NCBI GenBank assembly: GCA_945903645.1
Contig: CAMDOM010000032.1
Coordinates: 1-39,655, forward strand
Direction of reading: 5' to 3'
DNA from: Chryseobacterium gleum
Lineage (GTDB): Bacteria > Bacteroidota > Bacteroidia > UBA10329
DNA: 39,655 nt
The first letter of the stretch is position 1. Every line of letters begins with the position of its first letter. Positions 1-39,655 of this stretch are shown here, in pieces. The notes below the pieces were generated by a model. It saw only the letters and a program-made list of their open reading frames with translations, did no database searches and was not told the origin of the DNA. Both the position numbers and the translations under genes were made by a program.

Positions 1-1290
1 TACATGCCCGCAGGAGACGACCTTGAAAAGCGCCCGCTCATCATCTACGCCTTCGGAGGTGGTTTTCTTATCGGTTTGCGCAATCAACCTCCCATTCCGC
101 AGTTTTGCGAGCACTATGCCCGCTTGGGTTATGTGGTTGCATCCATAGATTACCGCATTGGGTTCACCACCACCAGCAGTGGCAGTGCCGAGCGTGCTGT
201 CTATCGCGGGGTACAAGATTTGCGGGCTGCCATGCGCTATTTGGCCCAGTTTAGCGCAGGTTATGGCATCGACACGTCCAATATTTTCCTCACAGGCAGC
301 AGTGCCGGCTGTTTCTCTGCCCTACATTCTACGTTTATGACCGATGCCCAACGCCCGCAATCGTCCTTCGGTATTCTCCTCGAACCCGAAGACATGGAAT
401 GTGCCGATTGCTCCGGAAATACCTATTTCAACAACCAAGAAATTCGCCCCAAAGGCATCATTAACAATTGGGGCGCCATGCTCGACACCAGTTTCATCGA
501 CCCAACTCCCTTCGACAATGTTCCTGTTATTTCCTTTCATGGCACAGACGACCTCATCGTGCCCTACAATTCGGGCAGCCCATTTTCCTACCCCATTTTC
601 CCTAATGTTAATGGTAGTTCGCCCATTCATCAACGCTTGGAAAATCTGGGCATAATGAATCAACTGGTGCCACTTGAAGTCATTGGCCACGAACCTTGGC
701 TCACCAATGCCGCCCTGCTCGATACGGTTTATCGCTATTCTCAACCCTTTCTCTACACCATTATGCAACCGCAAACATCTCCCATCGCTGGCGATGTCTT
801 GGTGCAAGCAGGCGACACCCGAAGCTATGCCGTAATTGGCGAAGTAGGCTCTACCTATTGTTGGTCGGTAACCAATGGCACCATTGTTAGCGAAAATGGA
901 AATACCATAGATGTGCTTTGGAATACCCTTGGCATTGGTGAAGTGCGTTTAGTGGAGGTAAGTTGTATCGAAGTTTTGGGGCAAGAGCAAGCCTTAGAAG
1001 TGGAGGTGGTAGAACCTACATCGGTAAATGAGTTGGGCATGCCATCCATTTCTGTTTATCCTAATCCTGCATCAAATCAACTGGCAATTCAATTGAATGA
1101 AGCAACCGAAAGTCCACTTGCGCTGCATATGTATGATGCCATGGGCAAAACCGTTATGCAAGCAAGCATTCTACTGCAGCAGCAATTTGTTTCGTTAGAT
1201 GTGGCACATCTTCCCGTTGGATTTTATGTAATTTCTGTTGTTGGCCCAAAACAATCTACCACGTTCAACTGGATTAAGAGTGCCCAGTAA
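1..1290 (+). CDS. Secreted alpha/beta-hydrolase (esterase-like) with T9SS sorting domain, 5' end cut off
   Basis: The frame is already open at base 1, and the first residues visible (YMPAGDD) match the interior of carboxylesterase-like hydrolases, so the true start and signal peptide lie upstream of the window. Numbering from the Met at base 4, an oxyanion-hole run FGGGF lies at 17-21. The nucleophile elbow GSSAG puts the catalytic Ser at about 100. Candidate acid and base are Asp182/183 (HGTDD) and His229 (GHEPW). After the hydrolase domain (about 1-255) come an Ig/PKD-like segment (about 265-335) and a C-terminal T9SS type-A sorting domain beginning around SVYPNP (about 352-428). Inference: a cell-surface or secreted esterase or peptidase-like hydrolase exported through the Sec and type IX systems. 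Its substrate cannot be told. It is read alone, with thiL about 150 nt downstream on the same strand. Confidence 0.85.
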   Translation, partial: YMPAGDDLEKRPLIIYAFGGGFLIGLRNQPPIPQFCEHYARLGYVVASIDYRIGFTTTSSGSAERAVYRGVQDLRAAMRYLAQFSAGYGIDTSNIFLTGSSAGCFSALHSTFMTDAQRPQSSFGILLEPEDMECADCSGNTYFNNQEIRPKGIINNWGAMLDTSFIDPTPFDNVPVISFHGTDDLIVPYNSGSPFSYPIFPNVNGSSPIHQRLENLGIMNQLVPLEVIGHEPWLTNAALLDTVYRYSQPFLYTIMQPQTSPIAGDVLVQAGDTRSYAVIGEVGSTYCWSVTNGTIVSENGNTIDVLWNTLGIGEVRLVEVSCIEVLGQEQALEVEVVEPTSVNELGMPSISVYPNPASNQLAIQLNEATESPLALHMYDAMGKTVMQASILLQQQFVSLDVAHLPVGFYVISVVGPKQSTTFNWIKSAQ

Positions 1291-1394
1291 TTCCGAAACA
1301 GGAGTATTGCCTTTCGAAAACCGATAAACCAAACTGGAATCGGCATTCAGTTTTTGGTTGATTTATCCATAGAGCCCAAGCAAATTCAAAACCA

Positions 1395-1402
1395 TAGGTT
1401 TG
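1395..1402 (+). promoter_or_regulatory. Putative Bacteroidota -7 promoter element for thiL
   Basis: TAGGTTTG matches the TAnnTTTG -7 consensus used by the Bacteroidota housekeeping sigma factor. It lies about 42 nt before the thiL start. No convincing -33 TTG was found at the usual spacing. Confidence 0.5.
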
Positions 1403-1443
1403 CACCTTGGGCAAATGGCCCTCTTTAGCACTACTTTATACGC

Positions 1444-2478
1444 ATGTTTGACCAAGAAGGACGTACAGAATTAGAAAATTTGGGGGAGTTTGGCCTCATC
1501 AACCGCATTGCCGAAAGTGTAGTTATCCGCAATGCATCTACCATAAAGGGCATTGGGGATGATGCCGCAGTTATTGGCCAAGGCGAACAACGCACTCTTG
1601 TAAGCACTGATATGTTGGTAGAAGGCGTGCATTTCGACCTGAGTTATGTGCCACTCAAGCATTTGGGTTACAAGGCAGTCGTGGTAAACCTCAGCGACAT
1701 TTGCGCTATGAACGGCAAACCTGAGCAGGTCACTGTATCTATTGCCATGAGCAATCGGTTTTCGCTTGAAGCCGTGGAAGAATTGTATGATGGCATTTTA
1801 GCTGCTTGCGAAAAATATCAAGTCGATTTGGTAGGTGGTGACACTACCACTTCAAACTCGGGTCTTGTGCTTAGCATAACTGCGGTGGGAACCGCCCATC
1901 ACAGTGATGTGGTGTATAGAAACACCGCCAAGCCCACCGACCTAATCTGTGTTTCGGGCGATTTGGGTGGCGCATACCTTGGCCTTCAAATTCTTGAACG
2001 CGAGAAACGCATCTTTATAGAGAATCCCGCCATTCAACCCGACCTCACTGGCCACGACTATATCCTAGAACGCCAACTTAAACCCGAAGCTCGCACGGAT
2101 ATTGTGGATATGCTTCGCTTAGAGAAAGTGGTGCCTACTTCTATGATTGATATTTCGGATGGACTCAGTTCCGAACTCATGCACATTTGCACCCAGAGCA
2201 AAGTGGGCTGCCGTGTTTATACAGAAAAGCTTCCTATTGATGCTGCCACCGGCATTGCAGCCGAAGAACTAAACCTCGATGTGTTGACCTGCGCGCTGAA
2301 TGGTGGCGAAGACTACGAATTGCTTTTCACAGTGGATATAAAGGACCATGCCCGCATCAAGGATAATCCTGCCGTTCATATCATTGGCCATATAACCGAA
2401 CCAGAAGATGGAACCAATCTCGTTTCTTCCGGTCAGTTTATCCAACTTAGAGCCCAAGGCTGGAAGCATTTGGGTTAG
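1444..2478 (+). CDS. thiL: Thiamine-monophosphate kinase
   Basis: ThiL phosphorylates thiamine monophosphate with ATP to give the cofactor thiamine diphosphate, in the cytoplasm. The 344-aa protein has the family length and motifs: GIGDDAAVI at 36-44, STDMLVEGVHFD at 54-65 (metal and substrate site), VNLSDICAMNG at 81-91, GGDT at 131-134, DISDG at 236-240 and GGEDYE at 287-292. These are the conserved acidic and glycine-rich motifs of the ThiL/PurM-like ATP-binding fold. The ATG at 1444 gives the expected N-terminus. No other thiamine gene is nearby, which is common for thiL in this phylum. A strong hairpin terminator follows the stop. Confidence 0.96.
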   Translation: MFDQEGRTELENLGEFGLINRIAESVVIRNASTIKGIGDDAAVIGQGEQRTLVSTDMLVEGVHFDLSYVPLKHLGYKAVVVNLSDICAMNGKPEQVTVSIAMSNRFSLEAVEELYDGILAACEKYQVDLVGGDTTTSNSGLVLSITAVGTAHHSDVVYRNTAKPTDLICVSGDLGGAYLGLQILEREKRIFIENPAIQPDLTGHDYILERQLKPEARTDIVDMLRLEKVVPTSMIDISDGLSSELMHICTQSKVGCRVYTEKLPIDAATGIAAEELNLDVLTCALNGGEDYELLFTVDIKDHARIKDNPAVHIIGHITEPEDGTNLVSSGQFIQLRAQGWKHLG

Positions 2479-2500
2479 TTTAGAAATGGTCTAAAAAAAC

Positions 2501-2545
2501 AAAGGCTCCGAAATCCATTGCTGGGTTTCGGAGCTTTTTTGTTTT
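2501..2545. terminator. Bidirectional intrinsic terminator between thiL and the FG-GAP gene
   Basis: Perfect 9-bp inverted repeat GCTCCGAAA (2505-2513) and TTTCGGAGC (2526-2534). It is followed by six T on the plus strand and preceded by an A-rich run that gives T on the minus strand. It sits between convergent genes. Confidence 0.9.
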
Positions 2546-2558
2546 TGAGAATATGCGC

Positions 2559-5381
2559 TTATTGCAATACTACACGCTTAGTAATCAACGCATCTTCGGC
2601 TTGCAATTCGAGCATATAAACTCCTTTGGAAAAAGTTGACGCATCTAGTTTGTGTTTGCCAGCATTCACACTTTGATTCAATACCACATTGCCAGTTACA
2701 TCAAACATGCGCATTTGAACCTTGCTGCCAACTGTAGTTGGAATAACCACATCAAAATTGCCATTCGATGGGTTTGGATATACATCTAACCCAGAGAACA
2801 CGCCCTCTTCTGTGCCTACCACACCAACATTAACCGTTACTTGCGAACGAGCGCTAGTGCAGCTGTATGCTTCGCTTTCTACCTCCCAATCATAGAAATA
2901 GTAATAGAATTCTGGGGCTCCAGTGTTAGCTCCAGTGATTGCTCCAAGGCCGCCAAGGTTGTAAGGGAAAGCAAGGGCAGTGCCTTGTCCATCTCTCCAA
3001 AGACCATGGTTATTGGTAGAAATACGCATTCTATATGCAGTGCCAGGCTGAACCGTCCAGTCCAATTGCACACGCGATGTGCCGTTAGGAATAGTAAATG
3101 TTCCCGTTTGCAATGTTTGTCCGTTTGCATCTTCAATGTAAATAGTTCTATCTGAAGCTCCAACAGCATAAACCTTCACCGAGCGAATAATCATCGGTTC
3201 AACAGCATCGAATATCAAATAGAATCCAGTGCTTTGGTGCGATTGTCCTGTAGCTGGGGAGTTGTTCACTGCTCCACCATAGTAGGTGTCGCCACCATAG
3301 GTTAAGGTTTGTTCCACATAAAAGTTGGTAATATCCGTTATAACAGGAGTTGTAATCGTTGGGCCGCTGCCAACTATACCGCCATTCTCATCATACCAAA
3401 CAAGGTTGGTGCCTGTGGCCGAAAGGTCTACTGCGGCTGGGGTGGGTGTCCATACTTCAGATTCGGTAACTTGGGGAGCAGGCGAACTCAACACCTCAAC
3501 ATTAATGGCATCCGAGGTGAAGCTTTCACAAACCCCTTCAATCACCACAGTGTAAACTCCAGATTCAGTTACCTCCAAACTTTGAGCGGTTGTCGCGTTA
3601 TTATCAGACCAGAGGTAAGATAGCGCAGCATTTGAGGTCAATGTAACCGATTCGCCCTCGCAGAAACGAAGTGCACCACTCGCTGTAACTGTAGGAGTTT
3701 CATCTGGTGCAACTACTACATCTAGCGCTGCTGATGTGCTGAAGCAACCATTGCTAGTGTTGGTTACTGTTACCATGTACGAACCTTCTTGGTTCACCGT
3801 TGTGCTTGCGTTTGTAGACCCATTGCTCCATACATAGCTCAAGTTCGCACCTGTTGGAGCGTTTAGTTGCAATGATTGGCCTGCACACAAAAATGTTGGG
3901 CCGTTGGAAGTAACAAACACGTTTTGAGCCACGCATTCATTCTCAATTACGGTGATGAACTGATTTGGGGCAGGATTCATTATAGTTTGAGTGATACCCG
4001 ATGGAAAGGTAACCACGGCATAGTCGATTTCTGTAGCTTGGCCTATGCCGAAATGTTGGGTTAGGGTATTTACGATACCGTAGCTTTCACCAGCACGAAC
4101 CTCACGAACCTGAACTCCCCAAGCACCATACAATTTCACCTTAGCACCTATTGCGCTTTTGTTGCTCACAGTTCCAATCATGTCAAATGCTATCCAGTTG
4201 TTGTCGTTACCATCGTTAATCCAAAGTGCATTTGGAGTAGTGCTTGGCGTGGTGTAGCTGGAGCCATACGACCCCAAAACATCCAGAAATCCATCGTGAT
4301 TCAAATCGCCTAAAGCGAATGAATGTAAGTTGTTTCCAAACTGCCCAGTTACTTCAGTAAAGGTTTTATCGCCATTGTTGCGATAGTAGCGGTGTCCGTT
4401 TCCAGAAACAAGCACATCCACAAAGCCATCGTTATCCATGTCGCGCATGATTCCTTGAAGTGGAAATCCAATCATATTGCTAATGCCGCTTTGGTCGAAA
4501 ATATCCACGAACTGGCCGTTTTGATTTTCAAGCAGCATGGCGTTCACATCGTGGTTGGTGATGAAGGCATCAAAATCGCCATCGTTATCAATATCTTGAA
4601 AATCAGTAGTCCAACTTTGAGCACCAATACGAAGGCCATAAGCGGCTCCATTTTCGGTGTAGTTGCCGTTGCCATCATTCTCATACAACACGTTTATTCT
4701 CCTCAAATCTGTTGGGTCGCTCACGTTTTGGCGACATTTGGAAATGTATAGGTCAATATCTCCATCGTCATCAAAATCGCTCCAAGTACTTCCGTAGTTG
4801 CCCGATCCATCACCTGATGCGGGGGTCATATCTATCATATTCGTATTGGTGTAGGTAAAGTTGCCGTTGCCATCGTTTTCCCAAATACCGCTCACATCGG
4901 TGTCTGCACAACCGAAGTAATCCAAATCACCATCGTTGTCAACATCTGCTAAATTGGAACCTTGCAAGAAGAGGTTGTAACCGCCTAGCGTGGTTTGGGT
5001 GTAAGCAGTGCCACTGGCGTTTGATTTGGCGTATTTCACTCCATCAAAATTGCCGCCCGATAGCACATCTCCATGGCCATTATTGTCCACATCGCCTACC
5101 ACCATGCTCCATGCACTAGAGCCAGAAGTGTTGCCCACATTTAGCCCTGTCCATGCGCCATTGCGACTTTGATATTCGAATTTCAAGTTGGTGGCACCAT
5201 CCAACACAATGATGTCGTCAAGTTTATCGCCATTCACATCTTGCACAGCGTTTGGTCCACCGCTATACATGGTAGGATCGGAAAGAGCACTCACCCTATT
5301 GGTAAATGTTTGGCTCATAGCCACTGCAAACGTTGAGCAGCAAGCAAAGGTGAGCAATGTGGGACGTAATAGTTTCTTCAT
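2559..5381 (-). CDS. Large secreted FG-GAP/VCBS-repeat protein with ASPIC/UnbV domain and T9SS sorting domain
   Basis: A 940-aa exported protein. The start is taken at 5381 because MKKLLRPTLLTF begins a clear signal peptide ending near AVAMSQ; a longer frame upstream would bury it. Residues about 30-370 hold FG-GAP/VCBS repeats with many acidic D-x-D-x-D-G type loops (for example DVDNDGDLD), expected to bind Ca2+ in a beta-propeller. About 380-478 is an ASPIC/UnbV domain (AIGAKVKLYG, the RAGESYG and FGIGQA regions). Two Ig/PKD-like modules with Cys pairs (about 480-635) and a beta-sandwich region (about 715-830) follow. The last about 75 residues are a T9SS sorting domain (LDVYPNPSNG). This layout is known from T9SS cargos; a role in surface adhesion or polymer binding is inference, and no catalytic motif is visible. 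Confidence 0.9.
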   Translation of the reverse strand: MKKLLRPTLLTFACCSTFAVAMSQTFTNRVSALSDPTMYSGGPNAVQDVNGDKLDDIIVLDGATNLKFEYQSRNGAWTGLNVGNTSGSSAWSMVVGDVDNNGHGDVLSGGNFDGVKYAKSNASGTAYTQTTLGGYNLFLQGSNLADVDNDGDLDYFGCADTDVSGIWENDGNGNFTYTNTNMIDMTPASGDGSGNYGSTWSDFDDDGDIDLYISKCRQNVSDPTDLRRINVLYENDGNGNYTENGAAYGLRIGAQSWTTDFQDIDNDGDFDAFITNHDVNAMLLENQNGQFVDIFDQSGISNMIGFPLQGIMRDMDNDGFVDVLVSGNGHRYYRNNGDKTFTEVTGQFGNNLHSFALGDLNHDGFLDVLGSYGSSYTTPSTTPNALWINDGNDNNWIAFDMIGTVSNKSAIGAKVKLYGAWGVQVREVRAGESYGIVNTLTQHFGIGQATEIDYAVVTFPSGITQTIMNPAPNQFITVIENECVAQNVFVTSNGPTFLCAGQSLQLNAPTGANLSYVWSNGSTNASTTVNQEGSYMVTVTNTSNGCFSTSAALDVVVAPDETPTVTASGALRFCEGESVTLTSNAALSYLWSDNNATTAQSLEVTESGVYTVVIEGVCESFTSDAINVEVLSSPAPQVTESEVWTPTPAAVDLSATGTNLVWYDENGGIVGSGPTITTPVITDITNFYVEQTLTYGGDTYYGGAVNNSPATGQSHQSTGFYLIFDAVEPMIIRSVKVYAVGASDRTIYIEDANGQTLQTGTFTIPNGTSRVQLDWTVQPGTAYRMRISTNNHGLWRDGQGTALAFPYNLGGLGAITGANTGAPEFYYYFYDWEVESEAYSCTSARSQVTVNVGVVGTEEGVFSGLDVYPNPSNGNFDVVIPTTVGSKVQMRMFDVTGNVVLNQSVNAGKHKLDASTFSKGVYMLELQAEDALITKRVVLQ

Positions 5382-5488
5382 GAGGAGTAACTTAAAATGA
5401 AACGTGTTGATTTTCAGGTGAAATTGGGCCGAAAAGTAGCAATACAATTCAGGTAGCAGTGCATGATTGCGTACAATTTATAGAAATG

Positions 5489-5533
5489 AAAAAGCCGCCT
5501 CAGATTCTCCTTAAAGAGTGGCCTGAGGCGACT
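5489..5533 (-). terminator. Intrinsic terminator for the small exported protein gene
   Basis: Inverted repeat AGCCGCCTCAG (5493-5503) and CTGAGGCGACT (5523-5533), 11 bp with one mismatch. On the minus strand it is followed by a T-rich run (GGCTTTTTC). It lies 26 nt past the stop of the minus-strand gene. Confidence 0.85.
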
Positions 5534-5559
5534 TGGGTTCGTGGCTTTGCCACTTGTTT

Positions 5560-5799
5560 TTACTTTTCCTTGCGCTGAACCAAAGTTACTTCTTTGCTTT
5601 TCAACGGTTCCGATTTTGCTGCGGGAGCATAAAGTGGTGAAGGAGAAGAAACGGTTGGTGTTGTACTAGGTTGGGCCAAAGGTGCAGTAGCAAGAGTTAC
5701 ACTTACGGGTTTGCCTCCTTTAGTTACTACTCCTCTGTCTTGAGCAAATGCTGTTGTTCCTACTGCGGCAAGGGCGAAAATTAAAACTGACTTTCTCAT
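5560..5799 (-). CDS. Small exported Pro/Ser/Thr-rich protein of unknown function
   Basis: A 79-aa protein with a clear signal peptide (MRKSVLIFALAAVGTTAFAQ, cleavage likely after AFA-Q). The mature part is about 59 residues, low in complexity, rich in Pro, Ser, Thr, Ala and Lys, with no Cys and no recognisable domain. It is a real gene on three grounds: a signal peptide, its own -7 promoter match (5847-5854) and its own strong terminator. It is divergent from the sensor histidine kinase at 5896. I do not recognise the family; a periplasmic or surface location is inferred from the signal peptide only. Confidence 0.7.
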   Translation of the reverse strand: MRKSVLIFALAAVGTTAFAQDRGVVTKGGKPVSVTLATAPLAQPSTTPTVSSPSPLYAPAAKSEPLKSKEVTLVQRKEK

Positions 5800-5846
5800 G
5801 ATTTCATGTTTTTAATGGTTCGGCTGGGTGCTCTCAATTGCCGTGC

Positions 5847-5854
5847 CAAACCTA
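5847..5854 (-). promoter_or_regulatory. Putative -7 promoter element of the small exported protein
   Basis: On the minus strand this reads TAGGTTTG, a full match to TAnnTTTG, 47 nt upstream of the ATG at 5799. Confidence 0.5.
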
Positions 5855-5895
5855 TTTGAGAGCATTTGCTTGGATTGCAATACCTTCGCCAAACC

Positions 5896-7164
5896 ATGAC
5901 AAGACGTGCAATTCGCATCATTATTATGTTGGCCACTGTGTCTATTGTAGGCTTGGTGCTAACACAGCTTTTTTGGATGGACAAGGCATTTGAACTTCGC
6001 GAGCGGGAGTTTGACGACCAAGTGACCGCTGCCCTGCGTGGCGTGGCCATTCAGATTAAAGACATCACCAAGGATTCTACAGAGGTAGCGCCTGTGCGCA
6101 AATTGTCGCGCAATTATTTTGTGGTGACTACCAGCGATACCCTGCATCCCTATTTGCTGCAAAGTTTGTTGGCAAGCGAGTTTAGAGAACGCAGCATTCT
6201 TATCGATTTTGAATACAATATTTATGATTGCTTTACCAACAGCCTCATTTTTGATGGTTATGTGGCGCTATCGGGAAATAAATACGACCGCCCTGTGGAT
6301 GTGGAAATTCCAAGGTCTGATGGGGATAGCCATTATTTTGGAGTTTATTTTCCAGATAAACAGAGCTATTTGTCGGGCAAAATGGGGGTGTGGCTTTTTA
6401 GCTCGGGCATATTGCTTTTGGTATTTGCTTTTTTCGCCTACACCCTTGCGGTTGTGCTGAAACAGAAGCGGCTTACGGAGATTAAGACCGACTTCATCAA
6501 CAATATGACGCACGAGTTTAAGACACCCATTTCTACCATTTCGGCATCGAGCGATGTGCTGCTTTCGGGTGCGTTAGACGCCAATCCCGAAAAGCGAACG
6601 CGCTATTACAAGATGATACATGACGAAAGCGACCGATTGAAATTGCAGGTGGAGAAAGTGCTGCAAATGGCGCAGTTTGATCGCAGCGAGATAGACCTCA
6701 ATTTGGTGGAAGTGGACATAAACGCCCTTATAACCAAGTCCATTGCTGGGGTGCAAATTTTGTTGGACGAGCGCCATGGCCGCATCACTTTGCACTTAGA
6801 TGCCCAACGCCCTATGTATAAGGTGGACGAGCTTCATTTTTCGAACATTATTCGGAATTTGCTGGACAATGCCATTAAATATTGCAAGCAAGAACCCCAC
6901 ATTACCATTACCACTCTAGACACAGACAGTGGCATTAAAGTGCGGGTAGCCGACAACGGTATTGGTATTTCGGCCAAGCTACAACGCGAGATTTTCGAGA
7001 AGTTTTACCGTGTGCCAACGGGCGATGTGCATAATGTGAAAGGCTTTGGCTTGGGGCTCTACTACGTAAAATCGCTGATAGAAGCACATGGCGGCACCAT
7101 TCGCGTGGAAAGTACTGCCGAGGGAAGCACGTTTATACTTTGGCTTCCGAAAGCGGGGAGGTAG
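5896..7164 (+). CDS. Membrane sensor histidine kinase (orphan)
   Basis: A 422-aa two-component sensor kinase that autophosphorylates on His and would pass the phosphate to a response regulator. The start at 5896 (MTRRAIRIII) directly precedes the first membrane segment (about 6-26). A periplasmic sensor region of about 135 residues without a recognised fold follows, then a second membrane segment (about 165-188). The HisKA phospho-acceptor is His206 (MTHEFKTP). The ATPase domain shows the N-box Asn325 (NLLDNAIKY), G1 DNGIG at 353-357 and G2 GFGLGL at 383-388. No response regulator is adjacent, so its partner is elsewhere. TACCTTCG at 5881-5888, a near match to the -7 consensus, would place transcription almost at the start codon. 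The divergent small exported protein could be a target or ligand, but nothing in the sequence proves it. Confidence 0.93.
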   Translation: MTRRAIRIIIMLATVSIVGLVLTQLFWMDKAFELREREFDDQVTAALRGVAIQIKDITKDSTEVAPVRKLSRNYFVVTTSDTLHPYLLQSLLASEFRERSILIDFEYNIYDCFTNSLIFDGYVALSGNKYDRPVDVEIPRSDGDSHYFGVYFPDKQSYLSGKMGVWLFSSGILLLVFAFFAYTLAVVLKQKRLTEIKTDFINNMTHEFKTPISTISASSDVLLSGALDANPEKRTRYYKMIHDESDRLKLQVEKVLQMAQFDRSEIDLNLVEVDINALITKSIAGVQILLDERHGRITLHLDAQRPMYKVDELHFSNIIRNLLDNAIKYCKQEPHITITTLDTDSGIKVRVADNGIGISAKLQREIFEKFYRVPTGDVHNVKGFGLGLYYVKSLIEAHGGTIRVESTAEGSTFILWLPKAGR

Positions 7165-7196
7165 GCAGATGAATGTTTTATTGCTGATATGACCAG

Positions 7197-7796
7197 ATGA
7201 ACACTAGAATTGCGGTGCTCCAGTATTTGTTTTACCTCGGTGCAGGGCTTGCTGCCATTGCCCTTTTTAACGGAACTGGCGAAACAGGCGATAGCATAAC
7301 CCATTATTTGCATACGCGGCATGCTCCGCAGCATCCTATGGCTTTTTTTAATCATTGGGCCAAGCCTTTGTTTTTACTGATTGCTGCCCCGTGGGCTCAA
7401 TTTGGTTTTGTATTTATCAAGCTGTTCAATCTTGTGGTGTCTATTTTGGCGGCCTTGCTTACCCACCTGGCAGCACGCAGAATTGGCCTAGCCAACAATT
7501 GGATTGTGCCCGTGGTGTATTTGCTCACTCCGTTGCAATTTGTGCTCACGTTTTCGGGCCTCACCGAGCCGCTTTTTGCGTTGCTATTGGCCGCGGGCCT
7601 ACTGCTGTTTGTTAGCAATAGGGTGCTGGTTGCGGCTATGGTCGTATCGTTTTTGCCCTTTGTGCGGTCGGCCGCGATGTGCAATCAAGTTGATGTCAAA
7701 CTGTTTGAAGGTGACGAAAGGCTTACGTTGCTCGGGGCTTTTTCTTCGTCTAGCAAGGAGAAGGCATATTCTATTAAGGTTTTTGGCTATGAATAA
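7197..7796 (+). CDS. Truncated/hybrid GT-C glycosyltransferase (probable remnant)
   Basis: Residues 1 to about 157 of this 199-aa product are hydrophobic and match the N-terminal half of a Bacteroidota family of integral-membrane GT39/mannosyltransferase-like enzymes. The GDSITHY motif follows the first helix, then the HWAKPLF stretch and further helices to FLPFVRS. Full members run to roughly 450-500 residues and continue with more membrane segments. Here the sequence switches at about base 7665-7690 to a soluble-looking 40-residue tail (QVDVKLFEGDERL through KVFGYE). Its stop overlaps the next gene's ATG by 8 nt (ATGAATAA, 7789-7796). Inference: an internal deletion joined the 5' part of a glycosyltransferase to the 3' end of a different gene that naturally overlapped the downstream gene. 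It is unlikely to be an active glycosyltransferase. Confidence 0.6.
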   Translation: MNTRIAVLQYLFYLGAGLAAIALFNGTGETGDSITHYLHTRHAPQHPMAFFNHWAKPLFLLIAAPWAQFGFVFIKLFNLVVSILAALLTHLAARRIGLANNWIVPVVYLLTPLQFVLTFSGLTEPLFALLLAAGLLLFVSNRVLVAAMVVSFLPFVRSAAMCNQVDVKLFEGDERLTLLGAFSSSSKEKAYSIKVFGYE

Positions 7797-9090
7797 GCGC
7801 TGGCCTCTTTTCGGTATTGCGTTTATTATGGTGGCGATGACCCTTGTTACCGCCAATTTGAATTGGAATTCGAAATGGAGTAGCAGCATAGTAGAGGCCG
7901 ATGCCAAGGGATATTATGCCTATTTACCCGCCATATTTATTTATCACGACCTCAACTTTGGGTTTGTAGATAGTTTGGAGGGCAAGAAATATTTCGACCC
8001 AACTTTTTTCTACGACTACCGCATTGGTGCGCATGGCCAAACGGTAAATAAATACTACAGCGGTACTGCATTGCTGCAACTGCCTTTTTTCCTTGCCACG
8101 CATGCCTATTGTAAGTTGGGCGGTGCACCGCCCGATGGCTATTCAGAGCCCTATCGTTATATGGTTACGGTGGCTACATTATTCTATTTGTTGCTGGGGC
8201 TATTGGCGTTCAATTGTTTGATGGTGCTATTGGGAGCCAATGCATTTAGCCGAACTGTTGTGCTAGTGGCTATGGTGTTTGGCACCAATTTGTTCTATTA
8301 TGCTGCGGTAGAGCCGGGCATGTCGCATGTGTATTCTTTTGCGGCAGTGGCGGCATTTGCCCTGTTTGCGAAGCGCTATTTTGCTTTTCAGAACGGCAGG
8401 TATCTTATCGCCTCAGGGCTGTTGTTGGGCATTGTTGTGCTTATTCGGCCAGTGAATGGACTTGTGGTGTTGGCCCTTCCGTTTTTGGCGTGTAGCGGTT
8501 CTGCATTTTGGGAAGGTCTAATTGGGTTGGGCAAAAAAGTGAGGGCTTTTGCAGCCGCTTTGGGAGGTATGGCGGCCGTTATTGCCATTCAGTTGGTGAT
8601 ATATCGCATTAGCACAGGCCATTTTTTGGTGTATTCCTATGGGGGCGAGCGCTTAGATTTATTACAACCGCATGTGTGGGATATACTTTTTAGCTACCGC
8701 AAAGGGTTGTTTCTCTACACTCCGTTTCATCTGCTTAGTGTGGCCTGTGTTGGCGTGTTATTTTGGCGCAAACAGTGGTGGATGGGCAGTTGGTATGTAG
8801 TGTTTTTTGTGGGCATTAGTTATGTGCTTTCCTCTTGGTGGAATTGGTGGTATGGCGGTAGTTTTTCGGGGCGAGTGTTTGTTGAATTTCTACCCATACT
8901 AGTGCTTCCAATGGCCACTGCGCTTGGTCTTTTGCGCCAAACTGGAGCTAAGGTCGTGGCGGTTTCTTTGCTCATGGCGCTAGTGGCCTTGTGCCAATTT
9001 CAAACCTATCAATACCGCTACTACCTCATTCATTGGGAAAATATGACCAAGGAAAAGTATTGGGAGGTGTTTTTGAAGATGAATCCATAG
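7789..9090 (+). CDS. Integral membrane glycosyltransferase-like protein (GT-C/GT39 type)
   Basis: A 433-aa polytopic membrane protein with about ten hydrophobic segments. The start is taken at 7789 (MNKRWPLFGIAF), where a first membrane helix begins; a longer reading in the same frame adds a cysteine- and arginine-rich stretch that is only the shadow of the previous gene. A luminal/periplasmic-loop acidic motif follows the first helix (EADAKGYYAYLP, about 33-44). That is where GT-C enzymes using polyprenyl-phosphate sugars carry their catalytic Asp/Glu. The family recalls the dolichyl-phosphate-mannose-type glycosyltransferase 39 group. The acceptor and donor are unknown; surface polysaccharide or protein glycosylation is inference. 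It ends 13 nt from the stop of a convergent gene, with no clear terminator between them. Confidence 0.75.
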   Translation: MNKRWPLFGIAFIMVAMTLVTANLNWNSKWSSSIVEADAKGYYAYLPAIFIYHDLNFGFVDSLEGKKYFDPTFFYDYRIGAHGQTVNKYYSGTALLQLPFFLATHAYCKLGGAPPDGYSEPYRYMVTVATLFYLLLGLLAFNCLMVLLGANAFSRTVVLVAMVFGTNLFYYAAVEPGMSHVYSFAAVAAFALFAKRYFAFQNGRYLIASGLLLGIVVLIRPVNGLVVLALPFLACSGSAFWEGLIGLGKKVRAFAAALGGMAAVIAIQLVIYRISTGHFLVYSYGGERLDLLQPHVWDILFSYRKGLFLYTPFHLLSVACVGVLFWRKQWWMGSWYVVFFVGISYVLSSWWNWWYGGSFSGRVFVEFLPILVLPMATALGLLRQTGAKVVAVSLLMALVALCQFQTYQYRYYLIHWENMTKEKYWEVFLKMNP

Positions 9091-9103
9091 TTGTAAGCAG
9101 CAA

Positions 9104-11083
9104 TTATCTGGAAACCACCACCCGCTGCACTGCCACGCCTTTGTCCGTTTGCACATGGGCCACATACATGCCCGGGGCAATGCCCATTGTGCTGATGGAA
9201 ACAGCTGCAGTTCCTACCGCAAACGTTTGCGTTAGCACCATTTTTCCCATAGTGTCGAATAGGCGAAAGGATTGCATAACTCCTTTGCTTAGTGTGAGCT
9301 GAAATCCAGCAGTGGATGGGTTTGGCGCTATGGATAGAAGGGAAGAGATGGTTTTTTGTTCTTCTATTCCAGTGCTGCCCACTTCAATTTCTATGAACTG
9401 ACAATGAGTGTCGGTGCCACAGGCGTTGGTTACGGTGAGGCATACTTCGTAGCTGCCATATTCTTCATAGACATGAAATGGAAAGCGCTCGGTGGAGGTT
9501 TGTCCATCCCCAAAATTCCATAAATAGGATTCGCCTTCGGCAATGGAGGAGAAATGAAAGTGAAATGTTCGCGGGCGTTGGAATGAGATTTCTACACTTG
9601 GCGGGCAACACGCAAGGTTTTGAAACTTGGCATCAAAGGCAGCTTGCACATAATCATCGGCAGTTTGGAGCGCGCCAATTTGAGTAGACCAATCCGATAC
9701 TTCTACAACCGTATCTCTTGCCCACACCACTGCTTGGTGGAGCGAACGCACATCACCTGGAGCAAAGGTGAACGGGCCAGAGGAAAGTAAAAAGCGTTTA
9801 TCGTAAGGAACATTATTAGCAGAAGTTTCATCCCAAAACTGTTGTGGCACACCTCCTGTGCCAATGCCCGTGGGGTCCGAATCGCCCGGAAACATATAAT
9901 TGCAAGGCACATCAGGATTCCCACCACCAGTGGGATGGCCAGTGCCACCATAAATCATTGGAGTATTGTCTCTCCAAAATCCACTCATGTAATTGTAGAA
10001 TTCTAAACTTGTAGTTGGGTCTCCTGTAGCGGAGCCATCGTTGTCGTGGTACAGAAATCTTGACATGTTGTGATGTTCATTGTCCACTGTTCCATCTGCG
10101 TCATTGTCTATTTCATCTGCATCCTGTAATGGCCCACGAAGTATATCCATGCCCACTGCGGGCGGTTTCGCCCCATATTGAGTTGGTCCACTAGTACCAT
10201 CTATTGCCAAGCCATTGTAGCAATATCCCATGCCTCGGCCAACATCGCTTCCTACAAAATCATCATTTGCAAATCCCAAATCAACATCGGCCCAAGACCC
10301 AAAGTAGGTATTGGTCAATGTGTTGGTTCCCCGGTTGATGGCGGTGTAACGGTAAAAGGTTTGGTCGTTGAGCACATCACACGATTTGAATGCATAGGCC
10401 ATACAATGCAATTCTACCCCTATGGCTAGACCACCAGATTCCTTATGTTCATTGCCGGTGTCGTTCACAATCCACCACAGCACTTGGTCGCCCAGCAGGT
10501 CGTTTTCCATATCGGGCTCGCCATCAAATGCAAATGCAGGATAGTCGCCCGTTTCGGGATTGTAGATTCCGTCACCATCAATATCTCTAAACGGAGCGAG
10601 GTTGGAGGCAAAGCCAGAAGCTACGTTTCCATGGGCAGGCCATTCCATAATATCTGCAGGAGCAATATAACCAACTGAGTTGTAGTTATCTCGAAACTCT
10701 GCCACTTGCCAGCGGTTCAATTTCCAAATTCGGTCGTATTGGCCACAAGTAAGGGAGTCGGTTTCGGCAGTGCCGATGCTAATTGGTCCTGCGAAATAAT
10801 CATCGCCTTGCGAGCGAAATCGTTGGGCAGCTACACGAACTTCGCCCTGACTGTCTAGACCACCAATCCAGAAACTACCTGCAGACAAAGAATGTTTGCC
10901 AGAGCCTTTGGGTACTTCATATTGAGATGAAGCCATTTCATTCCAGAAGCTACTCATGCTGTTATTTAGCCGCGCACGAACGTTATTTATATCCAAAAAA
11001 GCATGGGCTGTAGATGGGGCGCATTGCCCAAAAATCTGCCCCGAAATCGCAAAAGAAATAAGGAAGGAGAGCTGTTTTTTCAT
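9104..11083 (-). CDS. Large secreted protein with PKD domain and T9SS sorting domain
   Basis: A 659-aa protein with signal peptide MKKQLSFLISFAISGQIFGQ. The first about 480 residues form a region common in Bacteroidota secreted proteins but without a named enzyme fold. It contains Ca2+-loop-like acidic motifs (DIDGDGIYNPETGD and DADEIDNDADGTVDNE). A PKD domain spans about 488-566 (YLWNFGDGQTS is the hallmark). A T9SS type-A sorting domain (SIAPNPSTAG onward) covers about 581-659. Secretion through the type IX system and surface anchoring follow from the sorting domain; function beyond that is unknown. It converges with the membrane glycosyltransferase. No adjacent gene suggests an operon. Confidence 0.88.
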   Translation of the reverse strand: MKKQLSFLISFAISGQIFGQCAPSTAHAFLDINNVRARLNNSMSSFWNEMASSQYEVPKGSGKHSLSAGSFWIGGLDSQGEVRVAAQRFRSQGDDYFAGPISIGTAETDSLTCGQYDRIWKLNRWQVAEFRDNYNSVGYIAPADIMEWPAHGNVASGFASNLAPFRDIDGDGIYNPETGDYPAFAFDGEPDMENDLLGDQVLWWIVNDTGNEHKESGGLAIGVELHCMAYAFKSCDVLNDQTFYRYTAINRGTNTLTNTYFGSWADVDLGFANDDFVGSDVGRGMGYCYNGLAIDGTSGPTQYGAKPPAVGMDILRGPLQDADEIDNDADGTVDNEHHNMSRFLYHDNDGSATGDPTTSLEFYNYMSGFWRDNTPMIYGGTGHPTGGGNPDVPCNYMFPGDSDPTGIGTGGVPQQFWDETSANNVPYDKRFLLSSGPFTFAPGDVRSLHQAVVWARDTVVEVSDWSTQIGALQTADDYVQAAFDAKFQNLACCPPSVEISFQRPRTFHFHFSSIAEGESYLWNFGDGQTSTERFPFHVYEEYGSYEVCLTVTNACGTDTHCQFIEIEVGSTGIEEQKTISSLLSIAPNPSTAGFQLTLSKGVMQSFRLFDTMGKMVLTQTFAVGTAAVSISTMGIAPGMYVAHVQTDKGVAVQRVVVSR

Positions 11084-11452
11084 GGCTTTTTAGGTTTGTT
11101 CAGTACAAAGGAACATAGTAAAAATCTATAATTCTAACATTATGCTCACCAAATTGTAGCCATAAATAGCACTTCTAACGGTGCTATTTTGGGGCTATTT
11201 CATGGTTTTTCGCCAAACTATCACTAGAAAAAAAACAATGAAACTAAGGCTTGCAGAAGGTTAAGATGCTCTCCCACCAAATGGGCAGTAATTACATTCC
11301 TAAGGGGTGTTTTTGGGGAGAAATAAGTACTCAATAGGCATCAAACCAAATTGATTCAAAGCCTTTTTGCCTACCTATTTTGATTTTTGGGTATAAAAAT
11401 AACCCTCACCAAAGGCAAGAAGAATCACGTGAAATAAATACAGAGATTTAAT
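11084..11452. other. 369-nt intergenic region with a perfect hairpin
   Basis: There is no coding frame of note. It holds the upstream region of the PKD gene and the downstream region of the acidic BamE-like gene, both transcribed leftward. One perfect inverted repeat lies at 11164-11189. No tRNA-like or repeat-array structure was recognised. Confidence 0.6.
11164..11189. terminator. Perfect 9-bp hairpin in a long intergenic region
   Basis: AAATAGCAC (11164-11172) pairs perfectly with GTGCTATTT (11181-11189) across an 8-nt loop. Neither side has a strong T tract, so termination of the leftward 11453-11923 transcript is possible but unproven. Confidence 0.35.
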
Positions 11453-11923
11453 TTATACCGGCCAATCTACCGTTTCGTCATCCAAGTAGCGCGGTCCCCA
11501 CTGAATTTCGGTTAGAATGCCTTCTTCCAACCAAAAATTGATGGCCGAAGCATCTGATTGCACTAAATGGCGGTCTTCATCTTCTTCGTCCGACCAATCT
11601 TCAAACACAAGATCTTCAAATCCCATGTCTTGCAAAGATTCGAGTAATTGATTGCGATTCAGTCCAATCAATGCCTTTCCGTTCAATAATGCATCTTCAG
11701 AACTAATGGCCATCATGCCCAGCTTCCAATCGTCTTCCATGTCGAAAGATGCCGACATTTCAAGCTCATCATAGTGCCAAGCCTCTGCAGCTTCGTCCAA
11801 ATCTTCGTCAATATCCACGTTTTCTTCCACTTCATCAGGCGCTCCTAGTAGGGCTTCCACTTGGTCGCGGGTCATTCCAAATTTTACGGGGCCGAGTCCT
11901 TGGCCGATGATAATTTCTTTCAT
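11453..11923 (-). CDS. Highly acidic cytosolic protein with two BamE/SmpA-like repeats
   Basis: A 156-aa protein without signal peptide or membrane segment. About 43 of 156 residues are Asp/Glu against about 8 Lys/Arg, giving a very low pI. The N-terminal motif GPVKFGMTRDQVEALLGAPD is the GMT-x-x-QV-x-x-LLG-x-P signature seen in BamE/SmpA/OmlA-like domains. A second, weaker copy (GLNRNQLLESLQDMG) lies about 80 residues later, so the protein seems to be a tandem of the fold. BamE itself is an outer-membrane lipoprotein; the lack of a lipobox here points to a different, cytosolic role. Similar acidic BamE-like proteins occur among bacterial immunity proteins, but no toxin gene is adjacent. Function unknown. 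Confidence 0.65.
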   Translation of the reverse strand: MKEIIIGQGLGPVKFGMTRDQVEALLGAPDEVEENVDIDEDLDEAAEAWHYDELEMSASFDMEDDWKLGMMAISSEDALLNGKALIGLNRNQLLESLQDMGFEDLVFEDWSDEEDEDRHLVQSDASAINFWLEEGILTEIQWGPRYLDDETVDWPV

Positions 11924-12046
11924 AGGAGTTGATTTTTAGGTAGTCACAAAGGTCAGATAAAAACGCGCATGTTTGGAAGAAAATTCTTGAAAATGAAGGT
12001 GAATTGAAGTGTCATTAGCTTTTCAAGCCCAGCGTAAAGTACTGCA

Positions 12047-12054
12047 TACATTTG
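12047..12054 (+). promoter_or_regulatory. Putative -7 promoter element of the trans-sulfuration gene
   Basis: TACATTTG matches TAnnTTTG and lies 15 nt upstream of the ATG at 12070, giving a very short leader. Confidence 0.55.
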
Positions 12055-12069
12055 CCAAAACGAGTGACT

Positions 12070-13209
12070 ATGAAATTTGCAACTAAAGCCATACATGCGG
12101 GCGTGCAACCAGACCCAACTACTGGTGCGATAATGACCCCCATTTATCAAACTAGTACCTATGTGCAAGCAGCGCCAGGCGACCACAAAGGCTATGAGTA
12201 TTCGCGCACTGGAAATCCAACGCGAAATGCGCTAGAACAGGCAATTGCAGCCTTAGAAAATGGAAAATACGGAGCATGTTTTGGCAGTGGAATGGCTGCT
12301 ACCGATTGCGTTATTCATATGCTTAAACCAGGAGATGAAGTCATAAGCACCAACGATTTGTATGGTGGAACCTATCGCCTGTTCACGAAAGTTTATGAAG
12401 TATTTGGTATTAAATTTCATTTCGTTCCGATGGGAAATGTAGAGGAAGTGAAGGCTAAAGTGAATACCAACACTAAGCTAATTTGGGTAGAAACACCTAC
12501 CAATCCCATGATGACGATTATCGACATCAAAGCAATGGCGGCAATCGCCAAAGGTTGCGGTGCCATGCTCGCGGTCGACAATACATTTGCCACACCCTAT
12601 TTGCAACGCCCACTCGAATTGGGTGCTGATATTGTGATGCACTCGGTTACCAAATTCCTAGGCGGACACTCAGATGTGGTTATGGGAGCATTGGTTACCG
12701 CCAACGATGCCATTGCCGAACGGATGTATTTTTTGCAAAATAGTATTGGAGCGGTCACTAGCCCAATGGATAGTTTTCTGGTGCTGCGCGGAATAAAAAC
12801 CCTGCATTTGCGGGTGCAACGGCATTGCGAAAATGGCGAGAAAGTGGCGTATTTTCTTCAAAGTCACCCAAAAGTGGAAAAGGTGAATTGGCCGGGATTC
12901 GAATCGCACCCAAACCATGCAGTTGCCAAATCTCAAATGAGTGGGTTTGGCGGTATGGTTTCGTTTTCGCTGAAAGAAAACACCAAGGAAGCGGCTGTGA
13001 AAGTACTTTCTGCCACCAAACTCTTTGCTCTTGCTGAGTCGCTTGGCGGAGTGGAATCGCTAATTGGGCATCCAGCTTCCATGACACACGCATCTATACC
13101 CAAACAAGAACGCGAAAAAACAGGAGTTGTAGATTCTCTCATTCGCCTTAGCGTAGGCTTAGAAGATGCAGACGACCTAATCGCAGACTTAAGCAAAGCG
13201 CTTGCGTGA
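12070..13209 (+). CDS. Cystathionine gamma-synthase / gamma-lyase family PLP enzyme
   Basis: A 379-aa cytosolic PLP-dependent trans-sulfuration enzyme. The start at 12070 (MKFATKAIHAG) fits the family N-terminus; the six upstream residues in frame overlap the promoter region. Visible motifs are YEYSRTGNPTR (neighbouring-subunit phosphate contact), GSGMAA (phosphate binding), VETPTNP, VDNTF (Asp contacting the PLP nitrogen) and the Schiff-base Lys195 in SVTKFLGGHSD. The C-terminal ESLIGHPASMTHA is typical. Family members make cystathionine from an activated homoserine and cysteine, or cleave it. Residues visible here do not separate synthase from lyase, so no gene symbol is given. It is monocistronic by layout. 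Confidence 0.92.
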   Translation: MKFATKAIHAGVQPDPTTGAIMTPIYQTSTYVQAAPGDHKGYEYSRTGNPTRNALEQAIAALENGKYGACFGSGMAATDCVIHMLKPGDEVISTNDLYGGTYRLFTKVYEVFGIKFHFVPMGNVEEVKAKVNTNTKLIWVETPTNPMMTIIDIKAMAAIAKGCGAMLAVDNTFATPYLQRPLELGADIVMHSVTKFLGGHSDVVMGALVTANDAIAERMYFLQNSIGAVTSPMDSFLVLRGIKTLHLRVQRHCENGEKVAYFLQSHPKVEKVNWPGFESHPNHAVAKSQMSGFGGMVSFSLKENTKEAAVKVLSATKLFALAESLGGVESLIGHPASMTHASIPKQEREKTGVVDSLIRLSVGLEDADDLIADLSKALA

Positions 13210-13274
13210 GTAAAATCACATCTAAACAATTCATCAAGATTATACCTTTATACAATCTTAACTTAATCGAAAAC

Positions 13275-15344
13275 ATGCGGATTCTTTTCACCACACTACT
13301 AATTTCCTTTTCAGCTATAGCTTTTGCACAATCAACGCATTGGTGTGGGTTTGAAAAAAATCTCGAAAAAGCCTTGGCTAACGACCCTTCGCTTCTCCAA
13401 AAGCATGAAGATTTTGTGCGTGCCACAGCCGAAATAAAGGCATCACGATTGGCAGGTGAAGTGCAGCGCGGTGGTGGACCGCGCATTATTCCGGTGGTTT
13501 TTCATGTGGTGCACACTGGTGGACCAGAGAATATTTCTAAGGCTCAAATTGAAGATCAGATTCGCATTTTGAATGAGGATTTTAGTCGTACGAACGCAGA
13601 CACCGCAAACACACGCGACATTTTTAAGCCCGTAGCTTCCAATCCAGATGTGGAATTTCGTCTTGCAAAACTTGACCCTCAAGGCAATTGCACCGAAGGC
13701 ATCAATCGCATTTTTTCTCCTTTAACAGAGAATGCCGATGATGCCGTGAAAGCTATTAGCTATTGGAACAGCAGCAAGTATTACAATGTATGGGTTGTAA
13801 ATTCGATAGACAATGATGGTGAACCAGGACTTATTTTAGGTTATGCACAATTTCCGGGTTTTGGCGCAGCGGCTACAGATGGAGTGGTTGTTCGTGCAGA
13901 CAGAGTTGGTAGCATTGGCTTTGCCGTTCAAGGAGACGCAGGGCGAACTTTAACCCACGAAACGGGGCATTGGCTCGGGCTTTATCATACATTTCAAGGA
14001 GGTTGCACTGGTGGATTTTTTGGAGAACCAATTGATGATACCCCTCCAGTTTTTGAGGCCAATTATTCTTGCAGTTTCAACCTCAATAGCTGCACCAATG
14101 ACAATCCAGACCTGCCCGATCAGATTGAAAACTACATGGACTATGCCAACGGCAGTTGCATGAACATGTTTACACTTGGGCAAAAAGATGCGATGGATGC
14201 TGTTCTATCTGGCTCTCGCAACAACATTAGATCTGCCAATAACTTGGCGCAAACCGGTGTTGATGATCTTACACCTCCTTCCTGTGCTCCTTATGCGCTT
14301 TTTTACGCAGAAGAAACATTGGCATGCACGGGTGAACCTGTATCCTATAACGATGATTCTTACAATGGAGAAGTGACTACCTATGCATGGGAATTTCCCG
14401 GTGGCTCGCCAGCCGTATCAAGCGCTGCAAATCCCAACGTAACCTACAGTGCACCAGGAATCTATTCAGCGACTCTTACCGTTTCCAATTCTCAAGGTTC
14501 GGACAGCTATACCCAAACTAATTATGTTCGTGTGCTTCCAAGTGCTGCCCAGGTAAATAGCTTCTTTTTATTCGAAGGATTTGAAGCCGATGAAGACCAA
14601 TTTTTTGTTCTAAACGATTTCGGTAATCAATGGACCAAATCAAATACAGCCTTTACAGATGCGCATTCTATTTTTATAAATAACTTTTCAGGAAATCCTG
14701 TAGGAAGCTTGGATGAATTTATTCTTCCTTCAGTAGATATGCGAAATATTGGCAATCCGCGATTATACTTCAAAGTAGCCTACCGTACTCGCAGTGGTCT
14801 AGCAGATCAATTACGCGTTTTAGTTTCTGTCGATTGTGGTCAAACGTGGTCTGTGAGATATAGCAAAACAGGTTCTAGCTTGGCTTCTGTAGCTGGAAAT
14901 CAGGCAAGTGCGTTCACTCCAGTCACCGCGGCCGATTGGAAAGAAGAAGATTTCAGCCTTTCTAATTATAGTACTTCGGAGAGTTTGCTAGTGAAATTTC
15001 AGAGCAAGAGTGATGCTGGCAACAACATTTATGTAGACGATATCCAAATTTCCGGTCCGTTGTCCATTCAAGATAACAAAGCATCTTTTCAAGTGGGTAT
15101 TCTACCAAATCCAGTGCGAGACGAAGCAATCTTATTATTGAATATGCCAACTTCAGAGCAAGTTGCTATATCCGTTTCTGACATCACAGGAAGACAAGTT
15201 GCCACCGTTTTTAATGGTGTTGCGCAGCAGGGCGAGAATCGGTTTTCCATTACATCATCTGCTCTTGGTCAATCAGGTCTGTTTTTAGTAACGGTGCAAA
15301 CTGCGAATGCACAACAGGTTCAAAAACTTGTAGTTCAGCCTTAA
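13275..15344 (+). CDS. Secreted M43-family zinc metalloprotease (cytophagalysin-like) with T9SS sorting domain
   Basis: A 689-aa protein. The start at 13275 is chosen because MRILFTTLLISFSAIAFAQ is a clean signal peptide; in-frame codons upstream are not. The zinc motif HETGHWLGLYH (His228, Glu229, His232, His238) is the extended HExxHxxGxxH of metzincins in the M43/pappalysin form. A downstream Met-turn candidate is YMDYANGSCMNMF. A propeptide-like segment (about 20-65) precedes the catalytic domain. A PKD domain (about 348-420, YAWEFPGG), a beta-sandwich segment (about 430-595) and a T9SS sorting domain (about 605-689, GILPNPVRDE) follow. Role: extracellular protein degradation, exported by Sec then the type IX system. 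The match to M43 is firm, the substrate unknown. Confidence 0.95.
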   Translation: MRILFTTLLISFSAIAFAQSTHWCGFEKNLEKALANDPSLLQKHEDFVRATAEIKASRLAGEVQRGGGPRIIPVVFHVVHTGGPENISKAQIEDQIRILNEDFSRTNADTANTRDIFKPVASNPDVEFRLAKLDPQGNCTEGINRIFSPLTENADDAVKAISYWNSSKYYNVWVVNSIDNDGEPGLILGYAQFPGFGAAATDGVVVRADRVGSIGFAVQGDAGRTLTHETGHWLGLYHTFQGGCTGGFFGEPIDDTPPVFEANYSCSFNLNSCTNDNPDLPDQIENYMDYANGSCMNMFTLGQKDAMDAVLSGSRNNIRSANNLAQTGVDDLTPPSCAPYALFYAEETLACTGEPVSYNDDSYNGEVTTYAWEFPGGSPAVSSAANPNVTYSAPGIYSATLTVSNSQGSDSYTQTNYVRVLPSAAQVNSFFLFEGFEADEDQFFVLNDFGNQWTKSNTAFTDAHSIFINNFSGNPVGSLDEFILPSVDMRNIGNPRLYFKVAYRTRSGLADQLRVLVSVDCGQTWSVRYSKTGSSLASVAGNQASAFTPVTAADWKEEDFSLSNYSTSESLLVKFQSKSDAGNNIYVDDIQISGPLSIQDNKASFQVGILPNPVRDEAILLLNMPTSEQVAISVSDITGRQVATVFNGVAQQGENRFSITSSALGQSGLFLVTVQTANAQQVQKLVVQP

Positions 15345-15366
15345 ATAGCGGTTTCTGAATCCTGTC

Positions 15367-15392
15367 AATAATCAGTTTTGTTACTGATTATT
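15367..15392 (+). terminator. Hairpin after the metalloprotease gene
   Basis: AATAATCAG (15367-15375) and CTGATTATT (15384-15392) form a perfect 9-bp AT-rich stem with loop TTTTGTTA. T-rich sequence follows but no uninterrupted T run, so it is a weak terminator candidate or a leader element of the CBS gene, 52 nt downstream. Confidence 0.45.
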
Positions 15393-15444
15393 CTCAGGTT
15401 TTGTCAGTTGGTTTTTGTCTTCTTTTGAGTCAGGCACTAAAGTC

Positions 15445-15852
15445 ATGAATAAAGGAGAGTTGATAACAAAGATAATGACAGCTCAAGTTGTCACTATTAA
15501 TCTAAAGCATTCGTTAAGTCATGCTGAGGCATTATTTTCGAAGCATAAAATCCGCCACATTCCTGTGGTCAATGGACAAGAGTTGATTGGCATGTTAAGC
15601 CTTACCGACTTATTGCGACTGAGTTTTATGGACAACTATGGAGATTATGAAAGTTCAATAGATACTGCTGTTTACAGCATGCAAGTGATGGTTTCAAACC
15701 CCGTTACTGTTAAGTCTGTGCAGACTATTAAAGAAGTAGCAGAGATCTTAGCTTCTCGGGAATTTCATGCCTTGCCTGTTATTGACGGAACAAAATTGGT
15801 GGGAATTGTAACCACTACCGACCTAATCAAGTATTTATTAGAACAGTACTAA
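15445..15852 (+). CDS. CBS-domain pair protein
   Basis: A 135-aa cytosolic protein made of two CBS domains (about 5-58 and 72-133) with no attached effector domain. The ATG at 15445 is preferred; a TTG 30 nt upstream would add ten poorly supported residues. The motifs MTAQVVTINLKHSLSHAEA, HIPVVNG and HALPVIDG are typical CBS strands and helices. CBS pairs bind adenosyl nucleotides (AMP, ATP, SAM) and act as energy or nucleotide sensors for a partner protein. The partner is not evident here. The downstream penicillin-acylase gene is separated by a strong terminator, so it is not obviously co-transcribed. Confidence 0.88.
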   Translation: MNKGELITKIMTAQVVTINLKHSLSHAEALFSKHKIRHIPVVNGQELIGMLSLTDLLRLSFMDNYGDYESSIDTAVYSMQVMVSNPVTVKSVQTIKEVAEILASREFHALPVIDGTKLVGIVTTTDLIKYLLEQY

Positions 15853-15893
15853 AAAATAGCCTCACGCTTTAAGGGGTTTTGGCGTGATGGTTT

Positions 15894-15943
15894 TGCGTCA
15901 ATGTTTGGAAACCGAAAGGCTCCAACATTGGCGCATTTTTTTT
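15894..15943 (+). terminator. Strong intrinsic terminator after the CBS gene
   Basis: A near-perfect hairpin: TGCGTCAATGTTTGGA (15894-15909) pairs with TCCAACATTGGCGCA (15921-15935), with one G-T pair and one bulged base, followed by eight T (15936-15943). A smaller inverted repeat TCACGC/GCGTGA (15862-15887) lies just before it. Confidence 0.88.
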
Positions 15944-16037
15944 GCGCTATTATTTGGGGTGAAGGGAGAAATTCCAATTTCCAAAAACGTGGAAAATGTG
16001 ATTATCAGCACTTACATTCGTGTAAATACTTCATTCC

Positions 16038-18359
16038 GTGATTTCAACACTACTGCGCAATTTGATTCGAACCGTTTCTAAACGGAGTCTTCCACTTGTC
16101 GAAGGGGAGATGAAATTTCCTCAATTAAAAGATAGGGTTGAGGTTGTGCGCGATGCCTTTGGGGTTCCGCATATCTATGCACAAAACCTCGCAGATCTCG
16201 TTTTTGCGCAGGGTGTTGTTCACGCACAAGACCGTCTTTTTCAGATGGAATTGAACCGCAGACTAGCCACAGGAACTCTTGCTGAATTGGTTGGAAAAGA
16301 TGCTCTAGACACCGATCGTGTTGTTCGCGTATTTGGATTTCATCGGCTGGCCGCAAAAGATGAGGCTTTACTCGATGATGAAATTTCCAATCTGCTTGAT
16401 AATTATCTCGCAGGCATCAATGCTTATTTATCGTCTAATTATCAGAAGCTGCCTATCGAGCTTAAAATGTTGGGGAAGAAACCAGAACCTTGGACCCGCA
16501 CTCATCTGCTTGCCTTTTCACGCTTAATGAGTTGGCAAATGTGTTTTGCTTGGCAAGGCGAGTTGGTTCGCGCCAAGCTAGTTGAGAAACTTGGCGAGCA
16601 GCGCGCTTCTGAACTTGACCCTCGATATCCAACGGGCAATCCCATTGTTCTGCCACATGGCATTGAAGAATTTACCGTAAATCTAAATGGAGCTTTTGAA
16701 GCGATAAACGGGCCGTATTTGCAGCAAACGGGTGGAAGTAATGCATGGGCAATTAGTGGAAAATATACGAAAACGGGAAAGCCATTTCTTGCCAACGACC
16801 CCCATCTGCCTATGCTTCTTCCCTCCATTTGGTATGAAAATCATCTGCATAGCCCCGATTTTGAGGTAGCAGGCGTTTCTATTCCATGCCTTCCATTAGT
16901 GCTAATTGGCCACAATCGCCATATCGCTTGGGGAATCACATTGGCATATACCGATGTTCAGGATGTTTTTATGGAGGAATTCATCTCTGCCACAACCTAT
17001 CGTTTTGGGCAAGAAGAGCGCACTGCGAATATTTATGAGGAAGTAATTCATGTAAAAAAGGGGGATGCAGTGGTGGAGCGTGTGGCTGAAACACACCATG
17101 GCCCAGTCATTAGTGGTGTGGTGGATTGTGCTGGAATGCAAGTATCCATAGCCTCCGCTTGTTTGCAGCCCGGAACATTGTTTCGAGGATGGTTTAATCT
17201 GAATCGAGCCGCAGGATGGAACGATTTTGTGGATGCGCTTAGACATTTTTCTACGCCAGCATTGAATGTGGTGTATGCCGATTTAGCAGGAAATATTGGT
17301 TATTGGGTCACAGGAACTGTTCCTATTCGTGCCCGAACCAAAACAATGCAGCTTTTTGAGGGGCATTCAGGAAAAGAGGAATGGAAAGGATTTGTTCCGT
17401 TCGAAGCAATGCCACATTGCTTAAATCCAAAAAGCGGGCGCATAATTTCTTGCAATCATAAAATTGTAACAGATGATTTCCCCTATTTTCTTGGGAATTC
17501 TTGGATGAGCGGCTATCGCGCGAAGCGATTAGAAGCCTTGCTGGGAGAGGAAAGAAAATATACGTTGGCAGAAATGGGTCAATTTCAAATGGACGTGTTC
17601 TGCGCTCCAGCTATGGAGTTAAAGGCGCACTTTGAAGGCTTGAAAGTGGATGATATTCGGGCTCAGCGCGCATTAGAAATTTATCTGGATTGGGATGGAC
17701 AGCTGACATCAGATAGTGTTGGTGGGTGCATTTATCAAGTGGTGCGGACAAAGCTTGTTGAGCTCTTATTTCTTCAGCCTTTAGGAAAATCTTTAATGGA
17801 GGATTTTCTTGGCAAACCTTTTCATCCTTTGCTATCTGGAATTACAGAGCTGTACGGGCATGATACCACAACCTTACTTCGATTGCTTTCTGATACGGAG
17901 AATTCGTGGATACGAGATGCAGGCGGAAAAGAAAAGCTGCTTAATGATGCGCTTCAAGCCACAGTGTGCTGGTTAGGTTCGCAATTGGGCGATGACCCAA
18001 ATAATTGGCTTTGGGGCAAATCTCATGGGTTGGTGTTTGAGCATCCCATAGGAAAGAAAAAACCGTTTGATAAGGTCTTTAACATTGGCCCAATAGCCAT
18101 GGTGGGCGATACAGATACAGTGCAGCAAAGCGCTTTTTTTCGGGAGCAAGGCTATGGTGGACATTTAGTTTGTGCCAGCTACAGGCAGGTTATTGACCTT
18201 TCTGATTTATCGAAATCCATCAACATGTTCGCTCCAGGAAACTCAGGTCAATTGGGAAGTAAGCATTACAATGACCTAACGCATTTGTGGCATGCTGGTA
18301 AATTCAAGCCAATGGGTTGGGGAAAAGTTTCTGGTAAAAAGCTTCAATTAAAGCCATAA
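16038..18359 (+). CDS. Penicillin acylase family (Ntn-hydrolase) protein
   Basis: A 773-aa protein of the family that cleaves amide bonds in penicillins, acyl-homoserine lactones and related amides after self-cleavage into two chains. The start is GTG at 16038: family homology already begins upstream of the first ATG (KRSLPLVEGEMKFP precedes and includes it), and an in-frame stop lies at 16023. Motifs include RDAFGVPHIYAQN, HAQDRLFQMELNRR and the autoproteolysis site GGSNAWA with Ser234 as the new N-terminal nucleophile. The conserved NDPHLP follows. Length matches the family. Odd point: no convincing signal peptide, although many relatives act in the periplasm. Substrate unknown; quorum-signal degradation or detoxification would be guesses. 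Confidence 0.92.
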   Translation: MISTLLRNLIRTVSKRSLPLVEGEMKFPQLKDRVEVVRDAFGVPHIYAQNLADLVFAQGVVHAQDRLFQMELNRRLATGTLAELVGKDALDTDRVVRVFGFHRLAAKDEALLDDEISNLLDNYLAGINAYLSSNYQKLPIELKMLGKKPEPWTRTHLLAFSRLMSWQMCFAWQGELVRAKLVEKLGEQRASELDPRYPTGNPIVLPHGIEEFTVNLNGAFEAINGPYLQQTGGSNAWAISGKYTKTGKPFLANDPHLPMLLPSIWYENHLHSPDFEVAGVSIPCLPLVLIGHNRHIAWGITLAYTDVQDVFMEEFISATTYRFGQEERTANIYEEVIHVKKGDAVVERVAETHHGPVISGVVDCAGMQVSIASACLQPGTLFRGWFNLNRAAGWNDFVDALRHFSTPALNVVYADLAGNIGYWVTGTVPIRARTKTMQLFEGHSGKEEWKGFVPFEAMPHCLNPKSGRIISCNHKIVTDDFPYFLGNSWMSGYRAKRLEALLGEERKYTLAEMGQFQMDVFCAPAMELKAHFEGLKVDDIRAQRALEIYLDWDGQLTSDSVGGCIYQVVRTKLVELLFLQPLGKSLMEDFLGKPFHPLLSGITELYGHDTTTLLRLLSDTENSWIRDAGGKEKLLNDALQATVCWLGSQLGDDPNNWLWGKSHGLVFEHPIGKKKPFDKVFNIGPIAMVGDTDTVQQSAFFREQGYGGHLVCASYRQVIDLSDLSKSINMFAPGNSGQLGSKHYNDLTHLWHAGKFKPMGWGKVSGKKLQLKP

Positions 18360-18360
18360 A

Positions 18361-18394
18361 AAAAGGCTATTCCAAATGAATGGAATAGCCTTTT
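18361..18394. terminator. Bidirectional intrinsic terminator
   Basis: AAAAGGCTATTCCA (18361-18374) and TGGAATAGCCTTTT (18381-18394) form a perfect 14-bp stem with a 6-nt loop. T runs occur in both directions, between the convergent acylase and lamin-tail genes. Confidence 0.93.
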
Positions 18395-18413
18395 TTCTAA
18401 TCAAAAGTGAGAA

Positions 18414-19241
18414 TTACTTCATCAAACGGATAACTTGTCCGTTATCTGTGCGAAGTATGTATTGACCCACTGATTGCTTCACTAGGTCAATGCTATTCGA
18501 GTTGTTAATTGTAGTTACAACTTGACCAACCACATCATACACAAATCCACTTACCCTTTCTGTCAATCGGAATTCTCCAGTAGTAGAAGGATTTGGATAG
18601 GCAGAAATAGTTGTAATTATTTGGTCGTCAATACCAACAGTAATACATTCGCTGTTTGCTGCACCTGGAGTGCCGAATACTTCAATTCCATTTACAATAA
18701 TACCTGTGCCAGTTGTAGAGGCAATCCAACTTTCCAAAAGTGTCCCGTCCGAAGTTGGGTCGCAACGCTCTAAAGATGCGCCACCACCAATAGCTGCGGC
18801 AGGCCACGACACCAAATCATCGTAGTAAACAGTATCTACCAGTATTCCATTGGCATCACGAAGGCTCAATCCTTCTCCATTATTCGACAATGCTCCGCTT
18901 GTCCATTCTAAACTTTGAACACCCAAAGTATTATTTAATGCTGTCGCATTTATACTTACAAGGCCGTAACCTCCAGGTGCAATCGCAGGCAAACCATTTG
19001 GAGCCACAAGTTGCACACCAGTGAAATAAAATCCAGCTAAATCGATTTCTACCGAACCGTAATTATAAATCTCCAAGTATTCCAGTGAATCAACCCCAGA
19101 TTCTGGCGGATTGAACATTATCTCGGTAATAGCAATGGTAGCTGCACCGCCAACGGTTTGTGCCATTATAGCTTGATTTGAGCACAGCACAAATCCAGTC
19201 AACAGGGCTGCAGAAAAGGAAAAAAGTAATTGTTTTCTCAT
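18414..19241 (-). CDS. Secreted lamin-tail-domain protein with T9SS sorting domain
   Basis: A 275-aa protein with a signal peptide (about 1-28, ending near IMAQ). A lamin-tail (LTD) domain covers about 32-150, recognised by IAITEIMFNPP, the LEYLEIYN strand and the NNGEGLSLRDANG and LVDTVYYDD pattern. The C-terminal about 65 residues (ISAYPNPSTTG to the terminal Lys) are a T9SS sorting domain. LTD domains are beta-sandwich modules found in secreted bacterial proteins; binding to surfaces or polymers is assumed, and no catalytic motif is visible. It has its own -7 promoter match and shares a terminator with the acylase gene. Confidence 0.9.
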   Translation of the reverse strand: MRKQLLFSFSAALLTGFVLCSNQAIMAQTVGGAATIAITEIMFNPPESGVDSLEYLEIYNYGSVEIDLAGFYFTGVQLVAPNGLPAIAPGGYGLVSINATALNNTLGVQSLEWTSGALSNNGEGLSLRDANGILVDTVYYDDLVSWPAAAIGGGASLERCDPTSDGTLLESWIASTTGTGIIVNGIEVFGTPGAANSECITVGIDDQIITTISAYPNPSTTGEFRLTERVSGFVYDVVGQVVTTINNSNSIDLVKQSVGQYILRTDNGQVIRLMK

Positions 19242-19263
19242 GATTTTATGTTTGGTTTGGTTA

Positions 19264-19271
19264 CAAAGATA
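19264..19271 (-). promoter_or_regulatory. Putative -7 promoter element of the lamin-tail gene
   Basis: Reads TATCTTTG on the minus strand, a full TAnnTTTG match, 22 nt upstream of the ATG. Confidence 0.55.
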
Positions 19272-19303
19272 AGAGGAGAGTATTACGCTAACGCTATCAT
19301 TTT

Positions 19304-20992
19304 TTAGTCTGTGACTCTCTCAGTTTTAGGTACAACATCTAACCATTCGGTACTATTCAAGGTTGATGAGTTTATACGATAGTGCAGCCAATAATCAAGG
19401 CTTCTGCGATAATTCAATTTATCACAGTTTTCCTCTAGAAAGCTAGCCCAAAGTAGAGCTATAGTTAGTTCGGCAAGATAAAAAGCTAAATCTCGTGAAC
19501 TAGCCAAGAGGTATTGCCTATTTTTTGTATGCTCCAAGTAGCTTTTGAATACAGCATAACGCTCCTCTATAATCTGCCATTGTTGGTCGGAAGCGCCTTT
19601 ACGTTCTTGAATGGCTCGCTCTGCAAAAAGTCTAAATGCGTTGAGTCCATTTTCCTTGTCTATAGCACGAAGCATATCAAGCGAAAGCACATTAGTGGTT
19701 CCTTCCCAAATGCTAAGCACTTGCGCATCGCGCAGCATGGATGGAATTCCACTATCCTCTAAGTAGCCCAATCCGCCAAACATTTCAATATGTTCAGAGG
19801 CTACTGCAATAGCTTGCTTGGCAGAATATAACTTGGCAACAGGCGTAAGTAACCGCAGCAATCCCCTATCTTCCTCGGTAGAAGTGTTGCACTCTTCTTT
19901 TCCCAACAAACGAACAAGAAAAAATGCCAATAACGCATTACTTTGATAGGCAATTTCTAATTCACGCAGATTTTTTTGGTAAAGCAAATGATTGCCGATT
20001 GGCTGACCAAATGCCTCACGTTCTGTACTATACGCTTTGCAAAGCGCGTAAGCCCTGCGCATATATGACACAGCACTTATGGTGTTATAAATACGCGTAA
20101 TGTTGAACAACGTGGAGATGGTGCGCACGCCTCTGTTAGCCTGTCCAACCATAATCGCATTTGCTCCTTTCAGCAAGAGTTGCGCTGTGGGAAGTGCTTT
20201 GGTTCCAAGTTTATCCTTTAGTGCCTCTACTTCAATGCCATTTAATCGCCCACTCTCATCTCGAATGGGTAAATAGAATAATGATAATGGCGCACGTTCA
20301 CCTTCTTTTGGTTGTTCTAAAGATGCCAAAGTGAATGCCATGTGCGCAGTAATTGCAGATGTAAACCATTTGTGACCATGCAATTCAAAACCATTTTTTT
20401 TGGCAATAGCTATTGTCATCGAACGCGACACATCCGAACCTCCTGTTCGCTCGGTCATCCATTGTCCACTGGTTTTGAATTTATCTGGATTGCGCGAAAT
20501 AAGTCCCGAATAAATTTCGCCTTTCAGATATTCATCACCATGCAATTCAATCAAGCGTGCAGCACCATCTGTCATGGCCAACGGACATGTGTAAATGGCC
20601 GAAGACGCAGTATACAAGTACAATTTCGTGAATTGATAGAGTCTTGAATATTCGCCAAATTGTCGTTCGTATCCAATTGCAACCAATCCTTCCTCGGCAG
20701 CAACACCCTCTAAATTGAGCCATCCTTGAGATACTTGTATGTGGTCTATTCTTTTACCCCAAGCATCAAACTGCGTGAGTTGAGGTGGGTTTTTTTCAGC
20801 TTCTCTTGCCCATACAATGCAATCGGTAGCTACAAGTTTCCCGAATTCATTAAGATTTGGGGTAATTTCTGCTAAGACATGTGCCGGCAAAGTGGTAGCC
20901 AGATAGTCTTGAAGAAACTGGTCTTCTACAAACTCATTTTTGAGCGTTGGTGGAGATTGTAGGAAATTAGAATAAGGAGTATTAGTCTGCAT
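19304..20992 (-). CDS. Acyl-CoA dehydrogenase family protein, AidB-like
   Basis: A 562-aa FAD-dependent acyl-CoA dehydrogenase-fold protein, longer than the usual 380 residues because of N-terminal and C-terminal extensions as in AidB and related ACADs. Signatures are MTERTGGSDVS (flavin and substrate loop), GHKWFTSA, the helical domain with REAFGQPIG, the MFGGLGYLEDSG loop, and IWEGTTNV with the candidate catalytic base Glu430. AidB proteins respond to alkylation stress and bind DNA, while other long ACADs oxidise acyl-CoAs; sequence alone does not decide. It lies downstream of pyrH on the same strand but has its own -7 element (TACTTTTG, minus strand), so it is probably a separate unit. Confidence 0.88.
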   Translation of the reverse strand: MQTNTPYSNFLQSPPTLKNEFVEDQFLQDYLATTLPAHVLAEITPNLNEFGKLVATDCIVWAREAEKNPPQLTQFDAWGKRIDHIQVSQGWLNLEGVAAEEGLVAIGYERQFGEYSRLYQFTKLYLYTASSAIYTCPLAMTDGAARLIELHGDEYLKGEIYSGLISRNPDKFKTSGQWMTERTGGSDVSRSMTIAIAKKNGFELHGHKWFTSAITAHMAFTLASLEQPKEGERAPLSLFYLPIRDESGRLNGIEVEALKDKLGTKALPTAQLLLKGANAIMVGQANRGVRTISTLFNITRIYNTISAVSYMRRAYALCKAYSTEREAFGQPIGNHLLYQKNLRELEIAYQSNALLAFFLVRLLGKEECNTSTEEDRGLLRLLTPVAKLYSAKQAIAVASEHIEMFGGLGYLEDSGIPSMLRDAQVLSIWEGTTNVLSLDMLRAIDKENGLNAFRLFAERAIQERKGASDQQWQIIEERYAVFKSYLEHTKNRQYLLASSRDLAFYLAELTIALLWASFLEENCDKLNYRRSLDYWLHYRINSSTLNSTEWLDVVPKTERVTD

Positions 20993-21009
20993 TATTTGCT
21001 ATCAAGTAG

Positions 21010-21017
21010 CAAAAGTA
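21010..21017 (-). promoter_or_regulatory. Putative -7 promoter element of the acyl-CoA dehydrogenase gene
   Basis: Minus strand TACTTTTG, matching TAnnTTTG, 17 nt from the ATG at 20992. Confidence 0.5.
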
Positions 21018-21083
21018 GATTATCAAGAAACACAACGAACTCTCAGACAGATTCGCACTAAAAATTAGTGGTGAATTCTTTAT

Positions 21084-21791
21084 TTATCCCTCAACTAGAG
21101 TCCCAATGCGTTCACCTGCCAATAGTTTGCGCAAGTTTCCACCTCCATCCATGTCAAAAACAATAATGGGCAATTTGTTTTCATGACAAAGGGTAAAAGC
21201 AGTCATGTCCATTACTTGCAGACCACGTTTGAAAACCTCGTTAAACGTTATGGTATCGAACTTTACTGCTGTTGGATCTTTCTCTGGATCGGCAGTATAA
21301 ATGCCATCCACGCGTGTCCCTTTAAGGATAACGTTGGCCTCTATTTCAATTGCTCTAAGCGATGCAGCAGAATCTGTAGTGAAATACGGATTGCCAGTGC
21401 CAGCACCAAAAATTACCACACGACCCTTTTCCAAATGACGAACTGCGCGTCTGCGAATAAATGGTTCGGCAATCTCGTCCATTTTAATGGCCGACATGAG
21501 TCGCGTGCTCACATTCAAATTCTCTAAAGCGGATTGAAGCGCCATACTATTAATCATGGTGGCCAGCATTCCCATGTAGTCACCTTGCACTCTATCCATT
21601 CCTCCTTGTGCAGCTTGAATACCTCTGAAGATATTACCGCCACCAATTACGATTGCTACTTCAATTCCGCCTTCAACCACTTCTTTTATTTCTAGAGCAT
21701 ACTGAACCAGCCTGCTATGGTCAATGCCGAATTGCTTGCTGCCCATAAGCGATTCTCCGCTAAGTTTCAATAGAATTCTTTTGTAGTGCAT
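21084..21791 (-). CDS. pyrH: UMP kinase
   Basis: A 235-aa amino-acid-kinase-fold enzyme that phosphorylates UMP to UDP with ATP, in the cytoplasm. Motifs are KLSGESL at 9-15, the IGGGNIFRG nucleotide-binding loop, and the [13 protein letters not shown] loop that contacts UMP and ATP. Length and order match bacterial PyrH. It follows tsf as in many bacteria, but a strong terminator with a UUCG loop separates the two, so part of its expression may be independent. The ribosome recycling factor gene frr, which often follows pyrH, is absent here. Confidence 0.97.
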
Positions 21792-21818
21792 GGGTAAGTT
21801 TTGGGAAATGAAAACAAA

Positions 21819-21844
21819 AAAAAGAGGACCGAAGTCCTCTTTTT
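21819..21844 (-). terminator. Intrinsic terminator with UUCG tetraloop between tsf and pyrH
   Basis: AAAAAGAGGAC (21819-21829) and GTCCTCTTTTT (21834-21844) form a perfect 11-bp stem. Read on the minus strand the loop is TTCG closed by C-G, the extra-stable UUCG tetraloop, followed by eight T. It is a strong terminator for the upstream tsf transcript. Confidence 0.92.
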
Positions 21845-21854
21845 CGAATCAAAT

Positions 21855-22676
21855 TTAATTCAGTGAAAACCGCTTGAAATCGGTTACAGTCAATTCTTTA
21901 TCGGATTGAGAAAGATATTCTTTCACACTTATCTTGCCGTCTTTCACAAACACTTGCTCAAGCAAGGTGCTTTCTTTGAAAAACTTGGCCAAACGACCTA
22001 CAGCAATTTTTTCTGCCATATCCGCTGGTTTTCCTTCTTGAATAGCAAGGTCTTTTCCAATTTCGATTTCTTTATCTACCACCGATTGCGGAACACCTTC
22101 TTTGTTTACAGCAACAGGAGCCATTGCAGCAACTTGCATCGCAACATCTCTTGCAACTGAATCAAGATTTCCACCTTTGTTAAGACCTACAATAGAACCC
22201 ACTTTGTTCCCTGGGTGATTATAGGCAACTACTGTAGGAGCTTTAATATACTCCAAGCCAGAGATTTCAACTTTCTCACCTGTTTTGCCAGATAAGTTAG
22301 TTAAAGCATCAGCTACTGTTGCGCCATCATATGGGAGTGCCGTTAAGGCTACGATATCAGCTGGTTGTTTTTCTAGGGAAAGATTCAACAAATCATTTGC
22401 AAATGCTATAAACCCTTCGGTTTTGGCAACAAAGTCTGTTTCGCAGTTTAGAACTAGAATTGCACCCAGGCCATTTTTAGAACCGCCTAATACAACTCCT
22501 TCACGAGCATCGCGGTCTGAGCGTTTTGCAGCAACTTTTTGACCCTGTTTGCGAAGGATATCCACTGCAACTTCCATGTCGCCATTTGCTTCAACAAGTG
22601 CATTTTTGCAATCCATCATTCCAGCTCCCGTTTGCTTACGCAATTCGTTTACTTGTGATGCGGTAATCTGTGCCAT
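21855..22676 (-). CDS. tsf: Translation elongation factor Ts
   Basis: A 273-aa guanine-nucleotide exchange factor that releases GDP from EF-Tu. The N-terminal UBA-like motif LRKQTGAGMMDCKNAL (12-27) and the core TDFVAK motif (80-85) that contacts EF-Tu are present. Length is in the range for this phylum. It lies 106 nt downstream of rpsB on the same strand, the standard gene pair. A terminator follows it before pyrH. Confidence 0.98.
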   Translation of the reverse strand: MAQITASQVNELRKQTGAGMMDCKNALVEANGDMEVAVDILRKQGQKVAAKRSDRDAREGVVLGGSKNGLGAILVLNCETDFVAKTEGFIAFANDLLNLSLEKQPADIVALTALPYDGATVADALTNLSGKTGEKVEISGLEYIKAPTVVAYNHPGNKVGSIVGLNKGGNLDSVARDVAMQVAAMAPVAVNKEGVPQSVVDKEIEIGKDLAIQEGKPADMAEKIAVGRLAKFFKESTLLEQVFVKDGKISVKEYLSQSDKELTVTDFKRFSLN

Positions 22677-22739
22677 TTAATTAATTGTTAAATCGATAAA
22701 AATTTAGAAACCACAGTAGTACTAGCGGAGAGAACTAAG

Positions 22740-22775
22740 CCCTTCCACATTTAATTACTGAAGGCTAAGAAGTGT
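22740..22775 (-). other. Imperfect hairpin in the rpsB-tsf spacer
   Basis: On the minus strand CTTAGCCTTC and GAAGGGCTTAG can pair with one bulge and one mismatch around a 14-nt loop. There is no T tract after it. It may be a weak attenuator or processing site in the 106-nt spacer. Confidence 0.3.
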
Positions 22776-22782
22776 AATTGAA

Positions 22783-23535
22783 TTAGGCGTTGGCGCTTTC
22801 AGAAGCTTCCGCTGCTTGTTCCTCATCTTTAGAAACGTCTTTACCAGCTTTACGCTCAGCAAGACCTTCTGCGATTGCATCTGTAATTGCTTTCACAACC
22901 AATTCTACTGCACTAGCAGCATCATCATTTCCTGGAATAGCAAAATCAACATCCTTTGGATTTCCGTTGGTATCAACAATCGCCAAAGTTGGAATACCCA
23001 ATTTATGTGCTTCGTTAACAGCAATATGCTCTTTTACGATGTCTACAATGAAAATCGCAGATGGAAGACGTGTGAGATCGGCTACAGAGCCTAAGTTTTT
23101 CTCAAGTTTCTCACGTTGACGAGTCACCATAAGACGCTCACGCTTCGACATAGTTTCGAAAGTGCCGTCAGTGGCCATTTTGTCAATCGAATCCATTTTG
23201 CGAACCGCTTTACGAATTGTCGCAAAGTTGGTAAGCATTCCACCTGGCCAACGCTCGGTCACATATGGCATGTTTACCCGTTGAGCTTCTCTAGCTACAA
23301 TGGCTTGAGCTTGCTTTTTAGTCGCAACAAAAAGAATTTTTTTGCCAGCTTTAGCCATACTACGAGCCGCATTGCATGCATCCTCAAGTTTTGCTGCGGT
23401 TTTGTTCAGATCAATGATGTGTGTTCCGTTTTTCTCCATGAAGATATACGGAGCCATTGCTGGATTCCATTTGCGTTTAAGATGTCCGAAGTGAACTCCG
23501 GCATCAAGCAATTGCTGTACTGTAGGTTGAGTCAT
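22783..23535 (-). CDS. rpsB: Small ribosomal subunit protein uS2
   Basis: A 250-aa ribosomal protein S2. Conserved segments are LLDAGVHFGHLKRKWNP, the IIDLNKT strand, FVATKKQAQ, and RWPGGMLTNF followed by TIRKAV. IVDTNGNPKDVDFAIPGNDDA near the C-terminus is typical. The acidic C-terminal tail is normal for the phylum. It follows rpsI by 39 nt and precedes tsf, forming the rplM-rpsI-rpsB-tsf translation cluster. Confidence 0.98.
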   Translation of the reverse strand: MTQPTVQQLLDAGVHFGHLKRKWNPAMAPYIFMEKNGTHIIDLNKTAAKLEDACNAARSMAKAGKKILFVATKKQAQAIVAREAQRVNMPYVTERWPGGMLTNFATIRKAVRKMDSIDKMATDGTFETMSKRERLMVTRQREKLEKNLGSVADLTRLPSAIFIVDIVKEHIAVNEAHKLGIPTLAIVDTNGNPKDVDFAIPGNDDAASAVELVVKAITDAIAEGLAERKAGKDVSKDEEQAAEASESANA

Positions 23536-23574
23536 TCTAGTAGGCTAAATTGAAATACGATTGATATACAAGGA

Positions 23575-23961
23575 TTAACGCTTGCTGAATTGGAATCTCT
23601 TACGAGCTTTCTTCTGACCGAACTTTTTACGTTCAACCATACGCGAATCGCGAGTCATAAGACCTTCTGCTCTTAAGGCAGGCTTGCTTTCTGCATTGAT
23701 TTTTACCAAAGCACGAGAAATTCCTAGAGAAACAGCTTCTGCTTGTCCAGTTATTCCACCGCCAGCTACGTTCACAGTTACATCATACGTTCCTGCTACA
23801 GAAAGCACCAAGAATGGACGATTTACAGTGTTTTGTAATTGAAGGGTTGGAAAGTATTCGTTCGCAGCGCGTTTGTTAACTACGATTACGCCTTTTCCAG
23901 GCTTAAGGTAAACGCGGGCTACCGCTGTTTTTCTTCTTCCAAGTGAGTTGATGATTTCCAT
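23575..23961 (-). CDS. rpsI: Small ribosomal subunit protein uS9
   Basis: A 128-aa ribosomal protein S9. The signature GGGITGQAEAVSLGISRAL and the basic C-terminus ending in SKR, whose terminal arginine region reaches the P-site tRNA, are both present. It lies 16 nt after rplM, the usual L13-S9 pair. Confidence 0.98.
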   Translation of the reverse strand: MEIINSLGRRKTAVARVYLKPGKGVIVVNKRAANEYFPTLQLQNTVNRPFLVLSVAGTYDVTVNVAGGGITGQAEAVSLGISRALVKINAESKPALRAEGLMTRDSRMVERKKFGQKKARKRFQFSKR

Positions 23962-23977
23962 CAGGATGCTATTAAGA

Positions 23978-24433
23978 TCAGTTCAGTGAAATAGTACGTG
24001 GTTTTTGTGCCTCATGCGGATGCTCAGTAGAGCCATAAGCATGTAGGTTATTGAATAGAGCGCGTCCAAGACGGTTCTTTGGTAACATACCTTTTACAGC
24101 ACGAGTTACCAACCCTGATGGGTCTTTTGCCAAAACCTGATCAACAGATCGTGAGCGTTGTCCACCTGGATGTCCAGTGTAATGAATATATTCTTTAGTG
24201 TCGCGCTTGTTTCCTGTAAGAAGGACTTTGTCCGCGTTAACCACAATAACGTTATCACCACAATCCACGTGCGGAGTGAAATTCACTTTGTGTTTTCCGC
24301 GAATGTAGTACGCCACTGTTGAGGCCAAACGGCCTAGTGGTTGATTCTCAGCGTCAATAACGACCCACTCTTTTGTGGCGGTCGCCTTGTTTGCCGAAAT
24401 GGTCTTAAAGCTTGGTGCTTTCAGTGTTGCCAT
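23978..24433 (-). CDS. rplM: Large ribosomal subunit protein uL13
   Basis: A 151-aa ribosomal protein L13. Conserved pieces are WVVIDAENQPLGRLAS, RGKHKVNFTPHVDCGD, the YIHYTGHPGG loop and the VKGMLPKNRLGR motif. It is the first gene of the rplM-rpsI-rpsB-tsf unit and has a recognisable upstream promoter and a hairpin at the start of the leader. Confidence 0.98.
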   Translation of the reverse strand: MATLKAPSFKTISANKATATKEWVVIDAENQPLGRLASTVAYYIRGKHKVNFTPHVDCGDNVIVVNADKVLLTGNKRDTKEYIHYTGHPGGQRSRSVDQVLAKDPSGLVTRAVKGMLPKNRLGRALFNNLHAYGSTEHPHEAQKPRTISLN

Positions 24434-24480
24434 CTTGTTTTCCTTCTACTAATAGTTTTTCTCCCCCGAATTTGGGGGTG
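24434..24480 (-). promoter_or_regulatory. Possible ribosomal-protein leader of rplM with GC hairpin
   Basis: On the minus strand the untranslated leader would begin with CCCCC (24478-24474), a 6-nt loop and GGGGG (24467-24463), a 5-bp GC stem just after the predicted transcription start. It is followed by an A-rich run to the ATG at 24433. L13 autoregulatory leaders are reported for some Bacteroidota from comparative work, as I recall it. Whether this one matches such a motif is unchecked. Confidence 0.4.
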
Positions 24481-24488
24481 CGAAGATA
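24481..24488 (-). promoter_or_regulatory. Putative -7 promoter element of the rplM cluster
   Basis: Minus strand TATCTTCG, a one-base variant of TAnnTTTG. It sits about 47 nt upstream of the rplM ATG and immediately before the GC hairpin. Confidence 0.5.
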
Positions 24489-24595
24489 GATATGTTTTTT
24501 TGAAATTAACAACAGTTCGTTAAAATCTCTTTTTTAGTTTTCATTATCCAATGGTAATTGGCTTTTGAGTAAAGTTTGGAGGTGTTTTGAGGCAA

Positions 24596-25786
24596 TCAAG
24601 AGATGATCTTTAACTCTTTCGCAACCTCGGTAAAGGCAGTTATGGCCTTATCAAGCTGTTTTCTTGAGTGAGCCGCAGAAACTTGAACGCGAATTCGTGC
24701 TTGTCCTTTTTCCACAATAGGATAAAAGAAGCCTACCGCGTAAATTCCCTTATTCAGCAATTGCTCTGCAAATTTTTGTGCTAGAGGTGCATCATACAGC
24801 ATTATCGGGACAATGGGAGAATCGCTAGGCTTTGTGGTAAGACCAGCATTTGCAATTCCTTGTTTGAAATAGAGTGTGTTCTGCTCCAGTTTATCTCGCA
24901 ACTCATTGGAGTTGTTAAGAATCTCAAATACTTTATTGCCTGCCCCCACAATACTTGGGGCAAGAGAATTGGAGAAAAGATATGGTCTAGAGCGTTGGCG
25001 CAACATATCTATCACTTCCTTTTTACCAGAAGTAAATCCGCCCATTGCCCCTCCCAAAGCCTTTCCAAGTGTGGAAGTTATGATATCCACTCTTCCCATC
25101 ACCCCGTTATATTCATGTGTGCCTCGTCCAGTTTTTCCAATAAAACCGGTGGCATGGCAATCGTCCACCATCACAAGGGCCTTATATTTATCGGCTAGGT
25201 CGCAGATTATATTGAGCTTAGCAATATCACCATCCATGCTAAATACCCCGTCCGTAACAATAATTCGGAAGCGTTGCGATTGGGCTGCCTTAAGCTGTTC
25301 TTCCAAGTCAGCCATATCACTATGTTTATATCTGTATCGCACGGATTTGCACAGACGTACACCATCTATAATAGAAGCATGGTTCAATTCGTCACTAATG
25401 ATAGCATCTTCAGCACCAAAAAGAGGTTCGAAAACACCTCCATTTGCGTCAAAGCAAGCGGCATAAAGAATGGTGTCTTCCATGCCAAGAAATTCCGATA
25501 TATTTCGTTCTAACGTTTTGTGCGCGTCTTGGGTGCCGCAAATAAACCGTACCGAACTCATGCCAAATCCGTGAGAATTCAGTGCGTCTTTCGCAGCCTG
25601 AATCACTCCAGGATGTGAGGAAAGTCCAAGATAATTGTTGGCACACATTATTATAACATCTTGACCGGTACTTACTTTTACTTGAGCGCCTTGAGGAGTA
25701 GTAATGATGCGCTCCTTTTTGTATAGGCCAGCTTCTTCAATAGAGTTCAATTCGGACTTCAAATAGTCGTGATAAGCTGCGTACAT
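24596..25786 (-). CDS. kbl: Glycine C-acetyltransferase (2-amino-3-ketobutyrate CoA ligase)
   Basis: A 396-aa PLP enzyme of the alpha-oxoamine synthase family that converts 2-amino-3-ketobutyrate plus CoA to glycine and acetyl-CoA. The start at 25786 ([13 protein letters not shown]) fits the family; a longer frame adds 15 unsupported residues through the promoter. Motifs are [51 protein letters not shown], and Lys242 in [13 protein letters not shown] as the PLP-binding residue. These details favour Kbl over the biotin or haem branch enzymes. Its metabolic partner, an L-threonine 3-dehydrogenase, is encoded at 33221. Confidence 0.94.
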
Positions 25787-25807
25787 GTTTTTTTGGTTTG
25801 AGGAGGC

Positions 25808-25815
25808 CGAAGTTA
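25808..25815 (-). promoter_or_regulatory. Putative -7 promoter element of kbl
   Basis: Minus strand TAACTTCG, a one-base variant of TAnnTTTG, 21 nt upstream of the ATG. Confidence 0.4.
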
Positions 25816-25899
25816 GAAATGTTCCCTGCAAGCGTTAAGCTAATTCTCTTTAATTGATTTTGATGCGCTAGAAGGTTAAGCACTCCGAAGATGCATTCT

Positions 25900-25907
25900 T
25901 ATATTTG
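25900..25907 (+). promoter_or_regulatory. Putative -7 promoter element of the superoxide dismutase gene
   Basis: TATATTTG matches TAnnTTTG, 34 nt upstream of the ATG. The leader before the ATG is A-rich (ACTTAAAAAACTTAAAAA), typical of initiation in this phylum. Confidence 0.6.
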
Positions 25908-25941
25908 CAGTTCATTCAATTCAACTTAAAAAACTTAAAAA

Positions 25942-26550
25942 ATGGCTTTCGAACTACCGAAACTTAAATATGCTTATGATGCGCTAGAGCCACATGTGGA
26001 TGCTCGCACAATGGAAATTCATTACACAAAACACCATAATGCTTATACCAGCAATTTGAATAATGCTCTTGCAGGAACTGGCCATGAAGGCGATTCCATT
26101 GAGGAAGTACTAGCTGCTGTGGGCAATTTTCCGCCTGTAGTGCGCAACAATGGAGGTGGTTTTTACAATCATTGCTTGTTTTGGGAAGTAATGTCGCCAA
26201 ACGGTGGCGGAAAACCATCAGGTGATTTGGCTGCCGCGATTGATAGCGCATTTGGTTCTTTTGATGCATTCAAAGAGGTTTTTATCAAAGCTGCTACCAC
26301 ACAATTTGGATCAGGTTGGGCGTGGTTATGTGTGCAAAAAGGAGGAAAAGTTGATGTGTGCGCTACTCCAAATCAAGACAACACTTTGATGCCCGGAATT
26401 GGATGTGGAGGAACACCAATTCTTGGACTTGATGTATGGGAACACGCGTATTATTTGCACTACCAAAACCGCAGACCTGATTATATCGCAGCGTTTTTCA
26501 ATGTGATAGATTGGGCTGAGGTTAGCAAGCGTTACGCTGCTGGTAAATAA
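25942..26550 (+). CDS. sodA: Superoxide dismutase, Fe/Mn family (Mn-type features)
   Basis: A 202-aa enzyme that converts superoxide to hydrogen peroxide and oxygen. Metal ligands are His27, His77, Asp164 and His168 ([13 protein letters not shown]). NNGGGFYNH around the second ligand and the Gln in NQDNTLMPG (Gln145) are the arrangement seen in Mn-dependent rather than Fe-dependent enzymes; many Bacteroidota members accept either metal. No signal peptide, so it is cytosolic. It has its own promoter match and a strong terminator, so it is monocistronic. The symbol is given for the Mn-type features and would change if the enzyme proved to be iron-loaded. Confidence 0.94.
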
Positions 26551-26569
26551 TTTATTTACACGTTTTATT

Positions 26570-26608
26570 AAAAGAGGCTCTACCAATTTTGGTCGAGCCT
26601 CTTTTTTG
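26570..26608. terminator. Bidirectional intrinsic terminator between sodA and glmS
   Basis: AAAAGAGGCTC (26570-26580) and GAGCCTCTTTT (26595-26605) form a perfect 11-bp stem, extended inward by ACCAA/TTGGT pairing. T runs occur on both strands. Confidence 0.92.
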
Positions 26609-26625
26609 TTGAATGAAACCGAGAA

Positions 26626-28464
26626 TTACTCTACAGTAACCGATTTAGCCAGATTACGTGGCTGGTCTACATTGCAGCCGCGCATCACAGCAATATGGTA
26701 CGATAAAAGCTGTAATGGAATTGAAGCAAGCAAAGGTATTAGTTCTTCTTCTGTGCTTGGGATTTCGATAACATGGTCAGCAAGGTCGGCAGCAACGGTG
26801 TCTCCTTTAGTTACTATTACTATAAGACGCCCTTTTCGAGCTTTAACTTCTTGTATGTTGCTAATCACCTTTTCGTAAGTGCCTTTTTTGGTGGCAATTA
26901 CCACTACTGGCATATCCGCATCAATCAAAGCGATTGGGCCATGTTTCATCTCGGCTGCTGGGTATCCCTCGGCATGGATGTAAGAAATTTCCTTTAGCTT
27001 GAGCGCACCTTCCAATGCCACTGGGAAATTGTAGCCTCGTCCTAAATAGAGGAAGTTGCGCGAATCTTTGTATTCAGCAGCAATATGTTTTATGAGCGCA
27101 TCAGATTTTAGTGTTTCTTCTACTAACGCTGGAATTTGTTGTAAGCTAGTAAGCAATAGTTGCGAACGTGATTGGGTAATTGTTCCCTTCTTTTGTGCTA
27201 AATGAAGTGCCATAAGCGTAAGTACTGTAACCTGAGCAGTAAAGGCTTTTGTAGAAGCTACACCAATCTCAGGACCAGCATGGGTGTATGAACCTGCGTC
27301 TGTAAATCGAGCTATTGTTGAGCCTACTACATTGCAAATGCCTATAATAGTGGCTCCTTTAGACCGTGCCAATTCCAATGCAGCTAAGGTGTCTGCAGTT
27401 TCTCCTGATTGAGAAATAGCTATTACCACATCTTCTTCTGTAATAATTGGATTGCGATAGCGAAATTCGGATGCGTATTCAACTTCTACTGGTATGCGTG
27501 CCAAATCTTCTATCAAATATTCTCCAACCAATCCAGCATGCCAACTTGTGCCACATGCCACTATGATAATGCGTTTTGCATTTACCATTTTTTGGTCGTA
27601 GTCTATAATTCCACCAAGGGTCACTGTTCCCAGTTCAAGATGTATGCGCCCACGCATACTATCGGCTATAGAGCGTGGTTGCTCAAATATCTCTTTGAGC
27701 ATGAAATGTGGATAACCACCTTTTTCTAATTCCTCCAAGTGCATTTCTAATTCTTGCACGTACGGTGTTTTAGATTCGTTGCCAATGGTGAGAATGCGAA
27801 TGGGTTGTCCGCGCTTCAATTCCACAATTTCCTCATCTTCTAAATATACAACGTTTTTCGTGTATTCTATTATGGGCGTGGCATCTGATGCTAGAAAGTA
27901 CTCGTTCACTCCAATGCCCACCACCATTGGGCTACCTTTTTTAGCGCCTATTAGGGTGTCGGGATAATTTTTTGAAATAACAACTATGGCATACGCTCCA
28001 ACTACTTGCGTAAGTGCTACTCGCACCGCATCCAAAAGGGGCAGATGTTCGTTTTTCTTCACATCTTCTATCAGATGTATCAGAACTTCGGTATCAGTAT
28101 CGCTTTTGAAAATGTGACCACGCTTTTTTAATTCTTCGCGCAGCGTGTCGTAGTTCTCAATAATTCCATTGTGAATAATGGCTAATTCCCCATCTCCAGA
28201 ATAATGCGGATGAGCATTCACATCATTGGGTTCTCCATGAGTTGCCCAGCGCGTATGCCCTATACCAACTGTGCCCGAAAGGTTTTTGGTTGAAGCAAAT
28301 TGCTCCAAATTGGCAACCTTTCCTTTACATTTATAAATGTTTAATCCGTTATTCAGTAAGCAAACACCAGCGCTATCGTACCCACGATATTCTAATCTAT
28401 TTAGTCCCTTTATAAGTATTGGATAGGCATCTTGGTGCCCTAAGTAGGCTACAATTCCACACAT
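26626..28464 (-). CDS. glmS: Glucosamine-6-phosphate synthase (isomerising, glutamine-dependent)
   Basis: A 612-aa enzyme making glucosamine-6-phosphate from fructose-6-phosphate and glutamine, the entry step to UDP-GlcNAc for peptidoglycan and lipid A. Cys2 (MCGIVAYLG) is the N-terminal nucleophile of the class II glutaminase domain (to about 220), with GHTRWATHG following. Two SIS domains hold sugar-phosphate motifs (CGTSWHAG, SQSGETADT) and the C-terminus is the canonical AKSVTVE. It lies 5 nt after the DUF4270 gene, so it is co-transcribed with it and with the GT5-like gene. No glmS ribozyme-like structure is expected or seen. Confidence 0.98.
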   Translation of the reverse strand: MCGIVAYLGHQDAYPILIKGLNRLEYRGYDSAGVCLLNNGLNIYKCKGKVANLEQFASTKNLSGTVGIGHTRWATHGEPNDVNAHPHYSGDGELAIIHNGIIENYDTLREELKKRGHIFKSDTDTEVLIHLIEDVKKNEHLPLLDAVRVALTQVVGAYAIVVISKNYPDTLIGAKKGSPMVVGIGVNEYFLASDATPIIEYTKNVVYLEDEEIVELKRGQPIRILTIGNESKTPYVQELEMHLEELEKGGYPHFMLKEIFEQPRSIADSMRGRIHLELGTVTLGGIIDYDQKMVNAKRIIIVACGTSWHAGLVGEYLIEDLARIPVEVEYASEFRYRNPIITEEDVVIAISQSGETADTLAALELARSKGATIIGICNVVGSTIARFTDAGSYTHAGPEIGVASTKAFTAQVTVLTLMALHLAQKKGTITQSRSQLLLTSLQQIPALVEETLKSDALIKHIAAEYKDSRNFLYLGRGYNFPVALEGALKLKEISYIHAEGYPAAEMKHGPIALIDADMPVVVIATKKGTYEKVISNIQEVKARKGRLIVIVTKGDTVAADLADHVIEIPSTEEELIPLLASIPLQLLSYHIAVMRGCNVDQPRNLAKSVTVE

Positions 28465-28469
28465 GATAA

Positions 28470-29780
28470 TTATTCAATTAAGGTATAAGTCAAGCGAAGT
28501 TTAAATGCCCTTTCGGCATGAGCGGTGCCATTAAAAATACCTCTGCGGGCATTTACAGCATTTCCGGAATTCAATATGAACAAACCGTAATCGGGTTCAG
28601 TAATTGGTTTGTTTAGAATGCTTTGAAGATGGCGAGCTACATTGAAAACATAATCTTTAGTAGTAGACCTATAGTCTCCTCCGTAATGTCCTGTAATTTC
28701 GAAGAAATCAATTAAGAAACGGCTATTATTTGCGGAATCAACTCCTGTGGCTTGCAAAGAAATGGGTGGAACATATCTTGAAAAATCATTGTCTGCCAAA
28801 GGAATTACTAGCTCAGCTCGGTTGATTGCTACGGTGCCTAAGTTTCTAAGATTGTTTAGATGTGGAATTTCAACTTTAACCTTCAATCCTGCCATTGCTT
28901 GCATGTAAAGTTGATTTCTTCCCGCTTCTTCATCTCCTAAAATGGAAGTTATTGAGCTAGGATATTCGTGGGTAAAACGTGTATGTGTTGCGCTAGAAAC
29001 ATCCACGGGTAGGAACAATGATTTTGGCGCGGTGTCGCTATAGTAAAGTTCCACTCTTGTTACCGAAGAAACCATGTTAAAGTATAAGATGGCTCCTTGA
29101 CCAGCCGCAAGCCCACTATTTTCAGGTATAATAGCCAATCCTTTGAATGCAGCTACAAAGGCAGCATTATCAGCAAGTGTTGTGCTGGTCGAGTTCAAAA
29201 TTTCTTGACCAAATGAAGGGTCTAATCGAATACGCAGTGATGGTGGAATGGTATCGTCATTCGTTACCACATTAGAAATCAGATTCGGACGAAAAGCAAT
29301 TTGACCAAGAGGTGTTGAATTATAGTTGTGCGTGCCATTCGAATAGTAGGTAATCGTATCGTTAATATCATCTTCCAACCGATACACTCCAAGGCGTTGA
29401 AAACCAGAAAGTTTGTTTACCGTGCCGTAAGATCCTGCATAGGCCAAATTCAAAACGATAGAGTCAATTTGTGGGGCATCAGGAAATGAAACGTTTGTTG
29501 ATGGCAAGCGAAACTGCGTGAAAAGCTCTGATTTCGAAATTCCGAAGTCAGGGTCATTCATTTCCCCGATTAAATAAGATGTAAGTCCAGAGGTGATAAT
29601 TGAATCCTCGGCAATGGTGCTTACCGTAACGGTAAAGGTGTCTACCCAAGCCACAGGAAACCCTTCGCCCTCGGGCAACACTTCCAAGCCAATAAGCTCT
29701 GGGTCTTTGCAAGAAGGTGTAAAAATCACAACGGCTAACAAAATAGCTAGCATTGGTTGTAATGACTTAAAATGGGTCAT
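28470..29780 (-). CDS. DUF4270-family lipoprotein
   Basis: A 436-aa lipoprotein; the start at 29780 (MTHFKSLQPM) gives a proper lipoprotein signal with lipobox Cys24 (FTPSC). The early motif DPELIGLEVLPEG and the later IDSIVLNLAYAGSYG strand are characteristic of DUF4270, a Bacteroidota-specific family of outer-membrane or surface beta-rich proteins without a known function. In many members of the phylum it sits between a GT5-like gene and glmS, as here. The conserved setting suggests a role linked to the cell envelope, but no biochemical activity can be read from the sequence. Confidence 0.88.
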   Translation of the reverse strand: MTHFKSLQPMLAILLAVVIFTPSCKDPELIGLEVLPEGEGFPVAWVDTFTVTVSTIAEDSIITSGLTSYLIGEMNDPDFGISKSELFTQFRLPSTNVSFPDAPQIDSIVLNLAYAGSYGTVNKLSGFQRLGVYRLEDDINDTITYYSNGTHNYNSTPLGQIAFRPNLISNVVTNDDTIPPSLRIRLDPSFGQEILNSTSTTLADNAAFVAAFKGLAIIPENSGLAAGQGAILYFNMVSSVTRVELYYSDTAPKSLFLPVDVSSATHTRFTHEYPSSITSILGDEEAGRNQLYMQAMAGLKVKVEIPHLNNLRNLGTVAINRAELVIPLADNDFSRYVPPISLQATGVDSANNSRFLIDFFEITGHYGGDYRSTTKDYVFNVARHLQSILNKPITEPDYGLFILNSGNAVNARRGIFNGTAHAERAFKLRLTYTLIE

Positions 29781-29918
29781 AAGGAGGGAGTACAGGTAAA
29801 CTGTTGGTAAAAAGAACATCGGGAATTCAGGTCCAAAATTACCTGATTCCCGATATCTTCTGTATGTTAACTAATCAAGTTGCAATCAGTGCAAGGTGTC
29901 CTGCAGGGAAGGTAAAGA

Positions 29919-30749
29919 TTAATCTGCTAAAATTGAAGTTTCTGCCAACACTTCGGAGTAAAATTCGGAGTAGGCATCGATATACGTTTCTTCATTTTGT
30001 AGGCTAAGCGTAGGCTTGCCAGAAGCAATTGCCGCTGATAGCACATCGGCATGCACATTCTCGTTGCCAATGATTAGCGCGTCTGAGTATGCAATTCCAG
30101 CTTTAGCTAAACCAACGTGGCTTGTATTTGCAAATGCTTGCACATCTTCATCAGTAAGGGTGTCAAACTTCACTTTATCAGCCATACGGCTATCCAAGTC
30201 GTTTGTGTAGGTATCATCATATAAAGAGAAAACCAATTTTGCATTTTCAAAAATTGGATCGTCCTTATATACGGTTTTCACAAAGAAGGGAAGGAGTGAA
30301 GTCATCCATCCGTGGCAATGAATTACATCTGGAGCCCAACCTAATTTTTTAACAGTTTCCAAAACGCCACGGCAAAAGAAAATAGCGCGTTCGTCATTGT
30401 CGGCATATTCGGTTCCATTTTTGTCGGTAAGCGTTGCTTTCCGTTGAAAGTATTCGTCATTGTCAATAAAATACACCTGCATTCTTGCGGGTTGTATTGA
30501 AGCTACTTTAATGATAAGTGGATGGTCGTTATCATCAATAATCAAATTCATTCCAGACAGACGAATTACTTCGTGCAATTGGTTTCTGCGTTCATTCACA
30601 TTGCCAAACCTTGGCATGAATGTTCTAATCTCTCTACCTCTTTCTTGTATTCCTTGCGGAAGGTGCCTGCCAATCATACCCATCTGACTTTCGGGTAAGT
30701 ATGGCGTTATTTCTTGTGAAACGAATAAAACTCTCTCCTTGGTGGCCAT
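29919..30749 (-). CDS. Starch/glycogen synthase-like GT5 N-domain protein, catalytic motif degenerate
   Basis: A 276-aa protein corresponding only to the N-terminal Rossmann domain of glycogen synthase. The start at 30749 (MATKERVLFVSQE) fits; in-frame residues upstream include a spurious hydrophobic run in the promoter. VLFVSQEITPY, the RTFMPRFG motif and VIHCHGWMTSLLP match GT5. However, the ADP-glucose-binding KxGG loop is replaced by PESQMG, and the whole C-terminal GT1 domain is missing. Such short forms are common in Bacteroidota and annotated as glycogen synthase, but this one is unlikely to make glucan alone. It heads the operon with DUF4270 and glmS, 138 nt upstream of DUF4270. Confidence 0.85.
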   Translation of the reverse strand: MATKERVLFVSQEITPYLPESQMGMIGRHLPQGIQERGREIRTFMPRFGNVNERRNQLHEVIRLSGMNLIIDDNDHPLIIKVASIQPARMQVYFIDNDEYFQRKATLTDKNGTEYADNDERAIFFCRGVLETVKKLGWAPDVIHCHGWMTSLLPFFVKTVYKDDPIFENAKLVFSLYDDTYTNDLDSRMADKVKFDTLTDEDVQAFANTSHVGLAKAGIAYSDALIIGNENVHADVLSAAIASGKPTLSLQNEETYIDAYSEFYSEVLAETSILAD

Positions 30750-30778
30750 ATTTAAGGTGTTTAGGTGAAAATAGCTTG

Positions 30779-30786
30779 CAAAGATA
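30779..30786 (-). promoter_or_regulatory. Putative -7 promoter element of the GT5-like/DUF4270/glmS operon
   Basis: Minus strand TATCTTTG, a full TAnnTTTG match 29 nt upstream of the ATG at 30749, in the region divergent with panC. Confidence 0.6.
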
Positions 30787-30885
30787 AGTATAAAAAAATC
30801 GGCAATAATCAAGGCGATTTGCTGGAAATAGAGTAAATCACTTTCTCTTACGAAAAAAATAGTTTCTGCGCAATGCCTGTTTTCA

Positions 30886-30893
30886 TAGTTTCG
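30886..30893 (+). promoter_or_regulatory. Putative -7 promoter element of panC-panD
   Basis: TAGTTTCG, a one-base variant of TAnnTTTG, 23 nt upstream of the panC ATG. Confidence 0.4.
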
Positions 30894-30916
30894 TCCGCTC
30901 ATTCTTTAATGTTCAA

Positions 30917-31753
30917 ATGAAGGTGTTTCGCACGGTTGCCGACCTTGCAAGTTGGGTCGACAATCAATATGCTGCTAAGCAGACCATTGGATTTGTTCCA
31001 ACTATGGGAGCATTGCATGCTGGACATATTGCAGTGGCAGACAAAGCCAAAGTAGAAAATGATGTGGTTGTGGTTTCGGTTTTTGTAAATCCCATTCAAT
31101 TCAACAATCCAAATGATTTAAGTCGGTATCCTCGAACATTTGAATCTGATAATCTCATGTTGACGGCAGCTGGAGTGGATGCCATGTTTTTTCCCTCGGT
31201 AGATGAAATTTATCCAGTGGCCCGCACTGTAACCTTCGATATGGATGGATTAGATGCCCACATGGAAGGACCCAATCGACCGGGGCATTTTAATGGGGTG
31301 GTGCAAGTAGTAACGCGACTATTTGATATAGTTCGTCCAACTCAGGCCTATTTTGGAGAGAAGGATTTTCAGCAATTGGCCATTATTCGGCACATGACCC
31401 AAAAACTAGGCTATAATGTGAAGGTAGTCGGGTGCGAAACCGTTCGGGAAGAAAGTGGCTTGGCTATGAGTTCGAGAAATACGCTGCTCACACCTCAAAA
31501 CCGAGCACTGGCAATTCATATTTACAGAATAATGGCTGAGGCCAAAAAAGCACTGCAAGTAGATGATGCCCAAAAAACAAAAGAGTTAGCAACACAAAAG
31601 CTAATTGCTATTGGTTTTCGCCCAGAGTATGTCGAATTAGTAAACCCAATTACGCTAGTGCCCGTAACTGCAGATTGGAAAGGCCCAATTCAAATGTGTT
31701 TGGCTGTTTGGGCGGGTGATGTTCGTCTTATAGATAATCTGAGATTGAATTAA
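30917..31753 (+). CDS. panC: Pantothenate synthetase (pantoate-beta-alanine ligase)
   Basis: A 278-aa enzyme joining pantoate and beta-alanine with ATP, the last step of pantothenate synthesis. Motifs are [12 protein letters not shown] (adenylate-forming nucleotide motif with HxGH), [16 protein letters not shown] and MSSRNTLLT. Length matches the family. panD follows by 16 nt and supplies beta-alanine, so the pair works as one operon. Confidence 0.97.
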
Positions 31754-31769
31754 TTACTTTTGCGCCCCC

Positions 31770-32120
31770 ATGCAAATACAGGTTCTCAAGAGTAAAATAC
31801 ACAGGGTTACGGTTACCCAAGCCGACCTTAATTATATAGGTAGCATCACTATTGATGAGGATTTGATAGAAGCGGCCAATCTTATTGAAGGCGAACGCGT
31901 TCAAATTGTGAATATCAACAATGGCGAACGGCTCGAAACCTATGTTATAAAAGGGGTACGAGGCACTGGCATGATTTGCTTGAACGGACCAGCCGCACGC
32001 AAAGTGGCTGTTGGTGATATTATTATTGTAATCGCGTATGCTACCATGGATTTTGAAGAGGCCAAGCACTTTAAACCATGCTTGGTTTTTCCAGATACTG
32101 CGACCAATACGCTCCGTTAA
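31770..32120 (+). CDS. panD: Aspartate 1-decarboxylase proenzyme
   Basis: A 116-aa pyruvoyl-dependent enzyme converting aspartate to beta-alanine. The self-cleavage site is Gly24-Ser25 in NYIGSITID; Ser25 becomes the pyruvoyl group. The conserved [14 protein letters not shown] loop is present. It follows panC directly and precedes the flippase-like gene by 9 nt. Confidence 0.96.
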
Positions 32121-32129
32121 ATCCAGATT

Positions 32130-33131
32130 TTGAAAACCAAATTCACTGATATACTAAAGGTAATCATCCCTTTGGGGATTGGCGTTTATGTGGGGTGGTA
32201 TCAGTTTAGCAAGCTCGATAGCCAACAGTTGGAAAGCATAATGTCTTCTTTTCGAAGCGCTAACTATTGGTGGGTACTTTTTAGCTTAGTGCTTGGTTTT
32301 TTAAGTCATTGGAGCAGAGCTTATCGTTGGCGGTATTTGTTGCAGCCTTTGGGTATCTCCACGCGATTTATCAATAGCCTGTTTTCTGTTTTTAGTGGTT
32401 ATGTAGCCAATATCATATTACCGCGTTTTGGTGAGGTGTGGCGATGTGTGTTGGTTGCACGCTATGAAAAAGTTTCGTTTGAAAAATTGTTTGGTTCGGT
32501 CGTAGCCGAGCGCATTTCCGATGTCATGGTTGTTTCTGGCGTTATGGCGTTGACGGTGGCACTTCAGTTTACCCTGCTGGGTGATAAAATTGATGAGCTG
32601 GTGGGAGACAAGTTTACCGCAGATTCCATTGTTGGAATGGCAGTAAAGTTGGGCTTTGTGGCAGTTATCGGTTTAGTAGTGGCATTCTATGGATGGAGAC
32701 TAATGAAGCGTTCCGGACATCCATTGTTCGTAAAGATTAGAGGAGTTATATCTGGTCTTGCCGAAGGTGTAACTTCTATTTTGCGTATGGAGCGAAAATG
32801 GAGTTTTGTAATTCACACGCTCTTTATCTGGGTAATGTATTTGGCCATGTTCTATTTGCCGTTTCTTGCGCTTCCAGAAACAGCTAATGTGCCTTTGGGA
32901 GGTGTGCTTGCAGCATTTGTGATGGGAAGTCTTAGCATTGCTTTAGTGCAAGGTGGAATTGGTGTTTATCCCATTGCCGTAGCTCAAACGCTTGGGCTGT
33001 ATGGAGTTCCATATGAGAGCGGACTGGCTTTAGGTTGGATTGTTTGGTCAGCTCAAACTGGTATGATTGTGGTTTTTGGTGTTGGTTCTCTCGTTTTAAT
33101 GCCCCTTGTTAACGCCAAATCAGGAGATTAA
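32130..33131 (+). CDS. Lysylphosphatidylglycerol synthase transmembrane-region (UPF0104) membrane protein
   Basis: A 333-aa polytopic membrane protein with roughly eight membrane segments, matching the flippase-like transmembrane domain of MprF. The C-terminal lysyl-transfer domain is absent, so it is a membrane-only member. Motifs are SHWSRAYRWRYLL and PRFGEVWRCVLVARYE followed by VAERISDV, both typical. The start is TTG at 32130, 9 nt after panD; no ATG gives a better N-terminus. In this phylum the gene commonly follows panCD. Lipid or polyprenyl-sugar translocation is inferred from the fold only. Confidence 0.88.
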   Translation: MKTKFTDILKVIIPLGIGVYVGWYQFSKLDSQQLESIMSSFRSANYWWVLFSLVLGFLSHWSRAYRWRYLLQPLGISTRFINSLFSVFSGYVANIILPRFGEVWRCVLVARYEKVSFEKLFGSVVAERISDVMVVSGVMALTVALQFTLLGDKIDELVGDKFTADSIVGMAVKLGFVAVIGLVVAFYGWRLMKRSGHPLFVKIRGVISGLAEGVTSILRMERKWSFVIHTLFIWVMYLAMFYLPFLALPETANVPLGGVLAAFVMGSLSIALVQGGIGVYPIAVAQTLGLYGVPYESGLALGWIVWSAQTGMIVVFGVGSLVLMPLVNAKSGD

Positions 33132-33145
33132 GCTGTTCTCCTTTT
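33122..33145 (+). terminator. Weak terminator after the panC-panD-UPF0104 unit
   Basis: AGGAGA (33122-33127) and TCTCCT (33137-33142) form a 6-bp stem with a 9-nt loop that contains the stop codon, followed by four T. Confidence 0.4.
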
Positions 33146-33192
33146 ATTCCGCGAAAGTAACTTGTGGTAAGAATGTCATCTTTCAAAAATGA

Positions 33193-33200
33193 TACATTTG
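33193..33200 (+). promoter_or_regulatory. Putative -7 promoter element of the threonine dehydrogenase gene
   Basis: TACATTTG matches TAnnTTTG, 20 nt upstream of the ATG at 33221. The spacer ends in the A-rich AAGTAAAAA. Confidence 0.6.
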
Positions 33201-33220
33201 CCGTTAACTGAAAGTAAAAA

Positions 33221-34180
33221 ATGGCGCTAGGTACGGGGGTTTTAGTGATAGGTTCTGCTGGGCAAATTGGCACCGAACTAGTGATGGCGTTACGACAACA
33301 GCATGGCGCCCAGCACGTAGTAGCGTGTGATATTAAAACCGCTTCAGATGAGGTGAAAGCAAGCGGTCCATTTGAACAACTTGATGTGTTGGATAAGGAT
33401 AGGCTCTTTGCTCTAGTGAAGCAATACAACGTGAGTGAAGTTTATCTATTGGCAGCTTTGCTGTCTGCTACTGCTGAGCAAAAAATTATGCCAGCTTGGA
33501 AGCTCAATATGGATGGACTGTTAAACGTGTTGGAATTAGCTAGAGAAAAGCACATTAAGAAAATCTTCTGGCCAAGTTCAATTGCCATTTTTGGCCCAAC
33601 TACACCTAAAATTAGCACGCCACAACAAACCGTAGCTGAACCAACAACAGTCTATGGAATTAGCAAATTAGCTGGTGAACGATGGTGCGATTACTATTTT
33701 GCCAAGTTTGGTGTAGATGTAAGAAGCTTACGCTATCCTGGACTCATTGGCTATAAAAGCATTCCAGGTGGAGGCACAACAGATTATGCGGTAGATATAT
33801 TTCACAAAGCCATGAGTGGACAGCCGTTCAACTGCTTTCTAAGCAAGGACACACGTTTGCCAATGATGTATATGCCCGATGCGATTGATGCCACCTTGGG
33901 GATTATGAACGCAGACTACCTTAGCGTAAAACTGCGCGGAGGATACAATGTTGCCGCTCTGGATTTCACGCCTCAAGAACTTGCAGCCAATATTCAATCC
34001 GTAATTCCCGACTTTGAAATAACCTATGCTCCTGATTTTCGGCAAGCCATAGCCGATAGTTGGCCCGATAGTATTGATGACAGCTGTGCGAGACAGGATT
34101 GGGGGTGGAGTAATAAATTTGACTTAAAGGCTATGACTATTGACATGATTGCCAATCTTCAACTTGCAAACGTCATTTGA
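33221..34180 (+). CDS. tdh: L-threonine 3-dehydrogenase, SDR/epimerase-like type
   Basis: A 319-aa NAD-dependent short-chain dehydrogenase of the extended SDR (epimerase) class. The nucleotide motif GSAGQIG is at about 11-17 and the catalytic YGISK at about 145-149 in TVYGISKLAGE. The C-terminal SWPDSIDDSCARQDWGW is the marker that sets threonine dehydrogenases of this class apart from sugar epimerases. It oxidises threonine to 2-amino-3-ketobutyrate, which Kbl (24596-25786) cleaves to glycine and acetyl-CoA. Its 3' end overlaps the convergent siaC-like gene by 8 nt. Confidence 0.88.
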   Translation: MALGTGVLVIGSAGQIGTELVMALRQQHGAQHVVACDIKTASDEVKASGPFEQLDVLDKDRLFALVKQYNVSEVYLLAALLSATAEQKIMPAWKLNMDGLLNVLELAREKHIKKIFWPSSIAIFGPTTPKISTPQQTVAEPTTVYGISKLAGERWCDYYFAKFGVDVRSLRYPGLIGYKSIPGGGTTDYAVDIFHKAMSGQPFNCFLSKDTRLPMMYMPDAIDATLGIMNADYLSVKLRGGYNVAALDFTPQELAANIQSVIPDFEITYAPDFRQAIADSWPDSIDDSCARQDWGWSNKFDLKAMTIDMIANLQLANVI

Positions 34181-34556
34181 AAAATGTGTAGTTAACAACA
34201 AAAGTCAGCGCGTATGTTTCTTGAAACATAGTGATGTCTTCCTGTATGCCGTCATCATCTTGCTCAAACTCCCAAATTACTTTAGCTTCATTTCCGTTTT
34301 TAGCGGAGCGCTCCAAGGCGGTAAACAATTCGGCCAGTGCTTTGGTAGTGGAAGAATTGTAATATTCCAATCGGATATGAATGGTTCGAATTGGATTTTC
34401 AGATTCTTGTATAGAGCGAAAACGCATTACAATAGGGTCGAAAAAATCCATACCTTCTTCCGGATATGACCTTCCTTCAATCATTAAAACCGATTCTTGC
34501 CGATCTAGAATTACCTTCGGGCTTCTGTCTGTTGCATCAATTGTCCACTTTTCCAT
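34173..34556 (-). CDS. SiaC-family (DUF1987) regulatory phosphoprotein
   Basis: A 127-aa cytosolic protein. The N-terminal IEGRSYPEE and the LEYYNSSTTKAL motif (about 63-74) are the family hallmark; the Ser/Thr cluster at 68-71 corresponds to the site that is phosphorylated in SiaC of Pseudomonas. There, SiaB (kinase) and SiaA (phosphatase) toggle SiaC, which activates a diguanylate cyclase. None of those partners lies in this window, so the signalling circuit here is unknown. It is convergent with tdh and overlaps it by 8 nt at the stops. Confidence 0.87.
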   Translation of the reverse strand: MEKWTIDATDRSPKVILDRQESVLMIEGRSYPEEGMDFFDPIVMRFRSIQESENPIRTIHIRLEYYNSSTTKALAELFTALERSAKNGNEAKVIWEFEQDDDGIQEDITMFQETYALTFVVNYTFFK

Positions 34557-34684
34557 GCCTAACTATTATCACGGATAAAACTACATTTTCAATTCAACCT
34601 GACAACGGCTAAGATGAAATGGAAAAGGATGGAACAAAAATGCAAGAAACAAGTACAAGTGACAATTAAAAAGAGTAAGAAGTC

Positions 34685-35542
34685 ATGTTGACAAGAACGC
34701 TATTCTCCATTTTAATTCTCCTAACTGCGATGGATTCGGCATTGGCTCAAAAATTTGAGTTAGAAAAAGGCGATACCATCAACAGGCGAGATGCAAGCGA
34801 TTTTAAGCAAGGATGGTGGAAAATTTTTAACCGTGAGGGAAAATTTAAAGGCTATACTGAAGGCCAAATTGTGGAGGAAGGAGATTATGTAAACAACAAA
34901 AAATCAGGAGTTTGGACAAAATACTATCCTGGTGGGAGTAAGAAACATGAACTCACTTTTGCGAACAATGTTGCCAATGGATTTGCTCGAATCTATTATC
35001 GCAACGGCCAATTGCAAGAAGAAGGAATTTGGCAGCAAAACAAATGGTCGGGTCAGTACAAGTATTACCATGAAAATGGCAATTTGAAGTATGACTGGAA
35101 CTACAACTCTTCGGGCAAGCGAGAAGGGGATCAGAAGTATTTCCACGAAAATGGAATGCTTCAATATTTGGGAGATTGGAAAAACGGAAATGAAGCAGGA
35201 CAGCTGCTAGAATACTACGATGATGGCTCTTTAAAAACCAAACGTTTCTTTAACGAAGGCAAGGTAGATGAGGCTAAAACCGAGAATATAGTTCAAGGTA
35301 AAACCTACGACCAGAATATCAAGAAATATACTGGTAAGCCAGCGCCAAAAGTTATGGCTCGCGGAGAAATTATTGATGGATTTAACCGTGTTATGAATGC
35401 CGATGGCTCGCTATCGAAAGAAGGAAGTTTCAAAGACAAGCGATTGATTGATGGCAAGGAACTTATCTATGAAGGCGGTAAAGTTGTGAAAGTCATTATG
35501 TACAAGGATGGCAAACGCACGGGTGAAGAAGGGGTGAAGTAG
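34685..35542 (+). CDS. Exported MORN-repeat protein
   Basis: A 285-aa protein with a signal peptide (MLTRTLFSILILLTAMDSALAQ). Then come about six to eight MORN-variant repeats with the pattern G-x-W/Q-x-x-Y/F-x-x-x-G-x-x-K/L-x-E/Y (for example KSGVWTKYYPGGSKKHEL and GQYKYYHENGNLKYDW). Databases often label such proteins as YwqK-family antitoxins, but there is no toxin here and the signal peptide argues against it. It is read 5 nt before the His/Cys-rich gene, so the two are probably co-transcribed. Function unknown; periplasmic or surface location inferred. Confidence 0.85.
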   Translation: MLTRTLFSILILLTAMDSALAQKFELEKGDTINRRDASDFKQGWWKIFNREGKFKGYTEGQIVEEGDYVNNKKSGVWTKYYPGGSKKHELTFANNVANGFARIYYRNGQLQEEGIWQQNKWSGQYKYYHENGNLKYDWNYNSSGKREGDQKYFHENGMLQYLGDWKNGNEAGQLLEYYDDGSLKTKRFFNEGKVDEAKTENIVQGKTYDQNIKKYTGKPAPKVMARGEIIDGFNRVMNADGSLSKEGSFKDKRLIDGKELIYEGGKVVKVIMYKDGKRTGEEGVK

Positions 35543-35547
35543 AAGTA

Positions 35548-35952
35548 GTGATAATCACCTCAAGAAATAAGGAACTTTTGAGATGCAGCATAGCCGTAGT
35601 CCTGTTAGCTGCGTATTTCTTGGTTTCCGGGCCATTTCGGTTGTTGCACGAATCTGTGCATCATCACCATGAAGAGCTGCATACTGAAGCCCAAGAGGCC
35701 GATGGTTGCCATCGCGCCATCTACCACGGTGAAATAGACAATTCTTGCACCCACAGGAGTCATATTCACGCGGTTGAAGTGGAATGCAGTTTGTGCAAGG
35801 CTTCGGTTTCGCGCTACTTTTTTCATCAAGATTGGCAGCATGTTGTTGCTACATTAACTCCAAATGGAGCTTTAGTTTGCACCGTTTTTTCAGGAAAAGC
35901 AGAGGCTTATTGGTCCGATAATTCCCTTCGCGGACCTCCGACTAAATCCTAG
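35548..35952 (+). CDS. His/Cys-rich single-pass membrane protein of the metal-uptake locus
   Basis: A 134-aa protein starting at GTG (35548), 5 nt after the MORN gene. One membrane segment (about 14-33) is followed by a histidine-rich stretch (His34, 38-41, 45), then Cys54, His55, His60, Cys67, His69, His72, His74, Cys80 and Cys83 (CSLCK). The C-terminus reads LRGPP, a tail also seen in small DUF2946-like proteins found next to metal-related TonB receptors. Many potential metal ligands on the exported side suggest binding of zinc or copper. I cannot name the family with confidence. Lack of an ATG makes the exact start uncertain. Confidence 0.7.
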   Translation: MIITSRNKELLRCSIAVVLLAAYFLVSGPFRLLHESVHHHHEELHTEAQEADGCHRAIYHGEIDNSCTHRSHIHAVEVECSLCKASVSRYFFHQDWQHVVATLTPNGALVCTVFSGKAEAYWSDNSLRGPPTKS

Positions 35953-36059
35953 TCGCCTGCCCAGATTTATCTGGTAAATCAAGTATTAACAAGCAAGTGG
36001 ATTATTCGCGCCTAATGGTGTCTGCCTTATTTGCTGCAACTTATTTAAAAAAATAACTC

Positions 36060-36626
36060 ATGAACCAATTCAATAAAGCAGCTTGGATGATGCCTATAAT
36101 TCTCGTTTTTACATTTTCATCCTGCGAAAAAGAAGATCCAGATCCAATTAATGAAGAGGAAATAATAACCACTCTCACCTATACGCTTACGCCTCAAGGT
36201 GGCGGTGCGGCTGTAGTATTTTCTTTTCGGGATTTGGATGGAGATGGTGGAAATGCTCCAGTTATCACTTTTGGCAATTTGGCTGCAAACACCACCTATT
36301 CGGCTACGCTGCAATTGTTAAGTGAAGTTGTTAGCCCAGCCGAGGATATTACAGTGGAGGTTTTAGAAGAAGCCGTTGATCACCAGTTCTTTTTTGCTGC
36401 TGCTAGCGCCCTAAATGCTTCAGTTTCTTACAATGACGAAGATGGTGATGGCAATCCAATTGGCGTGGCTTCAACAGTTACAACTGGTGACGCATCTTCT
36501 GGAAATCTGACTATCACTCTTCGGCATGAGCCCGATAAGTTTGCTGCTGGGGTTGCAGATGGCGATATATTGAATGCCGGTGGTGAAACAGATATTGAAG
36601 TAACGTTCAGTGTCACCATTCAATAA
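36060..36626 (+). CDS. Lipoprotein upstream of and overlapping the TonB receptor
   Basis: A 188-aa lipoprotein with signal and lipobox Cys22 (FTFSSCEKED). The residues after Cys are Lys/Asp/Glu-rich, as in the surface-export signals of Bacteroidota lipoproteins. The rest is beta-rich with Ca2+-loop-like motifs (DLDGDGG and DEDGDGNP) and HEPDKFAAG. Its stop overlaps the TonB-receptor start by 17 nt, so translation is likely coupled. It probably acts as a surface accessory of that receptor. Family not recognised beyond this. Confidence 0.8.
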   Translation: MNQFNKAAWMMPIILVFTFSSCEKEDPDPINEEEIITTLTYTLTPQGGGAAVVFSFRDLDGDGGNAPVITFGNLAANTTYSATLQLLSEVVSPAEDITVEVLEEAVDHQFFFAAASALNASVSYNDEDGDGNPIGVASTVTTGDASSGNLTITLRHEPDKFAAGVADGDILNAGGETDIEVTFSVTIQ

Positions 36627-38922
36627 GCTCGGGCTTTTTGCATTTTGGTTAATCCCTGTGCTTGGGTTTGGACAGCAATGCCAAACCACCATTACCGGAA
36701 CGGTAGTGGACGAAAGCACAGGGATACCATTGCCCTATGGAACGGTTTTTATCCAAGAATTGCAAGTTGGAGTTGCTTCCGATAGCATTGGGCGCTTTCA
36801 GTTGAAAGGACTCTGCAAAGGCCCCTATCATCTACAATTCAATCATATTGGCTGCGAAACGCATAGTGTTTTCATCGAGTTGGTAAGCGATACAACAGTT
36901 GAAATTGCCATGCATCATCACAGCGAATTGGTAGACGAGGTGGTAATTCACGACAACAAATCTGACCATACCACGCAGATGAGTTCTTCTATTAGTAGAG
37001 ATGCTATAAAGGATGAAACCAGCAAGGATTTGTCCATCATGTTAGAGCAGATGGTAGGCGTGAGCAGCATAAAAACGGGTGCGGGCGTTTCAAAACCAGT
37101 GATTCATGGGCTTTCTGGAAATAGAGTTACAATGCTAAATAATGGAATAGCCCAAAGCGGGCAGCAATGGGGCAACGACCATGCGCCCGAAATTGACCCG
37201 TTCGTGGCCGACTATATTTCTGTGGTCAAAGGCGCAAGTGCATTGGCCTATACCGGAGGGTCGCTTGGAGGCGTAGTGTTGGTGGAACCTGACGATATTG
37301 AGAATGACCCGCATTTGCATGGCGAGGTTAACTACATTTTTCAAACCAATGGATTGGGTCATACCCTCAATGCCCGATTGCAGAACTATGCAAAGTGGGC
37401 CGCATGGCGTGTTTCGGCCACGGCAAAAGTTTTTGGCGATAGACAAACACCCAATTATTACCTCACCAATACGGGCAAGCGAGAATATAATGTTGCCTTG
37501 CAAATGGAGAAAAAAATAAAGCCAAGGTGGCGAATGAAGCTTTATTACAGCTTTTTCAATACCGAAATCGGCATTCTAAGAGGTTCGCATATTGGCAACC
37601 TAACCGATTTGCAGGAGGCTTTTTTGCGGGAGGAACCTTTCTACACTAGCGATGCATTTTCGTATTCCATAAATCAGCCGCGGCAAATGGTTCAGCATCA
37701 TTTGCTAAAATTGGAAAGCCAACACATTCTAAACGAGCATCAAAGCCTCAATTTTAAGTATGGTGGCCAGTTGAACAACAGGCAGGAGTTTGATGTGCGA
37801 AGAAGTGGCCGAAGTGATTCGCCTGCGTTAAGTCTTTTCCAATGGGACCATTTTATTGAGTCGATGTATCGCCAACAGTTTGGAGAATTTTTGCAAATGA
37901 AAATTGGCGTGCAGTTTCGTTTAACCGACAACACCAACAATCCCGAAACAGGAATTTTACCGTTGCTACCCGATTATCGCGCTTATCGAGGCGCTGCAGT
38001 TGCCATACTTCAACGGGATAAAAACAAACTGCTTTATGAAATTGGTGCCCGCTACGATTTAAGCTATTTGCAAATCGTGGGTTTTTCTACCACTGTTCCG
38101 CGAACTGTTGAGCGCAACTATCATACCTTTCACAACTACGGAGTTTCGGGCGGAGTGCGCTACAAAGTGTTGCCGCAATTGAAATTGAGCCTAGATGTTG
38201 GTCATGTGCTTCGGTCGCCCGAGGTGAATGAACTCTACAGCGCAGGATTGCATCAAGGCGTGAGCGGCATCGAAGAAGGTAATCGCAATTTGAGCAGCGA
38301 GCGCTCTACCAAAGTTGTCCTTTCAGCCGATGGAGCACTTGGAAAAAAACTGTTTGTTCAAGTGCTTGGCTATTATCAATACATCTCCAACTTCATTTAT
38401 TTACAGCCTCAGCCTGAATTTCGACTTACCATTCGCGGAGCATTTCCCTTGTTTCAGTATCAACAAACGGATGCAACGTTGGTAGGAACGGATGTGCTGA
38501 TTTCGTACGAACCCATTTCCCGACTTCGAGTTATTGCCAAGTATGCGTTTCTGAGGGGCATGGATTCGCGCCAAAATCTGCCACTGATTTACATGCCGGC
38601 CAACAATCTTTTTGGTTCCATTGCCTATTCATTCAAAGATGGAAAGCAGCGAAAAAACACAGCCTTCACAATCAATGGACGCTACGTGTTTAAGCAAGAA
38701 AATCTCAACGCAGACCAAGATTATCTACCTGCTCCTGCGGGTTACTTTCTACTTGGAGCCAGCCTTAGCAGTTCTTTTTCGTGGAAAGAGGCATCATTCA
38801 AATGCTCTTTGAATGCCGAAAACATGCTGAATACCTCCTATCGCGACTATCTAAATCGCCAGCGCTACTTTGCCAACGATTTGGGCTGGAATCTCAGCGT
38901 TCGCGTCAATTATTTGTTCTAG
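36610..38922 (+). CDS. TonB-dependent outer-membrane receptor, ZnuD-like (putative zinc/metal uptake)
   Basis: A 770-aa outer-membrane receptor with GTG start (36610) and signal peptide (about 1-22, ending FGQQ). A carboxypeptidase-regulatory-like beta-sandwich (about 25-112) precedes a VDEVVI stretch that may be the TonB box, then the plug (about 125-240) and the 22-strand barrel to the terminal Phe. The plug reads SKPVIHGLSGNRV, then NDHAPEIDP with Asp190-His191, then VKGASALAYTGGSLGG. The DHA-x-x-x-D form resembles the zinc receptor ZnuD, where this Asp-His pair binds metal. Zinc or another heavy metal as substrate is therefore inference, supported by the His-rich and lipoprotein neighbours. 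Confidence 0.9.
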   Translation: MSPFNKLGLFAFWLIPVLGFGQQCQTTITGTVVDESTGIPLPYGTVFIQELQVGVASDSIGRFQLKGLCKGPYHLQFNHIGCETHSVFIELVSDTTVEIAMHHHSELVDEVVIHDNKSDHTTQMSSSISRDAIKDETSKDLSIMLEQMVGVSSIKTGAGVSKPVIHGLSGNRVTMLNNGIAQSGQQWGNDHAPEIDPFVADYISVVKGASALAYTGGSLGGVVLVEPDDIENDPHLHGEVNYIFQTNGLGHTLNARLQNYAKWAAWRVSATAKVFGDRQTPNYYLTNTGKREYNVALQMEKKIKPRWRMKLYYSFFNTEIGILRGSHIGNLTDLQEAFLREEPFYTSDAFSYSINQPRQMVQHHLLKLESQHILNEHQSLNFKYGGQLNNRQEFDVRRSGRSDSPALSLFQWDHFIESMYRQQFGEFLQMKIGVQFRLTDNTNNPETGILPLLPDYRAYRGAAVAILQRDKNKLLYEIGARYDLSYLQIVGFSTTVPRTVERNYHTFHNYGVSGGVRYKVLPQLKLSLDVGHVLRSPEVNELYSAGLHQGVSGIEEGNRNLSSERSTKVVLSADGALGKKLFVQVLGYYQYISNFIYLQPQPEFRLTIRGAFPLFQYQQTDATLVGTDVLISYEPISRLRVIAKYAFLRGMDSRQNLPLIYMPANNLFGSIAYSFKDGKQRKNTAFTINGRYVFKQENLNADQDYLPAPAGYFLLGASLSSSFSWKEASFKCSLNAENMLNTSYRDYLNRQRYFANDLGWNLSVRVNYLF

Positions 38923-39062
38923 TTCAATTGCAAATTGAGAAGTCCTTGTCTAGCACTAGAACCTTGAAGCAAACTTCAACCAAGTGCAATAGCGCGTTCT
39001 AGTGCATTTTTCTCTTGCGCAACCAAGAACTTTCAGAACTTTAACCCACAATTAACTATCCA
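38923..39062 (+). other. Structured spacer between the TonB receptor and the DUF4625 gene
   Basis: This 140-nt spacer holds three inverted repeats: TCAATT-GCA-AATTGA right after the stop (38924-38938), GCACTAGAAC/GTTCTAGTGC (38953-38962 with 38996-39005) and, nested in it, TTGAAG-CAAA-CTTCAA (38964-38979). The outer 10-bp stem is followed by five T, so partial termination is possible. Confidence 0.6.
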
Positions 39063-39655
39063 ATGCGCTTCACTATAATTCTCGTTTTTTTGGCGTCAGT
39101 TTCAATTTTTGGGTGCAGCGATGCGGATACAGAAAAACCGCTGCTCACCGATTTAAGCATAACCCCTTCACCTACTATTGGTTTGGTATGCGACCTTCCA
39201 GATTCTTCAGTGATAGAAGTGTTATCGGGCGATAGCATTGCCATTTTCATGAACGTGAGCGACAATGAACAGCTCCGCCAGTATAAGATTGATGTTCACC
39301 CAAATTTCGATTGCCATGCCCATGCCAAGCTCCAAACTGCTGATTGGTCGGTAAGCGAAGTTGTTGAACTATCGGGCACATCGGCACAGATTTCTAGAAG
39401 CATTCTCATTCCTGATAGCGCCACAGCGGGCACATATCATCTCAGTATTCAGGTGGCCGACCATTTTGGGAACTCCGTGAAAACTAATATTTACTCCATT
39501 TTGGTTTCCAATAGAACCGATACCATCGCCCCAGTATTGATGGTCATTCAGCCAAACACGCTAGACTTGGTCGTTTCCTTGAGCGATACCATCCCGAACG
39601 ACAGCATAATTTTCGTGGGTACCGTTTCCGATAATATGAATCTTGGTTTGGAGGG
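39063..39655 (+). CDS. DUF4625-type lipoprotein, 3' end cut by the window
   Basis: The frame from the ATG at 39063 stays open to the last base (197 codons visible). The lipoprotein signal ends at Cys18 (SIFGCSD). The first domain (about 28-140) has DSIAIFMNVSDNEQLRQY, then a ligand-rich IDVHPNFDCHAH (His79, Cys84, His85, His87), then IPDSATAGTYHLSIQVADHFGN. This matches the DUF4625 family of surface lipoproteins found next to TonB receptors in Bacteroidota. A second copy appears to start near residue 175 (NDSIIFVGTVSDNMNL). Inference: an accessory binding protein for the upstream receptor, perhaps binding metal. Confidence 0.82.
   Translation, partial: MRFTIILVFLASVSIFGCSDADTEKPLLTDLSITPSPTIGLVCDLPDSSVIEVLSGDSIAIFMNVSDNEQLRQYKIDVHPNFDCHAHAKLQTADWSVSEVVELSGTSAQISRSILIPDSATAGTYHLSIQVADHFGNSVKTNIYSILVSNRTDTIAPVLMVIQPNTLDLVVSLSDTIPNDSIIFVGTVSDNMNLGLE

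Follow-up and report, generated by a model that had tools for sequence, protein, structure and literature searches.

A candidate zinc-responsive translation-arrest leader alternates with Zur at a ZnuD-like receptor operon of Bacteroidota

We analysed a window of 39,655 nt, the entire contig C32 in a Bacteroidota genome of 3.2 Mb (G000, 95% complete), in which a small His/Cys-rich ORF stands just upstream of genes for an outer-membrane lipoprotein, a ZnuD-like TonB-dependent receptor and a DUF4625 lipoprotein. It is probable, in our judgement, that these genes form an operon for zinc uptake under the control of a metal-sensing arrest leader, and the best reading is that the leader took the place of Zur control in the window's genus. 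We favour, with a little more reserve, a wider proposal in which a zinc-sensing arrest leader replaced Zur at the outer-membrane zinc-uptake operon in parts of Bacteroidota, and in which its family, one sensor build, serves zinc operons (ZnuD-like receptor with lipoprotein; ZnuA with ABC-3 permease) and copper operons (receptor–MbnP–MbnH).

Results

Gene content of the locus

Five consecutive + strand ORFs occupy positions 34685–39655, exactly as placed by a first-pass annotation of the sequence, which had read all of them as one candidate metal-acquisition locus; the placement holds, and the parts need re-sorting. The first ORF encodes an exported MORN_2 protein (34685–35542, +; PF07661, E 1e-16) and is rejected as a member, since in the genus-mates L065–L068 unrelated genes fill its place and its adjacency therefore looks like chance. 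The annotation had itself proposed co-occurrence of the small genes with the receptor as a check on its reading; when we ran this check, the 188-aa lipoprotein and DUF4625 were found to co-occur with the receptor, and the MORN gene was not. Just before the MORN gene, a SiaC-family regulatory phosphoprotein (PF09345; 34173–34556, −) is encoded convergently with an epimerase gene.

A ZnuD-like receptor and its lipoprotein neighbours

The receptor (36610–38922, +; 770 aa) comprises CarboxypepD_reg, Plug and TonB barrel domains (PF00593, PF07715, PF13715). Its closest solved relative is ZnuD of Neisseria meningitidis (4rdr), whose zinc site is given as D90 (sic)/H100/E340/H499 (PMC4557270). In a profile alignment with 4rdr (residue numbers in its chain are shifted by 14), the plug pair D190–H191 (codons 37177–37182, +) falls on the zinc-site Asp-His pair of ZnuD, a likeness already spotted in the first pass, and barrel H548 (codon 38251–38253, +) falls on H499; the receptor loop that matches E340 is unreliably aligned. 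Among the aligned relatives (of 120), H191 is kept in 117 of 118 and H548 in 117 of 119. The retained site residues and the choice of ZnuD as best solved relative support the earlier assignment of the receptor as a ZnuD-like, zinc-type importer. We name it ZnuD-like and not a ZnuD equivalog because it scores 117.9 bits against the NCBIfam ZnuD model NF038289, below the cut-off of 950. It differs from ZnuD in having a carboxypeptidase-regulatory domain at the N-terminus, its own dedicated lipoprotein and candidate control by a leader. A copper receptor of the CrtA/OprC type was considered and ruled out by the site residues and by the best solved relative. In one relative (L108, G063; 5589–7935) the receptor gene reads as two ORFs in succession, preceded by an intact leader and a Zur box; this reflects either a sequencing error or a pseudogene.

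The ligand might be a zinc chelate (metallophore) or haem instead of zinc itself, which we regard as unlikely. Chelates are the usual cargo of TonB receptors, and the NCBIfam haem-receptor models score about as high as the ZnuD model, all of them below their cut-offs; against this stand the retained ZnuD site residues, the Zur box and the linkage to Zur described below. A zinc chelate is a possible substrate and would leave the regulatory reading unchanged.

Upstream of the receptor lies the gene of an outer-membrane lipoprotein of 188 aa (36060–36626, +) with lipobox Cys22, whose stop codon overlaps the GTG start of the receptor by 17 nt, as the annotation had it. We searched the lipoprotein and the receptor each against 99 related genomes and read the neighbourhoods of the matches. 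In the 80 named loci taken from GTDB genomes for the linkage count, the lipoprotein lies near the receptor in 72, in both gene orders, with two or more switches of order on the tree. Lipobox C22, H108, G135, H156 and D178 are invariant in the lipoprotein alignment. The AlphaFold2 model (pLDDT 90.8) is a confident beta-sandwich. Foldseek returned no match to this model at E 0.001 or better, and the family search gave no confident family assignment; the best VIA match, at Z 8.4, is at the level of an Ig-like sandwich and may mean only a common arrangement. The residues EKED directly after the Cys fit a signal that reportedly directs lipoprotein export to the surface in Bacteroidota, so the lipoprotein is likely surface-exposed. 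Metal may be passed from the lipoprotein to the receptor.

The last gene (39063–39655, +) encodes a DUF4625 lipoprotein (PF15418, E 7e-23) and is cut by the contig end, because the window is the whole contig. The ligand cluster HPNFDCHAH that the annotation had pointed out occupies residues 79–87 (codons 39297–39323, +). Its core, [DE]xHxH, is present in 13 of 31 DUF4625 copies, and all 13 adjoin a receptor, Zur or a Zur box. DUF4625 is a recurrent neighbour of ZnuD-like receptors and of Zur: of the strong cases that we examined, most have it next to one or both, and boxes lie at the DUF4625 promoter in L229–L233, L236, L238, L239 and L253. In G007, a genome of the window's genus with neither leader nor receptor, Zur neighbours a DUF4625 gene that carries two boxes. 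A second DUF4625 lipoprotein of G000 (C3:64995–65324; L003, 8915–9688) lies beside a long phosphatase/dehydrogenase-like gene and has no metal context; similar copies occur in genus-mates.

Anatomy of the candidate leader

The second ORF of the series (35548–35952, +) encodes 134 aa, with a hydrophobic segment at about residues 15–31 followed by a His-rich region, and contains 13 His and 6 Cys. It has no Pfam or NCBIfam match of its own. A CXXC pair, C80-S-L-C83 (codons 35785–35796, +), forms the predicted metal site, and a predicted ribosome-arrest motif, R128-G-P-P131 (codons 35929–35940, +), lies 44 residues further on and is followed by T-K-S and the stop codon. The first pass had taken the ORF for a membrane-bound, metal-binding part of the uptake machine. 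We replace this by a leader reading because of the CXXC, the fixed spacing, the R[AG]PP before the stop and the place just upstream of the operon; the features that are conserved are those of translation-arrest leaders.

In relatives, 47 ORFs with a C-terminal [RK][AG]PP head the same operon; because they were found via this motif, only its position, the spacing and its specificity count as independent evidence. The motif is RGPP in 33, RAPP in 10 and KGPP in 4 (L085, L092, L093 and L095), and it is trailed by 1–5 residues in 41 of the 47. CXXC is present in 37 leaders and not in the other 10; where present, it lies 43, 44, 45 or 47 residues from the motif in 36 of 37, and the spacing holds while the linker sequence varies. 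Mean column identity over the leaders is 15%, with scattered His and Cys, several of the His being conserved. Such an ending occurs in just 3 of 2077 other ORFs of 80–260 aa at the same loci, and two of those three are further leaders. An in-frame DNA pattern of the leader architecture recovers known leaders and new ones in other genomes; the out-of-frame control pattern (136 N gap), searched in the genomes, matched no leader.

This anatomy is shared with CruR (DUF2946, PF11162), the short exported-type leader that heads the TonB-receptor operon bfrG/crtA in Bordetella pertussis (PMC9426467, PMC12914433): a CXXC, about 45 residues, a C-terminal R[AG]PP with a few residues between it and the stop codon, and an intergenic gap. 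In CruR itself the CXXC is followed by 45 residues, RAPP and three more residues; the RAPP, the CXXC and their spacing were shown to matter, and the sensed metal is copper (PMC9426467). In vitro, CruR was shown to arrest in a RAPP-dependent way (PMC12992588). Weak matches to PF11162 were obtained for 5 of 45 leader relatives (E up to 0.1; best E 7e-6), and the window leader has no match to it at E 1. The most likely identity of the His/Cys-rich ORF is therefore a leader of the CruR/DUF2946 kind that arrests translation; ribosome arrest, zinc as the sensed ion and the direction of control are inferences.

Leader and adjacent Zur gene exclude each other

We compared 120 receptor operons, sampled by receptor similarity and arranged on a FastTree tree; Zur was identified from Fur-family sequence (Zur-like Cys/His clusters), the box and the neighbours. 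An adjacent Zur-like gene is present in 23 operons, a leader in 47 and both in none (Fisher test, 2.4e-6), and the leader and adjacent-Zur states interchange on the tree, with five changes. A palindrome derived de novo, TGCAACnnnGTTGCA (at most one mismatch), precedes 46 of 69 non-leader operons, namely 18 of 23 Zur-linked and 28 of 46 other loci, versus 5 of 47 leader operons (Fisher test, 1e-9); shuffled sequences give 0.2% at most. In other Bacteroidota, an adjacent Zur gene and/or the TGCAACnnnGTTGCA box stands in place of the leader. Two loci (L097 and L099, in G053 and G062) cluster the receptor–lipoprotein pair with Zur and with genes that, from sequence, we take to encode a COG0523-type GTPase, a MerC-like and a FolE-like protein. 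Together with Zur, this set is a known zinc-starvation ensemble.

Among lipoprotein-bearing genomes, Zur is encoded in 10 of 10 without a leader versus 8 of 27 with one (p 1e-4); counted by family, the figures are 8 of 8 versus 7 of 18 (p 0.007). The eight leader genomes in which Zur is present as well count against the proposed replacement. Boxes occur in 4 of 9 Zur-encoding leader genomes versus none of about 22 Zur-less ones. In these four leader operons (L078, L086, L091 and L108) the box lies within about 50 nt of the leader 5′ end, a distance measured from gene starts as called, and some of these calls may lie too far upstream. Leader genomes of the window's genus are without recognisable Zur: G000, at 95% completeness, encodes a single Fur-family protein, which does not match the Zur profile, and the window contains no TGCAACnnnGTTGCA at up to one mismatch.

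Zinc or copper

The metal cannot be read from leader anatomy alone, because a copper-type operon in G027 is headed by a leader of this build; the metal assignment here rests on operon content and Zur boxes. That operon (L347, G027:C4) consists of the leader, a TonB receptor, MbnP, a MauG/MbnH-type di-haem protein and further genes, and is a probable copper branch. Leaders of the same build (L347, L348–L354 and L356–L359) also head TonB-receptor genes of other clades. In L346 (G070:C14, 501–4011) and L355 (G065:C39) a leader stands directly before a gene for a 394-aa exported, family-less protein of outer-membrane type, and the operon continues with ZnuA (PF01297) and an ABC-3 permease; at these two loci an arrest leader may govern the import of zinc across the inner membrane. 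Leaders of this class therefore serve more than one metal.

It could accordingly be asked whether the leader is simply a Bacteroidota CruR, with leader-led receptors importing copper, as in the CruR–CrtA pair of Bordetella, and Zur-led receptors importing zinc. We judge this improbable. CruR is the only tested relative of this anatomy and senses copper through its CXXC, the leader–TBDT–MbnP–MbnH operon exists in G027, and the 28 receptors with E190 in place of D190 fall in leader-led operons and in operons with neither a leader nor an adjacent Zur gene, none of them Zur-adjacent. However, the same zinc-site His are kept in leader-led and Zur-led receptors, the two states interchange five times on the tree, Zur boxes lie ahead of four leaders in Zur-encoding genomes, and a leader heads a ZnuA/ABC-3 operon. 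Moreover, the functional His358 of CrtA and the OprC site lie elsewhere than the site of this receptor. Zinc is the better reading for the operon.

A very unlikely alternative is that the His/Cys-rich ORF encodes a conventional exported protein of the uptake pathway, a metal binder or chaperone, whose RGPP ending is incidental. Its hydrophobic N-terminus, its 13 His and 6 Cys and the conservation of several His would suit a periplasmic metal buffer, yet outside scattered His and Cys the sequence is barely conserved (15%) while C-terminal motif, CXXC distance and gene position are, and bacterial proteomes avoid RGPP/RAPP, which is enriched in small ORFs before TonB receptor genes (PMC12992588).

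Proposed mechanism of control

In the zinc-sensing leader mechanism that we propose, the ribosome translating the leader would stall at RGPP when zinc is scarce, and the stalled ribosome would allow expression of the lipoprotein, the ZnuD-like receptor and probably DUF4625, either (i) by blocking Rho or (ii) by opening structure near the next start codon. The receptor would then import zinc through its Asp-His/His site, together with a surface lipoprotein partner. When zinc is sufficient, the nascent leader would bind it via the CXXC and the His cluster. With the ribosome at RGPP, the CXXC would be about 45 residues or more from the catalytic centre, at or beyond the tunnel exit, and the conserved H34 and H40 behind the hydrophobic segment would be further out, perhaps across the membrane. 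The zinc-bound leader would fold, release the stall and turn expression off, following the same logic as Zur.

Leader and lipoprotein gene are separated by 107 nt (35953–36059, +), with similar gaps in relatives (median 68 nt). Over 36 leaders, modelling a ribosome footprint over the motif makes the next start codon more accessible, by 2.1 kcal/mol against 0.3 kcal/mol for shuffled sequences (p 4e-4). Nine cases are strong, and the effect is clearest in the genus-mates L067 and L068, where the leader-end codons are predicted to pair with the lipoprotein start. Structure models thus support start-codon control over the leader family and not in the window copy, where no start-sequestering hairpin is predicted in the 107-nt gap region. 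Because the window copy shows no such hairpin, its leader may act via Rho, as CruR does. A clear Rho signature was looked for and rejected, the best C-over-G window at the leader end reaching just the 95th percentile of the window.

Discussion

The candidate leader belongs beside known metal-responsive leaders and departs from each of them. CruR is copper-responsive and its operon contains PepSY_TM, whereas here a ZnuD-type receptor, a lipoprotein and DUF4625 follow the leader, with Zur or its box in relatives; Bacteroidota are not among the named CruR hosts, and Roy et al. note that neither copper nor zinc has a known riboswitch (PMC9426467). RGPP/RAPP uORFs before TonB-receptor genes have been described as a class across Gram-negatives, nearly all with signal sequences (EMBO J 2025, PMC12992588). 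The association with TonB-receptor genes is the same as here; the available text of that article names neither zinc nor Zur, reports the Cu-related leader class as absent from Bacteroidota, and contains no test of RGPP/RAPP uORFs in Bacteroidota that we could find. CutF of Rhodobacter capsulatus, whose end is proline-rich and stall-like, is likewise a metal-binding exported leader that governs a gene downstream, but copper enhances its effect and does not relieve it, and its target is a multicopper oxidase; among CutF-like leaders some have been proposed for Ni/Co and none for zinc (PMC9973294). Our literature search found no zinc-sensing arrest peptide, no leader alternating with Zur, no placement of the 188-aa lipoprotein or DUF4625 in a zinc regulon, and no TGCAACnnnGTTGCA box.

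If our reading is true, a kind of switch so far described for copper would have a zinc counterpart in this leader, because in relatives the zinc repressor Zur controls the same genes. The palindrome TGCAACnnnGTTGCA is a candidate Zur operator for Bacteroidota, and DUF4625 and the unnamed family of the 188-aa lipoprotein would gain a functional home. One leader family would show metal specificity differing on a fixed scaffold, and many Bacteroidota would run zinc homeostasis without Zur, by co-translational sensing at the ribosome.
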